In this document: positions 1 through 64,000 of the stretch, piece after piece
How positions within the stretch are numbered: the first letter of the stretch is position 1
How the letters are laid out: each line of letters opens with the position of its first letter
NCBI GenBank assembly: GCA_019637315.1
Contig: JAHBVU010000006.1
Span: 124,001-188,000 of the forward strand
DNA length: 64,000 nucleotides
Source of the DNA: Gemmatimonadales bacterium
GTDB taxonomy: Bacteria > Gemmatimonadota > Gemmatimonadetes > Gemmatimonadales > GWC2-71-9
Direction of reading: 5' to 3'
Position numbers and translations under genes: made by a program
Notes under the pieces: generated by a model
Database searches by the model: none
What the model saw: only the letters and a program-made list of their open reading frames with translations
Told to the model about the DNA's origin: nothing

Positions 1-600
1 GGCCGACTTGGTGGCCTTGAGCGGATCGAACTCGAACCACTCGCCGAGGTAGTCGGCGGAGCTCATGGTCATGAGTTTGTACAAGGCGTGGAACCGATCC
101 GCACCGAGCGATCGCATGTGCCTGCCCAGCTTGAGCATGCCGCGCAGATCGCTGGGGGCAAGCGACGCCGGGTCCGGCGGCATCATGCCCAGGATCGGTC
201 GAACAGCCATGGCCATGTGGTGCATCATCCGCCCGAACTCGACCGTTGCCTCCGCATCGAGCGGCGAATGCCGGGCGATTTCCCGCCTGGTCTGGTCCGG
301 ATCGGCCCACCCGGCGAGATAGTCGCCGTTGTCGAGTGGTGTGACCGTACTCTCGAGCGGCAGGATCTGAAGCCCGTGCCCCGGCAGGTCGAGCTCACGG
401 ATGATCTCCGGACGCAGCAGGCTGACAACGTACGAGAAGACGGAGAAGGTGAAGCCGGGAAATACCTCCTCGCTCACCGCTGCTCCACCAATCAGATGCC
501 GACGCTCGAGCACCAGGACCTTCCGGCCGGCACGGGCCAGGTACGCAGCCGTGACCAGACCGTTGTGCCCGCCGCCGATGACGATGGCATCGTAGCTCAC
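1..600 (-). CDS. FAD-dependent oxidoreductase, phytoene-desaturase-like (partial)
   Basis: This gene reads leftwards and runs off the window, leaving 200 codons. A GTG start at 600 gives an N-terminus with a dinucleotide-binding fold: a beta strand (YDAIVIG), the glycine motif GGGHNG at about residues 8-13, and an acidic residue after the second strand (VLVLER), as in FAD binding. The following IGGAAVSEEVFPGF segment is typical of the phytoene desaturase/PYROXD2-like group of the amine-oxidase superfamily. The start overlaps the stop of the upstream GcvT-like gene by four bases (GTGA), so the two are probably translationally coupled. The substrate cannot be told from the visible part; carotenoid, amine or thiol oxidation are all possible. 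Confidence 0.8.
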   Translation of the reverse strand, partial: MSYDAIVIGGGHNGLVTAAYLARAGRKVLVLERRHLIGGAAVSEEVFPGFTFSVFSYVVSLLRPEIIRELDLPGHGLQILPLESTVTPLDNGDYLAGWADPDQTRREIARHSPLDAEATVEFGRMMHHMAMAVRPILGMMPPDPASLAPSDLRGMLKLGRHMRSLGADRFHALYKLMTMSSADYLGEWFEFDPLKATKSA

Positions 601-1790
601 GCAACCGCCTTCTTTCGGGGCGGATCGAAGAAAGGAAGTGCCGTTACCCGAGCGTGCGCCCGGCGACGATGGTGTTCGACGGTCACTTCCATCTCGACCC
701 GCGTCTCAGGCGCGGCATGGGCGGCCTGGAGGTGCGCCAGAGCTAGATATTTCTTGAGCAGCGGCGACCAGCAGCCGCTCGAGGCGTAGCCGATCTGTCG
801 CCCGTCGCGATAGACCGGTACGCTGGCCCGCCACGCGACCGAGGGCAACGCGGGCGGAAGACCAACCGACGCGTACAGCGCCTCCAGCGACTCCCACTCG
901 ACTTCGATTCCGACGAAGCGCCAGGCCGCACCGCGGACCCGCTCGGTCGCCAGCGCCCGCCGACCGTTGAACGGGCCTTTCTCGAAGCTCACAGTCCAAT
1001 CGAGCGACAACTCGAACGGGGTCGACTTCTGAGGCTCGATCAAGGCCCGCTCGGCCGAGTGATAGTCGACGTCGAGCATGACGAGCCCAGCTTCGATCCG
1101 GGCCGTATCGAGCGCCCAGATGCCCGCAGGGGTGATCCCGAACGCAAATCCCTCCGCCATCAGCGCGTCCCAGACTGCCAGCGCACCGTGCGCAGGTACC
1201 CACAGCTCGTATCCGAGGTCGCCGGTGTATCCCGTCCGCGACAGGTCGACAGGAACCCCGGCAATCCGACGGGAGGTCGTCCGAAAGTACCGCAGGTCGT
1301 CGATCGGGCGATCCGCCACCCGGTTGAGGATGTCCCGCGAGAGCGGTCCCTGCAACGCCAGCGCACCGACCTGATCCGACAGGTCGGCGATGTCGACCTG
1401 CATCCCGAATGCGTTCCGATGCAACCACCGGAGGCTTGGCTCGGCCGAGGTCAGCCGGTAGGTCTCGTCGTCCAGCCGACTCACGGTTCCGTCATCGACC
1501 ACTTTGCCCCGAGCATCGCACCAGGTCGTATACATCACCTGACCGACGGCGGCAGACGCCACCTGGCGCGTTACCATCCGATCGAGCAGCCGGCCGGCAT
1601 CGCGACCCTGGATCAGGTACTTGTGAAGCGGAGAAACGTCAAAAAGGGCCGCGGCGTTGCGCACGGCCGCATACTCCCGATCAGGGGCCATGTCGTAGGC
1701 GCTTGCTACGGCGTGCCCCGCCCAGCGCCGCCATGCCTGGCCGGTAACGAGCGGTGCCGTCCGCTCGTGAAACGGAGTCGTCTTGAGCAT
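597..1790 (-). CDS. GcvT-family aminomethyltransferase-like protein
   Basis: The 397-residue protein has the folate-binding GcvT fold of glycine-cleavage T proteins and related demethylases. Seen: the LFDVSPLHKY region, GKVVDDGTV (it carries the conserved acidic pair before the folate site), LALQGP, and the SRTGYTGDLGYELW signature, followed by a C-terminal barrel with GYASSG. I chose the ATG at 1790 rather than 1838 because the conserved region begins shortly after it and the extra residues look like upstream DNA. Genes for GcvH and GcvP are not nearby, and the partner is an FAD oxidoreductase. A tetrahydrofolate-linked demethylase acting with the oxidoreductase is therefore as likely as a true glycine-cleavage T protein. 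Confidence 0.8.
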   Translation of the reverse strand: MLKTTPFHERTAPLVTGQAWRRWAGHAVASAYDMAPDREYAAVRNAAALFDVSPLHKYLIQGRDAGRLLDRMVTRQVASAAVGQVMYTTWCDARGKVVDDGTVSRLDDETYRLTSAEPSLRWLHRNAFGMQVDIADLSDQVGALALQGPLSRDILNRVADRPIDDLRYFRTTSRRIAGVPVDLSRTGYTGDLGYELWVPAHGALAVWDALMAEGFAFGITPAGIWALDTARIEAGLVMLDVDYHSAERALIEPQKSTPFELSLDWTVSFEKGPFNGRRALATERVRGAAWRFVGIEVEWESLEALYASVGLPPALPSVAWRASVPVYRDGRQIGYASSGCWSPLLKKYLALAHLQAAHAAPETRVEMEVTVEHHRRRAHARVTALPFFDPPRKKAVA

Positions 1791-1939
1791 CGGGATTCCC
1801 TGGCCGCGGATCGTGCGTAAGGACGATGGTCGTCGCAAGATACAGCCGCAAAGAACCCCTCGACAGATCGCCGCTCGACCCCCTTGTTCGGATTATCTAC
1901 GGTGGACATCGGGCCGTGTCGGGGCTAAATATTCCTGCT

Positions 1940-2479
1940 ATGTTGAAACGGCTCTCCCTCGCCACAATGGCGCTGCTGCTGACCTTGACCCTCCCGGTCC
2001 AGGCCCAGACAGCCAAGCCATTTGCCGAGTTGAGCCGAACCCTCCTGGCCGGGCGTGACTCGCTGGTCAAGGTGACCCGGGATCAGGTCGGACTTCGCTA
2101 CCGCCTCGGCGCCAAAGAGCCTGGCAAGGCGTTCGACTGCAGCGCGCTGGTCCAGTGGGTCGCGGGTCTGTTCGGACGAGACCTCCCGCGGACAGCAGCC
2201 CAGCAAGCCAACGTCGGCATTGCCATCCCGAAGGATCCTGACCAGCTCCTCCCCGGCGATCTCCTCTTCTTCGGACGGGGTCGCGCGGTCGACCACATCG
2301 GCATTTACGTCGGCGACGGGGTGTACGTCCATGCGGCCAACCGCCGTAAGGGCGTCATCGAAACCGAGTTGGCCCGCACCAAGAGCACCTACTGGAAGGG
2401 TGTCCGCCGGATCTTCATCGAAGCCGACAGCGCCTTGCACTTCACGCCCAACATCGTGGCGACACCCTCCGGCGACTGA
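1940..2479 (+). CDS. Secreted NlpC/P60 family peptidase
   Basis: A 179-residue exported cysteine peptidase of the NlpC/P60 family, which usually cleaves peptide stems of peptidoglycan (gamma-D-Glu to diamino acid bonds). The ATG at 1940 gives a clean signal peptide ending near VQAQT; upstream in-frame ATGs would bury it. The catalytic residues are visible: Cys67 in FDCSALV, His119 in VDHIGIYVG, and a third polar residue His131 in VHAAN. The LPRTAAQQ and PGDLLFF segments are also family-typical. It stands alone, divergent from the GcvT-like gene and convergent with the CPBP protease gene. No extra cell-wall-binding domain (SH3, LysM) is present, so targeting is unspecified. Confidence 0.9.
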   Translation: MLKRLSLATMALLLTLTLPVQAQTAKPFAELSRTLLAGRDSLVKVTRDQVGLRYRLGAKEPGKAFDCSALVQWVAGLFGRDLPRTAAQQANVGIAIPKDPDQLLPGDLLFFGRGRAVDHIGIYVGDGVYVHAANRRKGVIETELARTKSTYWKGVRRIFIEADSALHFTPNIVATPSGD

Positions 2480-2502
2480 CCCTCCGCAGGACCCGTTCGA
2501 CC

Positions 2503-3189
2503 CTACCAGTACTGCCACTGCCCAGCCAGCAATACCCAGCCGGACAGACACGCATTAGTCACGGCGTGACACCAGATCAGGTCGCCCAGACTCCGCGTCT
2601 TGAGCATCCACCAGTTGTAGACGATCCCGGCCGCCATTCCAACATCCCAGAACGGGCCATGTTCCATCCCGAACAGGATCACGGTAGCCACGAACGAGAA
2701 GGTCGTGAACGCGCCGAGCGGACGCCGCCGGAAGTCGTCCGAAGCGTCGATCCAGCGGGGCAACCATCCGCGCCAGAAGAGTTCTTCGACGATCGGCACG
2801 ATCAGCGCGGCCCGAAGAAAACGCAGCAGGATCACGAGGAGGTCGGTTCGCGCCTCGATCGCCATCGAGCTCTCCACCCGTCCGGTAATCCCGTTTTGGA
2901 ACAGCACGCTCTCCCGATAGCCAGGCATGAGTTGATCGGGCAGGATCCACAGCACGAACACCCCGATGCCAACCAGCACCGTGGCAATCGGACGTTCCAT
3001 CCGGAAGCTGAGCACCGGCCGGGCCACCAGGAGAATGACGCCCAGGAGCACTGCGGTCCGGATGATCGCTTCGACCCGCGGCGACACCGGCAGCGCCGGT
3101 CCAACGGCGAGCCAGAGCATGAAAACGGCAAACGGCAGGATGTACCGCAGTGACGGATACCGTTCCAACACGCTCAGAAGCACCTCCAT
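2503..3189 (-). CDS. CPBP-family intramembrane protease (CAAX prenyl protease-related)
   Basis: A 228-residue polytopic membrane protein with the CPBP (ABI/CaaX protease-like) motifs: Glu135-Glu136 and Arg140 in EELFWRG, His177 in GMEHG, and His208/Asn212 in HAVTNA. Length and the C-terminal layout fit the CAAX-prenyl-protease-related group often found with exosortase systems (family knowledge), but no exosortase or PEP-CTERM protein is visible in this window. It is probably an intramembrane glutamic-type peptidase; the substrate is unknown. It lies between the NlpC/P60 gene (convergent) and a TonB receptor gene on the same strand 60 bp upstream, with a terminator-like hairpin in between, so it is probably transcribed separately. 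Confidence 0.85.
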   Translation of the reverse strand: MEVLLSVLERYPSLRYILPFAVFMLWLAVGPALPVSPRVEAIIRTAVLLGVILLVARPVLSFRMERPIATVLVGIGVFVLWILPDQLMPGYRESVLFQNGITGRVESSMAIEARTDLLVILLRFLRAALIVPIVEELFWRGWLPRWIDASDDFRRRPLGAFTTFSFVATVILFGMEHGPFWDVGMAAGIVYNWWMLKTRSLGDLIWCHAVTNACLSGWVLLAGQWQYW

Positions 3190-3199
3190 TCTGAAAACA

Positions 3200-3235
3200 G
3201 GTCGGCGAGGCGAACCGAAGCCCGCCCCGCCGACC
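3200..3235 (-). terminator. Rho-independent terminator after the TonB receptor gene
   Basis: Arms GGTCGGCG and CGCCGACC (8 bp), with a further GGCG/CGCC pairing inside. On the minus strand the hairpin is followed by CTGTTTTCAG. It lies 15 bp past the stop of the receptor gene and just before the CPBP start. Confidence 0.7.
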
Positions 3236-3250
3236 GTAACCCCCGACCAG

Positions 3251-6067
3251 TTAGAAAGTGTACGAGATCTTGGAGGTCACGAGCCGTCCCAGCGTCGGCA
3301 CGCCGACGAAGGTCGCGTAGCCCTTATTGAAGACGTTGTTGATCCCGACAGCGATCAGCATGTTCCTCTTGGAAAACCGCGGACGGATGCTGCCCTGGAG
3401 GTCGAGCAGCGCGTACGAATCGGTTGGCTCGAAGCTGCCGTCCGACCGCTGCGGACTGACGTACACGCCTGAGTTGACCGGGAATCCCTTGGTGTACCGA
3501 CCCCGAGCCTCGACCGCCCATCCCGCCGGATCATTCCGGTACCTGAGCGTCGCGGTGCCCCGATTCTTCGAGCCGTTGAGCGCAATCGGCGTCGGGCCAC
3601 CGACTTCCTCCGCCGTGAAGAAGTCCTTGTTGACCACCGACCAGGTCGCCGCCATCGACCAGCGGTCATCGGCGATGTAGTCGAACGCCATGTCCGCGCC
3701 GAAGAGATCCACCTCGCCGAAGTTCCGGTAGGTCAGGAAGATGTCCGGACGGTTGGTAAGCGCCGAGTTATTCGGCACCACGGTACCGAGGGGAATACCC
3801 TGGGTGCCCGTAGCGCCTGTGGTGCCCGAGATACCCGCCATGGCGGTGCCGAGCTGCGCTGCGGCCTGCGCTGCGGCCTGCGCGCCCAGCGTCGGCGTGA
3901 ACGCCGCGGTCAAGTACCCGATCAGCGACGTCCGGTCAAAGAACACATTGGGCGACTCGACGATCAGCGGCCCGACGAAGTTTTCGCGGCGCTCGTAGTA
4001 GAAGTCGACGGCCAGCCGTGCCTTGTTGCCGATGTTCCCTTTATAGCCGACTTCGAACGTGTTGCTGATGCTCGGCTTGAGGGTCTCGATATCCTGAACC
4101 TGGGCCGGATCGATATCGAGGAAGGTGGCGGTCGTGGTGTTGAGCCGCCGAAGCTGCGTGCCGACCTGGGTCGTCGGGGCCGGCACCGCGGCCAGGAGCT
4201 GACGCAGCTGGGCAGGAACAGCCGCGTTCTGTGAAATTACCGCCACCGCCAATGGCCAGAGCGCCGCGGCATTGGCCGGCAGAATCTGGGTGGGGCTCCC
4301 CGGCAGCGGAATGGCCCGCATACAGAGGCTGCTGAGCCCGCCAGCGCACCCGCCCCCGGCCCGGAACTGGAAGCCACCCTGTGGCACCCCCAGAGCACGA
4401 ACCGTGTACGGCCCGGCGGCGCCGCCCGCGATGTCCAGGAACAGGTTGTTGTTGCTCGGCGTCGAGAACGCGCGGTTGTAGGTGAGTCGGACGTTGTTGG
4501 TCTCGTTCGGCTTGAGTACCAGCGCCACCCGCGGCGACCAGACCGCATCATCCAGTCGACTGTGCTTGTCGACCCGGAGCGCCGCCACGACGTCGACCCG
4601 CGGGCTCAGGTGCGTCACACTGTGCAGGTAGCCGCCCACCTCCTTGATGTCGTCGTCAGCCTCGTTGGCCCCGTTGATGGTGCCGCCGGTGCGCGCGTCC
4701 GTGAAGATATAGTCGACGCCGTAAATGAAGGTCTGCCGCGAGCCCAGACTGTAGCCGTGCTGGATCTGCGCAGCCATGGTGCGCGAGCTGTCGAGAATCT
4801 GCTGACCATCCCGCAGGAGGAAGGTGCCACCGGAGTTGCTGAAGTTTCCGTAGACCTGCGCGAAAAGGTCCTTGTGACGGAACCGCGTCTGCAAGCTCTG
4901 ATAGCGCCAGTCGCGCGCCTGGCCGGCGCCAAGCCCGGTGAGCTCGATCAGGTTGACGGCCTCGCTGTGTCCGTAGCTGGTGATCCACTCCGTGTTCTCA
5001 TCCGGCCGCACATCGAAGCGGAACTCGCCGTTCCATTTCCGGATATCGAAATTCCGGCACCCCGTCGCCGTCCGGGTACAGCTGATCTTGGTGTTATCAT
5101 CCCTCGACCGGGTCCGCAGCGTGTCGCCCGGATCAGCGTAGCGCCAGTCGCTGCCGGTCAGGTACTCACCCGACACCTTGAAGCCCGCCTTGGCCGAGAG
5201 CCTCGTCGCGTGCCGGAATCCGAACCGGAGCAAGCCCCCGCCGTTGTCAGAGGCGTTGGTGCCCTCCGCCCACTTGGAACTCGAGCGGAAGCCGCTCTCG
5301 AGCGAAACCGTCGTGCCCGCCGACGTGATCGGCGATTTGGTAATGATGTTGAGCACGCCACTCGTCACATTCGGACCGTAGAGGGCCGCCCCTGGTCCGA
5401 GCACGAACTCGATCTGCTCGATATCCTCGTTCGTATTCGGGAAGAACCCGGCCACATTGACCTTGAGCGACGGAACCGCCGCCATCCGATTGTCGATCAG
5501 CGTCAGCAGCGAGCCGGAAAACGTATTGTTGAAGCCGCGGGACACGATGTTGGACTGCACCAGGCCACCCTCGGAGTACGAGATGCCCGGGGCAGCCTTG
5601 AGGTGATCGAGTACCGTGAGGGCTGGACGCTCCTGGACCTGAACCGCCGGGATCACAGTCACGCTGGCCGGAGCGTCGGTCAGCTTTTCCGGCACCTTGG
5701 ACACCGAGGTAACCATCACCTCTGAGAGGTTGTAAACCTGGCTCGAAAGGGCGAAGTCCACGGTGACGGTACCGCCCGCCGCAACCACGACCCCTCGCAC
5801 CTGCCGAGGCGAGTACGGAATCATCGTGGCCAGTACTGCATAGGTGCCGGCCACGAGGCCGTCGATCCGATAGACACCATTGGCACCCGTCGACGCCTGG
5901 CCGACGTTTCGACCCGAAACATCACGAACCTGAATCTGGGCTGCGACGAGGCCATCACCCCTGGTGCTGTCCGACACTCGGCCAGTTATCGAGCCCGTTT
6001 GGGCCGACAGGGCGCTCGAGCCCGCGACCAGAGACACCACCAGCAACCACATACAGGAGCGGGTCAT
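3251..6067 (-). CDS. TonB-dependent receptor with N-terminal carboxypeptidase-regulatory domain
   Basis: A 938-residue outer-membrane receptor. Order seen: signal peptide (about 1-22, ends LSAQT), CarboxypepD_reg-like beta-sandwich (about 25-110, GRVSDSTRGDGLVAAQI), TonB plug (about 115-250: TDAPASVTVIP, LTLIDNRM, GPGAALYGPNVTSGVLNIITK), then a long beta-barrel with an aromatic C-terminus (KISYTF). An Ala/Gln-rich loop and a short Gly-Thr-rich stretch lie at about residues 740-770. The architecture is that of siderophore or other large-ligand importers energised by TonB-ExbBD; the ligand is not evident. It is monocistronic, with a terminator downstream. It diverges from the lipoprotein gene across a 236-bp region that carries a GC palindrome. 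Confidence 0.9.
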   Translation of the reverse strand: MTRSCMWLLVVSLVAGSSALSAQTGSITGRVSDSTRGDGLVAAQIQVRDVSGRNVGQASTGANGVYRIDGLVAGTYAVLATMIPYSPRQVRGVVVAAGGTVTVDFALSSQVYNLSEVMVTSVSKVPEKLTDAPASVTVIPAVQVQERPALTVLDHLKAAPGISYSEGGLVQSNIVSRGFNNTFSGSLLTLIDNRMAAVPSLKVNVAGFFPNTNEDIEQIEFVLGPGAALYGPNVTSGVLNIITKSPITSAGTTVSLESGFRSSSKWAEGTNASDNGGGLLRFGFRHATRLSAKAGFKVSGEYLTGSDWRYADPGDTLRTRSRDDNTKISCTRTATGCRNFDIRKWNGEFRFDVRPDENTEWITSYGHSEAVNLIELTGLGAGQARDWRYQSLQTRFRHKDLFAQVYGNFSNSGGTFLLRDGQQILDSSRTMAAQIQHGYSLGSRQTFIYGVDYIFTDARTGGTINGANEADDDIKEVGGYLHSVTHLSPRVDVVAALRVDKHSRLDDAVWSPRVALVLKPNETNNVRLTYNRAFSTPSNNNLFLDIAGGAAGPYTVRALGVPQGGFQFRAGGGCAGGLSSLCMRAIPLPGSPTQILPANAAALWPLAVAVISQNAAVPAQLRQLLAAVPAPTTQVGTQLRRLNTTTATFLDIDPAQVQDIETLKPSISNTFEVGYKGNIGNKARLAVDFYYERRENFVGPLIVESPNVFFDRTSLIGYLTAAFTPTLGAQAAAQAAAQLGTAMAGISGTTGATGTQGIPLGTVVPNNSALTNRPDIFLTYRNFGEVDLFGADMAFDYIADDRWSMAATWSVVNKDFFTAEEVGGPTPIALNGSKNRGTATLRYRNDPAGWAVEARGRYTKGFPVNSGVYVSPQRSDGSFEPTDSYALLDLQGSIRPRFSKRNMLIAVGINNVFNKGYATFVGVPTLGRLVTSKISYTF

Positions 6068-6177
6068 AGGGAAACCTCAGTGAAAGCGGGACTGACCGGA
6101 CCAAGCATCACCTGAAACGACAAACCCTTGTCCTTCAAGAAGATCGGAATCACCCGGGGGGGGGTGTCAAGGCGACG

Positions 6178-6191
6178 CACCCGACCGGGTG
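6178..6191. promoter_or_regulatory. GC palindrome in the divergent promoter region
   Basis: CACCCG-AC-CGGGTG, two perfect 6-nt arms, lies between the divergent receptor (start 6067) and lipoprotein (start 6304) genes. A run of nine G precedes it at 6156-6164. It could be an operator or a hairpin in the lipoprotein leader. No cognate regulator is nearby. Confidence 0.3.
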
Positions 6192-6303
6192 TGTGCAAGG
6201 GTCGGCCACTCAGGCGTCCCTTTGCTTTGACCATCGACTAAAGCATGTTTCCCGGTTCGCGTCAGGCGGGATCGTCCCGCCGGTTATCCCAGGAGGGGAT
6301 TAT

Positions 6304-7236
6304 ATGAAGCGCAGTCTCGTAGCCCTAGTCGCAGTGACCGGTCTTGTCGCGTGCAACGCGGGTCCGAGAGGGCAGCTGGTGCAGTCGATTCCGTCGGATT
6401 CGACCGAGTTCTTCCGGACTCAGGTGCAACAGATGACCACCCTGTCGGCAACCAAGGACAGCCTGTTCCGCGACCTCGCGGAAACGACCAAGCTGCTCGC
6501 CGACATCAACACCGAACTTGCCACCGTCCGGACCGGCAATCGGGCTGTCGAGCCCGTCGTGTCGCCCGAAAGCCAGCTGGCTGCTTCGCCCAGCGACCGG
6601 GCCCTGGTGCTCAAGAAGGTCAAGGATCTTACCGCCCGCGTCAAGAACAGCGAAAGCCGGCTGGCCACCAGCCAGCGTCGGATCCGGGCCCTGACCGCCG
6701 AGTCCGACAGCTTCCGCGTCGTGCTGGCCGACTTCCAGACCACCATTGACGGCCTCAACTCGATGGTCGACAATCAGAAGAGCACCATCGCCAACCTCGA
6801 GTCCGAGCTCAACACCAGCCGGGCCCAGGTCGTCGCGCTCACCGAGGAAAAGACGGTCCTGCAGGACACCGTCTCCGCCATGACCACGCGCGAGAACACC
6901 GTCTACTACGTCATCGGCACCAAGCAGGAACTCAAGGACCGCGGCATCATCAAAGAGGTCGGCGGCACCCGCTTCCTCCTGGTCACCCGCACCGGCGAGA
7001 CCCTGAAGCCGGCGGACAACCTCGACCCGTCGATGTTCACGGCCATCGACCGGCGCCAGACGTCCGAGATTCCGCTGCCGCGCCCGGACAAGCAGTACCG
7101 GGTGGTGACGAATCAGAACATTGCCTACGCCAACGTCAGTCAGGACAATAACGGCCGAGTGCGCGGGACACTGCAGATCTCGAACCCCGAGCAGTTCTGG
7201 ACCAACTCGAAATTCCTGATCCTGGTCGAGAACTAA
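6304..7236 (+). CDS. Lipoprotein with coiled coil, function unknown
   Basis: A 310-residue protein. The start at 6304 is preceded by a good Shine-Dalgarno (AGGAGGGG about 8 bp upstream) and yields a lipoprotein signal with lipobox LVAC (Cys17). Residues about 35-205 are heptad-rich and predicted by eye to be coiled coil (repeated Ser/Thr/Leu spacing, NLESELNTSRAQ). The C-terminal 100 residues form a compact domain (VYYVIGTKQELKDRGIIKEVGG ... FLILVEN). Proteins of this shape, a lipid anchor plus coiled coil plus small beta domain, are common in Bacteroidetes and Gemmatimonadota and are usually left unnamed. Its own terminator follows at once, so it is monocistronic and, given the strong ribosome site, perhaps well expressed. 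Confidence 0.85.
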   Translation: MKRSLVALVAVTGLVACNAGPRGQLVQSIPSDSTEFFRTQVQQMTTLSATKDSLFRDLAETTKLLADINTELATVRTGNRAVEPVVSPESQLAASPSDRALVLKKVKDLTARVKNSESRLATSQRRIRALTAESDSFRVVLADFQTTIDGLNSMVDNQKSTIANLESELNTSRAQVVALTEEKTVLQDTVSAMTTRENTVYYVIGTKQELKDRGIIKEVGGTRFLLVTRTGETLKPADNLDPSMFTAIDRRQTSEIPLPRPDKQYRVVTNQNIAYANVSQDNNGRVRGTLQISNPEQFWTNSKFLILVEN

Positions 7237-7262
7237 CGCGGGTACCAAGCCGCTGAACGTTC

Positions 7263-7292
7263 GAGAGGGGCAGCCAACCGGTTGCCCCTCTC
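7263..7292 (+). terminator. Rho-independent terminator after the lipoprotein gene
   Basis: Perfect 10-bp stem GAGAGGGGCA/TGCCCCTCTC with a 10-nt loop, followed by GTTGTTCC. It lies 26 bp after the stop codon. Confidence 0.85.
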
Positions 7293-7388
7293 GTTGTTCC
7301 CACCCGCCTCGTGACCAGGCTGCTTGCTGCCGCCCCCTGCTGAACCTTAAGTTGGCAGCACCAGCGCGTTCCCCGGTCACCAGGTTCC

Positions 7389-8411
7389 ATGCCCCCTTCT
7401 CCACTTCCTCTCGTCGTCCTGACACCGATCCGAAACGAGGGGTGGATTCTCGACCGGTTTCTTGCCGTAACCACCCGACTGGCCGACCAGGTCATCCTCG
7501 CCGACCAGGGATCGACCGACGAGAGTCGCACTATTGCCGCACGGTATCCGAACGTCACGGTCATTGCCAACCCGGATACCGGGTTCAGCGAAGCCACCCG
7601 GCAGGGGCTCCTGATCGACGAGGCGCGCCGCCTCGTTCCAGGTCCCAAGGTCCTGCTGGCGCTCGATGCGGACGAGATCATCGCCGCCGATGCGCCCACC
7701 TCGCTCGGCTGGCAGACCATGCGGCACGCCGCGCCGGGGACCGTCCTCTGCTTCGAGCTGATCGATCTGCTGCTGACGCCTGATCGCTGCATGCGCCACG
7801 ATCGCTGGCGGCCGTTCGGCTACGTCGACGACGGCGCGCCGCACCAGGGACGACTGATCCACAGCGGTCGAATCCCCCTGCCGGCAGGTGCGCCGCGGCT
7901 CAAACTCAACAGCATCAAGCTGCTCCATTACGCCCCGCTTCGCACCACCGCCATGGCGTCGAAGCTGCGCTGGTACAGCGTAATGGAGAACGTCCTGGGC
8001 AGCTGTCCCCCGGTGTTCAAGCGCCGGCTGCGCTACCTCAACCATGTCGACTTTACCTGGGAAGGTCGGATCGAGGCCTCCCAGGCAGGCTGGTTCGACC
8101 GCTGGGAAGTCGACGGTATCGACATGCAGACGGTCGACGACCCGGAGTATCACTGGTACGATGTCGAGGTGTTGCGCGCCTTTCAGACGCATGGGTCCCG
8201 AAAATTCTGGCTCGACGACATCTGGCGCTTCGACTGGGAACCGGTTCGCCAGTGGGCCATTGCCCAGGGCTTCGCCGGAATCCCCTCAGGGCCAGTACGC
8301 CCCGCACCGGACTGGCTGGTCTGGGTCATGCGGGTCCTGAGCTGGGCCCATCGCCATCAGGTCTGGATTCGCCAGCGGCTTTCCGGGCGCCGGAGCCGCC
8401 GTCTGGCTTGA
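7389..8411 (+). CDS. Family 2 glycosyltransferase
   Basis: A 340-residue cytoplasmic GT-A enzyme. The N-terminus shows the GT2 strand-loop pattern (VVLTPIRNEGWIL), the base-binding segment DQGSTDES at about 39-46, and the metal-binding DAD at 93-95 (LALDADEI). After residue 160 it has an aromatic, basic C-terminal part unlike bifunctional synthases (DDGAPHQGRLIH, WYDVEVLRAF), with no membrane segments beyond a weak hydrophobic stretch near the end. It probably adds a sugar to a surface glycan or glycolipid, but there is no polysaccharide cluster around it. The start at 7389 has only a weak ribosome site. Confidence 0.8.
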   Translation: MPPSPLPLVVLTPIRNEGWILDRFLAVTTRLADQVILADQGSTDESRTIAARYPNVTVIANPDTGFSEATRQGLLIDEARRLVPGPKVLLALDADEIIAADAPTSLGWQTMRHAAPGTVLCFELIDLLLTPDRCMRHDRWRPFGYVDDGAPHQGRLIHSGRIPLPAGAPRLKLNSIKLLHYAPLRTTAMASKLRWYSVMENVLGSCPPVFKRRLRYLNHVDFTWEGRIEASQAGWFDRWEVDGIDMQTVDDPEYHWYDVEVLRAFQTHGSRKFWLDDIWRFDWEPVRQWAIAQGFAGIPSGPVRPAPDWLVWVMRVLSWAHRHQVWIRQRLSGRRSRRLA

Positions 8412-8708
8412 CCACAAGGTTCCTCACTGCCAGCGTGGAGACCGACAGCAACGCGATGCGGTGGCGGCTCCCTGGTTGACGGAAAGGCGACAGCCTTTGC
8501 GGAGCAGGCGGCCGAGATGGCGTCTGCTACCTCCGAGCTGACGGCGCGCAACAACCATCGACCGCCTTTACGTCCGCAATGCCGACATCCCGGACATGGC
8601 ATCAGCGCAATCTTCCAGGACATCAACGACCGCAGAGCGCACGGGCAGAACGAGCGGGTGTCGAGGCATTTCATCGAGCCTCGACCTCCTGGTATCGCCT
8701 GCTGAAAA
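8412..8708. other. Intergenic stretch without a supported gene
   Basis: About 300 bp between the GT2 stop and the GGT terminator. Short ORFs are present on both strands (8357-8674 minus, 8517-8705 plus), but none has a ribosome site or a recognisable product. A small hairpin AAAGGC-GACA-GCCTTT sits at 8483-8498. Nothing else is recognised. Confidence 0.5.
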
Positions 8709-8748
8709 CGCTCACGTCGTCAGGCGGATCCACCTGACGACGTGAGCG
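8709..8748 (-). terminator. Strong terminator after ggt
   Basis: Perfect 16-bp inverted repeat (arms 8709-8724 and 8733-8748, CGCTCACGTCGTCAGG) with an 8-nt loop. On the minus strand it is followed by TTTTCAGC, so it mainly terminates the GGT transcript; it may also stop read-through from the GT2 gene. Confidence 0.85.
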
Positions 8749-8794
8749 CAGCAGAAGCAGGACAGGATGCAGCGAATACGGCAGCGATCCCCAG

Positions 8795-10666
8795 CTACCA
8801 TGCGATGCCGTAATCCTCGCCGTCGTGGCTGGAACCGCCCCAAAAACTGCCGTGCTTCCAGTCGAAGAAGATCGCGTTGATGGGACCCGAGGTGCGCGGC
8901 GCGAAGTTCAGGTTGTACCCCATCTTCTGCAGGTCCGCCCGCACCCAACCGGGCACCGCATCATTCAGCGTGATCCGGCCCGGCCGCGACTCATGCGAAC
9001 CGAACGAGCTCCGCATCTGGTAGCTCGCAATGTTGGCCGCCTCAGCTGCCTGCTGCACGTTCATTCCGAACTCGACCATGTTGAGGAAGAACTGAAGCAG
9101 GTTCTGATCCTGGGTGTCGCCCCCCTGCACCGCGAATGAGACGAAGGGACGCCCCTCCTTGAGCGCCAGGGTGGGCGTGAGGGTGACCCGCGGGCGACGA
9201 CCCGGCTCGATCACATTGAAGGGGCTCTCCTCCGGATCGAACACGAAGCTCTGAGCCCGCTGACTCAGCCCAATACCCGTCTTCCCGGCAATGACCGCCG
9301 GAATCCAGCCGCCGCTCGGCGTAATCGAGACGACCCAGCCCTTCGCATCCGCAGCCTGGATCGACGTCGTTCCGGCCCGGAAGGCCTCATCGTACGTCAT
9401 CTGAGCCAGCCCGCTCGAGCCACTCTGGTCCGTGCTGGCCGGCGGCGTCTTGGGCTTGGGAGGCCACCGGGAAAGAATCGAGGTGAACGGGTTGCTGCCC
9501 CCCTGGAAGGGATAGGGGTCGCCCGGCTTGATGGTCGAGTCGTTCCGCTCCCAGTTGATGGTGCCGAAGCGCTGCTTGGCGTAGTCCTTCGAGAGCAGCC
9601 CCTTGATCGGCGGGCGCGGGTCGAACGACGGATCGCCGTAGTAGAAATCCCGATCCGCGAACGCCAGGCTCATCGCCTGATAGATGGTGTGGATGTACCG
9701 CGTCGAGTTATACCCCATCGACTTGACGTCGACGTTCTCGAGAATATTGAGCGCCTGGAGCAGGGCCGGCCCTTGCTGCCACTCCTGCAGCTTGTAGACG
9801 TCAATGCCCTTGTACGACACGGACAGCGGTTCCTCGATCTTGACCTTCCAGTTGGCCAGATCCTGGGTCGTAATCAGGCCACCCTGTTCCTGAGTGCTCC
9901 GCGCGATCTCGGCCGCGATGTCTCCCTTGTAGAAGCGGTCGTATGCTGCGTAGATCGCCTCTTTACGGCTCCTGCCCCGCTTGAGGGCCTGCTGCTCCGC
10001 TTCGACCAGTTTCCGGAGGGTCGCGGCCAGGTCAGGCTGGCGGAAGATCTGACCGGCATTGGGACCTTTGCCATCGTTGATCAGAAACACGGCCTTCGAG
10101 TAGGGCCACTGCTCCAGCATCTTGGTCCGGCTCTCGATGCTGGCCACCGTCTGCGCCTCGATCGGATACCCGTCTGCCATCTCGATCGCGGGTGCCAGCA
10201 CGTCTTTGAGGCTCATGGTGCCATACTCGGCCAGCATGGTGATGATTCCGCCCGGTGTCCCGGGCGTCACCGCGGCGAGCGGTCCGAACTCTGGCGGGTA
10301 GTTCTGATGCCCCTTGCTGCGATAGAAGTCGACCGTCGCACCGGTGGGCGCCACGCCGAGGGCGTTGATGCCGATGACCTTCTTGAGCTCGGGGTGGTAG
10401 ATCAGAGCCTGCGTCTCACCGCCCCAGCTCAGCACGTCCCACATGGTGGAGACCGCCGCAAGCATGGCGCAGGCGGCGTCGACCGCATTGCCACCCCGCT
10501 GAAAAATCATGGCGCCGGCCGTTGCCCCAAGAGGCTTGCCGGTAATGGCAACCCAGTGACGACCGTGCAGAACCGGTTTGACGGTTCGCTGAGCAGAAGC
10601 AGGGACTAGCGGGACCAGCGCCAGCAGCAGAGCGAGGGGCGCCGCGCGACGAGCGAAACGGGACAC
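8795..10666 (-). CDS. ggt: Gamma-glutamyltransferase family protein, exported
   Basis: A 623-residue Ntn hydrolase of the gamma-glutamyltranspeptidase family, made as a proenzyme that cleaves itself before a threonine. Seen: signal peptide ending PASAQ (about 1-26), GGNAVDAACAM at 58-68, the large-subunit helix region, and the cleavage site AGTTSIQAAD with Thr433 as expected nucleophile. The third position of the usual TTH motif is Ser here. A second glycine motif, SGGW, follows. The role would be periplasmic hydrolysis or transfer of gamma-glutamyl groups (glutathione, gamma-Glu peptides), releasing amino acids. It has its own strong terminator. The next upstream gene on the strand is an exported amidohydrolase, consistent with amino-acid scavenging. 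Confidence 0.88.
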   Translation of the reverse strand: MSRFARRAAPLALLLALVPLVPASAQRTVKPVLHGRHWVAITGKPLGATAGAMIFQRGGNAVDAACAMLAAVSTMWDVLSWGGETQALIYHPELKKVIGINALGVAPTGATVDFYRSKGHQNYPPEFGPLAAVTPGTPGGIITMLAEYGTMSLKDVLAPAIEMADGYPIEAQTVASIESRTKMLEQWPYSKAVFLINDGKGPNAGQIFRQPDLAATLRKLVEAEQQALKRGRSRKEAIYAAYDRFYKGDIAAEIARSTQEQGGLITTQDLANWKVKIEEPLSVSYKGIDVYKLQEWQQGPALLQALNILENVDVKSMGYNSTRYIHTIYQAMSLAFADRDFYYGDPSFDPRPPIKGLLSKDYAKQRFGTINWERNDSTIKPGDPYPFQGGSNPFTSILSRWPPKPKTPPASTDQSGSSGLAQMTYDEAFRAGTTSIQAADAKGWVVSITPSGGWIPAVIAGKTGIGLSQRAQSFVFDPEESPFNVIEPGRRPRVTLTPTLALKEGRPFVSFAVQGGDTQDQNLLQFFLNMVEFGMNVQQAAEAANIASYQMRSSFGSHESRPGRITLNDAVPGWVRADLQKMGYNLNFAPRTSGPINAIFFDWKHGSFWGGSSHDGEDYGIAW

Positions 10667-10805
10667 GGAAACCTCAGATGCAGGAGAATCCGAAAGATAC
10701 CCCCTTTCCCAGCCCCCGGCAGCTTAGGCCGATCCCAGGTAGTGAGCGCTCGCCTCCCTCTGCGCGATGCATTGAACCCAAGACCCGATCCCGTACGTCG
10801 GGACT

Positions 10806-12794
10806 CTAGCGCTTGGACGTGACGCCGATCTGCCGGTGCAAATCCGCCACCGTGTAGTGCCGCCCCGCCCGGATCACCTGCTCCACCCGGCGGAGATCCG
10901 TGATCCGCTCGGCGGGCCGCCCGGCCACGATTGCGATGTCCGCGATCTTACCGACCTCGATGCTGCCGTAGTCGCGATCCTCCTTCATGACCCGGGCAGA
11001 AACCAGCGTGGCAATCTGCAGGACGTTGGCCGCCGGAATCCCAGCCCGCTCGTAGATCTCGAGCTCGCCATGCAGCGAAAACCCGGCAAGGTTGTCGGTA
11101 CCGGGCACCAGCGTTACCCCACCGTCGAAGAGTCGCTTGAGAATCGCCCGATAGGTGGCACTCGCCGCCTGGGCGCGCCCGACCTCCTCCGGCGACCCGC
11201 CACCCCCTGCACGGTAGCTGCGTTGCAGCACGGGTGGCAACCAGTCGATCGTCGGGCCGAAGACGGGATCGTTGCCATCCGGCAGCAGTCGGGACCGATC
11301 CTGCCAGAGATTGAAGGTGCCATCCACCACGGTGCCGCGATTCCTGAGCAGATCGATCAACCGAGTCATCTCGACTGAGTTCGCATCGAAGGTCGGTGCG
11401 ACGGCTGCTGCCACCTGGGAATACGCACGCATCGAGGGAACGTAGAGCGAATCCTGGTAGAAGGTAGAGATCAGACTCGCCGCGTGCTGGACTTCATCGT
11501 AGCCGAGCGCAACGGCCGCCGGCACCGAAAGCCCTCGAGGAATATGGCCCGACAACCGTATGCCGCGACGCTTGGCTTCCTGCGCAATCGCTGGCAGCAG
11601 GTCGGGATGAATCAGATTATACAGCTTGATCTGGCGGTACCCGGCCGAGTCGTAGCGGGCAATCCAGGTCCGGGCTTCCTCGACCGAGCCGGCCAGCGCG
11701 TCGGACGGGCCGGCCCAGTGCCCGGGACCTTCCAGAAAGCCTGCCAGCAGAATCCGCGCACCAAGCAAAGACCCTGCCTCGGTCCTGGCCCGCTGATCGA
11801 CCGCGATACCGAAATCGGCCGCAACATCACGCACCGTGGTGATTCCCGCTGCGAGGTGCAGCAACCCATTGCTTTCGCTGCCCAGCATCAGGTGTGTGTG
11901 CATGTCCCAGAGCCCCGGAATCACCGTCTTTCCGGTTGCATCGATCACCCGCGCGCCGGCCGGAACCCGGATCGAGTCGGCCGGTCCTACGGCGGTGATG
12001 CGATCATGCTCGACGACTACCGTCGTGCGCGGACGCATCAGGCCACGTTCCGCATCGAAAACATCACCATTCCGGATCACGAGCGCGTTCGACGCCGCCG
12101 GCGCCAGCCGCGCCGCAACCGCCTGAGACTGCCGGGCCCGCCAGGCTTTCTCGACGGCCCGCAAGGCCGGTAACACGGGTACGGCCTCGACCGGCACGGT
12201 AATGAACCAGGCGGCGTCGCTCGCGAAGAATCGGTTCCCCTCGTCGAGCCAGACAGCGGCATCGTCGAACCCGAGACCACGAATCGCGGCAAGCCGAACC
12301 CGAGCGCTCCGCGCGCCGAGGCGGACTACCGTATCAGCCACGATCTCGACAGAAGCCGTACCGACCGGGAGCAGCCGGGCAGACCGATTCGGCTGCCTGA
12401 GCAGATGCGCCGCGAGCAGGGCTCGATCGTACGGAGTCCCACCCCTCGGCAGATAGAAAGCACCCGCTTCCGCCCGCGCCCGGGCGTTTTCACCGCCCCC
12501 GCTCCAGCGCGCCTCGCCGCCGCTCAGCTCAAACCGCTCGGCGACACTGACTGGCTGGGCTGCGGCACTCAGGCCCGCCGCTTCCCGCAGCAGCAACGTG
12601 CCGTCGGACCCAAACCGATAGCGCACCTGCACCCGCGGGCCCCGCTGCCGATCCTGGTAGACGAAACGCACCGCGGCCGAATCGCCGCCGGTGACGACGA
12701 CCATCTCGCCGGCCGGACGCCCATGATTCAGGACAACGTAGCGAGCGGTGTCAGGCGCCAGAGCCAGAGCAAATGCGAATAGAGTGGTCAGCAT
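10806..12794 (-). CDS. Exported metal-dependent amidohydrolase
   Basis: A 662-residue protein. An N-terminal signal-like segment (MLTTLFAFALALA) leads into about 210 residues of beta-rich sequence without a clear family. The amidohydrolase part follows: VIDATGKTVIPGLWDMHTHLM (the HxH metal site), AGITTVRD, a Lys in RQIKLYN (candidate carbamylated lysine), His in LSGHIPRG and VQHAA, and the catalytic Asp in VPGTDN. Such enzymes resemble imidazolonepropionase, prolidase or Xaa-Pro dipeptidase-like amidohydrolases; here the substrate is not predictable. The start lies 31 bp after the xth stop on the same strand, so it could be the distal gene of a ligD-xth transcript, though functions differ. 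Confidence 0.85.
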   Translation of the reverse strand: MLTTLFAFALALAPDTARYVVLNHGRPAGEMVVVTGGDSAAVRFVYQDRQRGPRVQVRYRFGSDGTLLLREAAGLSAAAQPVSVAERFELSGGEARWSGGGENARARAEAGAFYLPRGGTPYDRALLAAHLLRQPNRSARLLPVGTASVEIVADTVVRLGARSARVRLAAIRGLGFDDAAVWLDEGNRFFASDAAWFITVPVEAVPVLPALRAVEKAWRARQSQAVAARLAPAASNALVIRNGDVFDAERGLMRPRTTVVVEHDRITAVGPADSIRVPAGARVIDATGKTVIPGLWDMHTHLMLGSESNGLLHLAAGITTVRDVAADFGIAVDQRARTEAGSLLGARILLAGFLEGPGHWAGPSDALAGSVEEARTWIARYDSAGYRQIKLYNLIHPDLLPAIAQEAKRRGIRLSGHIPRGLSVPAAVALGYDEVQHAASLISTFYQDSLYVPSMRAYSQVAAAVAPTFDANSVEMTRLIDLLRNRGTVVDGTFNLWQDRSRLLPDGNDPVFGPTIDWLPPVLQRSYRAGGGGSPEEVGRAQAASATYRAILKRLFDGGVTLVPGTDNLAGFSLHGELEIYERAGIPAANVLQIATLVSARVMKEDRDYGSIEVGKIADIAIVAGRPAERITDLRRVEQVIRAGRHYTVADLHRQIGVTSKR

Positions 12795-12824
12795 GGGCAG
12801 TCGTTGAATGAGTGTCTGTGATGC

Positions 12825-13601
12825 TCAGCCGGCAGAGTCAGTCTCGATCAGGACGGGGGCATGATCGGAGGGCAGCTTCCCCTTGCGCTCGTCCCGATCG
12901 ACCCAGGCCCGGCGGGTTCTCTCGGCAGCCGACGGAGTCGCAAAGATGTGGTCGATCCGAAGACCGTTCCCCTTGGGAAACGCCAGCAGCCGATAGTCCC
13001 ACCAGGTGTACGGTCCCGGACCCGGATCGTGCAGACGCATCGTGTCGATCAAGCCCCAGTCACTGAGAGTCTTCAACGCCAGCCGCGCATCGTCGTGGCA
13101 GAGCACGCTGGCACGCCATTCCTCCGGTCGCGCAACGTCGCGTTCATCCGGCGCCACGTTGTAATCGCCACAGAGGAGCAGCTCGTCCGTCGGGCGATAC
13201 GTCGCGGCCAGATGGTCCCGAAGCCTTGCGATCCAGGCCAGCTTGTACAGCCACTTGTCGCTGCCAACCGTCTGCCCGTTCGGGAAGTATGCGGAGATGA
13301 TCCGCACCCCTTGAACGGTAGCCGAGATCAGTCGAGCCTGCGGGTCGTCGGTCCCAGGGCCCATGCCCATCGTCACATCGGCAAGCGGGTGCCGACTCAG
13401 GATCGCCACGCCGTTGTAGGTGCGCTGGCCGTGGAACACCGAGTTGTAGCCCTCGGCGGCCAGCACCTCGATTGGAAAATCGTCGTCCGGCACTTTGAGT
13501 TCCTGAAGACAGACGATGTCGGGCCCGGTCCGCCGAAGCCAGGCCACGAGGCGATCGAGCCGGGCTCGGATCGAATTGACATTCCAGGTCGCGATCAGCA
13601 T
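12825..13601 (-). CDS. xth: Exodeoxyribonuclease III (AP endonuclease)
   Basis: A 258-residue member of the exonuclease III/APE family, which nicks DNA 5' to abasic sites and cleans 3' ends in base-excision repair. Motifs seen in order: WNVNSIRAR, the metal-binding Glu in CLQELKV, AILSRHP, FPNG, LCGDYNVAPDERDV (catalytic Asp and Asn), and the C-terminal RIDHIFATP and SDHAPV (catalytic Asp-His). Length is normal. It starts 39 bp after the LigD stop on the same strand. A ligD-xth operon makes sense because AP endonuclease can prepare blocked 3' ends for end joining. Confidence 0.95.
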   Translation of the reverse strand: MLIATWNVNSIRARLDRLVAWLRRTGPDIVCLQELKVPDDDFPIEVLAAEGYNSVFHGQRTYNGVAILSRHPLADVTMGMGPGTDDPQARLISATVQGVRIISAYFPNGQTVGSDKWLYKLAWIARLRDHLAATYRPTDELLLCGDYNVAPDERDVARPEEWRASVLCHDDARLALKTLSDWGLIDTMRLHDPGPGPYTWWDYRLLAFPKGNGLRIDHIFATPSAAERTRRAWVDRDERKGKLPSDHAPVLIETDSAG

Positions 13602-13640
13602 CGCGACAATCTAGCGAGGTCGCAATCTGTTGTGCCCGTT

Positions 13641-16250
13641 TCAACCGGCGCCGAGTTGCAGTGCCAGCCGCTCGAGCACCTTGGAAAGGTCGGGTCGCTG
13701 ATCGAGGACCGGACGCACCGGGTCGTAGCCCAGCGTCTCCATTCGTGCCACCGCAGTCTTGATCGTGAAGGTCCGACGCCGCGCCTCCAGGTCATCGTTG
13801 ACTTCGTCCCACTCGAGCGGCATCGAAACCGTCGCACCGGGAAGAGGGCGGACGCTGTAAGGTGCCACGATCAGTTGTCCCCGGCGGTTCTGGAGATAGT
13901 CGAGATAGACTTTGTCACCCCGTTTGGTAACCTGGCGAACGATCGTCGAGGTATCACGATGCTCGCGCGCCACCAGCCGGGACAAGAGCTCACCCAGGGT
14001 GCGCGACTGCTCATAGGTGAGCTGACGACCCAGCGGAACCAGGATGTGGAGGCCGGTCTTACCCGTCGTCTTGACGTAACTCGGCAGCCCGGCGTCGGTG
14101 CAGATTCGATAGAGCGTTCGCGCAATCGCCACAACCTCGAGAAACGGCGCTTCCTTCGGATCGAGATCGATCACACACCAGTCCGGCTGTTCCAGCGAGG
14201 CAACCCGGCTGGCCCAGATATGCAGCGGAATGGCTGCGGAATTGGCGAGGTAGAGCAGCGTCTCCTCGTCATTGGCCACGAAGTAGCGCACATCACGCTG
14301 GGTATCTTCGCTCCAGATCGGCACGGTCTGAATCCAGGCCGGCGCAAACTCCGGTGCGTCTTTCTGATAGAACGACTTTCCCGCAATCCCGTCAGGATAC
14401 CGTGTCAGCACGACGGGCCGATCCTTGAGGTAGGGCAAGAGCCACGGTGCAATGGCCCGGTAGTAGTCGACCAGGTCGCCTTTGGTGTATCCCTCCTCCG
14501 GCCAGAAGATTTTTTTCAGATTCGAGAAGGCGACCGTCTTGGCAACCGGCGCCTCCTTGATCTCGTCCGAGGCGGCCTGCACCGGATCGGTCGCTTCCTC
14601 CGGGGGTGCACTCGACCAACCCTGCCGATCGCACTGCTCGGGCGTCTTGTCGTTGCGCATCCGCAGAAACGCGGGGTGCCGGAGCAAGCCATCCGGCGTC
14701 CATTCCCGGTACCGCACCTCTGCCACCAACCGTGGCTCCACCCACGTCGTTGTTTTCGTGCCAGGTATCTCATCGGCGGCGAGCGGAACCGCGCCCGGTA
14801 GAGCAACCGGACCGAGGCAGGCGGGGGTCGCGCGAATCAGCGGCACCAGCTCGGCGTGGTATTCTGCCAGCTGCGCTTCGGAGAACCCCGTCCCCGCCCG
14901 ACCGGCATAGACGAGCTGTCCGTCGACCCGATCCGCCAGCTGCAGAGCACCGAACCCACCGCGCGATCCATTGGGGGCGGTAAAGCCGACAACCACGAAG
15001 TCGCCGGTCTGCTCGGCCTTGATCTTCCGCCAGGCCGAGGTGCGCCCTGCCCGGTAGGGCGCGTCAGCCTTCTTGGCAATGATGCCCTCGACCCCCAACG
15101 TCGGCACCTGGGCAAGCACCGCATCGCCCTCGCGCTCGATGTGATCGAGGTACCGGATCGGACCGAGCGGCGGCAGGATCATCCGAAGCAGGCGCTTCCG
15201 CTCCAGCAGCGGCAGCGGGCGCAGGTCGAAGTCCTCGAAACCGAGCAGGTCGAAGGCGTAATAGGTTGCCGGCAGCTCGACCTCTGCCCGACGTACGTCG
15301 AGCGGCCGGCTGAGCAACCCACGGCGCTGCAGCAGCGCAAAGCTGGGACGCCCTTTGCCATCGAGCACCACGACCTCACCGTCGAGAACGACGTGGCTCA
15401 GGGGCAGGGCTCGAACGGCGCGAGCCACTTCGGGAAATGTCGCGGTGTAGTCACCACCGCTCCTGGTGCGCAGAATGGACTCGCCTCCCCGATGGCAGGC
15501 AATCAGCCGATACCCATCCAGCTTGAGTTCGAAGAGCCAGCCGTCTTTGGTGAAGGCGTCGTCCGCCGGTTCGGCCAGCATCACGCCGACCGTATCATCC
15601 ACCACACCGCGCGGCGCATCGAGGCGAAGCAGTTCGTTGCGCAGCACGTCGGCCGGGGTCCGTCCAGCCATCCAGTCTTCGACCGTGAGTCCTGACAGGA
15701 CCGATTCCTGAGGAAAGTCCTCCCCCGGGTCCTTGACCCAGGCGTCCCGCTCCTTGATGAGCAGCCAGTCACGCTCGCTCTTCTTGATTTTGACGAGCGT
15801 CCAGCGCCCGCGCAGCTTGTAGCCCCGGAACTCGAACAGCAGCTTGCCCTTTTCCATTCCGGCCCGCGGGTCTTCGAGCGGCACCCATTCGCCGCGATCC
15901 CACACGATCACGGCGCCGGCGCCGTAGTTCCCCTCGGGAATCATGCCCTCGAAATCACCATACTCGAGCGGATGGTCTTCCACCCGCACCGCGAGGCGCT
16001 TGTCGGAGAGGCTGTACGAGGGGCCGCGAGGAACCGCCCACGATTTGAGTACCCCGTCCATCTCGAAGCGAAAATCGAAATGGGTCTGCCGCGCGGCGTG
16101 CTTGTGCACCACGAACAGGCCGCCGGCCTTGGCGCGGGCCGGAACCGCGGCGCCGCCAAACGGTTCCGGCGTGCGATCGGCCGAGCGTTTGGCCCGGTAT
16201 GCGGCCAGCTGCTCAGCGGGCGAAGGTGAGGACTGGTCGTCGTCGGCCAT
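13641..16250 (-). CDS. ligD: Multidomain NHEJ DNA ligase LigD (PE-LIG-POL)
   Basis: The 869-residue protein contains all three LigD modules. The phosphoesterase lies at about 40-195: His51, His57, Asp59, Arg61 and His93 match the spacing of the Pseudomonas enzyme's metal and phosphate ligands. The ATP-dependent ligase lies at about 220-550: motif I KLDGYR with Lys243 as adenylation site, LDGEVVVLD, VEGIIAKK. The archaeo-eukaryotic primase-like polymerase lies at about 575-869: the metal pair Asp695/Asp697 in VIDLDP and TTGKTGLHI. The order PE-LIG-POL is that of Pseudomonas rather than mycobacteria. It joins double-strand breaks with Ku, whose gene lies 4.7 kb away in the opposite direction beyond a SusC/SusD pair. 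It is followed by xth. Confidence 0.96.
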   Translation of the reverse strand: MADDDQSSPSPAEQLAAYRAKRSADRTPEPFGGAAVPARAKAGGLFVVHKHAARQTHFDFRFEMDGVLKSWAVPRGPSYSLSDKRLAVRVEDHPLEYGDFEGMIPEGNYGAGAVIVWDRGEWVPLEDPRAGMEKGKLLFEFRGYKLRGRWTLVKIKKSERDWLLIKERDAWVKDPGEDFPQESVLSGLTVEDWMAGRTPADVLRNELLRLDAPRGVVDDTVGVMLAEPADDAFTKDGWLFELKLDGYRLIACHRGGESILRTRSGGDYTATFPEVARAVRALPLSHVVLDGEVVVLDGKGRPSFALLQRRGLLSRPLDVRRAEVELPATYYAFDLLGFEDFDLRPLPLLERKRLLRMILPPLGPIRYLDHIEREGDAVLAQVPTLGVEGIIAKKADAPYRAGRTSAWRKIKAEQTGDFVVVGFTAPNGSRGGFGALQLADRVDGQLVYAGRAGTGFSEAQLAEYHAELVPLIRATPACLGPVALPGAVPLAADEIPGTKTTTWVEPRLVAEVRYREWTPDGLLRHPAFLRMRNDKTPEQCDRQGWSSAPPEEATDPVQAASDEIKEAPVAKTVAFSNLKKIFWPEEGYTKGDLVDYYRAIAPWLLPYLKDRPVVLTRYPDGIAGKSFYQKDAPEFAPAWIQTVPIWSEDTQRDVRYFVANDEETLLYLANSAAIPLHIWASRVASLEQPDWCVIDLDPKEAPFLEVVAIARTLYRICTDAGLPSYVKTTGKTGLHILVPLGRQLTYEQSRTLGELLSRLVAREHRDTSTIVRQVTKRGDKVYLDYLQNRRGQLIVAPYSVRPLPGATVSMPLEWDEVNDDLEARRRTFTIKTAVARMETLGYDPVRPVLDQRPDLSKVLERLALQLGAG

Positions 16251-16435
16251 AGGCGAAATATAGGGCCCGGCCGGGCGCCGCGGCCGCGGCCGAGCACTCG
16301 GCTCGGCACGTGACTAACCGACCAGTGCAGAAGGGTCGGCAACACCCCCCTCTTGCGCTTTTCAGTTCTGTGTGCAGTGTTGTGTACAGTTCCGAATCCC
16401 AATCCAGCAGTTCGCCCAACCCTCGCGGAGGACCC

Positions 16436-19400
16436 ATGGTCCATCCATTCGTGTGGGCAGTCCGGCGTACCTCGTCCCTCTTCCTGGGCGCGGCCTTTGG
16501 CCTCGCCACGGTGGGGGCTTTTGGTGCGCCGGTCCATGCCCAAGCTGGCACTGTCTCAGGTACTGTCGTTGACTCGAAGAGCGGACGACCACTGGCAGAC
16601 GCCCGGGTCGCTGTCGACGGAGGGGGGCAGGTCGCGCGGACTGGCGTCCGCGGCGACTTCCGGCTGACCGGGTTGAGCGGTACGACCGCTCGGCTCCGGA
16701 TCACCCGCATCGGCTACCAGGCTACCAACGCCGACGCTCCGGTTGGGGGGGCACCGATCGAGGTCCAACTCACCGAGATGGTGGTGAAGCTGGATGAGGT
16801 CATCGTTACCGGGACCGCTGGCGAAGCGCAGAAGCGGTCCCTGGGCAACGTGGTGGGCAGCATCGACGTGGCCAATACCCTGGCCTTAGCCGGCCCGCCC
16901 GCCAAGCTCCAGGACATGATGTCGGTCAACGTGCCCGGCGTGAGAGTCATCCGCGCCAGCGGGGCGGTCGGAAGCGGCGGGGTAACCCGGATTCGAGGCT
17001 CAGGCAGCCTGAGTCTTTCGAACGAGCCGCTGGTCTATGTCGACGGCGTCCGCGTCAGCAACCAGGCGGCCGCCAGAAGCCTCGCCTTCAACGGCCAGGA
17101 GGCGCCATCTCGAATCAATGACATCAACCCCGAAGAGATCGAGTCGATCGAGGTCCTGAAAGGGCCCTCGGCAGCAACGATCTATGGCACCGAGGCCTCG
17201 AACGGGGTGATCCAGATCATTACCAAGCGAGGCAAAGCGGGGCGGCCCACCTTCGAAGTCCGGGCCGATGCCGGTGCCGCCTGGCTGGCGAATCCCGAGG
17301 GCCGTTACCCGTCCAACTACTACTACTCCCGGGCCGGGACGGTGGAAGAATTCAACGTCCTGAACTGGCGTCGGGAGAACGGCTATCCTGCCATCTTCCG
17401 AACCGGCAGTCCGGTTGGCTTCGGCGCCAGCTTGAGCGGCGGCACCGACCAGCTGCGCTACTTCTTCTCGAGTGACTTCAACCGGGACGAAGGCCCGGTC
17501 GACTACAACTGGCAGAACAAGTACTCGGCCCGAGCCAACCTGACCTACTCCGCGCCGAACGACAAGTTCAAAGTCGACCTGAGCCTGGGCGCTATCCGTT
17601 CCCGGCTCCGCGGTGCCTCAGGCTTTCAGCCGATCACGACCTCGATCATCTGGGCCTGCAACTTCCCGGGCTGCGAACCCGACCCGGCCAGCCCGAACAA
17701 TACCGGCTGGAACGACGGGGGCGGCGGCTTCCAGTTCTACCGGCCCGAAGACTACGACGAAGTGCAGGGACTCGACAACGTGGACCGGACCACGTTCTCG
17801 CTCCAGCTCAACCACCGGCCGTTCAGCTGGCTCCGGCACCGGCTGACCCTGGGCCCCGACTTCGTCAACAACAAGTCGTCGCTGCTGGTAGAGCAGCACC
17901 CCACTGCACGGCGCCCGTTCTTCACGGCGAGCAACGGAGAGCGAAGTGTGCTCCAGAACCGCTCCACCTTCCTGACCCTGGATTACGGCGCCTCGGCCGA
18001 CGTAACCCTCGGCAAGCTCGTGGCAACGACCTCGGCAGGTGTGCAGTACTACTACAAGCAGTTCGATATCGTGTCGGGTTCGGGCACCAACTTCGCGATC
18101 CCCGGCCCGTCCGACATCAGCGGCGGCTCGACGATCACGGCCGAGGAGCAGTTCCTGGAGAACAAGACGTTCGGAGCCTATGTACAGGAGCAGTTGGCCT
18201 TCAACAACCGGTTCTTCTTCACGGCCGCTGTCCGGGGCGACGACAACAGCGCCTTCGGCGAGAACTTCAATGCCGTGTACTATCCGAAGTTCAGCGTCTC
18301 GTGGGTGTTGTCGGAAGAGCCGTTCCTTGCCAACAGCGGGCTATTCTCTCAACTCAAAGTCCGCGGAGCGTGGGGCAAGGCGGGGCAGCAGCCCGACGTC
18401 TTCTCCGCGATTCAGACCTACGCTCCGGCGCTGGGCACGGGCGGACAGGGCGGTGTGACTCCGCAGAACTTCGGCAACCCGGACCTCAAGCCTGAAATCG
18501 GGCAGGAAACCGAGTTCGGATTCGACGCCGGATTCTTCAACCAGCGTCTGGGCATCGAGTTCACCTACTACGACAAGAAGGTCAAGGACGCGATTCTCTC
18601 GCTGCCGCTCCGGCCGTCGCGCGGATTCCCCGGCAGCCAGTTCCTCAACATCGGCGAGACCCGCAACAAGGGCATCGAGCTGGCCGTGGACGGGACCGTG
18701 CTCAACTCTCGAAATGTTGGGCTCGACCTCCGGGCGACCTTCGCCACCAACGACAGCAAGATCACGGATATGGGCGGCACTCCGCCCGCATTCGTGGGCA
18801 GCGGCTTCATCCAGCAGTGGAACGTGGAGGGCTTCGCCCCATCGTCGTACTTCTTCAAGCGGGTGGTGAGCTCGAATATCCAACCCCTCAACATCGGGAT
18901 CCCGCTTCCGGTGGGATTCGACCCGATGTGCGAGGGCGGAACCGAGCTGGGAGAGGGCGACGGATCAGTGGTTCCCTGCGCCAATGCGCCACGTCTCTTC
19001 CACGGTCGCCCAACCCCATCGTGGAACGGCAGTGTCAGCGCGAACGTCCGACTCGGTCAGCGGCTCAGGCTGCTGGGCATGGTCGACTATCTGGGCGGCA
19101 ACCATGCCCTGGTCGGCGACGTCGCCGCGATCCACGCCTTCTTCCTGAGTTCGGAAGCGGTGCTCAAAGGGACCAGTGAAATCGTCTCGGGCTACCTGGG
19201 TACACAGTTCCTGCTTGGCGACCCGAACAGCGTCGGTGTGCTGGGCATGATGAAGGGCGGGTTCGCCAAGCTGCGCATCCTATCCGCCACCTACGACCTG
19301 CCTCCCAGCGTGAACCGGTGGCTGGGCGCTTCGCGGGGCGCCATCACCGTCTCGGGTGAAAACCTGCTGACACTTTGGCGGGCCCAGAGCGAAGTCTTCG

Positions 19401-19528
19401 GCGTCAAGTTCGTCGACTCGGAGATCATGGGCAACCGGACCTTCGACAATACCGGCAACTTCGGGTACACCCAGGAATCCTGGCCGCAGCTGGCCCGGTT
19501 CCGGACCACCATTCGGTTCACTTTCTGA
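16436..19528 (+). CDS. SusC/RagA-family TonB-linked outer-membrane protein
   Basis: A 1030-residue receptor. The ATG at 16436 has GCGGAGGA just upstream and gives a signal peptide ending PVHAQA; the longer in-frame start at 16310 adds unrelated residues. Order: signal (1-38), CarboxypepD_reg-like domain (about 38-120), plug (about 130-260; GVRVIRASGAVGSGGVTRIRG, EVLKGPSAATIYGTEASNG, IITKRG), then a 22-strand type barrel ending in RFTF. The SusD-type lipoprotein gene follows after 23 bp. Together they form the lid-and-pore importer for oligosaccharides or peptides. No glycosidase or sulfatase lies next to them, so a peptide ligand is possible. Confidence 0.93.
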   Translation: MVHPFVWAVRRTSSLFLGAAFGLATVGAFGAPVHAQAGTVSGTVVDSKSGRPLADARVAVDGGGQVARTGVRGDFRLTGLSGTTARLRITRIGYQATNADAPVGGAPIEVQLTEMVVKLDEVIVTGTAGEAQKRSLGNVVGSIDVANTLALAGPPAKLQDMMSVNVPGVRVIRASGAVGSGGVTRIRGSGSLSLSNEPLVYVDGVRVSNQAAARSLAFNGQEAPSRINDINPEEIESIEVLKGPSAATIYGTEASNGVIQIITKRGKAGRPTFEVRADAGAAWLANPEGRYPSNYYYSRAGTVEEFNVLNWRRENGYPAIFRTGSPVGFGASLSGGTDQLRYFFSSDFNRDEGPVDYNWQNKYSARANLTYSAPNDKFKVDLSLGAIRSRLRGASGFQPITTSIIWACNFPGCEPDPASPNNTGWNDGGGGFQFYRPEDYDEVQGLDNVDRTTFSLQLNHRPFSWLRHRLTLGPDFVNNKSSLLVEQHPTARRPFFTASNGERSVLQNRSTFLTLDYGASADVTLGKLVATTSAGVQYYYKQFDIVSGSGTNFAIPGPSDISGGSTITAEEQFLENKTFGAYVQEQLAFNNRFFFTAAVRGDDNSAFGENFNAVYYPKFSVSWVLSEEPFLANSGLFSQLKVRGAWGKAGQQPDVFSAIQTYAPALGTGGQGGVTPQNFGNPDLKPEIGQETEFGFDAGFFNQRLGIEFTYYDKKVKDAILSLPLRPSRGFPGSQFLNIGETRNKGIELAVDGTVLNSRNVGLDLRATFATNDSKITDMGGTPPAFVGSGFIQQWNVEGFAPSSYFFKRVVSSNIQPLNIGIPLPVGFDPMCEGGTELGEGDGSVVPCANAPRLFHGRPTPSWNGSVSANVRLGQRLRLLGMVDYLGGNHALVGDVAAIHAFFLSSEAVLKGTSEIVSGYLGTQFLLGDPNSVGVLGMMKGGFAKLRILSATYDLPPSVNRWLGASRGAITVSGENLLTLWRAQSEVFGVKFVDSEIMGNRTFDNTGNFGYTQESWPQLARFRTTIRFTF

Positions 19529-19551
19529 CCCGCGATCGGGAGATGCCTGAC

Positions 19552-20832
19552 ATGCAATCGTCATCGTCATTCGAGGCTCGGTCCGGGCGCCTGGGCAAGG
19601 GTGCGGCCACCGCCATTGCCCTGGGAACCGTCCTGGCACTCGGAGCCTGCGACAACCTGCTCGAGGTCGAGTATCCCGGCCGAATTCCGAGCGGACAAAT
19701 CGATAACGCCGCCCTTGCCAACGTGCTGGCACGGAGCGTTATCAGCGATCTGGAGTGCGCCTACAGCAACCACTCGGCCGGATCGTCCTTCCATTCCGAC
19801 GAGTGGGAAACCGCCAACTCCAACGTCCCGCTCGCCAACTGGGGCGAGCGGACCATCGGGGCGGACGAGGACAACTACGTCGTATCCTCCTGTGATGACG
19901 GCGGCTTCGGAATGCAGCTGACGCTCCAGACCGCCCGGTTCCAGTCGGAGGACATCTACCGGCGGCTGGAGGCTTGGAGCGATACCGATGTCCCCAACCG
20001 CAGGTCGCTGATGGCCCAGGTCAGGGCCTTCGGTGGCTACGCTTATCAATTCATGGGAGAAACCTGGTGCCAGGTGGCGTTCGATGGCGCGGCGGCTCAG
20101 GCACCCGCAGCCGCCCTGACGCTCGCAGAACAGCGGTTCACGGAAGCAATTACCATCGCGCAGCAAGCCGGGAACACCGACATCGTCAACATGTCCCGCG
20201 TCGGCCTCGCGCGCGCCAAGCTGATGCTCAAGAAGTACGGAGAAGCCGCCACCATAGCTCAGCAAGTGCCGGCAGGATATGTCAAGGACGCCGACCGCGG
20301 CGCTGAAAACACCCGGCGGTGGAATGACATCTACCGGAACGGCAACGACCTTGGCGCGTACACGGTCGCGCTGTCGTACCGCAACACGGGAGACCCGCGA
20401 CTGCAGGTCGTTGACGCCAACCGCGGCGCCTTCAACCCGACCATCGCTCTCTGGGTGAGCAACAAGTACACCGCACTCCAGACGCCAATCCGCCTGGCAA
20501 GCTATCGCGAGGCACAGCTGATTCGGGCCGAGGCCCTGGCAGAGCAAAATCAGGTCAGCGCGGCCATGACGATCCTCAACGACCGTCGTGCCGAGGTTAG
20601 CCTTGCCCCGCTTTCTGCTTCGACCCAGGCCCAGGCCATTGCCCACGTCATGAACGAGCGGAAAATGGAACTGGCCTTCGAAGGCGGACATCGGCTGGCC
20701 GACCTGCTCCGCAGACAGTTGCCCTGGAAGGGCGCCAACGGCTCGACTCAGGTATCGAATCCGTTCACCGCCCGCCCCTACGGCCAGACCACCTGTTGGC
20801 CGCACCCCACCAAGGAGTCCAACGGGGCGTAG
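19552..20832 (+). CDS. SusD/RagB-family outer-membrane lipoprotein
   Basis: A 426-residue surface lipoprotein that caps the SusC-type pore encoded just upstream and binds its substrate. The ATG at 19552 lies about 10 bp after GGGAG; an alternative ATG at 19543 is too close to that site. The lipobox is LGAC (TVLALGAC), followed by the typical DNLLEVEYP. Tetratricopeptide-like helices fill the middle (SRVGLARAKLMLKKYGEAATIA). The SusD C-terminal signature is recognisable (YREAQLIRAEALA, NERKMELAFEGGHRLADLLR). Slightly shorter than many SusD proteins. A strong terminator follows, so susC-susD is a closed two-gene operon. Confidence 0.92.
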   Translation: MQSSSSFEARSGRLGKGAATAIALGTVLALGACDNLLEVEYPGRIPSGQIDNAALANVLARSVISDLECAYSNHSAGSSFHSDEWETANSNVPLANWGERTIGADEDNYVVSSCDDGGFGMQLTLQTARFQSEDIYRRLEAWSDTDVPNRRSLMAQVRAFGGYAYQFMGETWCQVAFDGAAAQAPAAALTLAEQRFTEAITIAQQAGNTDIVNMSRVGLARAKLMLKKYGEAATIAQQVPAGYVKDADRGAENTRRWNDIYRNGNDLGAYTVALSYRNTGDPRLQVVDANRGAFNPTIALWVSNKYTALQTPIRLASYREAQLIRAEALAEQNQVSAAMTILNDRRAEVSLAPLSASTQAQAIAHVMNERKMELAFEGGHRLADLLRRQLPWKGANGSTQVSNPFTARPYGQTTCWPHPTKESNGA

Positions 20833-20853
20833 CCAGGAGTTGGGGGGGTCTGA

Positions 20854-20888
20854 AAACGAGGGGCCGGTAATCAACCGGCCCCTCGTTT
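20854..20888 (+). terminator. Rho-independent terminator of the susCD-like operon
   Basis: A 13-bp GC stem (arms ACGAGGGGCCGGT at 20856-20868 and its complement at 20874-20886) with a 5-nt loop, extended by AAA/TTT pairs. It ends the susCD-like transcript and separates it from ku. Confidence 0.9.
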
Positions 20889-20985
20889 CGCGTTCCCGGC
20901 TCGGGGTCCGGGCGCACGGCCCCTGCAGTTTTCAAAGCGGGGCAAACCCCAGTAGCTTCCAAGTCCAAACGTGTGTGAGGACGTT

Positions 20986-21816
20986 ATGCCAGCCCGATCC
21001 ATTGGCACTGCCACGATTTCGTTCGGCCTCGTCTCGGTTCCGATCCACATCTATTCATCCTCGGAATCCTCGGCTGGGATCTCGTTCAACCTGCTCCACA
21101 AGAAGTGCGGCACCCGGCTCAAGCAGCAGTACATCTGCCCGAAAGACGAGGAAGTCGTCCCCCGGGATCAGATGGTCAAGGGCTACGAGTTTGCCAAGGA
21201 CCAGTACGCCGTCTTTACCCCGGAAGAAATCAAGGCGCTCGACGAGAAAGCCACCAACACGATCGACATCCTCGAGTTCGTGCCGCTCGACCAGGTCGAT
21301 CGCCGCTACCTCGACAAGTCGTACTACCTGGGCCCCGACAAAGGCGGCGACCGAGCTTACCGCCTGCTCGGCAAAGCCCTGGAAGAAACCGGTCGAGCCG
21401 CCCTCGGTCAGTACGCAGCACGCGGTCGCCAGCACCTGGTCCTGCTCCGCCCGCTCGATGGAGTGCTCCTGATGGAGCAGCTCCACTACGCCGAAGAGCT
21501 CAAACCAGCGACCGAGGTTCCCCTTGGCGAGGGCGAGGTCAAGGCAGCGGAGCTCAAATTGGCCAAGCAGCTGATCGAGCAGGCAGCTACGGACGAGTTC
21601 CATCCTGACCGTTACAAGGACGAAGTGCGAAACCGGGTCCTAGAGGCGATCCAGAAGAAGGTCGAGGGCCACGAGATCACCGCCGAACCCGCGCAGGACG
21701 CGGGCGGCAAGATCATCGACCTGATGGAGGCGCTCAAAGCCAGCCTGGCCCGCGGAGCCGACGACGAGTCGGACGAAGGCGACAAGAAGCGCGGCAAGAA
21801 GCGCCAGGCTTCGTGA
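20986..21816 (+). CDS. ku: Non-homologous end-joining protein Ku
   Basis: A 276-residue bacterial Ku homodimer subunit, which threads onto DNA double-strand ends and recruits LigD. Seen: the family N-terminus RSIGTATISFGLVSVPI, LHKKCGTRLKQQYICP, VPRDQMVKGYEF, the central DQVDRRYLDKSYYLGP, and GRQHLVLLRP. The C-terminus is lysine-rich (DKKRGKKRQ), as in bacterial Ku tails that contact DNA. The ATG at 20986 follows GTGAGGA and begins exactly at the conserved MPARSIG; the in-frame ATG 15 bp upstream is less likely. Its stop overlaps the GTG start of the DUF72 gene by four bases (GTGA), so the two are co-translated. Confidence 0.96.
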   Translation: MPARSIGTATISFGLVSVPIHIYSSSESSAGISFNLLHKKCGTRLKQQYICPKDEEVVPRDQMVKGYEFAKDQYAVFTPEEIKALDEKATNTIDILEFVPLDQVDRRYLDKSYYLGPDKGGDRAYRLLGKALEETGRAALGQYAARGRQHLVLLRPLDGVLLMEQLHYAEELKPATEVPLGEGEVKAAELKLAKQLIEQAATDEFHPDRYKDEVRNRVLEAIQKKVEGHEITAEPAQDAGGKIIDLMEALKASLARGADDESDEGDKKRGKKRQAS

Positions 21817-22526
21817 CAGTCTGGCGCGTCGGCACCAGCGGCTTTGCCTTCAAGGAGTGGAAGGGCCCGTTCTACCCGGTCAAGCTCAAAGATGCCGAGA
21901 TGCTATCGGCCTACGCGAGCCGACTGCCGATGGTGGAGCTCAACAACACCTTCTACCGGATGCCACAGGAAAAGAGCCTGCTGGCCTGGGCGGCGCAGGT
22001 ACCGGAGGAGTTTCGGTTTGCAGTCAAGGCGAACCAGCGGATTACCCACTACGCCCAGTTGCGAGACACCGGCGAGACGGTCGCCTTTCTGGCCCGGACC
22101 GTGGCCGTGCTGGGTCCTCGACTTGGCCCCACACTGTTCCAGCTTCCGCCGCATCTCAAGCGCGACCTCGACCGTCTCGAGCGGTTCCTGACCGAGCTGC
22201 CGAAACACTGGGCCGTTACCGTCGAGTTCCGGCACCAGAGCTGGTTCGACGACGACCGCGCCAGCGAGCTGCTGCGATATCACGGTGTGGCGCTCTGCCT
22301 GTCGGACCAGCCCGACTGGCAAACCCCGCAAATCGCCACCACCACGTGGGGGTATGCGCGACTCCACCGCTTCGATTACACCGAGGACGAACTGTCGGAT
22401 TGGAGCCGCCGTCTGAGCGGCTTCGGCTGGTCGGAAGCTTACGTGGTCTTCAAGCACGACCACACACCCGGCTCAGGGCCACTCGTTGCCGAGGCGATGA
22501 TTGCGCGCCTGGCCAAGCTGGCCTAG
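21813..22526 (+). CDS. DUF72 family protein (YecE-like)
   Basis: A 237-residue soluble protein of the DUF72/YecE family, which has a TIM-barrel fold and no agreed function. Seen: the N-terminal VGTSGFAFKEWKGPFYP, VELNNTFYRMP, FRFAVKANQRITH, LFQLPP, and VEFRHQSWF. It begins with GTG overlapping the ku stop by four bases, so it belongs to the ku operon. Ku-DUF72 adjacency hints at a link with end repair, but that is inference. Its stop overlaps the convergent helicase stop by four bases. Confidence 0.9.
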   Translation: MTVWRVGTSGFAFKEWKGPFYPVKLKDAEMLSAYASRLPMVELNNTFYRMPQEKSLLAWAAQVPEEFRFAVKANQRITHYAQLRDTGETVAFLARTVAVLGPRLGPTLFQLPPHLKRDLDRLERFLTELPKHWAVTVEFRHQSWFDDDRASELLRYHGVALCLSDQPDWQTPQIATTTWGYARLHRFDYTEDELSDWSRRLSGFGWSEAYVVFKHDHTPGSGPLVAEAMIARLAKLA

Positions 22527-25432
22527 TTCAACAGGAGGCGGTCGGGCACGAGACCCATCTCATCGAAGAACCGATGCCCCCCGGTCACCTTCCCCTCGCG
22601 CGCTTCGACCCGCGTCATCACGAGCCGATCCTTGGCCCGCGTCATTCCGACATACAGCACCCGCCGCGCCTCCTCGATCTCTGCCAGACTCGGCGGGCGG
22701 CCTGAAGGGCCTCCCGGCATCTCAGTGTCTTCGACGCCCACGATGTAGACTCGCGAAAATTCGAGCCCTTTGGTCGAGTGCAAGGTGAGCAGGTTGACTC
22801 GCTCCGGATCGGCCTGGGTCCCATCACTGCGTGACAACGCGACAAGCGCGAGAAACTCCGTGATCTGCTGGTCCAGCCCGATCGCTTCCAATCCCTCCAG
22901 CAGCCGCTTGACCCGGGACATCGCCGCCGGATAGCGCTGTTCCGAGCTCCGCTCGGCGCGAATCCGTAACATCCGCTGCTGCCCGCCCAGGCGTTCGATG
23001 ACCTCATCCAGGGTCGGCGCCTGGACGGCACGGGCCCGCTCTCGCTCGCTGCGGTAGAAATCGAGACAGGTGGTATACCGGCCCAGCGCATAGACCGCGG
23101 TCTGCTGCTTGAGCATCGCAGCCTCTGGGGTCAGCGCTTCGGGGTCGACCAGCGCCAGTACCAGGCCGAGATAGTCGAGCGCATTCGACAGCGTGACCCG
23201 CCGCTGCCGCGAGACCCGCTCCTCTTCGAGTTTCCGGAAGACCTTGGCCAGAGTCCGTACGTCCCACAGGGCCTTGTGCGGATCGCCCGGATCGATGCCG
23301 AACCGTTCGGCCAGGTGCTCGAGCCTGGCACTCCCGACCCGGAGCGCGCGGGCCAGCGGCAGCGTGTCGTACGTCGCGAACTCGGCGCCTGACATCCGCC
23401 TGAGAATCGGGAAGTCGAAGCTGTACCCGTTGTGTGCCACCAGGACATCCTCGCCTAAAAAATCGCGAAGCGCCGGCCAGATCTCTTCGAAGTATGGAGC
23501 CGCCGCCAGATCCTGCTCGGAGTACCCGTGAGTCCGCGCGGCCCCCGGTGCCACCGGGACCCTCGGCTTGACCAGGCGGTGGAACTCTTCAACACCCACC
23601 CAGTTTCGAACCCGCAGCGCCGCCACCTCGACGATCTCCGCGGTCGCCGCATCCTTGTCTGTTGTCTCGAGGTCGACCACAGTGAAGTCCCGGAACGAAT
23701 CGCTCGACCGGACTTGAACGAGCTGCAACGCTTTGAAAACGGTGAGCGCAAAGCCGAGCTCCCCGCCAAGCGACGGATCGAGTACGAAGTCGCCGGGTGC
23801 AGGGGTGCCGATCAGCGACAGGTAATCGACCCAGCGAAACCCTGCTGCGCCCAGCAAGCCTGCCAAACCGATCTCGAGCCCCTGCATTGCGGGCAGCAGC
23901 ACCCGCCGCCGCTCGGCGCGGACCGCGAGGAGTGCCTCCGCCAGACGGCGCACGGCACCCGACGCGACAGGATCGCTGAGCTGATCAGCGTTCTCCTCGA
24001 GCAGCGTTTGATACTCCCCAACCCGCTGCGACAGCACCTCATCGACCAGCCCAGTCAGCTCCTCATGACGGCGCGGCAAGCTCGCGAGATTGCTCATGGT
24101 CGCCAGGGCCCGCCGGATCTTGCGGCCCTCTTCGTCCGTCGGCGGCAGCTCGGTCGCCCTACGGCGCAGGTGCGTTACCAGGTCGACCGAGGCAGCATCC
24201 GCCTGCTTCCTGAGCATGTCGAGCAGCGCGCCCGGAAGGACCCGACGAATGAACAGCTCGCTCATGACCGAGTCACCCGGATAGGCCACCACGCCGAGCG
24301 CAGCAATCAGGTAGCCGACCACAGGATCGTCGGAGAGAGCCCGCCCATGCGCCATCCGGCACGGCACACCGGCCCGCATCAGCGCACCCTCGAGATAGTC
24401 GCCGATCGCGTGCTTGCGATAGAGGACGGCATACTCTCCCCACGGCAAGCCGGCCTCGGCGCGATCCCGCTTGAGATCGGCCAGCAACCAGCGCAACTCG
24501 GTCAGATCCTCGCCGAACGACCGGGCTTCGACGGGATGCGCCGTTTCACGGCTGGCAACGACCCGCTTCTCCTCGAGCAGCGGCGCGTTGCAGGCTACCA
24601 GCGCGCGCGCAAACTCGAAGATCTGCCGCGCCGTCCGCCGATTCTCATCGAGCACGACATAGCGCGTCACGCCAAAGTCGTTCATGAAGCGGAGAATGAC
24701 CTGAGGGTCGGCCCCGGTCCACGAGAAGATCGACTGTTCGTCGTCGCCTACCGCGAAGATGTTCCGATGTGCTTCGGCCAGCCGGCGAATGACGGTGTAC
24801 TGTGGTGTGTTGAGATCCTGGAACTCGTCGACCAGGAGGTAGTCCCACTGCCCCGCAACCTCTCGGCGTACCTCGGCGTGGTCGGTGAGCAACCCGGCGG
24901 TCAGCACGACGAGGTCGTCGAAGTCCACCATCCTGGACCGGTCCAACCGCTCGCGATATCTGAGGTACAACGACTGGTCTTCCGGCGAGAGTTCCTGACT
25001 CGTCATCCGATGCAGCCCAAACCGCGCCAGCACCGAACCACGCATCCGCGGCGGGATCTGGAGACGGCCAAGGACGGCCTTCTGATAATCCTCGTCGGCA
25101 ATCCCGAAGCCTCGCTCCAGACCGAGCACGCTGCCATGCTTCCGCAGAATGGCAACACAGAGCGAGTGAATCGTCGAGCGCGTCACGGCTTCGGCGGAGT
25201 CGCCCATTTCACGCGTCAGGCGGGAGGCCACCTCTTCGGCGGCCTTATTCGTGAAGGTGACCGCGCAGATCCGATCCGGGGCAATGCCGTGGTGCTGGAT
25301 CAGGTAGCGAATCCGCTCGATCAGGCAGTACGTCTTGCCAGCCCCGGGGCCCGCGAGTACGAGCTGGGGCCCGAGCCCCGCCTCGATAGCGCTCAATTGC
25401 GCAGCGGATGGCACCATCGGATCAGACGTCAC
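22523..25432 (-). CDS. UvrD-family helicase with an inserted DEDDh exonuclease domain
   Basis: A 969-residue fusion. Superfamily 1 helicase motifs are complete: I GPGAGKT (28-34), Ia TFTNKAAEE (59-67), II VDEFQDLN (201-208), III GDDEQSIFSWTGA (229-241), IV DENRRT (262-267), then, far downstream, V LHSTKGLEF (884-892) and VI VLYVGMTRAKDRL (925-937). Between IV and V sits a DnaQ-type 3'-5' exonuclease (about 583-735) with all five catalytic positions: Asp587 and Glu589 (VVDLETT), Asp673 (AHNGYSFD), His719 and Asp724 (HKALWD). One polypeptide could thus unwind and trim ends. It starts with GTG overlapping the hydrolase stop by four bases, as the last gene of an SDR-hydrolase-helicase operon, and is convergent with ku-DUF72. 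A role in break processing with Ku/LigD is inferred. Confidence 0.93.
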   Translation of the reverse strand: MTSDPMVPSAAQLSAIEAGLGPQLVLAGPGAGKTYCLIERIRYLIQHHGIAPDRICAVTFTNKAAEEVASRLTREMGDSAEAVTRSTIHSLCVAILRKHGSVLGLERGFGIADEDYQKAVLGRLQIPPRMRGSVLARFGLHRMTSQELSPEDQSLYLRYRERLDRSRMVDFDDLVVLTAGLLTDHAEVRREVAGQWDYLLVDEFQDLNTPQYTVIRRLAEAHRNIFAVGDDEQSIFSWTGADPQVILRFMNDFGVTRYVVLDENRRTARQIFEFARALVACNAPLLEEKRVVASRETAHPVEARSFGEDLTELRWLLADLKRDRAEAGLPWGEYAVLYRKHAIGDYLEGALMRAGVPCRMAHGRALSDDPVVGYLIAALGVVAYPGDSVMSELFIRRVLPGALLDMLRKQADAASVDLVTHLRRRATELPPTDEEGRKIRRALATMSNLASLPRRHEELTGLVDEVLSQRVGEYQTLLEENADQLSDPVASGAVRRLAEALLAVRAERRRVLLPAMQGLEIGLAGLLGAAGFRWVDYLSLIGTPAPGDFVLDPSLGGELGFALTVFKALQLVQVRSSDSFRDFTVVDLETTDKDAATAEIVEVAALRVRNWVGVEEFHRLVKPRVPVAPGAARTHGYSEQDLAAAPYFEEIWPALRDFLGEDVLVAHNGYSFDFPILRRMSGAEFATYDTLPLARALRVGSARLEHLAERFGIDPGDPHKALWDVRTLAKVFRKLEEERVSRQRRVTLSNALDYLGLVLALVDPEALTPEAAMLKQQTAVYALGRYTTCLDFYRSERERARAVQAPTLDEVIERLGGQQRMLRIRAERSSEQRYPAAMSRVKRLLEGLEAIGLDQQITEFLALVALSRSDGTQADPERVNLLTLHSTKGLEFSRVYIVGVEDTEMPGGPSGRPPSLAEIEEARRVLYVGMTRAKDRLVMTRVEAREGKVTGGHRFFDEMGLVPDRLLLN

Positions 25433-26124
25433 ACCGGCAATCTAGCAGATCCTCCCGCCACCGATCGCATCCAATCCGACGCAACCCGGGCCAGTTCGAC
25501 GATGATTTCCTGACCGGTTCGGCCGGTCCGCTTGAGGACGGCAAAGGCATGGTCGGCGCCGTCGATCTCGTGGAGCGTTGCCGTCTCCGGCAGCCCGGCA
25601 ACGACCCCGCGAATCAGATCGGTCTCCGCCAGTTCATCGCGGGTGCCCTGGAGGAACAGCATCGGCACCCGGACCTGACGGAGGTGCTGCGCGCGACTGG
25701 TCGCTGGCCGTTTGGCGGGATGCAGGGGAAACCCAAGGAATACCAGTCCCAAGCAACCAGCCAGCGGCATCTCGGCCTGGGCCGTGGATGTCATTCGCCC
25801 GCCAAAGGATTTGCCGCCCGCAAAGAGCGGCCGGCCGGCCGCCAGTCGCTCCGCAACCCCGGCAGCCGCGCGCACCGCCGCAGTCGCTACGGCGGGCGAA
25901 TCGGGCCGACCGGAGCGTGCCTCCATGTAGGGAAGCTGATACCGAAGCGTCGCGACACCCGCTTCGGCAAACGCCAGCGCCATCGCGGCCATGAACGAGT
26001 GGGTCATCCCCGCCCCGGCTCCGTGTGCCAGGAGGTAGACGCGATCCGCTCCCGGCGGGTCGAGCCACAGGGCGCTGACGCCTCCGTGCGGCGTCTCGAC
26101 CCGCACCGGCTCGGCAGCCGTCAT
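25429..26124 (-). CDS. Alpha/beta hydrolase, KANL3/Tex30-like
   Basis: A 231-residue cytoplasmic hydrolase. The order of motifs fits the dienelactone-hydrolase-like KANL3/Tex30 group: [14 protein letters not shown] (oxyanion region), the nucleophile elbow GGKSFGGRM with Ser in GKSFGG, LGFPLHP, a strand with [10 protein letters not shown] (acid), and the catalytic His in GADHAF. The substrate is unknown. It overlaps the SDR stop by four bases on one side and the helicase GTG on the other, so all three are one operon. Why a hydrolase shares an operon with a repair helicase is not clear. Confidence 0.85.
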
Positions 26125-27089
26125 TTCGCCCGTGCCAGCACCGAATCGAGCAAAGCAACCAACCCGGCACGATCCAGGGTATGCCGCTGGTCCTGATTCA
26201 TCTCCACCGCGCGCTCGAGCGCTCGACGGACCGCGCGGTGGGTCTGCGTGGCTGTCGGGGCAACGAGATAGCGCAGCTTGGGCGCAGGATCGGCCAGGGC
26301 GTGTTCGACCGCTTCAGCAACTTCAGTGGGCTCAGGATAGCGCGACTCACCGGCAGGATCGAAGCCCTGGACCATCCGCTGGTACTGACTCTCGAACCGC
26401 GATCCGGCGGTGGTCTTGTTCTGCTCGCGCCAGCGCTGCATCACGTTGGCCGACATGCTGGAGCGGTAGCGGCCCGGCTCCACGATGCTGACACCGACGC
26501 CGAGCGGCCCCATCTCTGCGGCGAGAGCATCCGTGAACCCTTCCATGGCGTGCTTGCTCATGGCATAGGGACCCGAGAACGCCCCGGCCACGATCCCGTT
26601 GATGGAACCGATCGTGACCATCCGCCCTTTGCCCTCGATGATCAATGGGGCAAACGCCTTGTTGATCCGGACCGGACCATACACGTTGACGTCGAACTGG
26701 AACTGCAGATCGCTCAGATCGGCTTCGATCATCGGGGCAAAGATTGCCACGCCCGCGTTGTTCACCACACCATGCAGGCCACGCCCTTCCCGCCGGACCA
26801 TTTCCACGGCCGCATCGATCTCCGCCTGACGCGTCACATCGAGGCGAAGGCCTTTGACATTTGGGATCGAATCCAAAGCCCTGATGTCCTCCGGCGATCG
26901 TGCCCCCGCGTAGACGAAATAGCCCTTACCGGCGAGGCGTTCCGTAATAGCCCGACCGATCCCGGAGCTTGCCCCGGTAACCAGGACCGCCTTCCGGGCG
27001 GAGGGTGAGGCCTGAGCCACGACGGGACTTCCCTGAACGAGTACCAGACTCGAGAATCCGAGGACCGAGAGCAGCAGCCGAGTTTTCAT
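26121..27089 (-). CDS. SDR-family oxidoreductase with an N-terminal signal-like segment
   Basis: A 322-residue classical short-chain dehydrogenase: cofactor motif TGASSGIG (38-45), NNAG, and the catalytic YAMSK with the preceding Ser in GSING. It would reduce or oxidise a carbonyl/alcohol using NAD(P)H. The odd part is the N-terminus: MKTRLLL..., a hydrophobic core, then VVAQA, which reads as a Sec signal peptide or an uncleaved membrane anchor. SDRs need NAD(P)H and normally stay in the cytoplasm. The start at 27089 is the only one that precedes the fold at a sensible distance, but an internal start without the signal cannot be excluded. First gene of the operon with the hydrolase and the helicase. 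Confidence 0.85.
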   Translation of the reverse strand: MKTRLLLSVLGFSSLVLVQGSPVVAQASPSARKAVLVTGASSGIGRAITERLAGKGYFVYAGARSPEDIRALDSIPNVKGLRLDVTRQAEIDAAVEMVRREGRGLHGVVNNAGVAIFAPMIEADLSDLQFQFDVNVYGPVRINKAFAPLIIEGKGRMVTIGSINGIVAGAFSGPYAMSKHAMEGFTDALAAEMGPLGVGVSIVEPGRYRSSMSANVMQRWREQNKTTAGSRFESQYQRMVQGFDPAGESRYPEPTEVAEAVEHALADPAPKLRYLVAPTATQTHRAVRRALERAVEMNQDQRHTLDRAGLVALLDSVLARAK

Positions 27090-27270
27090 CTGAAACCATG
27101 TGTTGGGGAGAGACTGCGCGCGAATGTTAGCAACGGCACCGGAGGCCGTCGAGGGACACCGATACCCTCGATCCCAGCCGGCGAGTCTGGCCCGAGGCTA
27201 CCTCTCCGCGCCCGGAGGGCGCCATCCAGAGTCCAACCACCTCTTGCCCCTCGATTCGCCGAGTGCGAAT

Positions 27271-28122
27271 ATGGCTCCACAGGCCCTCCACCAGGCGTCC
27301 ATGCTCGCTCCAAGGCTGGGCAGGATCGTCAGCAGCTACGCACTGCTGATTGCAGCTGTCACTGCCGCTGCTGAGCAGGGTGCGGCCCAAACCCTGATCC
27401 AGGGCTCTGTTCGCGGCGGCGGACGCCCCCTCCCGGGGGCCGACGTACGCCTCGACCCGGACGGAGCTTCGATCCGCACCGACTCGTCGGGAGCCTATCG
27501 ACTCACCGCGGCCAAAGGCGGGGTCATCCGCATCTCGGTACGTGCCGTGGGATTCTTTCCCGCTGGCCGTAACGTCCTCGTCGTCAACAACGACACCGTC
27601 ACGAGCGACTTCACGCTCGATCCGGTTGCTCAGCAGCTCGACGCGATCAGCGTCGAGGCTCCGGGGGTTGCCGTACGGGGCAAGATGTCCGCGTTCGAGG
27701 AACGTCGGCGCACCGGCATTGGCCGGTTCTACACCCGAGACATGCTCGCGGTACGGGAGCACTCGACCATGGCTGACGTGTTGCGAATGACACCGGGGCT
27801 GCGGCTGATTCGTCGCCCCGACGCCTGTGGCGGCGGCTTTGCCGTCGCAACGGGACGCGGAGGCGTCGTCCGATCGGAACGCTGGATGGAATGCAACCCG
27901 AACGGACCAAAGGTCGAACCGGCCTGCTACTTCACGCTCTACCTCGATGGCGTCAGGTACTGGGCCCCGGGCGGGCGGCCGCCGCCCGACATCAACAGCC
28001 TCCAGGTTCACAGCATGCAGGGCATCGAGGCCTACCGCGGCGCAGCCGAGACGCCGACGCAGTACCAGATGACCGGGACCGTCTGCGGCGTCCTCCTGCT
28101 CTGGACCCGCGACGGGTCCTAG
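27271..28122 (+). CDS. CarboxypepD_reg plus TonB-plug protein without barrel
   Basis: A 283-residue exported protein that stops where a TonB receptor would begin its barrel. Seen: a signal peptide ending GAAQT, a carboxypeptidase-regulatory beta-sandwich (QGSVRGGGRPLPGADVRLD), then a plug-like region (FEERRRTGIGRFYTRDML, DVLRMTPGLRLIRRP, YLDGVRYW, GIEAYRGAAETPTQY) ending in TGTVCGVLLLWTRDGS. Several Cys residues could pair. The start could be 27271 or 27301 (neither has a strong ribosome site); both give signal peptides. Plug-only proteins of this kind recur in Gemmatimonadota (family knowledge) and their role is not established. It precedes a D-aminoacylase-like gene by 103 bp on the same strand. 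Confidence 0.75.
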   Translation: MAPQALHQASMLAPRLGRIVSSYALLIAAVTAAAEQGAAQTLIQGSVRGGGRPLPGADVRLDPDGASIRTDSSGAYRLTAAKGGVIRISVRAVGFFPAGRNVLVVNNDTVTSDFTLDPVAQQLDAISVEAPGVAVRGKMSAFEERRRTGIGRFYTRDMLAVREHSTMADVLRMTPGLRLIRRPDACGGGFAVATGRGGVVRSERWMECNPNGPKVEPACYFTLYLDGVRYWAPGGRPPPDINSLQVHSMQGIEAYRGAAETPTQYQMTGTVCGVLLLWTRDGS

Positions 28123-28225
28123 CTCCGCGTTGCACCCCCTAAGTCATCGACACCGGGCCCGATTCGGGTTACCATCCGGGTCTGTATACAATTTGGCATC
28201 CAAACTCCGGATCGAGGTTGACCTC

Positions 28226-29857
28226 ATGCGTCGCATCCGAACGCTCGCTACCCGTCTCGTCGCGGCCCTGCTGCTCGCCGCCCCGGCCGGGCTCAGTGCG
28301 CAATCGTACGACATCGTCATTCGCAATGGCCGAGTCCTCGATGGGATGGGCAATCCCTGGATTCGGGCCGATATCGCCATCAAGGGCGGCAAGATCGCGG
28401 CAATCGGCCTGATCACCGCCAAGGGCGCCCGGGAAATCGACGCTGCCGGGAAATACGTCACCCCGGGCTGGATCGACATGATGGACCAATCTGGCAGCGT
28501 CCTCCTCCGCAACGGCCTGGCTGAAAACAAAGTCCTCCAGGGCGTTACCACCGCCATTGGCGGTGAAGGTGGCTTCCCGGTTTCGGCCAGCGAGATTCCG
28601 AAGTACTTCCAGACCCTGGAGACCCAGGGCATCAGCATCAATTTCGGCTCCTACTACAGCCAGACGCAGGCCCGCACCCCCGTGCTCGGCGGCTCGACCC
28701 GCCGAGCGCCGACAGCTGCGGAGATGATTCGGATTCGCGCCTCGATCGATTCCGCCATGCGCGCCGGCGCGATGGGCATGACGACGGCCCTGATCTACCC
28801 GCCCAGCAGCTACACCACGACCCCGGAGCTGATCGAGAGCGCCAAAGCCCTTGCGCCGTACGGCGGCACCTACGCCAGTCATATCCGGGGCGAAGGCGCC
28901 GAGTTGCTCGAGGCCATCGGCGAGGCTATCGAGATCGGAGAGAAGGCCGGCGTCCCAGTGGAAATCTTCCATCTCAAGGCCGCGTACCAGCCGGGGTGGG
29001 GTACACTGATGCAGGGCGCCTACGAGCTGATCGAGGCCGCCCGCGCCCGCGGCGTCGACGTGGCGGCCGACCAGTACCCGTACACTGCGGGAGGCACCGG
29101 GCTCGAAGCCACGATTCCCTCCTGGGCATTCGAAGGCGGGCGCGACTCGCTTCGGGCCCGGCTGACCAACCCGCAGATTCGGGCCCGATTGAAGAATGAG
29201 CTGAAGACGGGCTCACCGGGATGGTGGAACATCATCGAGGCGGCCGGCAGCTGGGATGGCGTCGTACTGACGGCGGCACGGAGCCAGGAGTACGAGAAAT
29301 ACCAGGGCAAGAGCATCTCGGCCATTGCGAAGGAACTGGGCAAGGATCCCGCTGATGTTGCGTGGGACATGGTCCTTGCCGGACAGGGACGAGTCATGGC
29401 AGTCTACCACATGATGAGCGAAGAGGACGTCAAGACCGCACTCCGCTTTCCCTGGGTCAGCATCGGCAGCGATGCTGGCGCCTCGCTCTCACTCGGCGCA
29501 ACCGAGGCCGCCGGCTTGGCACACCCGCGCGGATACGGCACCCACCCGCGGATCATCGCAAAGTACGTCCGAGATGACAAAGTCCTGACGCTGCCCGATG
29601 CGATTCGGAAGATGACGTCCTGGCCCGCGACCCGAATGAAGCTGCCCAATCGCGGCTCGCTGGTAGTGGGCAACTGGGCTGATGTGGTGATCTTCGACTA
29701 CGACAAGATCCAGGACATGGCCACCTGGGAAGAGCCGACCCGGCTCCCGACCGGCATCGACTACGTCCTCGTCAACGGCCAGATCGCGGCCGAGGGGGGC
29801 AAGCACACCGGGGTCCGGTCGGGTATGGTACTGTACGGTCCCGGCAAGGCGCCCTGA
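28226..29857 (+). CDS. N-acyl-D-amino-acid deacylase family amidohydrolase, exported
   Basis: A 543-residue D-aminoacylase-like enzyme. The ATG at 28226 gives a signal peptide ending GLSAQ. Then: DIVIRNGRVLDGMGNPW (small beta domain), YVTPGWIDMMDQSGS where family members usually have GxIDxHxH, GVTTAIGGEGG, THIRGEG-like SHIRGEGAE, EIFHLKAA, ADQYPYTAGGT, and the late SIGSDAG with AHPRGYGT. The usual HxH pair after GWID is replaced by MMDQS, so metal binding at the first site may be altered. The enzyme would release D-amino acids from N-acyl forms, or act on related substrates. It is followed by a terminator. Confidence 0.85.
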   Translation: MRRIRTLATRLVAALLLAAPAGLSAQSYDIVIRNGRVLDGMGNPWIRADIAIKGGKIAAIGLITAKGAREIDAAGKYVTPGWIDMMDQSGSVLLRNGLAENKVLQGVTTAIGGEGGFPVSASEIPKYFQTLETQGISINFGSYYSQTQARTPVLGGSTRRAPTAAEMIRIRASIDSAMRAGAMGMTTALIYPPSSYTTTPELIESAKALAPYGGTYASHIRGEGAELLEAIGEAIEIGEKAGVPVEIFHLKAAYQPGWGTLMQGAYELIEAARARGVDVAADQYPYTAGGTGLEATIPSWAFEGGRDSLRARLTNPQIRARLKNELKTGSPGWWNIIEAAGSWDGVVLTAARSQEYEKYQGKSISAIAKELGKDPADVAWDMVLAGQGRVMAVYHMMSEEDVKTALRFPWVSIGSDAGASLSLGATEAAGLAHPRGYGTHPRIIAKYVRDDKVLTLPDAIRKMTSWPATRMKLPNRGSLVVGNWADVVIFDYDKIQDMATWEEPTRLPTGIDYVLVNGQIAAEGGKHTGVRSGMVLYGPGKAP

Positions 29858-29944
29858 CGCAAGCCTGTGGCAGCGGCCGCAGCCGCCAACGAGAGCCGCG
29901 CACTCCGGCGGTAAGACTGGGCCCCGGCCACTCTGAAAGAAACC

Positions 29945-29975
29945 AACGCCCTCCTCGAGCTTCGAGGGGGGCGTT
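29945..29975. terminator. Bidirectional terminator between convergent genes
   Basis: A 14-bp stem (arms 29945-29958 and 29962-29975; one G-T wobble) with a 3-nt loop. It lies between the D-aminoacylase (plus) and epimerase (minus) stops and can serve both. Confidence 0.8.
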
Positions 29976-30008
29976 GCGCTTGGTGGGAAGCAGACTGCGC
30001 CTCAGCGA

Positions 30009-31127
30009 CTACTTGCCGGCTCGCGCCTTCCAGGCCGCGATGATCTTGGCGTCGCGCTCGAGGTTGAGCGGCAGCTTGTCACGCTCGGCCTGTGGCAGCG
30101 CCTGAAACCACTCGAGCGTGTCGACCGCCGTCACCGCGAGCGGACGGAACGTGAGGCCCGCCGCCACCGCCTTGTGCGACCTCACATTCATCAGGCCCCG
30201 CGCCGGACCGGTCGGCGGCACCACCATCTGATACCGAGCCTTGTGCTCGGTCAGAAACGGCTCATCGATCCAATGGAAGGAGGTCCGCGCCTGAGTCGTG
30301 GCCCGGATGCCATAGACGAACTCTGCCATCGAGGTGGGGTCGAGGGTGGGGCCGGCCGTGTTATAGATCCCGGAATTGTTCCGCTCGATCGAGTGAATCG
30401 TGAACTCGGCCAGGTCGCGCACGTCGATGAACTGAACCGGCGCCGACTGCGGCCCGGGAGCGATGATCTCACCACCGGTGTTGATCCGAACCGGCCAGTA
30501 GGTAAAGCGGTTGGTCGGGTCGCCGGGACCTGCGACGATGTGGAGGCGCAGAACGGTACCGCGCGACTTGAAGCGGTCCATCACGGCGTTCTCACAGAGA
30601 ACCTTGAGCGCGCCGTAGTGCTTGTTGACGTCCTCGCTGCCAGGCTCGGTCAGTTGCAGCAGCTTGGCATCTTCGGGCAGCGCATCCTGATCCGGGGCAT
30701 ACACCGACCCGGTCGAGATGAACAAGTACCGCCCGACCGCCTGATCCAGCAGCTTGGCCGAGTCGTTGACATGCCGCGGGACGTAGCCGCTGTTGTCGAT
30801 CACAGCGTCCCATTTCTTGCCCTTGAGCGACTCGAGGTTGCCGTCCCGGTCGCCCGTCAGCAGCTCGGCACCCGGAAACAGGTCCACGTTGCTGCGTCCC
30901 CGATTGAAGAGGGTGACCTGATGCCCGCGGTACATCGCGTACCGGACCATGTGTGGCCCGATGAATCCCGTTCCACCCAGGAACAGGAGCCGGAGCGACT
31001 TCGATGCGCTCGGCTGCGGGACCCACGGCCTCGCTTCAGCCGCAAGCGGTCGAACGTGCGGGATAGCAAGCGCTCCGGCCGTTGCACCGAGCGAGGTATT
31101 CAAGAACTGTCGGCGTGTCCACGCCAT
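30009..31127 (-). CDS. Tat-exported NAD-dependent epimerase/dehydratase family protein
   Basis: A 372-residue extended SDR. The N-terminus TRRQFLNTS followed by a weak hydrophobic stretch and an Ala-rich end is a twin-arginine signal, which suits a protein exported folded with its NAD. Then the Rossmann motif GGTGFIG (about 50-56), DNSGYVPRHV, STGSVYAPDQ, and the catalytic Tyr/Lys in HYGALK. RLHIVAGPGDPTNRF and VQFIDVRDLAEF are typical of the isoflavone-reductase/mRNA-binding-like epimerases. The substrate is unknown. It is the last of a run of same-strand genes (dipeptidase, aminotransferase, amidohydrolase, epimerase) but is 86 bp from its neighbour. Confidence 0.85.
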   Translation of the reverse strand: MAWTRRQFLNTSLGATAGALAIPHVRPLAAEARPWVPQPSASKSLRLLFLGGTGFIGPHMVRYAMYRGHQVTLFNRGRSNVDLFPGAELLTGDRDGNLESLKGKKWDAVIDNSGYVPRHVNDSAKLLDQAVGRYLFISTGSVYAPDQDALPEDAKLLQLTEPGSEDVNKHYGALKVLCENAVMDRFKSRGTVLRLHIVAGPGDPTNRFTYWPVRINTGGEIIAPGPQSAPVQFIDVRDLAEFTIHSIERNNSGIYNTAGPTLDPTSMAEFVYGIRATTQARTSFHWIDEPFLTEHKARYQMVVPPTGPARGLMNVRSHKAVAAGLTFRPLAVTAVDTLEWFQALPQAERDKLPLNLERDAKIIAAWKARAGK

Positions 31128-31213
31128 GCACTGCCTCCGTGAAGTGTGGGGTAATCTCTCCTTTACGGACTACGGTCTCAGTTTGTGTCGGCCCCTTCGA
31201 CTTGGCCTGCCGA

Positions 31214-32815
31214 TCACTGTCGATAACGCACCACACCCCGATGAACCACGAAACTGATCTGTCGCGTGTTCCGGATGTCCGCCAGCGGATCCGCCTCCAA
31301 CACCAGCAGATCGGCTGCCTTGCCAACCGAGACCGTCCCGTGGGTCGCTTCCAGGCCCAGCAACTCGGCGTTGATCCGCGTGGCGGATACCAGCGCCTCA
31401 CTCGGCGAAAGCCCCGCCTGCACCAGCAGCACCAGCTCCTCATGCAAGTTGGGCAGGTCACCCTCGACATCTGTCCCGATAAAGTCAGTGCCGGCAGCTA
31501 CCCGCACACCCGCTCGATGCGCTGCGCGGGTAAAGTCCCGGGCACGATCGCTCCGCCGCCGTGCCTCGGCCGTATCGCGAACGCCAGCCCCAATGTGATA
31601 GACCCAGAGCGTCGGCTCGAGAATGACGCCACGAGTCCGCATCCGAACCAGGGCATCGCTCACAGCCGGGTGTTCGGGGCCGATGCCCGTATCGATCTGC
31701 GCTCGGCTGGTGTACGCAGGCAGCTCGGCTACCGCAGCCCAGGCCAGCAAAGGCGCATGTGACAGGACCTCGACTCCAGCCGCGGCCAGTTCCGTCGGAC
31801 GAGCCGGCAGAAGCGTCACATGCGACCACACCTTGAGTCCCTGTCGCTTCGCTTCCCGCGAAATCTTCGCAGCAGTCGATCCGTCGAGAGCCGCATAGAG
31901 CTTGACCCCGGTCACACCGGCGCCCCGCGCCTCGATCATTGCCTGACGCAAATCGGTCTTGCTATCGATCGAGCGAGCCCAGGCCGCAGTACCGATCTCG
32001 ACACCTGCGCTGCTCGCCCGCACCCGCGGATCCGCGAAAAACTCCGGCCCTGCCAGAATCGCCGAGTATCGAACCACCGGAGCGATGATGTCGCCCACCG
32101 CGGCGTCGCGAGCGAGCAGGTTCAGGGCGCGCCCATCTCCGCCCATGTCGCGCACCGCCACCACCCCGCCCAGCAAGGCGTTGCGAAGCCGCCGCTCGGT
32201 CCGATCACGCCGATCGCCATCGCTCGGATCCGTCGCGAGGTGGACATGAGCGTCGATCAAGCCGGGCAGAATCCAACGCCCCGTCAGATCCCGAACCTGG
32301 GCACCCGCCGGCAACGGCTCGGCACCGTCCGGATGCACAGCAGCGATCCTGCCGTCCCGGATCACCACCGTCATACCCGGCCGGGGCTCTGCTCCGGTTC
32401 CATCGATCACGGTTGCTCCGGTAAGCGCCAGCACAGGTGCGACCCGGCCCCAGACCGACGCAAGTACGGCGCGCCGGCCCGGACAGGGATCTGAGACGAG
32501 CTCGAGACTCAATTGGTCGCCCCGGACCAACGACCGGTAGGTGCCCGGGCCGGCGAAGCAACCGAACGCCGCCCCATCGATGCTGACCGTGTCGCCCGCA
32601 ACCCGGATCCGAGCTGCGGACCGAGTCAAACCCACCCCGGAAAACGCCGCACGACCTTCACTCAGATCCATCATCACGCCGCGTGACTGGTACCGTCCCC
32701 CCAGCGACGACTGCGCCGGCAGGGCAGTCGAACCGCCTGCCATACCAAGGCCGATGAGCAGCAGCACCGGCCGCGCCAGGAAGGTATCCAGACGGGCGCG
32801 AACACGAGTGGCCAT
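31214..32815 (-). CDS. Exported amidohydrolase family protein
   Basis: A 533-residue protein. A signal peptide (ends LPAQS) is followed by a 90-residue beta-rich N-terminal part with three cysteines, then the amidohydrolase module: ATVIDGTGAEPRPGM, LPGLIDAHVHLATD (HxH), GVVAVRDMGG, Lys in VTGVKLYAA, His in VWSHVTLLP, His in VLSHAPLL, Asp in AAGTDFIGTD. Close in layout to the other amidohydrolase at 10806-12794 but shorter. It is probably a periplasmic or surface hydrolase of amide or peptide bonds. It follows the aminotransferase by 34 bp and is likely co-transcribed with it and the dipeptidase. Confidence 0.85.
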   Translation of the reverse strand: MATRVRARLDTFLARPVLLLIGLGMAGGSTALPAQSSLGGRYQSRGVMMDLSEGRAAFSGVGLTRSAARIRVAGDTVSIDGAAFGCFAGPGTYRSLVRGDQLSLELVSDPCPGRRAVLASVWGRVAPVLALTGATVIDGTGAEPRPGMTVVIRDGRIAAVHPDGAEPLPAGAQVRDLTGRWILPGLIDAHVHLATDPSDGDRRDRTERRLRNALLGGVVAVRDMGGDGRALNLLARDAAVGDIIAPVVRYSAILAGPEFFADPRVRASSAGVEIGTAAWARSIDSKTDLRQAMIEARGAGVTGVKLYAALDGSTAAKISREAKRQGLKVWSHVTLLPARPTELAAAGVEVLSHAPLLAWAAVAELPAYTSRAQIDTGIGPEHPAVSDALVRMRTRGVILEPTLWVYHIGAGVRDTAEARRRSDRARDFTRAAHRAGVRVAAGTDFIGTDVEGDLPNLHEELVLLVQAGLSPSEALVSATRINAELLGLEATHGTVSVGKAADLLVLEADPLADIRNTRQISFVVHRGVVRYRQ

Positions 32816-32849
32816 ATCAGAAACTCCGAAGGTTCGGCCTGCGACTGCC

Positions 32850-34052
32850 TCAGCCGGAAAGTTCAGCGGTCAAGACCTCTGCCAGGATGTCGAGCCCGGT
32901 CACGATTCGGTCTTCCGGCATGCTCGAGTAGTTGAGCCGCATCGTATTCTCGCCGCCACCCGCCGCATGGAACGGCGCACCGGGCACGAACGCAACGTTT
33001 CGGGCAAGCGCCCGATCCATCAGCACCCGCGTATCGACACCCTGGGGCAACTCGGCCCAGGTGAACATGCCGCCCGCCGGCCGGTTGTACTTGATCGACT
33101 TGGGAAACTTCTCCGCCATGATCCCGAGCATCAGGTCCCGCCGGCTTCGGTACAGCGAACGAATCCGGGCAATGTGCTCCTCGATGCTATACATCTCGAG
33201 GTACTCGTTGAGCTCGGCCTGGGCCAGCGAATTGGTGTGCAAGTCGGCGTTGCCCTTGAGGATGTTGAACCGGGCCACCACCTCGTCGCTCGCTGCGAGC
33301 CAACCGATCCGAAAGCCCGGACAGAAGATCTTCGAGAAGGTGCCGAGAAACAGCACCCGACCTTCGGTATCGAACGCCTTGATCGGCGGTACGTGATTGC
33401 CCTCGAAACGCAGGGCACCGTAGGGGCTATCCTCGACAACGATCGCGTCGAAGCGATTGGCAACATCCACCAGGGCCTGGCGCCGCTCGAGCGACCAGGT
33501 CTTGCCGGTCGGATTCTGGAAGTCCGGCACCACGTAGATGATCCGACTGCGGGGGTTGCGCTCCAGCACCCCCACCAGCTCGTCGATCACCATCCCATCG
33601 TCGTCCATTGCGACATCGGCAAAGCGGGCCTGAAACGAGTTGAACGCGGCCGTGGCGCCGAGATAGGTCGGACGCTCACAGACCACGACATCACCCGGAT
33701 CGAGAAAGAGCTTGGCCGCAAACTCGAGCCCCTGCTGCGACCCGCTCAGGACCAGGATGTTGTCGCCCTGAGTCGGAGCGCCCGCCGCGGTCATACGCGC
33801 AGCAATCTTGGCCCGAAGCGCCGGATTGCCGGCTGTGTCGTTGTACTGCAGGGCAGAACGACCGTACTTCTCGAGGGTCTGGACCGCTGCAGCCTGAAGC
33901 TCAGCTACCGGAAACAGTTCCGCCGCCGGTAAACCACCGGCAAACGAGATCATGCCGGGGCGCAGCGTGACTCGAGCAAACTCGCGCAGGATCGAAGGAC
34001 CGACCCCATCCATCCGGCTCGCGTACCGCAGTGTCGATGCCAGTTCCGTCAT
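32850..34052 (-). CDS. PLP-dependent aminotransferase (LysN/AadR-like, MocR-type fold)
   Basis: A 400-residue class I/II fold aminotransferase close to 2-aminoadipate transaminases. Seen: ISFAGGLPAAELFP at the N-terminus, LQYNDTAGNPALRAKIA, SGSQQGLEF, PTYLGA, PDFQNPTGKTW (the PLP-ring region), EDSPYGALRFEG, and GTFSKIFCPGFRIGW containing the Schiff-base lysine. It transfers amino groups between amino acids and 2-oxoglutarate; the exact donor is not predictable. It overlaps the dipeptidase stop by four bases, so the pair is co-translated, which suggests use of amino acids released by the dipeptidase. Confidence 0.9.
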   Translation of the reverse strand: MTELASTLRYASRMDGVGPSILREFARVTLRPGMISFAGGLPAAELFPVAELQAAAVQTLEKYGRSALQYNDTAGNPALRAKIAARMTAAGAPTQGDNILVLSGSQQGLEFAAKLFLDPGDVVVCERPTYLGATAAFNSFQARFADVAMDDDGMVIDELVGVLERNPRSRIIYVVPDFQNPTGKTWSLERRQALVDVANRFDAIVVEDSPYGALRFEGNHVPPIKAFDTEGRVLFLGTFSKIFCPGFRIGWLAASDEVVARFNILKGNADLHTNSLAQAELNEYLEMYSIEEHIARIRSLYRSRRDLMLGIMAEKFPKSIKYNRPAGGMFTWAELPQGVDTRVLMDRALARNVAFVPGAPFHAAGGGENTMRLNYSSMPEDRIVTGLDILAEVLTAELSG

Positions 34053-35176
34053 CCCAATATCTCCGTAAGCACCCGCTCGAAATTGCGCCCAATAATCTTG
34101 TCGACCTGATCCGCTGAATATCCCCGCTTGCGCAGCCCCTCGGCCAGCACCAGCATTCGATCGGGCCCGTTGAGCTCGGCCGGCCTGATGTGAGTCGGGA
34201 TCTGCTCCGACCCCGGCCGATCGCGGTTGTTCTCCATGTAGCGCCGCATCCCCGCGAGTTCCTGATCCAGCGATGGCACGCCGAGCACCGGGCCATCACT
34301 GGCAAACCCGACCTGATCGACGCCCGCCGTCTTGACCGCATGATCGATGTGCCGGATCACCGTGTCGACCGACGCTGTCGGCTCGCGCGTCAGCCAAAGC
34401 GACATCGAGAAGACCCCGAAGAAGCCACCTCGGTCCGCCAGCAGCCGAATCTCCGGATCGTCCTTGCAGCGCAGGGTCGGATATAGAGCGCGACAGCCCG
34501 CATGCGTCACCAGACAGGGCTTGGACGAGCGTGCCACCGCCTCGCGCAGCGTGCGATCACTGCAGTGCGAAAGATCGATCCCCATCCCGAGCCGATTCAT
34601 CTCGGCCACCACATCCTCGCCGAGACGGCTGAGGCCGGCGTCGCTGCGCTCCTGATAGGAGTCGCCCACCCCGTTGCGATCGTTGTGCGCCAGCTGAAGC
34701 ATCCGGAGCCCGACGCCATGGAAACTCCGCAGGGTCGCCAGGTTCGCATCGTTGACCGACCGTGACGGCGACCCCAGGATGGCCGCATCCTGACAGGTCA
34801 GCACGATCCCCAGCTTCCCGGACGCCGCGGCTGCATCGAAATCCGCGCCGCGACGAATCAGGTGAAATCGACTGGCCGGATCGCTGACCGCGGCGCTCCA
34901 CCCGCCCAGCGCCTCGAACGCCGCCGGCATGGTACGGGGGTACATCTGCAGGTCGATGACGAGACTGGTAAAGCCTCCGCCCAGCGCCCGTCCGGCATCG
35001 AACCGGGGGGAGTCGATGGCCAGGCAGTCGATTCGGGACTGGCGTGGTTGCGGGGCTCGGGCCGCCGCCATCGCAGCTTCGGCGTCGACTGCCATGATTC
35101 CCGCGCTCGCGAAGGCAGCCTGCCTGACGAAGTCGCGCCGGCTCGGGTCCGAGACAGCCTCGCACCGTTTGGTCAC
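34049..35176 (-). CDS. Tat-exported M19 dipeptidase-like protein lacking some metal ligands
   Basis: A 375-residue renal-dipeptidase-family protein. The twin-arginine motif SRRDFVR (12-18) marks it for Tat export. The fold is recognisable by IGIDLSH-type DLSHCSD (His204), VTHAGCRAL (His225), VGFASDG (Asp294) and a C-terminal IIGRNFERVL. However, the N-terminal HxD pair that binds metal in M19 enzymes is absent; at that place the sequence reads AIDSPRFD. The bridging Glu of the usual xEG motif appears as Gln129 (TCQDA). It may bind one metal only, or be inactive or altered in function. It overlaps the aminotransferase start by four bases. Confidence 0.8.
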   Translation of the reverse strand: MTKRCEAVSDPSRRDFVRQAAFASAGIMAVDAEAAMAAARAPQPRQSRIDCLAIDSPRFDAGRALGGGFTSLVIDLQMYPRTMPAAFEALGGWSAAVSDPASRFHLIRRGADFDAAAASGKLGIVLTCQDAAILGSPSRSVNDANLATLRSFHGVGLRMLQLAHNDRNGVGDSYQERSDAGLSRLGEDVVAEMNRLGMGIDLSHCSDRTLREAVARSSKPCLVTHAGCRALYPTLRCKDDPEIRLLADRGGFFGVFSMSLWLTREPTASVDTVIRHIDHAVKTAGVDQVGFASDGPVLGVPSLDQELAGMRRYMENNRDRPGSEQIPTHIRPAELNGPDRMLVLAEGLRKRGYSADQVDKIIGRNFERVLTEILG

Positions 35177-35305
35177 GGAACCACTCCCGATAGTCTTGGG
35201 GGCTTGGCGACTGGAACACTGGCCATCCCTGGAAGATACTATAGGCTCGGCCTGATCTTAGACCGGCCCGATCGAAACCCGGACGAATTCGGTATCTTCC
35301 CGGCC

Positions 35306-35893
35306 ATGGAGATCTTCGCCGCGGTCATCACCCTGTTCCTGATCATGGACCCGCTCGGGAACATCCCGGTCTTCCTGTCGGTGCTTCAGCCGGTCGACCC
35401 CGCTCGGCGACGAACGATCCTGATCCGGGAAATCCTGATTGCCTACGTCGTACTGCTGGTCTTCTTCTTTCTGGGAGAGCACCTGCTCCGACTGCTGCAC
35501 CTGGAAGAGGAAACCATCAGCATTGCCGGCGGCATCGTGCTGTTCCTGATTGCGCTGCGTATGGTATTTCCCCCTCAGGGCGGCATGCTGGGAGACACGC
35601 CGGAAGGCGAACCCTTTGTCGTTCCGCTGGCCATCCCGCTGATTGCCGGGCCCTCGACCCTTGCGGCCGTCCTGCTGCTGCAGCGATCGGCGCAGGGGTC
35701 GACCCTCGCGCTACTGGGCGCCATGACCGTGGCCTGGGCACTCAGTGCCGTGATCCTGCTCTCGTCGACCTTCTTCTACCGAATCCTGCGCGAACGGGGC
35801 CTGATCGCCATGGAACGGCTGATGGGCATGCTGCTCGTGATGGTGGCGGTGCAGATGCTGATCGGCGGGCTCAAGGCGCTGTTGAACCCCTGA
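35306..35893 (+). CDS. MarC family integral membrane protein
   Basis: A 195-residue inner-membrane protein of the MarC/UPF0056 family. It has about six hydrophobic helices. Family features: LFLIMDPLGNIPVFL near the N-terminus, a conserved ISIAGGIVLFLIALRM helix, PLAIPLIAGPSTLAAVLLL, and a last helix ending IGGLKALL. Function is not established despite the old link to multiple antibiotic resistance. The ATG at 35306 starts directly at the first helix; a longer in-frame start at 34862 would run through the dipeptidase gene on the other strand. It stands alone between minus-strand genes. Confidence 0.92.
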   Translation: MEIFAAVITLFLIMDPLGNIPVFLSVLQPVDPARRRTILIREILIAYVVLLVFFFLGEHLLRLLHLEEETISIAGGIVLFLIALRMVFPPQGGMLGDTPEGEPFVVPLAIPLIAGPSTLAAVLLLQRSAQGSTLALLGAMTVAWALSAVILLSSTFFYRILRERGLIAMERLMGMLLVMVAVQMLIGGLKALLNP

Positions 35894-35942
35894 GCCCGCC
35901 GATGCGCGGACAGCGGAAAGACCGGTCGGCAGGCGTGAGCGG

Positions 35943-36578
35943 TCAAATGACCCCGGCGAGAACGTCCCGAATCGCGGCAATCTCGTCTTCGTTGACGAGG
36001 TGCCCCATCCCGGGATAGAGCTTCATCGTCACGTTGCCATGCAGCCGCCGCAAGACCTCGGCCGAGTGACGGACCCGATCGGCCGGGATGTGCGGGTCGA
36101 CATCGCTGCAGCCGAGAAAAACCGGGGTACCGTCGAGCGATCCGGGATAGTCGCGCGGCGTACCGTCAGGGCCGATCAGCCCACCGCTCAGCATCACCAC
36201 CCCGCCATACCGCCGCGCATGCCTGGCTGCGAACTCGCCCGCCAGGCAAGCACCCTGAGAGAATCCCAGCAGCACGGTCCGTTCCGCCGGGACGCCTTCA
36301 GCCGCAATCGTCGCCAGCAACTGCTCCAGCGCCGCCATTGCCGAGGATATCCCCGGCTCGTTCTGCTCGAGCGGCATCAGAAAGCTGAACGGGTACCAGG
36401 TGTTGCCCGCAGCTTGCGGCGCCAGGTAGGCAATCTCAGGCCGGTCGATGACGGATTCCAGCGTCAGAATACTCTCGGCGGTAGCGCCGCGACCGTGGAT
36501 CATCACCACGGCCGCTTTGGCCTCACCGAGCGGCACGCCAGCCGTGCGGACCGGCTGGCCCAGGTGCAGCCCCGTCAC
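35943..36578 (-). CDS. Phospholipase/carboxylesterase family alpha/beta hydrolase (MhqD-like)
   Basis: A 211-residue serine hydrolase of the Abhydrolase_2 (phospholipase/carboxylesterase) family. Seen: MIHGRGATAESIL (oxyanion), YLAPQAAGNTWYPFSF, the nucleophile GFSQGACLAGEFAARH, VFLGCSDVDPHIP (acid), and GMGHLVNEDE (His). It overlaps the stop of the ring-cleaving dioxygenase gene by four bases. In Bacillus the same pair, MhqD-type carboxylesterase and MhqA/E/O-type dioxygenases, detoxifies quinones and hydroquinones under the MarR regulator MhqR (family knowledge). The same role here is inferred from the pair, the adjacent MarR gene and the shared operator. Confidence 0.88.
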   Translation of the reverse strand: MTGLHLGQPVRTAGVPLGEAKAAVVMIHGRGATAESILTLESVIDRPEIAYLAPQAAGNTWYPFSFLMPLEQNEPGISSAMAALEQLLATIAAEGVPAERTVLLGFSQGACLAGEFAARHARRYGGVVMLSGGLIGPDGTPRDYPGSLDGTPVFLGCSDVDPHIPADRVRHSAEVLRRLHGNVTMKLYPGMGHLVNEDEIAAIRDVLAGVI

Positions 36579-37549
36579 TGGGACACTCCTCCCTCGAGCA
36601 GTTTCGGCTCGCGCAGGGGCTGGAGGCCCGCCTCGATGGCGCCCCGACGCGACTCGAGCCAGGGCGGCAGGACCAGGCTCTCACCCAGCGACTCCAGCGG
36701 CTCATCGACCGTGAATCCAGGGCCATCGGTCGCAACCTCGAAGAGCGCCCCGCCCGGCTCCTTGAAGTAGATCGACTTGAACCAGAAACGGTCGATCACT
36801 TCCGTCGGCGACTGCCGAGTGTTCGCCACCCGCCGCTGAACCGCGACATGACTGTCGTCGTCAGGAACCCGCCAGGCAATGTGGTGCACACTGCCGCGCC
36901 CCCAGGCGCCACGGCGCTCATCCGGTCGCTCCGCAAGATCGAGCACCCGACCGGACCCGCCCGCACCGACGGCAAACCGCCGCCAGCCATCCTCGGTGCC
37001 GACCTCCTGAAAGCCCAATCCATCGGTCAGAAACTGGACCGATGGCTCCGCAGCCCGCACCAGGAGCCGTGCACCGTGCAGACCCAGCACCTGCCGATCG
37101 GCCGGGACCGGGCTCTCGGCCCACGGTGTGAACTCCCGGACATCGGCCGTTTCCACCAGTGCGAGGCTGAGGCCGTGCGGATCCTGAAAGGTGATCAGCG
37201 CCTCGCCGAACCGGGTAACCGGGCCGCTGATCGCGACGCCCGCGCGGGCCAGTCGCTCAGTCCAGTACGGCAGACTTCCCTTCGGAATGGCCAGCGCGAC
37301 TTCGATCGTCTGGCCCGCACCAGAGACGCCAGGCCCCATATCCGGCCAGGGGAAGAAGGTGAGATCCGTACCGGCGTGCGCCTCGCCGTCCGCGTAAAAC
37401 AGGTGGTAGGTCCCTGGTACGTCCTGGTTGACCGACTTCTTCACGAAGCGCATTCCCATCACGCCAACGTAGAAATCGAGATTCTCCTGGGGATCTCCCG
37501 CAATCACCGTGATGTGGTGCAGGCCGGTTACCGTGTCGTTGGTGGTCAT
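36575..37549 (-). CDS. Ring-cleaving dioxygenase, VOC family (MhqO/MhqE-like)
   Basis: A 324-residue protein with two vicinal-oxygen-chelate repeats. The first has GLHHITVIAGDPQENLDFY and a Glu ligand near LALVETAD; the second has VHHIAWRVPDDDSH and the Glu in GALFEVATDGPGF. The composition fits the ring-cleaving dioxygenases of the MhqA/E/O group that open hydroquinone-type rings. It is the first gene of a two-gene operon with the carboxylesterase. Its promoter region holds a MarR-type operator (37610-37623) lying between a -35 and a -10 box, with the MarR gene just upstream on the same strand. Confidence 0.9.
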   Translation of the reverse strand: MTTNDTVTGLHHITVIAGDPQENLDFYVGVMGMRFVKKSVNQDVPGTYHLFYADGEAHAGTDLTFFPWPDMGPGVSGAGQTIEVALAIPKGSLPYWTERLARAGVAISGPVTRFGEALITFQDPHGLSLALVETADVREFTPWAESPVPADRQVLGLHGARLLVRAAEPSVQFLTDGLGFQEVGTEDGWRRFAVGAGGSGRVLDLAERPDERRGAWGRGSVHHIAWRVPDDDSHVAVQRRVANTRQSPTEVIDRFWFKSIYFKEPGGALFEVATDGPGFTVDEPLESLGESLVLPPWLESRRGAIEAGLQPLREPKLLEGGVSQ

Positions 37550-37598
37550 ACTCTGGCTCCTTCACTCTGGGGCCGCGCACCCGACGCGGCGTTATCAC

Positions 37599-37626
37599 AA
37601 TATAAAGAATCTTAGAACTAAGACAA
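37599..37626 (-). promoter_or_regulatory. Promoter of the dioxygenase-esterase operon
   Basis: On the minus strand TTGTCT (37626-37621) is a -35 candidate, followed after 16 bp by TATATT (37604-37599), the -10 candidate, 50 bp before the dioxygenase ATG. The AT-rich block stands out in GC-rich DNA. The palindromic operator covers part of the -35 and the spacer, so a bound repressor would block polymerase. Confidence 0.6.
37610..37623. promoter_or_regulatory. MarR-type operator, copy 1
   Basis: Perfect palindrome TCTTAG-AA-CTAAGA inside a 19-nt sequence (AAGAATCTTAGAACTAAGA, 37605-37623) that recurs exactly at 38127-38145. It lies in the promoter of the dioxygenase operon. Confidence 0.75.
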
Positions 37627-37644
37627 TGGTCAGGTCAGAACCGG

Positions 37645-38112
37645 TCAGACCGGGTCGAGCGGCACCCCCAGCCGGCCGGCCGCATAGGTGCCCAGCGTCC
37701 GGAGCCGATCGGCCAGGGCGCGCTGTTCGGTCTCGCCGAGCCCTCGCATGGCCAGCTCGATGGTCTCGGCATGCTCGGCAAACACCGACTCGATCAGCCG
37801 GACCCCCGAAGCCGTCAGCGCCACGTAGCGGGCCCGCCGATCGTCGGGACACGGCTGGCGCTCGACCAGCCCTTTCCCCTCGAGCCGATCCACCACATAG
37901 GTGATTCCCCCGCTCGACACCAGGATCTTCCGCTGCAGCTCACCGAGCAGCAACGGGCCCTTGTGAAGCAGCGCCTCGAGCACCCCGAACTCCGGTAACG
38001 TCAGGTCATGCCGTGCCACCTGAATCCGAGCATGCTCCTCGATGGCCCGATGAGCCCGAGCCAGGACGACCCAGAGTTTGAGCGCGGTGTCCTGCCGACG
38101 AGGCCTGCCCAT
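37645..38112 (-). CDS. MarR-family transcriptional regulator (MhqR-like)
   Basis: A 155-residue winged-helix repressor. Seen: N-terminal dimerisation helix, LTLPEFGVLEALLHKGPLLLGELQ (helix entering the DNA-binding domain), KILVSSGGITYVVDRLEGKGLV (recognition helix), and the wing ERQPCPDDRRARYVALT. The TLPEFGVLEALLHKGPL stretch resembles MhqR/OhrR-type MarR proteins. There is one clear Cys (in PCPDDRR), in the wing, so a thiol-based sensing mechanism is possible but not shown. Two identical operators, one before its own gene and one before the dioxygenase-esterase operon, suggest autoregulation and repression of that operon. Confidence 0.9.
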   Translation of the reverse strand: MGRPRRQDTALKLWVVLARAHRAIEEHARIQVARHDLTLPEFGVLEALLHKGPLLLGELQRKILVSSGGITYVVDRLEGKGLVERQPCPDDRRARYVALTASGVRLIESVFAEHAETIELAMRGLGETEQRALADRLRTLGTYAAGRLGVPLDPV

Positions 38113-38130
38113 TTCAATCCCATCGTAAGA

Positions 38131-38146
38131 ATCTTAGAACTAAGAT
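38131..38146. promoter_or_regulatory. MarR-type operator, copy 2
   Basis: ATCTTAG-AA-CTAAGAT, perfect 7-nt arms, about 20-35 bp upstream of the marR ATG. It shares 19 identical bases with copy 1. It also lies in front of the divergent DUF4097 gene, which may be under the same control. Confidence 0.75.
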
Positions 38147-38276
38147 ATACCCACTCGTGGACAGCGCAAGGCCGTCCGGGTCAGGGGCACCTTCCGGGTC
38201 CAGCCCATCCGCCGATCCAACGCAGGAACCGGTTCAGGTATCGAACCTTCACCACCCTGAACACAGGCTCGGACAA

Positions 38277-39176
38277 ATGCATCGCACTATCCTGGTCGCC
38301 GCAGCTATCCTCATACCCGCCAATGCCTTGGCCCAGGTCGTCGGGCGCAACGAAAGCACCTTTGCCGTGGCACACCAGCTCAGCAGCGGCAACTGGGTCA
38401 GAATCGCTTCGCCCAACGGAACCATCCGCATCGTGCAGACCACCGGTTCAGAGGTTCGGATCCGCGCAGAAAAGACAGTCCGGCGCGGATCAATCGACGA
38501 TGTCGGCTTCGTGGTCAGGCGCACCGGCGATGGGGTCACGGTCTGCGCGGTCTACGAGGATGAAGCGGAGTGCGGCAATGACGGCAGCTATCGGAGTCGC
38601 AATCGGCGGTCATGGCCCAACTCTCCTCAGGTTCGGACCGACTTCACAGTCTCGATTCCGTCCAACGCCAGAGTCAAAGCCGGAAGCGGCAACGGCGATA
38701 TCACCATCGAGGGCGCGGGCCCGACCGTCCTGGCCTCGACCGGCAACGGCAACATCGACATCTCCAATACCGAGGGCGAAGTCGAGGCTCACAGCGGCAA
38801 CGGGCGGGTGACGATCACCTCGGCCAAAGGCGCCGTCGACGCATCGACAGGCAACGGCGCGATCCGAATCGCGACCGCCATGGGCCCGGTGGACGCGACC
38901 ACCGGCAACGGTTCCATTGACGTCACGATGGACCGGGTCCAGGGTTCACCCGACATGCGCTTCACCACCGGCAACGGACGAATCACGGTCCGCGTTCCCG
39001 AGGGCTTTGGCGCCGAGCTGGTGTCGAGCTCTGGAAGCGGGCGGGTGACCGTCGACCTGCCCCTCGAGGTGGTGGGCCGTGTCCGAAAATCCAGCGTTCG
39101 GGGCCGAATCGGCTCAGGAGGCGGGCGTCTCGTCCTCAGGACCGGCAACGGCAGCGTCAACGTAACCCGAGCCTGA
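38277..39176 (+). CDS. Exported DUF4097-type beta-repeat protein
   Basis: A 299-residue protein with a signal peptide (MHRTILVAAAILIPANALAQ). From about residue 50 it consists of short beta repeats. From about 135 each of roughly seven repeats of 16-24 residues begins with a (S/T)GNG or SGSG turn followed by an alternating strand: SGNGDITIEG, TGNGNIDISN, SGNGRVTITS, TGNGAIRIAT, TGNGSIDVTM, TGNGRITVRV, TGNGSVNVTR. This is the DUF4097 (putative adhesin) pattern and would fold as a right-handed solenoid. Two Cys near 85-95 may form a disulfide. Function is unknown; envelope stress or adhesion roles are guesses. It diverges from marR across the operator. Confidence 0.85.
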   Translation: MHRTILVAAAILIPANALAQVVGRNESTFAVAHQLSSGNWVRIASPNGTIRIVQTTGSEVRIRAEKTVRRGSIDDVGFVVRRTGDGVTVCAVYEDEAECGNDGSYRSRNRRSWPNSPQVRTDFTVSIPSNARVKAGSGNGDITIEGAGPTVLASTGNGNIDISNTEGEVEAHSGNGRVTITSAKGAVDASTGNGAIRIATAMGPVDATTGNGSIDVTMDRVQGSPDMRFTTGNGRITVRVPEGFGAELVSSSGSGRVTVDLPLEVVGRVRKSSVRGRIGSGGGRLVLRTGNGSVNVTRA

Positions 39177-39183
39177 CTGTCCC

Positions 39184-39213
39184 GGGGCGGGCCGACTAGG
39201 TCGGCTCCGCCCC
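39184..39213. terminator. Hairpin between convergent genes
   Basis: Arms GGGGCGGGCCGA (39184-39195) and its near complement at 39201-39213, with one bulged T and a 5-nt loop. No U-run follows on either strand, so termination strength is uncertain. It sits between the stops of the DUF4097 gene and the gene at 39225-40364. Confidence 0.5.
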
Positions 39214-39224
39214 AAAAGGGGCAC

Positions 39225-40364
39225 TCAACAACCGTTGGTGCCTGGATTCCTGTCGCGGGGATCGCGAGGCGGCAGGGATCCGTCGAGCCGAAGCTCGTAG
39301 CTGTCCTGAACCAGATTGCCCTCGTATCGAATCGACTGCCGGACGTGCGCCGGTCGAGTTCGCGCACTGATCAGACTGTACCAGTTGTTGGTCGCCTCGG
39401 TGTAGATCGGGCCGCAGCGCACCAATCGGACTGCAATTCCCTGCTCGTACACCACACCCAGCAGGTGTTCCCCTTTGGGGTGCAATCCCTGTTCATCGAA
39501 CGCGACCAACTTGACCTGCGTAGCTGTCCCACTGGCCCTGACCGAAAATTTTCGGCCAGCGTAAGCTACGTTGCCGCTCAGCATCATCGGATTGGGATCG
39601 CCCAGGGCCGACAGGTTGGCCGCGACCGGGGTCTCAGCATTCCAACTGATCTCAGTTGGCAGCTCCCGCAGCGTCTTCCAGTCGTAGAGCGGAGCGCCAC
39701 TCGCAGGAACCAGGAACTGAACCAGCATGACAGCGAGCCGCTGATGCGGAAGTACGGTGGACACAGGCGCACGAGTTTCTCCCGGCCCGCATTGTTCCGT
39801 GTAGGCCGCGAGCTGGTTGGGCTGGAGCGAAGGCAACTCATCGCCAAAGGTGAGGATGTATCCTGCCCCGGGGCGGCCCGGGCCGGGAGGCTGGATCGAG
39901 AGGAATCCCGCCTCGGCGCCCCCGGTAAGCCGATACCAGCGAGTTCCTCCAACACCCTCCCGGACCGGACAGCGCGCCAGCGCGGCCGCAATGCCCGCCT
40001 CGCGCAGTCCGAGCACCATCGCCGAGTCGCCGACTCCGCCCGATGCAGCTCGGACGAAGAGCGTCATAACCATGGTTCGCGCCCCGCTCGCCACCACCGC
40101 CAGCCGGGCGCCGTCGATCGTGACTGTGCCCTGCCGTGCGTAGCAGTCGCCATTGGGAAGGCAGTTCTGCAGTGAAGTCGGAGGTAAGGGCGCCCACGAA
40201 ACGCCGCTCAACCCCTCGATCCCGCGCCAATCAGCTGGCAGGCCGAGGCCCAGGTACTGTTTGAAGAGGCTGGCGAGCTGCGCGGCGGGCTGAGCACGAA
40301 GAGCAGGAGCTTGAAGCGAAACCACCAGGAACACCACAACGACACGGATCAATTGCCTGAGCAT
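39225..40364 (-). CDS. Exported protein with an internal duplication, function unknown
   Basis: A 379-residue protein with a signal peptide ending ALRAQ. I do not recognise the family. It has two copies of one unit, about residues 46-147 and 229-333. Both have Trp near the start and 11-12 residues later; a strand pair DGARLAVVASGARTMVMTLF versus AGRKFSVRASGTATQVKLVAF; GIAAALARCPV versus GIAVRLVRCGPI; and a closing TRWYRL versus NNWYSL. Each unit keeps one Cys in the ARC/VRC position. The two are divergent enough to be an old duplication. It is convergent with the DUF4097 gene; the next gene on its strand is 162 bp downstream... that is, to the right, a D-aminoacylase gene with its own terminator. 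Probably periplasmic or surface. Confidence 0.8.
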   Translation of the reverse strand: MLRQLIRVVVVFLVVSLQAPALRAQPAAQLASLFKQYLGLGLPADWRGIEGLSGVSWAPLPPTSLQNCLPNGDCYARQGTVTIDGARLAVVASGARTMVMTLFVRAASGGVGDSAMVLGLREAGIAAALARCPVREGVGGTRWYRLTGGAEAGFLSIQPPGPGRPGAGYILTFGDELPSLQPNQLAAYTEQCGPGETRAPVSTVLPHQRLAVMLVQFLVPASGAPLYDWKTLRELPTEISWNAETPVAANLSALGDPNPMMLSGNVAYAGRKFSVRASGTATQVKLVAFDEQGLHPKGEHLLGVVYEQGIAVRLVRCGPIYTEATNNWYSLISARTRPAHVRQSIRYEGNLVQDSYELRLDGSLPPRDPRDRNPGTNGC

Positions 40365-40474
40365 AGAGCCCTCGCCGAGTGAACGGTTACACCGTCTGGT
40401 GCAGTCGTGCCTCCTGATTACGTGAAATCCGACGCTCGGCCGTCACCTGGGGCCAAGCCCCGCCTCAAAGACAA

Positions 40475-40502
40475 GAGCCGGGCGGTGACCTCCGCCCGGC
40501 TC
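40475..40502 (-). terminator. Terminator after the D-aminoacylase lipoprotein gene
   Basis: An 11-bp perfect stem GAGCCGGGCGG/CCGCCCGGCTC with a 6-nt loop; on the minus strand it is followed by TTGTCTTTG. It lies 24 bp past the stop at 40527. Confidence 0.85.
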
Positions 40503-40526
40503 CAGTCTTCCCTGCAACGGCGCTCC

Positions 40527-42257
40527 CTACCGACTGCGCTGACGGTATCCGGGACCGTGCACGGCCCGACCCGGTTTGGCGCCAGTGTGCACCCCATCCC
40601 GCACCACCGCGACACCGTTCACGAAGACGTGGTTCATCCCGACGGACAGCTGGTGCGGATCTTCAAAGGTGGAACGATCCGCCACTGTGGCGGGGTCGAA
40701 GACGACGATGTCGGCGTACATCCCCGGCCGAAGCAAGCCGCGATCCGGTATCGAGAGGCGGGTGGCGACCGCGGACGACATCTTGCGGATGGCATCCTCG
40801 AGGCTGAGCACGCCCTCGTCGCGAACGTACTTGCCGAGAATCCGCGTATACGTACCGTAGGTGCGCGGGTGGGCCAGGCCGCTCGAGGAGTCCGGGTCCA
40901 TACCGCCGGCATCCGTGCCGAACTTCATCCAGGGCGCCTGCAGGCCAAGCCTGACGTTCTCTTCACTCATCATGAAGTAGATGGTCCCGATGCGCTGATC
41001 TTCCGACGCCAGCAGGTCCATGGCGGCCGTAACCCAGTCGGTCCCCATCTCCTTGGCGACTTCCGAGAGCCGCTCACCCGACCACTTTTTGTTCTCGTCC
41101 TTCCGGAAGCCGAGCACCAGCACGTTTTCCGGGGTCGAGAGCTCGCAGAGATTTTCCCAGTCCTTCATCCCGGGCGCGAGGATCTCGGCCCGGATCTTGG
41201 CTCGCTCGGCCGGATCCCGAAGCCGCTCGTACAGCTTGCCACCTTCCGAGGCGGATGGCGGCATGCAGGCGGAGAGACCGGTGCCACCCGCAATGTACGG
41301 ATACATATCGGCCTGAACATCGAGCCCTGCGCGGCGAGCAGAGTCGATCTTGGCGATCATCAGCGGCATCTTGTAGTGATTCCGCTTGCCCGCGGCCTTG
41401 AGGTGGTAGATCTCGACGGGCACACCCGCCTCTTTGCCGATCCGGATCGCCTCGTCGATGCCCTCGAGCACCTGGTCCGCTTCCGACCGCATATGGGTGA
41501 TGTACACGCCACCGTATGGCGCCATCGCCTTACTGATCTCGATCAACTCCTCGGTCGAGGCAAAATTGCCCGGCGGATAGATCAGAGCCGACGCAATCCC
41601 GAAGGCTCCGTCTTCCATGGCCCACCGCACCGCCTTGCGCATCGAGTCGAGCGCCGCGGCATCGGGCGCCCCCATCGCTTCGCCCATACCGTAGACGCGA
41701 ATGGTGGTCGCACCGACGAAGGACCCGACATTGGCGGACGGGCCGTTGGCGACCATGGCGTCGAGCCAGCGACCGAAGCCACCCTCACCCTGGAACGATT
41801 CCGAGAGTTTCTGGAGTTCGGGATCCGTAATGTCGGCGCCGGCCAGGGTCTTGGCGTTGGCCGGCGCGTTGGTCGAACCCTCGCCCATGATTTCGGTCGT
41901 GATGCCCTGCGTCACCTTGCTGACGATCCGTCCATCGCCGCGGAGCAATGGGCCACGGGAATGGCTCTGGATATCGATGAAGCCTGGCGCCACCACCATG
42001 CCGCGCGCATCGAGGCGGTTGGTCGCGTTGGCATCGGCCAGCGCACCGGCCGGTACGATGCGGGCAATCCGGTCGCCCCGAATGGCAACATCGCCATAGA
42101 ACCACGCGGCGCCGGTACCGTCGACGACTCGGCCCCCTTCGATGATCAGGTCATAGTTGCCACCGCGGGTCTCGGCGGGCTTCCCGGGCGGTTGACAGGC
42201 CGTGACCGCGAGCAGCGCGACCAGGGACGGTACCACGGAGGTGCGAAAGGTGGACAT
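40527..42257 (-). CDS. D-aminoacylase family amidohydrolase, lipoprotein
   Basis: A 576-residue N-acyl-D-amino-acid deacylase-like protein. The ATG at 42257 gives a lipoprotein signal with lipobox VTAC (VALLAVTAC), so the enzyme is probably membrane-anchored. Then: DLIIEGGRVVDGTGAAW, APGFIDIQSHSRGPLL (usual HxH reads QSH), GITTEIMGEG, GVYITHMRSEAD (His), EIYHLKAAG (His), ADMYPYIAGGT, and FGTDAG with LAHPRTYGTY. It is clearly paralogous to the enzyme at 28226-29857 but longer and lipidated. It would free D-amino acids from N-acyl-D-amino acids; specificity is unknown. A terminator follows its stop. Confidence 0.88.
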   Translation of the reverse strand: MSTFRTSVVPSLVALLAVTACQPPGKPAETRGGNYDLIIEGGRVVDGTGAAWFYGDVAIRGDRIARIVPAGALADANATNRLDARGMVVAPGFIDIQSHSRGPLLRGDGRIVSKVTQGITTEIMGEGSTNAPANAKTLAGADITDPELQKLSESFQGEGGFGRWLDAMVANGPSANVGSFVGATTIRVYGMGEAMGAPDAAALDSMRKAVRWAMEDGAFGIASALIYPPGNFASTEELIEISKAMAPYGGVYITHMRSEADQVLEGIDEAIRIGKEAGVPVEIYHLKAAGKRNHYKMPLMIAKIDSARRAGLDVQADMYPYIAGGTGLSACMPPSASEGGKLYERLRDPAERAKIRAEILAPGMKDWENLCELSTPENVLVLGFRKDENKKWSGERLSEVAKEMGTDWVTAAMDLLASEDQRIGTIYFMMSEENVRLGLQAPWMKFGTDAGGMDPDSSSGLAHPRTYGTYTRILGKYVRDEGVLSLEDAIRKMSSAVATRLSIPDRGLLRPGMYADIVVFDPATVADRSTFEDPHQLSVGMNHVFVNGVAVVRDGVHTGAKPGRAVHGPGYRQRSR

Positions 42258-42359
42258 CGAGCGGAGACTCCGGGGATGTAGGATGACGTGGGAGACGATC
42301 GGACGGATTGCATCCGTATCGGTATCCAATTTACCCCGATGTGCCGCCAGCACCACCGC

Positions 42360-43064
42360 TCAGCGTTTCGAGCGCTGCGACCGCCGTCCCGGCCGCAGAC
42401 GGACGGCGCCCCGACGGTGCCCGGGAACGATTCCAAGGTAACGGGTCAGCGTGAGAGTCAGCTCTTCGGCAAGGTCCTCGTCGGACGGCGCCGGACGACC
42501 ATCGAGCTGCTCGGCAAAGACGATATGCTCCCGAACCGTGTGCCAGAGCAGATGGAGGGCAAATCGGACTGCCCGCTCCGGGTTCGGGTGATCTATCGTG
42601 GTACGCTGCGCCAGGAGCAACGTCGTGATCCGGTCAGCAATCTGCCGATTTAGCGCTTCTCTGGCCTGCTGCAACGGGCCGCGGGCGCCCTGCTGCCTCG
42701 TATAGCCGAGCACGGCACCCAGCAAGGTCCGCCCCTTGCGATGCCAGCGCACCGTATTGGTCACCAGGGTAGCGACGATCGCGGCGGCGTCTACCCCTTG
42801 CCATGCGACCGGATCGAAAAAGCGATCGATCTCTGCAGCGCGTTCGTCGGCAACGCGAAGGCAGACCGCCTCGAGGAAGGCCTCACGACTCGCAAACCGC
42901 GCATAGAAGGACCCGACCGAGGTCCGGGCCCTCGTCAGCACCTCGGCCAGGACGACGCCTTCGAATCCACGCTCCGCAGCAACCGCCTTCCCCGCCTCGA
43001 GCAAGCGATTCAGCGTGTCTCGGCTGCGGTCCTGTCGAGGCGCACGACGTGCGGCGACTGCCAC
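42360..43064 (-). CDS. TetR/AcrR-family transcriptional regulator
   Basis: A 234-residue regulator. N-terminal helix-turn-helix: TLNRLLEAGKAVAAERGFEGVVLAEVLTRARTSVGSFYARFASREAFLEAV, a typical TetR domain of about 50 residues. The ligand-binding helices that follow are not assignable, and the C-terminus is Arg-rich (about 20 residues). It starts 6 bp after the stop of the aminomutase-like gene, so the two form an operon. A perfect 22-bp palindrome in the promoter of that operon (44469-44490) is the likely binding site, giving negative autoregulation. Confidence 0.9.
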   Translation of the reverse strand: MAVAARRAPRQDRSRDTLNRLLEAGKAVAAERGFEGVVLAEVLTRARTSVGSFYARFASREAFLEAVCLRVADERAAEIDRFFDPVAWQGVDAAAIVATLVTNTVRWHRKGRTLLGAVLGYTRQQGARGPLQQAREALNRQIADRITTLLLAQRTTIDHPNPERAVRFALHLLWHTVREHIVFAEQLDGRPAPSDEDLAEELTLTLTRYLGIVPGHRRGAVRLRPGRRSQRSKR

Positions 43065-43070
43065 CCTGCT

Positions 43071-44408
43071 TCAGGCCGCCCGATCGATGCCTGGCCGGAT
43101 CCGGTCGATCGCCTGCCCGAAGGCGTCGGCGAACGCGGCCGTCTCCGATTCGGTCATCGGGGTCGAGAGCACGTACATCTGCCGGGAGGGGGTGTAGATC
43201 CCGGCATCGAGCAAGGCCCAGTGCATCAGTCGACCGAGCCGCTGATCGGCCGCCGCGGCATCGGCCGAGGTGCGCACCTGGCTGACGCCCAGATGGAGCT
43301 TCATGATCGAGCCGAGGCCCGTCACGGTGGCGGGGAGGCCGGCGCGATCGCAGCTGGTCTGGAGCGTTGCGCGGAGCGCGTCGCCCAGAGCGTTGAGGCG
43401 ACGAATGCCATCGGCATCGAGCGCCTCCAGGGTGGCGAGGCCCGCCGCCATGGTCAGCGGGTTGCCGTTGTAGGTGCCGGACTGTGCGAAGCTGACGGGC
43501 TTGGTCGGGTCGCCCGTTGCCATCAGATCGGCGCGGCCACCGTAGGCCCCCACCGGCAGACCGCCTCCGATCACCTTTCCGAACGCCGTCAGATCAGGGC
43601 GAACGCCGAAATACTCCTGCCCGCCCCCCGGCGCGAATCGGAAGCTCACGACTTCGTCGAAGATCAGCACGACACCATACTCACGGGTTGCCTCGCGCAG
43701 TCCCTCGAGAAAGTCCCGATCGGCGGGAATGCCTCCTCCGGCGCCGGTAAACGGCTCCACGATCACGGCCGCCAGCTCGTTGCGGTGCTCGCGCAAGAGA
43801 TCGAGGGTGGCCGGCAGGTCGTTGAAGCGCCCCACCACGACCTCGCTCCGCACGCCCGGCGTCAGTCCGAGTTCGAGGCCGCCTCGATACGGCGCGTCCA
43901 CCCCGACCTGGACGCTGTCGTGCGCACCATGATAGGCGCCCTCCATCTTGAGAATCTTGGCGCGACCGGTGTAGGCGCGAGCCGTGCGGATTGCGCCGAG
44001 CGTTGCCTCGGTACCGGAGTTGCAGAAGCGGAGCAACTCGATCGAGGGAAAGCGCCGCTGAATCAGCTCGGCAAGGCGCAGCTGCAGCTCGCACGCTCCG
44101 CCGTACGCGGTGCCGAGCGCCGCCTGCGCCTGGATGGCCGCAGTCGTCGCCGGGTGGGCGTGACCGTGGATCAGCGAGGTGAAGTTGTTGAGAAAGTCGA
44201 GATAGCCGTTGCCGTCTTCGTCAAAGACTCGGCAACCGACTCCTTTGGCCAGGAACAGGGGGTACGGCAGGAAGAACGAGGAACTTCTGGTATCGCCGCC
44301 CGGCAGTCGGGCGAGCGCCTGCTGGTACAGGGCGCGGGAACGCGGGGTTCGCGCCTGGTAGGCCGATAGCAGCTCCGTTTCCACTGCTGCGAGCGACGGC
44401 TCCGTCAT
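43071..44408 (-). CDS. Class III aminotransferase / glutamate-1-semialdehyde aminomutase-like
   Basis: A 445-residue PLP enzyme of the HemL-like group. Seen: LPGGDTRSSSFFLPYP and an acidic N-terminal VFDEDGNGYLDFLNNFTSLIHGHAHP, FCNSGTEATLGAIRTAR, MEGAYHGAHDSV, VIVEPFTGAGGGIP, LIFDEVVSFR (Asp binding the pyridine N), TAFGKVIGGGLPVGAYGG (Schiff-base Lys), and SGTYNGNPLTMAAG. It differs from true HemL in the substrate-loop regions, so it is more likely an aminotransferase or aminomutase of another substrate. The ATG at 44408 follows AAGGAGC. First gene of an operon with the TetR regulator; the promoter region carries a 22-bp palindrome. Confidence 0.88.
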   Translation of the reverse strand: MTEPSLAAVETELLSAYQARTPRSRALYQQALARLPGGDTRSSSFFLPYPLFLAKGVGCRVFDEDGNGYLDFLNNFTSLIHGHAHPATTAAIQAQAALGTAYGGACELQLRLAELIQRRFPSIELLRFCNSGTEATLGAIRTARAYTGRAKILKMEGAYHGAHDSVQVGVDAPYRGGLELGLTPGVRSEVVVGRFNDLPATLDLLREHRNELAAVIVEPFTGAGGGIPADRDFLEGLREATREYGVVLIFDEVVSFRFAPGGGQEYFGVRPDLTAFGKVIGGGLPVGAYGGRADLMATGDPTKPVSFAQSGTYNGNPLTMAAGLATLEALDADGIRRLNALGDALRATLQTSCDRAGLPATVTGLGSIMKLHLGVSQVRTSADAAAADQRLGRLMHWALLDAGIYTPSRQMYVLSTPMTESETAAFADAFGQAIDRIRPGIDRAA

Positions 44409-44468
44409 CCATGCTCCTTGAAGTGGGTCCCGCTCGGGGGCGTTCTCTCGCGAACCCCTCCGATCGTG

Positions 44469-44490
44469 AAATAGAATCTAGATTCTATTT
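44469..44490. promoter_or_regulatory. Perfect 22-bp palindrome, probable TetR operator
   Basis: Left half AAATAGAATCT followed directly by its exact reverse complement, a fully AT-rich site in GC-rich DNA. It lies 61 bp upstream of the aminomutase-like ATG. TetR regulators often bind such palindromes, and a tetR gene is in this operon. The remaining 44409-44724 interval shows no gene. Confidence 0.75.
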
Positions 44491-44724
44491 TTATCGCGCG
44501 CCAGACAGAGTCAGGTACGACGCAGCAGTCCGATCGCGAGGGCCCGGGTGTGGCCGGCAACGCCGCAGCGGGGAGGTAGCCATGGCGCCGACAGCCGTGT
44601 CCGTGGTTTTCAGCAACAGCCGCGGGTCGTCCCGAATGCCAACCCTCGCTAGCCTCCGCCTCCCTGCGATGATACCCTTGGGGCGTAGCCTGCTTCACCA
44701 ACCCGGAAGCCCAGGACGAGAACG

Positions 44725-45183
44725 ATGATTCGATGGCTGGCGGTAGCCGCGCTCGTTGTGATCCCGATCGGGACTGTTTCAGCCCAGCAGACCGCGCCGG
44801 TTCGAGAGATCGAAGCCTTGATGCAACGGCTCACCGATGCGGTCAAACGGCAGGATGGCCCCTTGATGACGAGCGTGTATGTGCTCGAGGATCCGCTGAT
44901 CTTCAGCAGCCACGCCATGTTCATCACGAAGCGCGACTCACTCCACGCGATCTACCTGGCCTGGGATTCGACTCGGACCAAGGGAACCTTCCTGGCGTTC
45001 GACGGCCTGCGGTACCAACCTCTGGGCCCGAATGCCGTGCTGGTCACCGGCCGGCTCCGTCTGGCTCCTGGAACCCCGACCGGCACTGCGGCAGACACCC
45101 TGCGCGGCAGCTGGACGGGTGTCTTCGAACGCCGCAACGGCCGCTGGGGACTCGCCCACGAACACGAGTCGTTTCAGCGCTAA
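44725..45183 (+). CDS. Exported SnoaL/DUF4440-like protein
   Basis: A 152-residue protein with a signal peptide (MIRWLAVAALVVIPIGTVSAQ) and a domain of the NTF2-like superfamily (DUF4440/SnoaL type): an N-terminal helix REIEALMQRLTDAVKRQDGPLMTSVY, then a curved beta sheet ending WTGVFERRNGRWGLAHEHES. These are often small-molecule-binding or calcium/calmodulin-kinase-II-like association domains; catalysis cannot be assigned. It stands alone; the tandem repeat at 45208 begins right after its stop. Confidence 0.85.
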   Translation: MIRWLAVAALVVIPIGTVSAQQTAPVREIEALMQRLTDAVKRQDGPLMTSVYVLEDPLIFSSHAMFITKRDSLHAIYLAWDSTRTKGTFLAFDGLRYQPLGPNAVLVTGRLRLAPGTPTGTAADTLRGSWTGVFERRNGRWGLAHEHESFQR

Positions 45184-45207
45184 CCAAGGGACGGCGCCCA
45201 GGAGCCT

Positions 45208-45367
45208 CGGGGCTCGACCCCGCAGGCGGAGCCAAGGGACGGAGCCCAGGAGGGACAACTAGAAAGCCGCCTCGCGGCGGCGAGTCGGAGGCCCGGGGCT
45301 CGACCCCGCAGGCGGAGCCAAGGGACGGAGCCCAGGAGGGACAACTAGAAAGCCGCCTCGCGGCGGC
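45208..45367. repeat. Two 74-bp direct repeats mimicking the tRNA-Gln 3' end
   Basis: Copies at 45208-45281 and 45294-45367 are identical over 74 bp and separated by 12 bp. A degenerate part copy (CCAAGGGACGGCGCCCAGGAG) begins at 45184. Each copy ends with about 30 bases that read, on the plus strand, like the 3' end of the minus-strand tRNA-Gln plus its downstream sequence (GAGCCCAGGAGGGACAACT versus GAGCCCAGGAGGGGCAACT). The second copy and the tRNA end therefore form a long near-perfect inverted repeat around the terminator hairpin. Confidence 0.85.
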
Positions 45368-45371
45368 TTTC
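45348..45371 (-). terminator. Terminator-like hairpin of the tRNA operon
   Basis: GAAAGCCGCC-loop-GGCGGCTTTC, 10-bp stem with a 4-nt loop, 5 bp after the tRNA-Gln 3' end. No long U-run; the arms are extended by the tRNA-end inverted repeat. Confidence 0.6.
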
Positions 45372-45376
45372 AAAGT

Positions 45377-45448
45377 TGCCCCTCCTGGGCTCGAACCAGG
45401 ACTCTTCTGATCCAGAGTCAGACGTGTTGCCAGTTACACCAAGGGGCA
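45377..45448 (-). tRNA. tRNA-Gln (anticodon CTG)
   Basis: 72 nt read on the minus strand. Acceptor TGCCCCT/AGGGGCA pairs fully. The anticodon stem is TCTGA/TCAGA with loop CTCTGGA, giving anticodon CTG (codon CAG, glutamine). The T arm is CCTGG-TTCGAGC-CCAGG. CCA is not encoded; the next bases are ACT. It is downstream of tRNA-Ala in the same transcript, 5 bp away. Confidence 0.95.
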
Positions 45449-45453
45449 CCAGA

Positions 45454-45526
45454 TGGAGCTGAGGGGGATCGAACCCCTGACCTCTGCAGTGCGATTGCAG
45501 CGCTCTCCCAGCTGAGCTACAGCCCC
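45454..45526 (-). tRNA. tRNA-Ala (anticodon CGC)
   Basis: 73 nt on the minus strand. Acceptor GGGGCTG pairs with CAGCTCC, including the G3-U70 wobble that marks alanine tRNAs, with discriminator A. D arm GCTCAGCTGGGAGAGC. The anticodon loop ATCGCAC gives CGC (codon GCG). T arm AGGGG-TTCGATC-CCCCT. First gene of the two-tRNA transcript. Confidence 0.96.
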
Positions 45527-45539
45527 GAGCAGGCGGACT

Positions 45540-45568
45540 AAAGTAGTGGCCCGCCAGGCTCGCGTCAA
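45540..45568 (-). promoter_or_regulatory. Promoter of the tRNA operon
   Basis: On the minus strand TTGACG (45568-45563), a 17-bp spacer, then TACTTT (45545-45540). This is a good housekeeping-sigma promoter placed so transcription begins a few bases before tRNA-Ala. Confidence 0.7.
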
Positions 45569-45601
45569 CCAGCCGCGCCCGAACCTGCGTGGCCCTATCT
45601 C

Positions 45602-45746
45602 ATTGCAAATCAATCACCTATGGCATGGCAGAAAGAGGTAGCGAGCGATGAGAGGCAGCCGAGACGGGGGGAACTCAGTCCTATAGCCCCGTCGCCAGCA
45701 CCCTGCTCATCGCTCGCTGCTGATTGCTGACCCATAGCAAAGCAAT
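45602..45746. other. Rod-like nested inverted repeat; candidate structured RNA
   Basis: Four nested, collinear pairings: ATTGC/GCAAT (45602-45606, 45742-45746), CTATGG/CCATAG (45618-45623, 45732-45737), GCGAGCGATGAG/CTCATCGCTCGC (45641-45652, 45706-45717, 12 bp perfect), GACGGGG/CCCCGTC (45663-45669, 45687-45693), with a 17-nt loop. The unpaired gaps are nearly equal on the two sides (17/14 and 10/12 nt), giving a long rod with a central bubble. No ORF fits. Further right, 45783-45835 has GCCGGAT/ATCCGGC arms around the palindrome GAGATATCTC. The rest of 45527-45905 shows nothing else. Confidence 0.5.
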
Positions 45747-45905
45747 TCCCGAGCCAGGACCTCCCGGCGAAGGCTAGGACAGGCCGGATCCGTTAACTCA
45801 TTTCCGGGCAAAGAGATATCTCACTGCCATCCGGCCCGAAATCCCCAGCGCCGTGTAGTACGGCCTCTTCGGCTGGTGCACCCGGCCGTCAATACGGCAC
45901 TCGGC

Positions 45906-46988
45906 CTAGTTATCGAGCAGCAGCGCAAAGGACCTGGTCGCTTCGATCCGATCACAGGCGACCTTGATCAGCACGGTCATCGGCACCGCCAGAATGGCCC
46001 CCGGAATGCCCCAGACCCAACTCCAGAAGAGGAAGCCGACGAACAGCGCCACCGGATTGAGCGGCAGCTTGGCACCCAGAAGCAACGGCGTCAGCAGATT
46101 ACCCTCGAGCATGTTGATCACCGCAAATCCACCGACCGCGAGCATCGGCTCCCGGAGCGTGTCGAAGGACACCAGTGCCGCGAGCCCGATCACGATGATG
46201 GTGACCACAGCCCCGAGGTAGGGAATGAAGTTGAGCACGCCGGCCAGAACGGCCCAGAGCGCGGCGTTCGGCATGCCAATCGCGAGCAGCACCAGCCACG
46301 TCGCGAGTCCGACCATGACGGACACAACGGTATTGAGAAGGAGATAGCGCGACATCTGCACTTCGATTTCCTGCAGGGCGCCCTCGACCTTGGCCCGTTC
46401 GACCCGCTTGGGCAGCAGGTCGGCAAGCTTGCTGCGGAACAGGGGCGCATAGGCCAACAGAAAGTAGGTCAGAAAGATGACGCTCAGGCCAGCTCCAGTC
46501 ATACTCGCGGTGGTTCCGGAAAGACGCTGGACCATTCCCGGCTTTTGCACAGCTACTGTTTGTGCCGCGCCGCCGCCCGTGGCCGCTTCGACTTTCTGCG
46601 CAGCTCGCTCGAGACGCTGAATCGGCTGAATCAGGTTGCGAACCTTACGCTCGACCCGCGACAGGGTCTCCGGTGCCCTGGCAACCCAGGCCGCCGCAGG
46701 GGTGGCAAGGAGGACGACGCCCGCCAGCGTAATGGTGGTAAAGCCGAACACCGCAATTGCCGCCGCAATAGGAGGACGAATCCGAAATCGGCAAAGCCCG
46801 CGAACCATCGGGGCAAAGAGCTGGCTCAATAGCCAGGCCACCGCAATCGGCACCAGCAGGGGTGCCGCGACCCTGAGGGCACCGACTGCCAGCACCAGGA
46901 AGGTGCCAACGAGGGCGACGATCGCGATCTGAAACTGCCCTGTCCGCGCCCCCCGAAGGGGGCCGCTACTCGACGCGCTGGGACTCAA
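45906..46988 (-). CDS. AI-2E family transporter
   Basis: A 360-residue inner-membrane protein of the AI-2E (TqsA/YdiK/PerM) family. About eight hydrophobic helices, in the usual order: two N-terminal helices, a helical amphipathic middle (about 100-170, with a Gln/Ala-rich linker), then the conserved C-terminal block LLLNTVVSVMVGLATWLVLLAIGMPNAALWAVLAGVLNFIPYLGAVV and GNLLTPLLLGAKLPLNPVALFVGFLFWSWVWGIPG. Members export autoinducer-2 or act as Na+/H+ antiporters; which applies here cannot be told. It is monocistronic and preceded by about 180 bp without a gene. Confidence 0.92.
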   Translation of the reverse strand: MSPSASSSGPLRGARTGQFQIAIVALVGTFLVLAVGALRVAAPLLVPIAVAWLLSQLFAPMVRGLCRFRIRPPIAAAIAVFGFTTITLAGVVLLATPAAAWVARAPETLSRVERKVRNLIQPIQRLERAAQKVEAATGGGAAQTVAVQKPGMVQRLSGTTASMTGAGLSVIFLTYFLLAYAPLFRSKLADLLPKRVERAKVEGALQEIEVQMSRYLLLNTVVSVMVGLATWLVLLAIGMPNAALWAVLAGVLNFIPYLGAVVTIIVIGLAALVSFDTLREPMLAVGGFAVINMLEGNLLTPLLLGAKLPLNPVALFVGFLFWSWVWGIPGAILAVPMTVLIKVACDRIEATRSFALLLDN

Positions 46989-47172
46989 CGATGCCTCCTG
47001 GTCAGGTAAGGTCTCCTGACCACGAGGACGAACGAGCCTGGCCCGACCGGCACGCCGACCCGCCGAACCCGGCCTGAAATACTGCGTTCAAAATTGCACC
47101 GCCTGCGTCGGTTGGGTTATCACCGCAGACAGGGTGCACCCCAGCTTCGGAGGAACCTTATCGAGGAGTCGT

Positions 47173-47637
47173 ATGGGGGCCAGCTCGGGTATCTACGCCG
47201 TCACACTGTGGACCGCAGGCCGAATGCCAACCCTGGTCAGTTTCGACCGGCGCGGGGTAGCGGTGAGTCTGCTGGGCCGCCTCGTCCTCGAGCGCTGGGG
47301 ACAGCTCGCCTCGGCCTTCCGGGAGCTCACCATCGACGAGTTCGCCATCCTGCCCGATCGTTTCCGCGCGGTGGTGCACTGCCTGAGCCCCGCCGACCTC
47401 GAACTGAGCCTGGCGTGGTTCCGAGCCGCGGTTGCGCAGGAAGCTCGACTGGCCGGGTTGTCGCAGAGCGGTGTTGTCTGGGAATCGGGGGGCGATATCA
47501 TCGCACTCGAGAGTGCCGACGAACTGATGAGCTGGCGCCGGAGGATTCGTGCCGGTCGGGCACTCGGATTGTCAGGATCCCTGCCGACCGGCGTACCCCC
47601 GGCACCGAAGGCGGCCGCGACCGCGGCACGCGGCTGA
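47173..47637 (+). CDS. RAYT-like (Y1 transposase fold) protein lacking catalytic residues
   Basis: A 154-residue protein. The ATG at 47173 follows GAGGAG by 4 bp; the in-frame ATG at 47134 lacks a site. The sequence follows REP-associated tyrosine transposases along most of its length: GIYAVTLWTAGRMPTL (their strand 1), LLGRLVLERWGQLASAFRELTIDEFAILP (helix and strand before the HUH), then PDRFRAVVHC where they have MPNHVH, and VVWESGGDIIALESADELMSWRRRI where they have the tyrosine helix (YYEHIIR...). Both HUH histidines and the tyrosine are missing, so it cannot act as a Y1 nuclease. It is a domesticated or decayed relative. Convergent with rnz, 5 bp apart. Confidence 0.65.
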   Translation: MGASSGIYAVTLWTAGRMPTLVSFDRRGVAVSLLGRLVLERWGQLASAFRELTIDEFAILPDRFRAVVHCLSPADLELSLAWFRAAVAQEARLAGLSQSGVVWESGGDIIALESADELMSWRRRIRAGRALGLSGSLPTGVPPAPKAAATAARG

Positions 47638-47642
47638 AAGGT

Positions 47643-48557
47643 TCAGTCGGGAAATGGTACGTCGACGGTCATGCCGTCGCGGGCGATCCTCACGGCCGGA
47701 AAGACGGCGCTTGCCTCGGCCAGCAGTTCGGGGGCATCACGGCTGTAGCGGGCGCTGATATGGGTCAGGACCAGGCGGCGGGCACCGACCTCGCGCGCGA
47801 GCAGCGCCGCCTCCCGCGCAGTCGAATGACCGGTCTCGGCGGCACGGGCACGCTCGTCCTCGCCGAAGGTGGCCTCGTGCACCAGCAGGTCGGCACCGCG
47901 GGATACCTCGCGAACGCCGGCACAAGGTCGAGTGTCGCCGCTATAGACCACGGTACGCCCCGGGCGGGTCGGCCCCACGATGCCCTCAGGCGTCACGATC
48001 CGGCCGTCCGGCAGCGTCACAGCCTTGCCGCGGTGAATCTGGCCCCAGAGCGGGCCTTCCGGCACGCCGAGCTGGCGGGCGACTTCCGGATCGAAGCGGC
48101 CAAGGCGGTCCTGCTCGACCAATGCGTAGCCAACGGTATCCATCCGATGCTCCGTCGGAAAGACCAGGATGTCGTACTCGGCCCGCTTGAGTCGGTCGCC
48201 GGGTTTGACTTCGATGATCTCGACGGGAAACTTGGTTCGCTCGATCCCGACCGACAGGGCATGTTCCAGGATCCGACGGGCGGGCCGAGGTCCGTAGAGC
48301 GTCACACCTTCGCGCCGGTCCATCAGCCCCATGGTACGAAAGAGCCCGATCACACCGAGCATGTGATCCGAGTGGTAGTGCGAAAAGAAGATCTCGGTAA
48401 AGGTGAACCCGACGCCGTACCGCATCATCTGCCGCTGCGTACCCTCGCCACAATCGAAGAGGAGCGTCTCGCCTTCGCGAGCAAGGGCTATACTGGTGAC
48501 GTTGCGGTCGACCGTGGGACACGCGGCGCCGGTACCAAGAAACGTGAGGGCAAGCAT
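47643..48557 (-). CDS. rnz: Ribonuclease Z
   Basis: A 304-residue metallo-beta-lactamase-fold endonuclease that matures tRNA 3' ends where CCA is not encoded, as in both tRNAs here. Seen: LTFLGTGAACPT, FDCGEGTQRQM, the metal site SHYHSDHMLG (HxHxDH), PTEHRMD, the exosite part GRFDPEVARQLGVP and GPLWGQIHRG, VYSGDTRPC, VHEATF, GHSTAREAA (His), and LTHISARY. Length is normal for RNase Z. It is the last gene of the mlaE-mlaF-mlaD-rnz run, 37 bp after the mlaD stop. Confidence 0.95.
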   Translation of the reverse strand: MLALTFLGTGAACPTVDRNVTSIALAREGETLLFDCGEGTQRQMMRYGVGFTFTEIFFSHYHSDHMLGVIGLFRTMGLMDRREGVTLYGPRPARRILEHALSVGIERTKFPVEIIEVKPGDRLKRAEYDILVFPTEHRMDTVGYALVEQDRLGRFDPEVARQLGVPEGPLWGQIHRGKAVTLPDGRIVTPEGIVGPTRPGRTVVYSGDTRPCAGVREVSRGADLLVHEATFGEDERARAAETGHSTAREAALLAREVGARRLVLTHISARYSRDAPELLAEASAVFPAVRIARDGMTVDVPFPD

Positions 48558-48594
48558 GGCGCAAAACTAACAGCCCCAGCCCCCACGTGCCGGA

Positions 48595-49482
48595 TCAGAA
48601 TGCCTTGATCTGGATGGTGATCTTGCCGGGGTTCTTCTTGATCTCGTTGACCAGTTCCTCGAGAGCAATCGACACACGGCGCAGGTCATGATAGAGCAAT
48701 GTATCGTTGACCAGTTTACCCATGGTCCCGTCGCCCCGGTTGATCTTCTGAAGCAGGGTGTCGAGCCGGGCACTGGTGGCAGTAAAGCCGCTGCTGGTGA
48801 GCGCCAGGTTGGTCAGGAGCGTATCGCTCTTGCGGAGCGTGGTGGCCAGCTCCACCTGCGCCAGCGTGGTATCCAGGCGGGCAGAGAGCTGCTGCAGCGA
48901 GGCCATGGTCGCCGTCAGCTCCGCGGCTGGACCAGTCCGGGTGTTGGAGAACACCGAGGCCAGCCGCTGCATTGCCTCGAGCGTCGCATTGAGATTGTCG
49001 GCCAAGCGACGGTTGGCAATCTCGTTGATGCCCCCGAGCGCTTCCTTGGCAGAGGCTCCGAGGTCACTCCCCATATCCATCAGACCCAGCGCAACCGAGC
49101 CCTGGATGACCTGCCCCGCCGGCAGCGGTTCTGCCGCACGCCCGGGGTTGAAGTTGATCACGGCATCGGCCACCAGCCCGACTGTCGCAAGCTCCGCACT
49201 CGCGTCGATACGCGGCTCTACTCGCGGCGAGAGTGAGAGCGTGATGACGACGTCACCGACGCCCCGGAAGTCGATCTCTTCCACCGACCCCAGATTGACA
49301 CCCGAAACGCGCACCGCCGATCCGCGCTTCAGCGTTCCGACATCCGCGAAGGAGACCTGAACCGCCGAATGGCCGCGGCCGAAGCTCTTGCCCTGAAGCC
49401 ACATGGTCCCGGCGAGAAACAGCCCGATGCCGGCCAGCACCAGTACGCCGACCGTGACTTCCTGCTTGCGATGAAGATCCAT
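48595..49482 (-). CDS. mlaD: MlaD-type MCE-domain protein
   Basis: A 295-residue periplasmic, membrane-anchored lipid-binding subunit. One N-terminal helix (about 8-28, VTVGVLVLAGIGLFLAGTMWL), an MCE domain (about 38-115: VQVSFADVGTLKRGSAVRVSGVNLGSVEEI), and a long C-terminal helical region with Thr/Leu repeats (about 155-290). The C-terminus is longer than in Escherichia coli MlaD (about 180 residues) and recalls PqiB/YebT-like or actinobacterial MCE tails. It binds phospholipid for the MlaFE ABC transporter. It lies 8 bp after mlaF. Confidence 0.93.
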   Translation of the reverse strand: MDLHRKQEVTVGVLVLAGIGLFLAGTMWLQGKSFGRGHSAVQVSFADVGTLKRGSAVRVSGVNLGSVEEIDFRGVGDVVITLSLSPRVEPRIDASAELATVGLVADAVINFNPGRAAEPLPAGQVIQGSVALGLMDMGSDLGASAKEALGGINEIANRRLADNLNATLEAMQRLASVFSNTRTGPAAELTATMASLQQLSARLDTTLAQVELATTLRKSDTLLTNLALTSSGFTATSARLDTLLQKINRGDGTMGKLVNDTLLYHDLRRVSIALEELVNEIKKNPGKITIQIKAF

Positions 49483-49490
49483 ATAGCCGC

Positions 49491-50240
49491 CTACCCAGCG
49501 TCTTGGGTTTCGAAATCCCGTTCCAGAAAGGCGCGCACCTTCTCGTTGTCGGACTCCCGAAACTCGGCGGGGGTGCCCTGCAAGAGGATTCGCCCGTCAC
49601 TCAACAAGGCGACCCGGTCCGCCACGCGAAATGCGCCCCGCACGTCGTGAGTCACCATCACACTGGTCACGCCCAGATCGTCCGAGAGCCGCTTGACCAG
49701 CTTGTCGATCACGTCGGAGTTGACCGGATCGAGTCCGGAGGTTGGCTCGTCGTACAACAGGTACTTCGGCGCTCCCGCAATGGCCCGTGCGATTCCGACA
49801 CGCTTGCGCATCCCGCCGGAAAGCTGCGCCGGAAACTTGCGCAGGGTCTCAGGCGCCAGATTGACCAAGCGAAGGCATTCGTCCACCCGCTGCTCGCAGT
49901 ACTCGAGGTCGCGGAACTGCTCCGGGTTGACGATACCTAGCCGGATGTTCTCGAATACATTCATCGAGTCGAACAAAGCGCCGTTCTGAAACACGTAGCC
50001 GATGGTGGTGCGCAATTTGGCTAACTCTTCGCGCTTGAGCAGCCCGACATTCTTGCCGTCGACGAGCACGGCGCCCTCGTCCGGGTGAATCAAGCCGTTG
50101 ATATGCTTGAGCAGCACGCTTTTGCCGGTGCCCGACGGACCGAGCAGGGCCACCGTTTCGCCGTCATTCACGGTGAAATCAACACCGGCAAGCACCACCT
50201 GCTCGCCGAAGCGCTTCTTGACGCCGCGTAGCTCGATCAT
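49491..50240 (-). CDS. mlaF: MlaF-type ABC transporter ATP-binding protein
   Basis: A 249-residue ATPase of the Mla lipid transporter. Walker A GPSGTGKS, Q-loop near FQNGALFDSMNVFENIRLG, signature LSGGMRKRVGIARA, Walker B YLLYDEPTSGLDPV, and the switch His in VTHDV. It abuts mlaE with no gap and mlaD with an 8-bp gap. The complex moves phospholipids between the inner membrane and periplasmic carriers to keep the outer membrane asymmetric. Confidence 0.95.
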   Translation of the reverse strand: MIELRGVKKRFGEQVVLAGVDFTVNDGETVALLGPSGTGKSVLLKHINGLIHPDEGAVLVDGKNVGLLKREELAKLRTTIGYVFQNGALFDSMNVFENIRLGIVNPEQFRDLEYCEQRVDECLRLVNLAPETLRKFPAQLSGGMRKRVGIARAIAGAPKYLLYDEPTSGLDPVNSDVIDKLVKRLSDDLGVTSVMVTHDVRGAFRVADRVALLSDGRILLQGTPAEFRESDNEKVRAFLERDFETQDAG

Positions 50241-51026
50241 CTAGTTCAGCAAGACTTTTGCGAGCACGACGTTGAGCAGCAGAATCACCACGGAACTGGT
50301 GACGACCGCCGCCGTGGTTGCCTGGCCGACGCCCTGCGCCCCCTGTTTGGCGTTGAAGCCCATGTAGCAGGAAATCAGCGCAATCGCGCCGCCGAAGAAG
50401 AAGGCTTTGATGACCGAGTAGTATCCATCGAAGGCCCGATAGTAGTACTGCGCACCATATGCGAAGTCCTCGTTGGTCATCGGCAGGACCTGCTTGACCC
50501 CATACCAGCCGGCCAGCACCGCTATCACGTCGGCGACGATAACGAGGATAGGAACCATGATGAAGCCGGCCAGCACCTTCGGAATGATCAGGTGCGAAGC
50601 GGGCGACCGGCCCAGACTCTCGAGCGCATCGATCTGCTCGGTCACCCGCATCGAGCCGAGCTCGGCTGCGTAGCTTGCGCCGATCCGGCCGGCCAGCACG
50701 AGTCCGACCAGGACCGGCCCGAGTTCGAGAACGACGGTCGAGACGATCAGGGTACCGAGGACGTAGATGGGCAGACTGGTCTGCCACTGGTACCCCGACT
50801 GAAAAGCCGTCACCGCGCCGGCGAAGGCGGCAATCACCACCACGATGGGAAGGCTGCCACCACCAATGGTAGCTGCCTCCGAGATCGTGCGGGGAAGCCA
50901 CCCGCGCACATCGCGGAAGCCGCGAATGATTTCGAGGCACATCAGGCTGAAGCGGCCGAAATGGGCCAGGGCCCCGAGAACTACCCTACCGATGAGACGT
51001 GGAAAACCGAGCACGGCATTGGCCAT
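50241..51026 (-). CDS. mlaE: MlaE-type permease
   Basis: A 261-residue inner-membrane permease (PF02405 type). The start at 51026 (MANAVLGFPR) is preferred over 51170, which would overlap the divergent mutY. Seen: an interfacial N-terminal helix, then ISEAATIGGGSLPIVVVIAAFAGAVTAFQSGYQ, GPVLVGLVLAGRIGASYAAELGSMRVTEQIDALESLG (the conserved EQIDAL loop), and five or so helices. It pairs with MlaF and MlaD. The gene starts 19 bp from the mutY start on the other strand, so the promoters overlap the two 5' ends. Confidence 0.93.
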   Translation of the reverse strand: MANAVLGFPRLIGRVVLGALAHFGRFSLMCLEIIRGFRDVRGWLPRTISEAATIGGGSLPIVVVIAAFAGAVTAFQSGYQWQTSLPIYVLGTLIVSTVVLELGPVLVGLVLAGRIGASYAAELGSMRVTEQIDALESLGRSPASHLIIPKVLAGFIMVPILVIVADVIAVLAGWYGVKQVLPMTNEDFAYGAQYYYRAFDGYYSVIKAFFFGGAIALISCYMGFNAKQGAQGVGQATTAAVVTSSVVILLLNVVLAKVLLN

Positions 51027-51045
51027 GTCTGTATCTTGCCCCCCC

Positions 51046-51759
51046 ATGCCGTCGAAGTCCACCCTGACCAGCTTCAGGCGCCGGATCGTCAAATGGTTCC
51101 GAAAACACGGCCGAGACCTGCCATGGCGGCAGACCCGTGACCCGTATCGGATCCTGGTATCGGAATTCATGCTCCAGCAGACCCAGGTCAGCCGGGTCGA
51201 GGGCTACTACGCCCGATTCCTGGAGCAGTACCCCGACCTGAAGACGCTTGCGGCGGCCAGTCCTGGCACGGTTCGGGAAAGCTGGCAGGGGCTGGGTTAT
51301 TATCGGCGGGCCGACAACCTGCACCGGCTGGCACAGGTTGTCGTCGGCGAGCTGGACGGCACCATTCCGCAGGACATCGAGGCACTTCGGGCCCTACCGG
51401 GCGTCGGGCGGTACACGGCGGGCGCCGTTGCGACCTTTGCGTTCGAGGCGGCCGAGCCCTGCGTCGACACCAACGTCGCCCGGGTGGTTCGGCGGGCTTT
51501 CCACCCTCGGGCCGGCACGAAGGCTCCGGATCAGGAGAAACTCTGGCGAACCGCGCGAGCCCTGGTTCCCGCGCCCGGCCCGGCCGCCTGGGCCTTCAAT
51601 CAGGGCATCATGGAACTGGGTGCCACGGTCTGCACCGCACGCAAGGCACTCTGTCCCGCCTGCCCGGTTCGAACCGACTGTTCGACCGGCAAGCGACGGA
51701 CCCGCTCAACGCCAGCCCATCACCGCCGAAATAAGGGCAAGCAGACCAAGCAGGCCTGA
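51046..51759 (+). CDS. mutY: MutY-family A/G-specific adenine glycosylase, short form
   Basis: A 237-residue helix-hairpin-helix glycosylase that removes adenine opposite 8-oxoguanine. Seen: LPWRQTRDPYRILVSEFMLQQTQV with Glu40, the HhH LPGVGRYTAGAV (Tyr123), VDTNVARV with Asp141, and the iron-sulfur ligands Cys196, Cys203, Cys206 and Cys212 (C-x6-C-x2-C-x5-C). It ends right after the cluster with a basic tail, so the C-terminal NUDIX-like domain of typical MutY (about 350 residues), which recognises 8-oxoG, is absent. The start at 51046 is the one that fits the conserved N-terminus. Its last 54 bases overlap the convergent gene. Confidence 0.88.
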   Translation: MPSKSTLTSFRRRIVKWFRKHGRDLPWRQTRDPYRILVSEFMLQQTQVSRVEGYYARFLEQYPDLKTLAAASPGTVRESWQGLGYYRRADNLHRLAQVVVGELDGTIPQDIEALRALPGVGRYTAGAVATFAFEAAEPCVDTNVARVVRRAFHPRAGTKAPDQEKLWRTARALVPAPGPAAWAFNQGIMELGATVCTARKALCPACPVRTDCSTGKRRTRSTPAHHRRNKGKQTKQA

Positions 51760-52164
51760 GATCATGCCGAGGCGCGCCTGCTTCTTACGCAGGTGGTCGA
51801 ACTGCGCGGCATGGGAAACCGGATCGAGCCGGGCCAGCCGGCTGGAATTCGGCACCAGCACGATCAGGGTGATCAGCGCAGCAGCCAACCCCGCCACCTG
51901 CATCGTCATCAACTGGTGTGTGATGGCCGCCATGGCGCCCGGACTGCCGTACATCGTGAGCGTCAGCACCAGGCCGGAGACCACCACTGCGAGGCTGCCG
52001 GGAAAGACGGCCGAGTTGTAGATCGTCCGCAGCAGGCGCGCCACGGTCGCGAGCTGCTCGCGGGCTTCTCGGCGGCCGGCAATACTGACCGCCATGGCCC
52101 CCGCGGCGCCACCCAGCCAGAGGACCATGCCCAGGAGATGAACGAAAACCCAGAATCGAATCAT
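51706..52164 (-). CDS. Small integral membrane protein (CopD/DUF2269-like)
   Basis: A 152-residue protein with four hydrophobic helices: FWVFVHLLGMVLWLGGAAGAM (with a His that could bind haem or copper), VFPGSLAVVVSGLVLTLTM, MQVAGLAAALITLIVLV, and ISGLLGLLALISAVMG. The HLLGMVLWLGG start resembles CopD or DUF2269 membrane proteins, but I cannot assign it firmly. It overlaps the DUF2203 stop by four bases (ATGA), so it ends the nadE-thioesterase-patatin-DUF2203 run. Its 3' end overlaps mutY by 54 bp. Confidence 0.75.
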   Translation of the reverse strand: MIRFWVFVHLLGMVLWLGGAAGAMAVSIAGRREAREQLATVARLLRTIYNSAVFPGSLAVVVSGLVLTLTMYGSPGAMAAITHQLMTMQVAGLAAALITLIVLVPNSSRLARLDPVSHAAQFDHLRKKQARLGMISGLLGLLALISAVMGWR

Positions 52165-52586
52165 GGGACAATTTCACTGAAGAGGGACGGGTCGATCTCT
52201 TGCCGGCCGGCAAATCCGGAATCGACCTCATGCCAGTGGGATATCCGTTCCTCACCGAGCCGCCAGCAGAGGAACACGAGTCGGTCGTCGCGCAGGGCGT
52301 AGAAGTCAACCAGCCCTTCATCGATGCCTTTGAAGACACAGCCGATCCCCTCGAGTTCCAGGAGCAGCTCGTTGACGCGGTCGGCCGCAACGGTCACGAC
52401 GTTCCGCGCCGACACCAGCTCCGGTGTCTCCCCGGTATCGGCCCGAGCCCCGGCGGCCAGCAGCTCGTAGTCCGCCATGGCATGGCGCCAGACATCGTAC
52501 TCCCCCTGGAGGTCGCTGAGAATCCGCCGCACCAGCGGAAGTGTCCTCTCCGCTTCTTCCAGACTGAAGATCCGCACCTCGGCCAT
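52161..52586 (-). CDS. DUF2203 family protein
   Basis: A 141-residue cytoplasmic protein: an N-terminal helical half (VRIFSLEEAERTLPLVRRILSDLQGEY) and a C-terminal part with ELEGIGCVFKGIDEGLVDFYALRDDRLVFLCWRLGEERISHWHEV, which is the DUF2203 signature. No function is established. The ATG at 52586 is chosen over 52667, which would overlap the patatin stop. Its stop overlaps the membrane-protein start. Confidence 0.85.
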   Translation of the reverse strand: MAEVRIFSLEEAERTLPLVRRILSDLQGEYDVWRHAMADYELLAAGARADTGETPELVSARNVVTVAADRVNELLLELEGIGCVFKGIDEGLVDFYALRDDRLVFLCWRLGEERISHWHEVDSGFAGRQEIDPSLFSEIVP

Positions 52587-52663
52587 GGCACCCCCTGCCG
52601 GACAATGAGGCCCGTTTCGGGCGACCCGCGCTCGGAGAACATCGGCCCGAGACCGGGGTCCGG

Positions 52664-53488
52664 TCAAGCACCGGATTCGAGTGCCGCTCGAGCGGCTGTC
52701 CGCCCGGCTTCCAGATACGCATCGAGCTGATCGACCGCAAATGTCTCCCCGCGGTTGACGCGAGGCCGGATGTAGGTGAGCGGCACCCGACCGGGGGTCG
52801 CCCGCCAGAGTGCGACCTGCAGGGCCGTGTTGCTCGCCATCAGGACGAACTGGGTGTCGCTGTGGGCCCGAATCAAGGCTGGGGGGGGCCGCTCACGCGA
52901 GGGTTCCGAGTCGAACCCCGGCCCAACGTCGATTGCCACGACCCGATCGGCCGGGAACCGTGCCGCCACGTCGAGCGGCACCACCGCGCGAAGTCCGCCA
53001 TCAGCCAGGCGCCGGCCGAGCAGTTGCACGGGGGGGTAGAACACGGGCAGTGCGCACGAAGCAAAAAGCGCGTCGGCCAGTGGAGCATCGACCCCGCCGT
53101 CCCCGAAAACGACGAGCTCGCCGGTGTCGAGATCGGCGGCCGTCACGGACAGGGGCGTGCGCAGCTGGTCGAAGCGGTCGACGGGCAACAAGGAGCCCAG
53201 GGTGTCGCGGAGGCGCTGCCCCTTGAACAGCGATGGCGCAAAGAGACCCCGAATGAACGCGGTCCGATCGAGCGCGGCCACGGCGGCTCGATCGACGGTG
53301 CGCAACTGCGCCGTGACCTCTGCCAGCGGCACACCCGCCGCCAGCCCGGCACCGATGACCGCACCCATCGAGGTGCCGATGATCCGAGTCGGCACGAGGC
53401 CGGCCTGACCCAGTACCTCGAGCGCACCAAGCTGGGCCGCGGTCTTGGCGCCCCCGCCGGACAGCACCAGGGTAATCCGAGGAGCCAT
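52664..53488 (-). CDS. Patatin-like phospholipase
   Basis: A 274-residue lipid acyl hydrolase: oxyanion motif LSGGGAKT, nucleophile GTSMGAVIG, and catalytic Asp in ADGGLRA (DGG). Cytoplasmic by sequence, probably acting on phospholipids. Its ATG overlaps the stop of the thioesterase gene by one base (TGATG), so it is co-translated with a gene that hydrolyses acyl-CoA. Length is at the low end for bacterial patatins of the RssA/YchK type. Confidence 0.9.
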   Translation of the reverse strand: MAPRITLVLSGGGAKTAAQLGALEVLGQAGLVPTRIIGTSMGAVIGAGLAAGVPLAEVTAQLRTVDRAAVAALDRTAFIRGLFAPSLFKGQRLRDTLGSLLPVDRFDQLRTPLSVTAADLDTGELVVFGDGGVDAPLADALFASCALPVFYPPVQLLGRRLADGGLRAVVPLDVAARFPADRVVAIDVGPGFDSEPSRERPPPALIRAHSDTQFVLMASNTALQVALWRATPGRVPLTYIRPRVNRGETFAVDQLDAYLEAGRTAARAALESGA

Positions 53489-53949
53489 CAGCCTTTCCGA
53501 GCCAGGTAGCGGGCCTCAGCCGCGTCATACCGCTCGCGCTCCACGTCGGAGCCGGGCACCAGACGGGGCACTCGACGCGGCTTCCGGTCGAGGTCGATCG
53601 CGACGAACACGAGATGGGCGGTATGGGTCCGCTGGCGCGCTCCGGTCGCGATGTGCTCTGAGATCACCTCGACCGTGATGTACATCGAACTGCGGCCGAC
53701 GTAATCGACCTCGGCGGTGCACGTTACCAGCGCACCAACCGGGATGGCGTGATGAAAGTCGAGGCGGTCGATCGACTTGGTGACGGCCGGGCCGCCGGCA
53801 TGTCGCATGGCCGCCACGGCGGCCGCCTGGTCGACCAGCGCCATCAGGTCGCCGCCAAAGAGGTCGCCGAGGACGTTCTGCATGTGCGGCATCACGAAGG
53901 TGGTGATCTCACCGCGGGAGAACGACATCGGACGGGAATCGGGTGTCAT
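53488..53949 (-). CDS. Acyl-CoA thioesterase, hotdog fold
   Basis: A 153-residue protein of the YciA/ACOT type hotdog thioesterases. Seen: NVLGDLFGGDLMALVDQAAAVAAMRHAG (the hotdog helix with Asp), KSIDRLDFHHAIPVGALVTCTAEVDYVGRSSMYITVEV, and RTHTAHLVFVAID. It hydrolyses acyl-CoA to free fatty acid and CoA. It follows nadE by 40 bp and is translationally coupled to the patatin gene. Confidence 0.9.
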   Translation of the reverse strand: MTPDSRPMSFSRGEITTFVMPHMQNVLGDLFGGDLMALVDQAAAVAAMRHAGGPAVTKSIDRLDFHHAIPVGALVTCTAEVDYVGRSSMYITVEVISEHIATGARQRTHTAHLVFVAIDLDRKPRRVPRLVPGSDVERERYDAAEARYLARKG

Positions 53950-53989
53950 AAGCTCAAGATAAGGCAGGAGGACCCTGAGGGACCCGTCG

Positions 53990-55771
53990 TCAGTAGTCGA
54001 CTGGCCTCAAGTAAAACTCGCCGATGGCGGTCGGGCTCAGCATCGCGACCGTGGGCAGCTTGCGTTTCCAGTGGGTCGAGTCCAAACGCCGGCGAACCAG
54101 CGCAATCTCGGCGGCCGAGAATCCGAGCGACTCGATTGCCTCGGCGGGATAGCCGGAGAGGGTCCAGTGAAGAATCTGGTCGGCCTTGGCGTAGCTGATG
54201 CCGAAGTCGCCTTCGTCGGTCTGGCCTGCAACCAGATCGGCCGTCGGCGGCTTGTCGACGATTTCGAGTGGAACGCCCAAGTGCCGGGCCAGGGCCCAGA
54301 CCTGTGTCTTGAAGAGATCGCCGATCGGGTTGACCGGTGGCGAGTCGTCGGCGTGCCAGGTAAAGTAGCCGAACAGACGCTCGGTCTTGTTGCCGGTGCC
54401 GAGCGGAATCCCGTTGAGCGACGCGGCAAGATCGAACAGCGTGATCATCCGCATCCGTGCCATCACGTTGCCCAGCCGGCCCGGGGTCGGCGGATCGAGT
54501 TCGCCCACCAGGCCGTCAACCCCGGCGCTGATATCCACGGTGCGTGCAGCCAGGCCCAGGGCGTCGATAACCAGCTGCGCATCGTTCAGACTGGCGGGAC
54601 TCGAGGTTCGGTAGGGCATTCGAACGGCGGTGACGTTGGTCGGCCCAAAGGCGCGAGCCGCCAGGTACGCCACGACGGCGCTGTCGACGCCGCCGGACAG
54701 GCCAAGTACCACCCGTTCGAATCCGCGCCGCCGGTTCACTTCATCCTTGAGGAACTCGACCAGCCAGCGTTCGGTCAGCTCGGGATCGATCTCGAGCGGC
54801 TTCTGCCCGGCTGGCGGCGGGACGGCGCCCGCGCGCTTGACGACCGTGCTGGCGGCCCGGTCGCCGGTGGACGGATCGCCCGCAGCGATGGCCTGACGGC
54901 GCGCGGTCAGCGCATCGAGCAGATGCGGGAGATGGGTCTCGAGGTCCGACAGCATCGGTTCCTCGGCACGGGTCCGGGGCACCTCATCGAGATCCACGGT
55001 CACGACTGTCAGGCCATCCTCGAAAATCGGGGCGCGGGCCACGACCCCGCCCCGCGGATCGACCACCAGCGAGCCTCCGGGAAATGCCTTGCCGCCCTCG
55101 AAGCCAACCAGGTGGGCCACCACGACAAACAGCCCATGCTCCGCAGCAATCGCCTGGGCCACCCGCTCCCATCGAACCGTGCTGGCGGGCCGCCCGTCTC
55201 CGTTCTCGCCCGGCTGAACGCCGCGGGCGGGGCTGGCAGACAGCACCACGACAACCTGGGCACCGTCGAGCGCGGCCATGGTCGGAACGATCGAATGCCA
55301 GGCGTCCTCACACACGACGATTGCCGCCCGCCCCCAGGCAAGGTCGAAGGCCTGCACCGAACGCCCCGGCTCGACGAAGCGCTCCTCATCGAACACGCCG
55401 TAGGTCGGGAGAAAGACTTTGCGGTGTACGTGGCAGATCCCGGCCTCGCTGCCGCCCAGCCGCGCAGCGAGGCCTGAATTGTACAGTCGGGTATTCCAGA
55501 GTTCGTAGAACCCGACGATGACGTCGACCGGTGCCGCGCCGCTTGCGGCGTGCACCTCGGACAGATCGGCATAAAGCTGCTCCGCCGACACGGCGAGCTC
55601 GCGAACGCCGCCTTCGACGAAATACCCCGTCAGCGCGGTTTCGGGTAGAACCAGAACGTCAACCGGCTCAGGACTCCGAGCGAGGTCGCGAAAGAGCTGC
55701 CCGACCTGCTCGAGGTTGGCGCGGTAGGCTGCTTTGCGGGGGCGAAACTGTGCGATGGCAAGCCGAAGCAT
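53990..55771 (-). CDS. nadE: Glutamine-dependent NAD+ synthetase
   Basis: A 593-residue two-domain enzyme: an N-terminal nitrilase-fold glutaminase (Glu44 in LPETALTGYF, Lys118 in HRKVFLPTYG, Cys154 in VCEDAWHS) and a C-terminal synthetase (P-loop LSGGVDSAVVAYLAAR; GTGNKTERLFGYFT; ADDSPPVNPIGDLFKTQVW; DEGDFGISYAKAD). It makes NAD from nicotinate adenine dinucleotide with ammonia from glutamine. The ATG at 55771 begins at the conserved MLRLAIAQF; the in-frame start at 55882 does not fit. First gene of an operon with thioesterase, patatin, DUF2203 and a membrane protein. Divergent from the phosphatase gene by 43 bp. Confidence 0.95.
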   Translation of the reverse strand: MLRLAIAQFRPRKAAYRANLEQVGQLFRDLARSPEPVDVLVLPETALTGYFVEGGVRELAVSAEQLYADLSEVHAASGAAPVDVIVGFYELWNTRLYNSGLAARLGGSEAGICHVHRKVFLPTYGVFDEERFVEPGRSVQAFDLAWGRAAIVVCEDAWHSIVPTMAALDGAQVVVVLSASPARGVQPGENGDGRPASTVRWERVAQAIAAEHGLFVVVAHLVGFEGGKAFPGGSLVVDPRGGVVARAPIFEDGLTVVTVDLDEVPRTRAEEPMLSDLETHLPHLLDALTARRQAIAAGDPSTGDRAASTVVKRAGAVPPPAGQKPLEIDPELTERWLVEFLKDEVNRRRGFERVVLGLSGGVDSAVVAYLAARAFGPTNVTAVRMPYRTSSPASLNDAQLVIDALGLAARTVDISAGVDGLVGELDPPTPGRLGNVMARMRMITLFDLAASLNGIPLGTGNKTERLFGYFTWHADDSPPVNPIGDLFKTQVWALARHLGVPLEIVDKPPTADLVAGQTDEGDFGISYAKADQILHWTLSGYPAEAIESLGFSAAEIALVRRRLDSTHWKRKLPTVAMLSPTAIGEFYLRPVDY

Positions 55772-55814
55772 GCTGAAAGGTAGCTGGGAGCCGCGATCGA
55801 GGTACCTTTCAGGC

Positions 55815-56279
55815 ATGCCAACTCCACTTGACGCGCTGGCCGGCGTTCCCAATGCCGCGCAGGCGCTTCCGAGACTGACCACCGCCGGTCAGCCGAGTCC
55901 GGCACACTTCGAGGCGCTCCGCTCTGCCGGTGGCGCCGTGGTGCTCGACCTGCGCGACCGATCCGAGCCTCGCCCGTTCGACGAGGCAAAGCTGGTGACC
56001 GGGCTCGGAATGGCGTACCACAATGTGCCGGTGACTCCGGAGACGATGACCGACAGCACCATGGACGGGATCCTCGACCTGCTGCGAGCCAACCCCGATC
56101 GGGAAGTGCTGCTGCACTGCGCCAGCGCCAATCGCGTCGGCGGACCAATGGTTGCCTACCTGATGCTCGACCACGGGTTGTCTGCGGATGAGGCAACCGA
56201 GCGTGCCATTCAGCTCGGCCTCCGGAGTCGCGAGGTGCTGGAGTGGGGCCTTGGATACGCCACACCCCGTTTGAGCTGA
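55815..56279 (+). CDS. DSP/PTP-like phosphatase, BLH/DUF442 type
   Basis: A 154-residue protein: GGAVVLDLRDRSEPRPFDEAKL, YHNVPVTPETMTD, and the active-site loop LHCASANRVGG, where Cys and Arg are four residues apart as in DUF442 (beta-lactamase-hydrolase-like) phosphatases rather than the five of classical PTPs. It is probably a small phosphatase, or a sulfur-transfer relative. The ATG at 55815 starts 43 bp from nadE on the other strand. A terminator follows. Confidence 0.8.
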   Translation: MPTPLDALAGVPNAAQALPRLTTAGQPSPAHFEALRSAGGAVVLDLRDRSEPRPFDEAKLVTGLGMAYHNVPVTPETMTDSTMDGILDLLRANPDREVLLHCASANRVGGPMVAYLMLDHGLSADEATERAIQLGLRSREVLEWGLGYATPRLS

Positions 56280-56296
56280 GGGCTGGGAGAACGGAA

Positions 56297-56328
56297 AACC
56301 GCCGGTGACTGAGAGGTCTCCGGCGGTT
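56297..56328. terminator. Bidirectional terminator between phosphatase and DUF4384 genes
   Basis: Arms AACCGCCGG (56297-56305) and CCGGCGGTT (56320-56328), perfect 9 bp, 14-nt loop with an inner GAC/GTC pair. Followed by GTTGTTTCC on the plus strand; on the minus strand TTCCGTTC follows. It can serve both convergent genes. Confidence 0.8.
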
Positions 56329-56351
56329 GTTGTTTCCGTCTTGCGGTGTGC

Positions 56352-57845
56352 TCAGCCGCCGCGCGGCCGCCGCGGCGAGGAACTGCTCGAGCCGCGATCG
56401 TTACCTCCGCTCCGAGCCGGGGCTGCACTGGGCGGCGGACTCGAGCGCTGTGGCGCCGACTGCGCTCGAGGCGCTTCTTGACGACGCGGTGCCTCCGCCC
56501 GCGGCGCTTCGCGTCTCGGCGCGTCCTGGGCCGACGAGCTCGGGCGACCCTCCCCGCGTGGCCGATCGGGCGCGCGCTCGACCCGCGGGCTCTCGGTCCG
56601 GGGCTCCGACCGCTCGACTCGGCGGGGACCGTCGGCCCGCGGCTCAGACGGATCGACGCGGCGTGGCGTCTCACTGCGGGGTTCCGACCGCTCGACCCGC
56701 GGAGAATCGTCGCGCGGGGCGGCGCGCCGGGCCCGACCTTCCGATTCTGAGGGTCGGCCGGTTTCCCTGCGGTCAGTCAGGTCGACTGACGGCCGACCGC
56801 CGGCCCGTTCACGCTCGATAGTCGGAATCGCCGCAGGTGCAGTCGAACGCCGACCCCGCGGACGCGCCGCATCGGGCTGCCGCGGACGCTCGCCGGTGGA
56901 CGGGCTCGCTGCGGGACGATCGTTCGAAGGACGAGCCTGGGGCCGCGGACGCGACGCATCGCGGGGGCGAGACGGCATTGGCCGCGGATTGCCGACCGAG
57001 CTGCCCGGGCGGCTGCCCACCCGCGAGGAAGGCGGGTTACCTTGCCGCACGATGGTGTAGCTGCGCGGCCGGCCGACGACGACCGGGTAGTTGCGCCGCA
57101 CCGACCCGCCGCCGTAGTAGACCGGGTACCGGTAGCCGTACCGATAGGGATAGCCGTAGTAACCGTAACGGTACGGCGAGTATCCGACCCCGAAGTACCA
57201 CCCGCCGTAGGGGCGGCAGCCGAACAGGCTGGGCCGATAGTAGGGGTGGCAATAGTAGTCGTCCCAATAAGGATCCCACATATTGGCCACGATGTACCGG
57301 CGGGTCACACCGTAGACCTGATATTGCACCACGTCGTAATCGAAGCCGCGATTGCTCGCCATTGACTCGAGCAGGTCGGTGATGTCGGCTTCCGGGTCGC
57401 TGGAGCGCTCGGGGATGCTGACGCGGGCATAGTCCCAGTTGCCGGCCTGCTCCAATCCGCCAAAACGGAATGGATCAGCCGACACGGCTGCGTAGACCAG
57501 ACCGACGCCGTCCCGACCAACCAGGAATGACTCACGGTCGCCGCGCCCGCGGATCTCGTAGCGCCGGCCGCCCCGGACAAAGTTGTCGTCGCCCGGATCG
57601 ACCGGAAACAGGACCCGCAGGCGACCTTCTGTGTCGTAATTGAAAACGATCAGATACCCGTCGTCCCGGGATTCGACCTGTGCTCGGGCCCGATCTCCTT
57701 CGCGGTACTGGCGACCGTTGTCGAGCCAGAGACGGATCGGTCCGTCGCTCGCTGCGAGGTCGGCGGTCCGTTCGATCTGAACGAGTTCGAGCCGAGGACC
57801 GGCTGTCGGGTTTAAGGCAAGCGCCAACAACGTCAATGAGATCAT
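56352..57845 (-). CDS. DUF4384 protein with Tyr/Gly-rich and Arg/Pro/Ser-rich tails
   Basis: A 497-residue protein. Short N-terminal signal-like stretch (MISLTLLALAL), then a DUF4384 domain (about 35-130: IRLWLDNGRQYREGDRARAQVESRDDGYLIVFNYDTEGRLRVLFP). Residues about 185-265 are rich in Tyr, Gly and Pro with Cys (YWDDYYCHPYYRP, GYYGYPYRYGYRYP). The last 210 residues are low-complexity Arg/Pro/Ser/Glu repeats built on RVERSEPRxExPR-like units. DUF4384 often occurs with envelope or kinase-linked proteins; here the whole looks like an exported surface protein. Function is unknown. Confidence 0.8.
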   Translation of the reverse strand: MISLTLLALALNPTAGPRLELVQIERTADLAASDGPIRLWLDNGRQYREGDRARAQVESRDDGYLIVFNYDTEGRLRVLFPVDPGDDNFVRGGRRYEIRGRGDRESFLVGRDGVGLVYAAVSADPFRFGGLEQAGNWDYARVSIPERSSDPEADITDLLESMASNRGFDYDVVQYQVYGVTRRYIVANMWDPYWDDYYCHPYYRPSLFGCRPYGGWYFGVGYSPYRYGYYGYPYRYGYRYPVYYGGGSVRRNYPVVVGRPRSYTIVRQGNPPSSRVGSRPGSSVGNPRPMPSRPRDASRPRPQARPSNDRPAASPSTGERPRQPDAARPRGRRSTAPAAIPTIERERAGGRPSVDLTDRRETGRPSESEGRARRAAPRDDSPRVERSEPRSETPRRVDPSEPRADGPRRVERSEPRTESPRVERAPDRPRGEGRPSSSAQDAPRREAPRAEAPRRQEAPRAQSAPQRSSPPPSAAPARSGGNDRGSSSSSPRRPRGG

Positions 57846-58013
57846 GGGACCCTCCCGGAGACAGGTCTCTGGACCTCCAGTTTCGTGCCACGTCGACCAT
57901 CAACGCAAGTCGTTCACGACAAAAGACTTACCGACATCCAAAAGGAACCGCCCTGTGTCCTCCCCGGGTGACACCTGCTCTCAACGGGCGACACAATCGG
58001 GGACACTCCGGGG

Positions 58014-58406
58014 TCAGACGTTGCGCTGCCAGTACATCCGCATTTCGGAGATCTTGTCTCCGGTCGTTTCACAGAAAACGGCACCGCGAGCCTCGATCCA
58101 CTCCCCGGTCCGCCGGCGCCGGAACACCACCTTGAACTCGGTCGAAAACCAGGGACCCGCCACATAGACCTCGCCGGAGGTCGCGGTTATCTCGGACTGA
58201 TTATATGGTACGTCGGCCCAATAGCGCCGGATCCCTTCCGGCGTGGAGAGGGGCTCGGAGAAAGGTGTCTCGAGGAACACGGCGGCCTCAGAGAAGACCG
58301 ACATGATCAGATTGACGTCGGCCTTGGACCACCCCTTGATGAAGGTGTCGATCAGCTGCCGGCCCAACTGACGGGTATCCGTAGTACTTTCAGATGGCGA
58401 AGTCAT
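58014..58406 (-). CDS. SnoaL-like NTF2-superfamily protein
   Basis: A 130-residue cytoplasmic protein: helix QLGRQLIDTFIKGWSKADVNLIMSVFSEAAVFLETPFSEP, then a beta sheet with GPWFSTEFKVVFRRRRTGEWIEARGAVFCETTGDKISEMRMYW. Typical of SnoaL/SgcJ-like NTF2 proteins; some are cyclases or isomerases, but the catalytic Asp/His are not obvious. It diverges from the DinB gene by 62 bp and follows the DUF4384 gene by 168 bp. Confidence 0.85.
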   Translation of the reverse strand: MTSPSESTTDTRQLGRQLIDTFIKGWSKADVNLIMSVFSEAAVFLETPFSEPLSTPEGIRRYWADVPYNQSEITATSGEVYVAGPWFSTEFKVVFRRRRTGEWIEARGAVFCETTGDKISEMRMYWQRNV

Positions 58407-58468
58407 GCCGGGAAAATAGCGTCTTTACCCCTCGTCGCGCCCTTGGGGCGCCCCACGCCGAGCCATTC

Positions 58469-59005
58469 ATGCCGGACAAGGCAGCAATCCTCGACCACCT
58501 TGCGCGTTCCGGTGCGGTGTTTACCAACGCGTTTCGCGCACTCGCGCCAAAGCAGTTCTTTGCCAAGCCCGGGCCGAACCAGTGGTCGATCGCGGAAACC
58601 GTCGAGCACGTCACCATCGTCGAACTCGGCTCCGGCAAGCTGATCCGTACCAAGCTCACCGAAAGCGAGGCGGATGCCGCATTGCTGGCACAGGCCGAGG
58701 ATGGGACGGCGCGGATCGAGGCACGGCTGGGCCCTGAGGGCGGGCCGTTTCAGGCGCCAGAGCGAGTTCTCCCGAAGGGGCGCTGGCAGTCGGCGGAGGA
58801 GATGCTCGCGGTCTTCGAAGAGAATCGAGCGGCAACGATCGATTTCATCGAGGGTACTTCGCTTGACCTGACCCGGTATGTTGCCCCGCACCCGCGTTTC
58901 GGCCCGATTCACGGCCTCGACTGGGCCTACTTCCTGGCGCTGCACAGTGAGCGGCACGTGCTGCAGATCGAGCGCATCAAGCAGAGCCCGACCTACCCTG
59001 CCTAA
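58469..59005 (+). CDS. DinB family protein
   Basis: A 178-residue four-helix protein of the DinB/YfiT metal-binding superfamily. Histidines of the metal site are visible: NQWSIAETVEHVTIVE and LALHSERHVLQIERIK. The family includes thiol-S-transferases and other metal enzymes; the substrate is unknown. The ATG at 58469 starts the conserved fold; an in-frame ATG at 58394 would overlap the divergent NTF2 gene. The stop overlaps the convergent AttH-like stop by four bases. Confidence 0.88.
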   Translation: MPDKAAILDHLARSGAVFTNAFRALAPKQFFAKPGPNQWSIAETVEHVTIVELGSGKLIRTKLTESEADAALLAQAEDGTARIEARLGPEGGPFQAPERVLPKGRWQSAEEMLAVFEENRAATIDFIEGTSLDLTRYVAPHPRFGPIHGLDWAYFLALHSERHVLQIERIKQSPTYPA

Positions 59006-60471
59006 CGGCGGTCGGCGTTCGGGGCCACGAAGGTCTCGAAGAATCCAAGCCCGGAGTCGGCCACTGGCCGGCCCAGCAGGGTGCCGCGCAGGGTGAACTC
59101 GCCGCGCATCTGGAGAAAGATGCGCCCACCCGCTTGCGCCGCCGGTGTGGCCTGCGCATGGCGGACGGTAACCGCGACATCGACCGTATCCGTGAGGCGA
59201 GCGGCCCGGAAGTTGAATCGCTCGGGGGCCGTGCTCCCTCGAGCTCCGATGATGGTTCGCGCCCCGTGATAATCGATCGCGGCAAAGCGGAGTACCTGGC
59301 GAACGCCGAGTGAATCGACCACGGCCATGAAGTAGGGTGACGAGGAGGGCGCGGCGAGCGAGTCGCCGGTCAGGACTCCGCCGTAGACGAAGGTCAGGTC
59401 CCGACCGCGCGCCTGGCCCCAGTTCCAAGTCGTTTCGCGCCAGACGCCCCAGTTGTGATCGTGGTAGGCCGCAGCGCGCTCGATCGCGCGACAGACGCCT
59501 CCTTCGCAGATGGTGCCGGATGCCAGACCGCGAAGGACGGGCACCACGTAGCCGGACCGGAACCGGTCGCCACGCAGCTCGAGGGGCGGAAAGTAGGCAT
59601 GCCGCTCGGGTACGATTTCGAGATCGAACCGCACGCCCCCAGCCGCGCCCTGGATCCGATAGGCTCCGTCACGCTGAGTGACGGTATGCGGTCCGATCGC
59701 GAGATCGGCCCGGCTGGTGTCGTATCGAATCGCATCCTGCCCGGCGTAGCTCTCGTAGCGCGCCGGCGGCCTTCCTTCGCGGTGCCGAGTGACCAGCAAC
59801 TGTCCCCCGCCCTTGCCCTGGTAGAGCGGTCCGCCGATCAGGAAGGTGATGTACCACCACTCATCGGGGCTGGGCGCCACATTGAAGTAGTGCCACTCGG
59901 CCCAAGTCGAGTCGGCCATCGGGGTGTGAAAGTGGTCGATCTCATCGAGGAGCTGCGACGGCGTTGGCGCTTTGAAACGGCGGTCCGCGTCCGAATCCTC
60001 CCAGCGGCCGGCGAGCAGGTTGAGCGCCGACCCGACTGCGGCGGCAGCGCTCGGGATCTCGCCGCCTGCGCGGAGCGGGTGCAACGCCCCGTCTGTCACG
60101 AGATAGACCAGCTTCTGTTCGATCAGCGGCGAGGTGGCCGCCACCACGTCGTCGAGTCGTGGTCCGCCGGCGAGCTGGCGATCGAGAAAACGGGCCCGAT
60201 CGATTCCGAAGAACATGCCGCCCATCGAGCCGGTGCGCAGCCCTTCCAGGTCGATCCCTTCGGGCAGCAGGGTGACCTCGCCGCCCCCGACCAGTCGAAC
60301 GTCGCGGGATTGAATCAGCATCGCCTCGCCGACCGACAAGAGCACCATCATGACCGCCGCGCCGACGGCGTAGCCGAACAGCAGCAACGCCGCCCGACCC
60401 CGCTTGACCACGAGGTGGCGGAAGGCAAGCACCAGAACGGTGCGAAAATCAGCTCTGGTCCATCGATTCAT
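59002..60471 (-). CDS. AttH/CrtC-like protein with an N-terminal FtsX-like anchor
   Basis: A 489-residue protein. Residues 1-60 (RADFRTVLVLAFRHLVVKRGRAALLLFGYAVGAAVMMVLLSVGEAMLIQ) read like the first segment of a MacB/FtsX permease, continuing to VRLVGGGEVTLLPEGID. From about 185 it is an AttH/CrtC lipocalin-like domain: TWAEWHYFNVAPSPDEWWYITFLI, then AAYHDHNWGVWRETTWNWGQARG, which carries the conserved AYHDHNWG. The start at 60471 overlaps the ATPase stop by 23 bp. Fourth gene of an Att-like ABC operon (permease, permease, ATPase, this). In AttEFGH, AttH is the accessory protein that may act on the exported substrate. Confidence 0.85.
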   Translation of the reverse strand: MNRWTRADFRTVLVLAFRHLVVKRGRAALLLFGYAVGAAVMMVLLSVGEAMLIQSRDVRLVGGGEVTLLPEGIDLEGLRTGSMGGMFFGIDRARFLDRQLAGGPRLDDVVAATSPLIEQKLVYLVTDGALHPLRAGGEIPSAAAAVGSALNLLAGRWEDSDADRRFKAPTPSQLLDEIDHFHTPMADSTWAEWHYFNVAPSPDEWWYITFLIGGPLYQGKGGGQLLVTRHREGRPPARYESYAGQDAIRYDTSRADLAIGPHTVTQRDGAYRIQGAAGGVRFDLEIVPERHAYFPPLELRGDRFRSGYVVPVLRGLASGTICEGGVCRAIERAAAYHDHNWGVWRETTWNWGQARGRDLTFVYGGVLTGDSLAAPSSSPYFMAVVDSLGVRQVLRFAAIDYHGARTIIGARGSTAPERFNFRAARLTDTVDVAVTVRHAQATPAAQAGGRIFLQMRGEFTLRGTLLGRPVADSGLGFFETFVAPNADRR

Positions 60472-61147
60472 CGGCAACCACGCGTCCATCGCGAAGTCGA
60501 ACCCGACGCCGAGCGCGGCTGGCGAGGCGTTCGTCATGCGTCACGACGATCAGGGTCCTTCCGTCGGCATGGAGCCGATCGAACAGATCGAGCACCTGGT
60601 TGCCGGTTTCGACGTCCAGTTCGCCTGTCGGCTCGTCGGCAAGCAGAAGCGCCGGATCATTCGCGAGCGCGCGCGCCACGGCAACTCGCTGCATCTCGCC
60701 ACCTGACAGTTGCGTAGCGCGGTGGCCGGCCCTGGCTCCCAGACCGACGTACTCGAGCAGATCCCTTGCTTTGGCGGCGCGCTGGGCCCGCCCGAGCCCG
60801 GCTTCGGCCATCGGCAACTCGACATTTTCCTGCGCAGTCAGCACCGGCAGCAGGTGAAACCGCTGAAAGACAAAGCCGATCCGGTGGAGCCGAAGATCGG
60901 TGAGCGCCGCATCGGACATCCCGTCGAGCGACCGGCCCAGCAGCTCGAGCGTGCCAGACGTCGGCGTGTCGAGCCCCCCGAGCAGCTGCAACAGGGTCGA
61001 CTTGCCGCTGCCTGATGGTCCGGTAAACGCCAGGTACTCGCCCTGGTCGACTTGGATCGAGACGCCCCTGAGCGCAGCCACCGACTGCTGGTTGACCATG
61101 AAGGTGCGCGTCAGGTCGCGACCTACGACTACGGGAACAGCGGTCAT
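60449..61147 (-). CDS. ABC transporter ATP-binding protein (AttE/LolD-like)
   Basis: A 232-residue ATPase of the MacB/LolD group: Walker A GPSGSGKS, FQRFHLLPVLTAQENVELPM, signature LSGGEMQRVAVARAL, Walker B LLADEPTGELDVETG, VTHDERLASRARR. It overlaps the permease upstream by four bases and the AttH-like gene by 23. It would power the two FtsX-type subunits. Confidence 0.93.
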   Translation of the reverse strand: MTAVPVVVGRDLTRTFMVNQQSVAALRGVSIQVDQGEYLAFTGPSGSGKSTLLQLLGGLDTPTSGTLELLGRSLDGMSDAALTDLRLHRIGFVFQRFHLLPVLTAQENVELPMAEAGLGRAQRAAKARDLLEYVGLGARAGHRATQLSGGEMQRVAVARALANDPALLLADEPTGELDVETGNQVLDLFDRLHADGRTLIVVTHDERLASRARRRVRLRDGRVVADESMDQS

Positions 61148-62334
61148 TCCGCCTCCGAGCGAAGCGTCAGGGCAATCGGCGCTCGGGCCGCGAGCCAGGC
61201 CGGGTACGCTGCGGCAAGCGTACCTGCCGCGAGAACCGTTGCTCCCGCGCGAATCAGGCTGGCTCGATCGGCCACGAAGAACGAAATCGCGGCCGGGAGG
61301 CCGGGAAACGAGGTCAGGATGCTATCGAGATGACGAGCCGTTACGAGTCCGAGTGCCAGCCCGAAGGCCACCCCGATCCCGGTCAGCGCGGCGCCCTCGA
61401 CGATCACCATGCGAACGATCCGGCTCTGGCGAACCCCGATACCGCGAAGGACCGCAAACTCACCCATGCGCTCACCAACCGTGATCGACAGGATGGTTCC
61501 GACCAGCAGCACGGCGACGACGAGGCTGATCGTGGCCAGGATCAGCGACAGCTGCTGGAAGTAGGCCAGTCGGCCGCGGAACTGGGACACCAGCATGGCA
61601 ATGCTGTTGACTTCGACGTTCGGATGAGATGTCGCGATCCGGGCGGCGACCGCCTCGACCAGCGCATCGTCCCGAACTTTGACCATCACGACCGAGGCCG
61701 GGTCTCGCTCGGCCAGGGTGCCCAGCCCCTGCACGACGCGGAATGCGGCCCCAACCGAGCGCTGGTCGCGCGCATCGTAGAGAAATCGCACGACACCACG
61801 CACCGTCAGCTGCCGCTGGGTGCCTGGCTCGGCCGACTGCGGGTCGAGCTGACCGAAGACGGTCACCGTATCACCGATGGCCCAGCCTGCGGCTCGAGCA
61901 GCAGGTTCGCTGATCAAGAGCCCGGTGGTGTCGCCCGGGGCCAGATCCGCGCCGCGTTCCAACTCGTAAAGGCCCTGGCCCTCCGGATCGATGCCGTACG
62001 CCACCACGCTCAGGGTCGACCCTTCGACTCCGACATGCACGGCCGCGGCGACAACCGGCCCGACGGATTCGATATCAGGGTCCGCCCGCAAGCTGACGAC
62101 GAGAGGGGTTGCCCCCGGAATGACGGCCTCGGAATCGAAGGGAAGCGTACCTTGCGGCGACAGTCTGATCTGGTAGCCTCGGCTGAGGAGCATCCGGGTA
62201 AACGAGCGCTCCATGCCACCCGCCAGCATCACCATGTCCAGGAGCAGCGCGGCCGCAATGGCAATCCCGAGCACGGCCAGGCCGGTTCGAATCGGATGGC
62301 GCGCCAAGTTGCGGAAGACGAGTGCCCCGGTCAT
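61144..62334 (-). CDS. FtsX-like ABC permease (AttG/F-like), full length
   Basis: A 396-residue permease: N-terminal helix (NLARHPIRTGLAVLGIAIAAALLLDMVMLAGGMERSFTRML), a periplasmic MacB_PCD domain (about 45-250), then three C-terminal helices: ILATISLVVAVLLVGTILSITVGERMGEFAVLRGIGV, MVIVEGAALTGIGVAFGLALGL, and RAGATVLAAGTLAAAYPAWLAARAPIALTLR. The ATG at 62334 overlaps the previous permease stop by four bases; the long upstream reading frame is not coding. Confidence 0.92.
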   Translation of the reverse strand: MTGALVFRNLARHPIRTGLAVLGIAIAAALLLDMVMLAGGMERSFTRMLLSRGYQIRLSPQGTLPFDSEAVIPGATPLVVSLRADPDIESVGPVVAAAVHVGVEGSTLSVVAYGIDPEGQGLYELERGADLAPGDTTGLLISEPAARAAGWAIGDTVTVFGQLDPQSAEPGTQRQLTVRGVVRFLYDARDQRSVGAAFRVVQGLGTLAERDPASVVMVKVRDDALVEAVAARIATSHPNVEVNSIAMLVSQFRGRLAYFQQLSLILATISLVVAVLLVGTILSITVGERMGEFAVLRGIGVRQSRIVRMVIVEGAALTGIGVAFGLALGLVTARHLDSILTSFPGLPAAISFFVADRASLIRAGATVLAAGTLAAAYPAWLAARAPIALTLRSEAE

Positions 62335-63149
62335 GCGGCCCGACGCCAGAGGGCCAGGGGTGTGGCCTGCACCAGCCGACGCGCCGCGATCTGCCCCGCG
62401 CCAACACCCAGGAGGAGCGAGAGACCGACGCCGAGAGCAATGATGTCGAAGGTCAGGTAGGAGAACACGAGGCTGGTGTCGAAGCGACGCTGATAACCCA
62501 GGTTCGTCAGCAGGCCCGCCAGCGCGGCAAGACCCACCCCGAGCAGCGACCCTACCGCGGAAACGAGCATGGCCTCGAGCACGAAGGCGCGGATGACCGT
62601 GGCGCGACTGATGCCGATCAAGCGCATCACGGCAGCATCGAGCCTCCGTTCTTCGACCTTGAGCAGCATGATGCACAGCAAGAAGACCGCGCTCGCCACG
62701 ATGGCAATGACGCCAATGGCACGATGGAATCGGCTCACGACCGCAAAGGTTCTCGATGACTCGGCCGCGATGGCCTCGGAGGCATAGGCCCGGTATCCGA
62801 AGGCCCGCTGGTTGAGCCGGGCAGCCACACTGTCGGGCGCAATGCCCGGCACTGCGGCGACGCCCATCCGGTCGATCCGATCCGGGTGGCCGAGCAGATC
62901 CGCCAGGTCGGGCAGGTGAAAGCGGACGTTGTATTCGCCGCGGAGTGCCGTAGCAGGATCTGGCCGCGGCTGGTAGACGGCGGCCACCACGAACCGCCGA
63001 ACCGGCGCACCCGGCTCGGCTGTCAGGGCAACGGTGTCGCCGACCGAGAGCGCAAAGCGTTCGGCCAGACGACGCTCGACGGCAACGCCAGGAAGCGTCG
63101 GCATCGAATCGGCGACGACCACGAGCAGCGCGAGAGCCAGTGACAGCAT
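62331..63149 (-). CDS. FtsX-like ABC permease, short form
   Basis: A 272-residue permease half. An in-frame TAG lies 4 codons upstream of the ATG at 63149, so it really begins here. It has one N-terminal helix (MLSLALALLVVVADSM), about 110 residues of MacB_PCD-like domain (VERRLAERFALSVGDTVALTAEPGAPVRRFVVAAVYQPRPDP), and three C-terminal helices (IGVIAIVASAVFLLCIMLLKVEERRLDAAVMRLIGISRATV and two more). It lacks about 110 residues of the usual periplasmic domain, and the cytoplasmic start before helix 1. First gene of the Att-like operon; divergent from the B12-type receptor gene. Confidence 0.88.
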   Translation of the reverse strand: MLSLALALLVVVADSMPTLPGVAVERRLAERFALSVGDTVALTAEPGAPVRRFVVAAVYQPRPDPATALRGEYNVRFHLPDLADLLGHPDRIDRMGVAAVPGIAPDSVAARLNQRAFGYRAYASEAIAAESSRTFAVVSRFHRAIGVIAIVASAVFLLCIMLLKVEERRLDAAVMRLIGISRATVIRAFVLEAMLVSAVGSLLGVGLAALAGLLTNLGYQRRFDTSLVFSYLTFDIIALGVGLSLLLGVGAGQIAARRLVQATPLALWRRAA

Positions 63150-63234
63150 GGGCCGGAAGCTAATCGGCCCGGGGGATTGCTTGGGCTGCGGTGCCGCCCT
63201 GCTTGCCGGAAGGGGAGCGATCCCTTAGCGTTGT

Positions 63235-63415
63235 GCCAGGTTTCCACACCTTGGAGACCGAACAGATCAGGAGACAGGGCCTCCCGGAAGTCCGGTGCAA
63301 AGCCGGCGCGGCCCCGCCACTGTAAGAGGAGTCTGTTCCGATACGAATCACGCCACTGCGGACGCTGGAGTCCGTGGGAAGGCTCGTACCGGATCCTCGA
63401 GTCAGGAGACCGGCC
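63235..63415 (+). ncRNA. Cobalamin (B12) riboswitch
   Basis: The conserved cobalamin aptamer blocks are in order: CGGTGCAAAGCCGGCGCGGCCCCGCCACTG-type core at 63293-63322 (with GCCACTGTAAG), CACGCCACTGCGG and GTCCGTGGGAAGG (63349-63381), and the closing AGTCAGGAGACC (63400-63411). It lies 140 bp upstream of the TonB receptor ATG. The rest of 63150-63554 shows the leader only; GC-rich sequence at about 63432-63465 may form the expression platform. Confidence 0.93.
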
Positions 63416-63554
63416 CTCGTCTCGCCCGCACGATTCCCTCGGGGGAGGGAGCGGGGCGTGCCGGGGTTTCGCCAGCCGTAGCCTCCCAGCCCTGCCAGAG
63501 TCACCGTCGCCGGTGGCGCTTGTCGTGTGGAACTTCCGTGCAGGAACGTTCCTC

Positions 63555-64000
63555 ATGTCGAGGCTTTTCGCTGGTTCCATCCTGCTGGCGCTGGTAGCGC
63601 CGGCCACTCTCCATGCGCAACAAGCGCGCGACTCCGTCCGTCTCGATGAGATCGTGGTTCAGGTGAGCCGAGAGGCCACCTCGGCGCGGGTCAGGGCATC
63701 GGCCGCCGATGTGCTCGATGCCGATGAGCTCGAGCGTCGTCAGGTGCGCCGCCTGAGCGATGCCCTCAGGCTGATTCCGGCTGCCGGGCTCGTCGGCACG
63801 GGCGGCCTTGGCGGAACGACCGCCTCGTTCATGCGGGGGGTCAACTCCAATCAGACCCTGCTGCTGATCGACGGGATCCGGGTCAACGACGCCAACGCCG
63901 ATCCGTCGTCCTTCCTGGGCGGTTTCGAGTTTTCGCTCGGCGATCGTCTCGAGGTGGCACGCGGCCCGCAGAGCACCTCCTTCGGCGGGGGCGCCATGGG
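63555..64000 (+). CDS. btuB: TonB-dependent receptor, BtuB-like (partial)
   Basis: The first 148 codons of an outer-membrane receptor, cut by the window end. Signal peptide MSRLFAGSILLALVAPATLHAQ, a TonB-box-like LDEIVVQV, then a plug domain: DALRLIPAAGLVGTGGLGG, SFMRGVNSNQTLLLIDGIRVND, LEVARGPQSTSFGGGAMG. No CarboxypepD_reg domain, unlike the other receptors here. The upstream cobalamin riboswitch indicates vitamin B12 or another cobamide as ligand, hence the symbol. Confidence 0.88.
   Translation, partial: MSRLFAGSILLALVAPATLHAQQARDSVRLDEIVVQVSREATSARVRASAADVLDADELERRQVRRLSDALRLIPAAGLVGTGGLGGTTASFMRGVNSNQTLLLIDGIRVNDANADPSSFLGGFEFSLGDRLEVARGPQSTSFGGGAM

Follow-up and report, generated by a model that had tools for sequence, protein, structure and literature searches.

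Motors of the UvrD family translocate 3′–5′ and DEDDh enzymes digest 3′–5′, both properties being established for the families, and the 2B subdomain is thought to regulate UvrD-like helicases. Three groups of described enzymes come close to the protein reported here. The UvrD/PcrA/Rep helicases, among them mycobacterial UvrD1, have the SF1A motifs; unwinding of 3′-tailed duplexes by mycobacterial UvrD1 is Ku-dependent according to work cited in PMC3656841, and a study of Ku–UvrD1 unwinding appears among the references of PMC12658125. ExoDinG, the DinG of Bacillus subtilis and Staphylococcus aureus, joins a DEDDh 3′–5′ exonuclease to a helicase, the exonuclease being N-terminal on an SF2 XPD-like enzyme (PMC11981726); the B. 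subtilis protein removes R-loops and trims 3′ tails, an example of a DEDDh domain joined to a helicase that is able to shorten 3′ tails at forks (PMC12525004). AddAB, RecBCD and AdnAB are multi-subunit enzymes that combine a UvrD-type motor with a C-terminal PD-(D/E)XK nuclease.

We analysed a window of 64,000 nt (contig 6, positions 124001–188000, of a 3.9-Mb host genome) that encodes a UvrD-family helicase with an internal DEDDh exonuclease, hereafter exo-UvrD. It shares all SF1A motifs with UvrD, PcrA and Rep but has ∼345 extra residues in 2B, including a catalytic-looking DEDDh domain, whereas mycobacterial UvrD1 has no nuclease domain. Unlike in ExoDinG, the exonuclease is internal and the helicase belongs to SF1A, which places the protein outside that group. 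AddAB, RecBCD and AdnAB have a motor of similar fold, but the nuclease of exo-UvrD is a mid-chain DEDDh domain in a single chain; a Pfam search of the protein found no PDDEXK family, so that it does not belong with these enzymes either. exo-UvrD is thus a new architecture made from known parts, DEDDh–helicase fusions as such being known. In the open-licence literature we found neither a UvrD helicase containing an internal DEDDh domain nor a UvrD–exonuclease beside Ku, which is weak evidence of absence.

Domain architecture and predicted folds of exo-UvrD

Along the protein, Pfam matches follow the order UvrD-helicase (residues 11–253, E = 1.3e-63), RNase_T (585–732, E = 2.1e-21) and UvrD_C (836–941, E = 8.9e-30), with the RNase_T profile covered almost entirely (2–164 of 164). 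Walker A, DEFQD, GDDEQS, NRR, HSTKGLE and YVGMTR are all present and are invariant or nearly so among orthologues; SF1 motifs I–VI together with the UvrD-helicase and UvrD_C domains assign the protein to SF1A. Its scores fell below the curated equivalog cut-offs for PcrA (329/911 bits), UvrD (270/1144) and Rep (307/951), indicating a divergent member of the superfamily rather than an orthologue of any of these three. The host genome also contains a second, separate UvrD/PcrA-like gene.

In the alignment with PcrA, residues 391–806 of exo-UvrD are spanned by PcrA residues 411–482. As this PcrA segment falls inside the 2B subdomain, which we take to lie at ∼387–550, the insert sits in 2B; ∼160 of the extra residues make up the exonuclease and the remainder is helical. 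A preliminary description of this DNA had proposed a helicase with all SF1 motifs and a complete DEDDh domain inserted in 2B. Pfam and the alignments confirm the helicase, the comparison with PcrA bears out the position of the insertion, and the five catalytic positions are exactly those given there (Table 1).

Table 1. Features of the exo-UvrD locus (positions in the window)
Feature	Position	Strand	Evidence and remarks
LigD: phosphoesterase, ligase and primase-polymerase domains	13641..16250	(-)	
SusC/SusD-type pair: TonB-dependent receptor and SusD family	16310..20832	(+)	Between LigD and Ku
Bacterial Ku	20971..21816	(+)	TIGR02772, 280 bits
DUF72 (PF01904) protein	21813..22526	(+)	Convergent with exo-UvrD, 4-bp overlap; 4-bp overlap also with ku
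exo-UvrD: SF1A UvrD-family helicase with inserted DEDDh exonuclease	22523..25432	(-)	969 aa, GTG start
UvrD_C, motifs V and VI, residues 836–941	22610..22927	(-)	Pfam
2B second helical half up to motif V, residues 736–870	22823..23227	(-)	Model, low confidence
DEDDh exonuclease domain, residues 583–735; D587, E589, D673, H719, D724	23228..23686	(-)	Pfam, alignment, model
2B first half and 2A junction, residues ∼366–582, helical	23687..24337	(-)	Partial alignment to UvrD 2B; approximate boundaries; 481–582 low confidence
UvrD-helicase N-terminal motor domain, residues 11–253; Walker A, motifs Ia–III	24674..25402	(-)	Pfam; model pLDDT ∼90
Abhydrolase_11 protein	25429..26124	(-)	4-bp overlap with exo-UvrD start

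Asp587, Glu589, Asp673, His719 and Asp724 were invariant in all 30 aligned orthologues, as well as in 60 out of 60 sequences of an enlarged set covering those positions, even where identity to the window protein was down to ∼45–50%. Mean column identity was 64% for the exonuclease and 59% for the whole protein; the domain is therefore conserved as well as the rest of exo-UvrD and is not decaying. With all five catalytic residues intact in every one of the 60, an inactive exonuclease relic is ruled out on sequence.

An AlphaFold2 model of residues 385–870, based on an alignment of viral DEDDh relatives, predicted an RNase H-like DnaQ fold over residues 583–735 with a pLDDT of 90–98, as the preliminary description had led us to expect. 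The closest PDB match of the modelled exonuclease was the S. aureus DinG exonuclease (Z 22.0, 1.8 Å over 161 residues); E. coli DNA polymerase III epsilon scored Z 21, and DEDDh matches overall Z 19–22. In a model of the whole protein, for which the alignment consisted of viral UvrD relatives, the motor folded at a pLDDT of ∼90 and was best matched by UvrD, Rep and PcrA at Z 36–38 (Deinococcus radiodurans UvrD 38.4, Rep 38.1, PcrA 36), with Mycobacterium tuberculosis UvrD1 at 29.6 and the helicase–nucleases AdnB, AddA and RecB at 27.7, 26.9 and 24, respectively. Model confidence is low for 2B outside the exonuclease, and this extends to the orientation of the exonuclease itself. As modelled, exo-UvrD is a UvrD-type core with a DinG/DnaQ-type exonuclease fold.

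Distribution and gene neighbourhood

Full-length or fragmentary exo-UvrD was present in ∼51 of 200 genomes of the host phylum; these belong to the host's family, to two others of the same order and to a further family of the class. A survey of 396 relatives found it in 115, and the two surveys together comprise 116 distinct fusion genomes, all from one class. Sampled genomes from other families of the class and from the phylum's more distant family gave ordinary UvrD-type matches only. Outside the phylum, a contig scan with one query sequence returned a single unrelated UvrD and no fusion, and 99 genomes of the phylum to which that UvrD belongs contained none, an empty answer that is weak evidence. 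We found no exo-UvrD in plasmids, phages or IMG/VR, nor a fusion among 51 viral UvrD loci, which speaks against a phage or mobile-element origin. We also reject a chance or mis-assembled fusion, since 116 genomes share the architecture and almost all of them encode it as a single open frame.

The immediate neighbours of exo-UvrD in the window are genes for Abhydrolase_11, SDR, DUF72 and Ku proteins. The 4-bp convergent overlap with ku–DUF72 reported previously was found again (DUF72 ends at 22526), and LigD is indeed in the vicinity of Ku, at a distance of several kb because the SusC/SusD pair intervenes. Relatives usually have LigD directly next to Ku and divergent from it; where exo-UvrD is linked to Ku, it typically faces DUF72 and then Ku, both on the opposite strand, followed by LigD co-directional with exo-UvrD. 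This arrangement is shared by exo-UvrD proteins that are only ∼50% identical. Across 51 loci, Ku, DUF72, LigD and Abhydrolase_11 were the only recurrent neighbours with a consistent placement.

Several further features of the neighbourhood were seen. The Abhydrolase_11 gene shares the strand of exo-UvrD, being located 5′ of it in the host's family but 3′ of it in the neighbouring one, and it adjoins exo-UvrD even in some genomes in which Ku is unlinked. DUF72 travels with the linked type of Ku, and in one genome with no Ku match (G132) it stays near exo-UvrD; we found nothing in the open-licence literature that brings DUF72 together with NHEJ or LigD. The phylum contains two Ku/LigD modules (L224–L243; G012, G030, G043, G107, G143 and others), and some genomes carry two Ku genes. 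In the type linked to exo-UvrD, LigD is divergent from Ku, often together with DUF72. The second Ku type, ∼33% identical, usually has LigD downstream on the same strand and is common in non-fusion genomes.

Association with Ku and with AddAB-type enzymes

Ku was matched in 105 of the 116 fusion genomes and lay within 10 kb of exo-UvrD in 31 of these, compared with 0.86 expected from genome sizes. The number of linked genomes is a lower bound because the assemblies are fragmented; for most exo-UvrD genes, proximity to Ku could not be demonstrated, in part because contigs are short. Within the host's order (n = 115), Ku was present in 43 of 47 fusion genomes versus 29 of 68 non-fusion genomes (odds ratio 14). 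The linkage and co-occurrence tests ignore shared ancestry, and a within-genus permutation for Ku was not significant (p = 0.14). In a tree of 49 exo-UvrD proteins, Ku-linked members occurred in both major clades, with at least 10 changes of linked state. This fits best with an ancestral cluster that many lineages retained and others broke up, and the exo-UvrD–Ku linkage may descend from a single such cluster. Genomic linkage and co-occurrence with Ku together connect exo-UvrD to the NHEJ module; the expectation that a genome survey would bring the fusion and Ku together thus held, with linkage far above chance rather than a gene never near repair genes.

The association is not obligate. No Ku match was obtained for 11 of the 116 fusion genomes, and many relatives with Ku and LigD have no exo-UvrD. 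One Ku-less genome (G295) is 99% complete and has an intact exo-UvrD gene, after which the start of an Abhydrolase_11-like frame continues into the final 160 LigD codons (L244, ∼6850–7500). We read this locus as a probable deletion scar from which the DUF72–Ku segment is gone. The exonuclease residues are intact in G295 and in the other Ku-less genomes examined, and retention of exo-UvrD after loss of Ku implies that the protein is of value without Ku. A strictly Ku-dependent role is therefore unsupported, given the Ku-less fusion genomes, the survival of the gene after a Ku deletion and the Ku-bearing relatives that lack the fusion.

With PDDEXK_1 serving to flag AddAB, AdnAB and RecB, we detected an AddAB-type match in none of the 47 fusion genomes of the host's order versus 15 of the 68 non-fusion genomes (p = 3e-4, ignoring shared ancestry); within genera, the permutation test was borderline (p = 0.05). 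Four genera include both AddAB-type and fusion genomes, with no single genome having both, and the majority of the order's non-fusion genomes lack the two enzymes alike. Among 65 further fusion genomes, four (G222, G225, G349 and G393) had a strong PDDEXK match in a long frame; the match in G349 scores as AddB, and that in G222 is a UvrD–PDDEXK protein. This near-exclusive distribution supports a role at break ends, although the pattern is not strict. The only PDDEXK_1 match of the host is weak and corresponds to a Cas4g/Cas1g protein. This Cas4g/Cas1g fusion lies at ∼13450–15840 of contig 31 (G000, L265), and the host therefore probably carries a CRISPR adaptation module.

Possible roles of exo-UvrD

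Our main reading, to which we assign a probability of about 0.5, is that exo-UvrD is a one-chain helicase–exonuclease that processes the ends of double-strand breaks and was originally part of a Ku–DUF72–LigD end-joining module. We regard this as the best explanation for the intact motifs, the predicted folds, the purifying conservation, the conserved gene order around Ku, DUF72 and LigD, the LigD remnant behind exo-UvrD in G295 and the co-occurrence with Ku; Ku-dependent unwinding by mycobacterial UvrD1 is a precedent. On this explanation, the protein would have both enzymatic activities with the polarity of their families, would act at breaks and might contact Ku. The UvrD motor, possibly aided by Ku at the end, would engage the 3′ tail and translocate 3′–5′, opening the duplex or stripping off bound protein. 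The DEDDh domain, located in the mobile 2B beside the duplex junction, could then remove 3′-terminal nucleotides, flaps or damaged ends, leaving trimmed ends for LigD to fill and seal.

The preliminary description had suggested a helicase–nuclease that resects or trims ends in end joining. The link to end joining is backed by the Ku linkage, whereas strict dependence on Ku is not supported, given the 11 fusion genomes with no Ku match, the intact gene beside the G295 scar and the Ku-bearing relatives without the fusion. Likewise, trimming of 3′ ends fits the polarity expected of the two families better than classical resection does: a 3′–5′ exonuclease on a 3′–5′ translocase shortens the 3′ strand, which suits damaged, flapped or mismatched 3′ ends rather than the production of long 3′ tails. 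Resection is thus doubtful, as RecA-ready 3′ overhangs would not be expected.

The same polarity bears on a different proposal, namely that exo-UvrD serves recombination or end degradation in general, standing in for AddAB, RecBCD or AdnAB, and that it lies next to Ku because both belong to a common break-repair island rather than because it acts in end joining. The lack of AddAB-type enzymes in the fusion genomes of the order, their alternation with exo-UvrD inside four genera, the host's sole match to Cas4g/Cas1g and the existence of Ku-less fusion genomes would all be explained in this way. Yet a 3′–5′ exonuclease would have the wrong polarity for making RecA-ready 3′ tails unaided, the within-genus test is borderline, four further fusion genomes have strong PDDEXK matches, and most non-fusion genomes of the order manage with neither enzyme; we consider this proposal possible but lean against it. 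More tentatively still, and rather improbable in its full form, the one-chain UvrD motor with a DEDDh domain in its regulatory 2B arm might be a further break-end machine that replaces AddAB and feeds either Ku/LigD joining or recombination, rotation of 2B coupling unwinding to 3′-end trimming.

That the exonuclease fold is closest to that of DinG, with the B. subtilis precedent (PMC12525004), and that a separate UvrD/PcrA-like gene in the host would leave exo-UvrD free to be a specialist paralogue, could also point to a helper in replication or transcription conflicts, acting like ExoDinG or PcrA on 3′ flaps, R-loops or stalled forks. The Ku linkage would then be a historical accident, which is hard to reconcile with the retention of Ku, DUF72 and LigD beside exo-UvrD in both clades at a frequency well beyond chance, and makes this role unlikely. 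An anti-phage or anti-plasmid helicase–nuclease is very improbable: the PADLOC matches, which include GajB of Gabija and a Cas-associated DEDDh model, are those of a generic UvrD and DnaQ, no GajA (the OLD nuclease) or other defence partner adjoins the gene, and the family is conserved in one class, beside repair genes.

Schemes of bacterial end joining usually show Ku plus LigD, and the trimming or opening of ends beforehand is a gap that exo-UvrD could fill; a conserved helicase–exonuclease gene facing ku is a concrete candidate for end preparation. exo-UvrD also shows a nuclease inserted into 2B, the subdomain thought to be regulatory in UvrD-like helicases, and it provides a natural contrast between AddAB-using genomes and those with exo-UvrD.

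Follow-up and report, generated by a model that had tools for sequence, protein, structure and literature searches.

Genes and features at the locus

Within the window (i.e. the whole 64,000-nucleotide stretch of DNA analysed), positions 47173–47637 of the forward strand contain an open reading frame (ORF) for a 154-aa protein, P0001, with an ATG at 47173 and a stop codon at 47635–47637. From the ORF, a profile alignment and AlphaFold models, it encodes a genus-specific pseudoenzyme derived from REP-associated tyrosine transposases (RAYTs). A Shine–Dalgarno-like GAGGAG (47163–47168, forward strand) lies four bases 5′ of the ATG; the intact frame and good ribosome site described in an earlier note on this DNA are both present. 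GGAG-like sites also precede the start in three orthologues (G001, G002 and G005), with a weaker one in G003. An alternative in-frame GTG lies upstream at 47134; the conserved part starts only past the ATG.

The gene is convergent with that for RNase Z (47643–48557, reverse strand; TIGR02651, E 6e-100), a conserved neighbour that anchors the locus by synteny. In all five genomes with an assembled locus the gene runs toward the RNase Z 3′ end, and past RNase Z all five have genes that we take to be mlaDFE-like. A tRNA-Gln(CTG) and tRNA-Ala(CGC) pair (45375–45526, reverse strand) forms the conserved left boundary of the interval; it occurs on this opposite side in G000, G001, G003 and G005, and the stretch read in G002 stops short. 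The other neighbours vary: (i) a class II-like photolyase (NCBIfam phr2, E 4e-105, below the curated cut-off; no Pfam match) sits immediately upstream of the RAYT-derived gene in the same orientation, between it and the tRNAs, in G001, G003 and G005, with 72 to 97 bases between the ORFs (photolyase ORFs at 604–2001 of L013, 5631–7034 of L015 and 5305–6687 of L016), is some 6.4 kb distant in G002 and was not found in G000; (ii) an AI-2E transporter gene lies between the tRNAs and the RAYT-derived gene in G000; and (iii) a 503-aa ORF, presumably a beta-lactamase-type serine hydrolase, lies between the RAYT-derived gene and RNase Z in G002. The RAYT-derived gene stayed while its neighbours changed.

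It is present as a single copy in five of the six genomes of the genus, and the four other proteins are 64, 61, 56 and 48% identical to P0001; these five orthologues all come from draft genomes, three of them titled as MAGs. The locus is missing from the assembly of the sixth genome (G004, 84% complete). Because G004 has no full RNase Z match and its photolyase match stops 175 bases from a contig end, absence of the gene there is uninformative. Three genomes of sister genera (G018, G009 and G023) have the tRNA pair and RNase Z together without the gene, about 700 bases apart in G023. The simplest account is therefore a gain in the common ancestor of the genus; less simply, the sister genera may have lost the gene.

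REP or REPIN repeats were searched for by scanning the 64-kb window, and no 18-mer occurs at least three times. Just downstream of tRNA-Gln (45192–45395), an 86-base tandem repeat (45192–45363; two copies, 93% identical) carries copies of the 3′ end of tRNA-Gln in inverted orientation. Similar DNA accompanies this tRNA pair in G003 and is otherwise found at few sites. Given its few copies and its position by the tRNA pair, we do not claim the tandem repeat as a REP-like target.

Descent from RAYTs and predicted fold

Profile–profile alignment with hhalign relates the five orthologues to 20 RAYTs over 124 columns (probability 99.0, E 6.5e-18), with the catalytic motifs free of gaps. Residues 4–127 of P0001 are covered, which bears out the earlier claim that the protein aligns with RAYTs along its length. 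These 20 RAYTs (alignment A3) are the 23 RAYT rows of alignment A2 without L008, L031 (truncated) and L030 (Tyr-to-Trp); A2 in turn holds 23 of 28 listed matches outside the genus, and the five omitted (L037, L038, L043, L045 and L046) all have H-x-H. The A3 profile also matches the TnpA-REP structure 4er8 (E 4.2e-8), with HUH and Tyr in matching columns. A single-sequence search with P0001 retrieves intact RAYT loci of the same order (best E 2.6e-12), whose translations carry MPDHVHA and YVAANP. In a phylogenetic tree, the five orthologues form one fully supported clade on a very long branch, and their sister among the RAYTs is not resolved. On these sequence comparisons, the ORF is a real gene that shares common descent with RAYT/TnpA-REP.

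Family models did not detect this relationship: P0001 matches no family in Pfam or NCBIfam, the four other orthologues have no match to the Y1/RAYT models in the same type of scan (PF01797 and NF047646), and none of the five matches PHROGs. A sequence search of the PDB with P0001 and alignment A1 gave chance matches only.

The AlphaFold model built with the A2 alignment has a pLDDT of 87.5. Because A2 includes RAYTs, a model was also made from the five orthologues alone (pLDDT 78.4, pTM 0.75), and its order of structural elements is much the same. The top 29 PDB rows returned by Foldseek are all Y1 transposases for both models, with 4er8 at an rmsd of 3.0 for the orthologue-only model. VIA-align superposes the A2-based model on 4er8 with Z 12.9 and rmsd 2.4 over 116 residues (model range 3–135). 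Structural rows with Z under 9 (i.e. Thg1, ribosomal S6 and designed ferredoxins) were taken to reflect the common ferredoxin-like arrangement. The fold of P0001 is predicted to be Y1/HUH ferredoxin-like, and in this respect the comparison with TnpA-REP leaves domestication, as proposed in the earlier note, standing.

Replacement of the catalytic residues

Three motifs of RAYTs are altered (coordinates on the forward strand): (i) LPDRFRA (L60–A66; 47350–47370) stands in place of the HUH motif, with R63 and R65 at the two His positions; (ii) W103–E104 (47479–47484) stands in place of the RAYT WQ, whose Q is found in 21 of 22 RAYT rows; and (iii) WRRRIRAGRA (W121–A130; 47533–47562) stands in place of the Tyr/NP motif, with R124 at the catalytic Tyr. 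The HUH columns hold His in 23/23 RAYT rows and the catalytic Tyr column holds Tyr in 20/21, with Trp in one. R63, R65 and R124 are identical in all five orthologues and occur in 0/23, 0/23 and 0/21 RAYT rows, respectively.

The earlier note was right that the position of MPNHVH reads LPDRFR, where RAYTs have MP[DN]HxH on the HUH strand, and that both the HUH histidines and the Tyr are lost, but it misplaced the latter. The GGDIIAL that it took for the tyrosine helix aligns with RSFHDRII of RAYTs, a segment directly past the conserved W103; the true Tyr column (YxxNP; Y115 in E. coli TnpA-REP) aligns with R124 in WRRRI. To judge from these alignments, cleavage by HUH–Tyr chemistry is excluded for P0001.

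Across the five orthologues, 48 residues are invariant, and 14 of them (W13, V22, F24, R63, R65, H69, E104, W121, R124, G128, R129, L131, G132 and G135) do not occur in any RAYT row with a residue in that column. The seven-residue invariant run LPDRFRA is weak evidence by itself, since 757 of 20,000 shuffles gave a run equally long. H69 is a new residue on the HUH strand and, according to the AlphaFold model and the alignment, in register with R63 and R65. Other residues are retained from RAYTs, in all rows (T11, G35 and P61) or in all or nearly all (W42, D55, W103 and R122). In E. coli TnpA-REP, the Q of WQ (Q95) contacts GTAG. This column, matched through the A3–4er8 alignment, holds Glu in P0001; with the GTAG-contacting residue replaced, REP binding as such is unlikely, and the ligand has probably changed relative to TnpA-REP.

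We also searched for similar losses elsewhere. Outside the genus, a profile search yielded 40 loci, each counted once, from 395 genomes of the phylum and 102 genomes of the family; the first pass of this search scored nine candidates per genome in the former set and up to 38 in the latter, so that distant dead copies could escape it. The inspected translations keep H-x-H at all 40 loci. Tyr is replaced by Trp at two, both in genus g22 (L073 on contig C31 of G411 and L030 on contig C145 of G026), and some others are truncated ahead of the Tyr. The two g22 loci contain a syntenic RAYT-derived gene with VILPDH[LM]HGI and ARAWLLANP; this is a second, independent tyrosine loss, which suggests that the case of P0001 may not be unique. 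By contrast, L008 (contig C23 of G045), a RAYT with KPDHLH and an in-frame TAG ahead of the Tyr motif, is an ordinary decaying copy. In a wide collection of genome contigs, a single-sequence scan gave no match and a profile scan gave three loci, taken to be G002, G001 and G005 themselves; none was found in the viral contigs and plasmids searched. In the six genomes of this genus, PF01797 detected no RAYT. Its sole match (L001; G000 contig 6, 16386–16742, reverse strand, outside the window) is apparently intact, carries RPDHVHM and is read here as an IS200-type TnpA.

Possible functions and comparison with known systems

We propose that the interval between the tRNA-Gln/tRNA-Ala pair and RNase Z received a Y1 transposase gene of the RAYT type in an ancestor of this Gemmatimonadota genus, that the HUH–Tyr chemistry was then lost and that the host kept the protein as a pseudoenzyme. 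The protein would still use the old groove to bind folded single-stranded nucleic acid (a hairpin of DNA or RNA), with R63, R65 and R124 holding phosphate where the metal ion and the tyrosine once acted; binding without cutting would make it a structural or regulatory hairpin-binding protein. TnpA-REP binds single-stranded DNA hairpins strand-specifically (PMC8266576). The nucleic-acid-binding role is suggested by the predicted fold and the conserved arginines: with a hairpin-binding fold left and arginines at the metal and Tyr positions, phosphate could be bound without cleavage. Taken as a whole, from RAYT entry through loss of catalysis to a host-kept pseudoenzyme that holds hairpin nucleic acid uncut, this is the explanation that we favour, with moderate confidence.

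More tentatively, the HUH–Tyr centre may have been rebuilt as an Arg/His/Glu/Trp pocket (R63, R65, H69, E104, R124, W13 and W121) with a new host function. If so, the pocket would either hold hairpins without a metal or accommodate a new ligand or reaction, and would do so in a genus that has no recognisable RAYT. The second of these options, in which the same seven residues turn the old active site over to a new ligand or chemistry (e.g. phosphate or nucleotide binding), competes with hairpin binding. It would account for the 14 lineage-fixed residues, many of which lie where the HUH, Tyr, WQ and NP motifs used to be, and for the new H69 in register with the two arginines; however, no known family in Pfam, NCBIfam or PHROGs is matched and no catalytic pattern is recognised, and we regard it as rather unlikely.

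The constant company of RNase Z, adjoining in 5/5 genomes, and the photolyase directly upstream in three raise the further option of an accessory factor, as a partner of the former in the processing of RNA 3′ ends or of the latter in DNA repair. RNase Z is convergent, however, so that the two genes form no operon, and it is present in sister genera that lack the RAYT-derived gene; the photolyase is distant in G002 and was not found in G000. Such a role appears improbable.

Decay, in which the frame of a transposase remnant is merely still open, was weighed against the pattern of substitution. Over the ten orthologue pairs, NG86 dN/dS is 0.17–0.60 at dS 0.84–2.32, near saturation, and the highest value belongs to G001–G005. 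For RNase Z, dN/dS is 0.11–0.15 (six pairs, four genomes), and in the six shared genome pairs the RAYT-derived gene has values 1.4 to 2.2 times higher, so that its constraint is moderate and weaker than that on RNase Z. Owing to high GC, other reading frames in several genomes also contain few or no stops, and we therefore rely on differences by codon position (0.364/0.241/0.556 for first, second and third positions), which are most frequent at third positions, rather than on openness. In a substitution-only neutral simulation, the four other lineages all stayed stop-free in just 1.05% of 2000 runs, a share that indels would lower. The 0.60 of the one pair, the long branch to RAYTs and the ease of open frames at high GC speak for decay. 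Against it stand the intact frames of all five orthologues at such divergence, the variability of third positions, the rarity of stop-free neutral outcomes and the fixation of former catalytic positions to the same new residue, which make it very improbable. The gene is under purifying selection. Homologues with the same losses, which the earlier note had suggested looking for, exist with undisrupted frames, and their dN/dS is in line with domestication.

Inactive copies of a transposase can inhibit functional ones, and G000 carries one IS200-type TnpA elsewhere, but the five remaining genomes lack a PF01797 match and thus anything recognisable to inhibit, which makes a trans-acting dominant-negative inhibitor of active RAYTs or IS200 elements just as improbable as decay.

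Domestication, in the sense of a host-maintained and immobile gene, is well supported: the predicted Y1 fold, intact frames, dN/dS, single copy and fixed place sustain this part of the new role that the earlier note had proposed. Passages of PMC8049555 describe RAYTs as single-copy, vertically inherited and domesticated yet still active on REPINs. A 2018 survey of HUH proteins (PMC6006769) retained 722 of 924 sequences and treated the ones that lack the core motifs as probably non-functional. A conserved RAYT-derived protein without catalytic residues at a fixed place indicates that motif-less sequences can be functional. In the open-access literature searched, no description of a conserved, catalytically dead RAYT was found. 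P0001 offers a clean case for testing what use a RAYT has to its host without DNA cutting.

Three known systems are closest. Like RAYT/TnpA-REP (NF047646; 4er8), P0001 has the predicted fold over residues 3–135 (Z 12.9), keeps T11, G35, W42, D55, P61, W103 and R122 and is encoded once per genome at a fixed place; unlike them, it lacks H-x-H and Tyr, has WE for WQ and GR for NP, scores on no Pfam or NCBIfam RAYT model and has no associated repeat family seen in the window. It shares the predicted Y1 ferredoxin-like fold with IS200/IS605 TnpA (2a6m, 2xm3 and PF01797; Foldseek E about 1e-5), but its gene occupies a fixed locus in one copy per genome, with no catalytic residues and no IS ends seen. 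The g22 RAYT of the same family (L030 and L073) is likewise syntenic and has lost its tyrosine, to Trp; unlike P0001, it keeps H-x-H, sits at another locus and belongs to a separate part of the tree.
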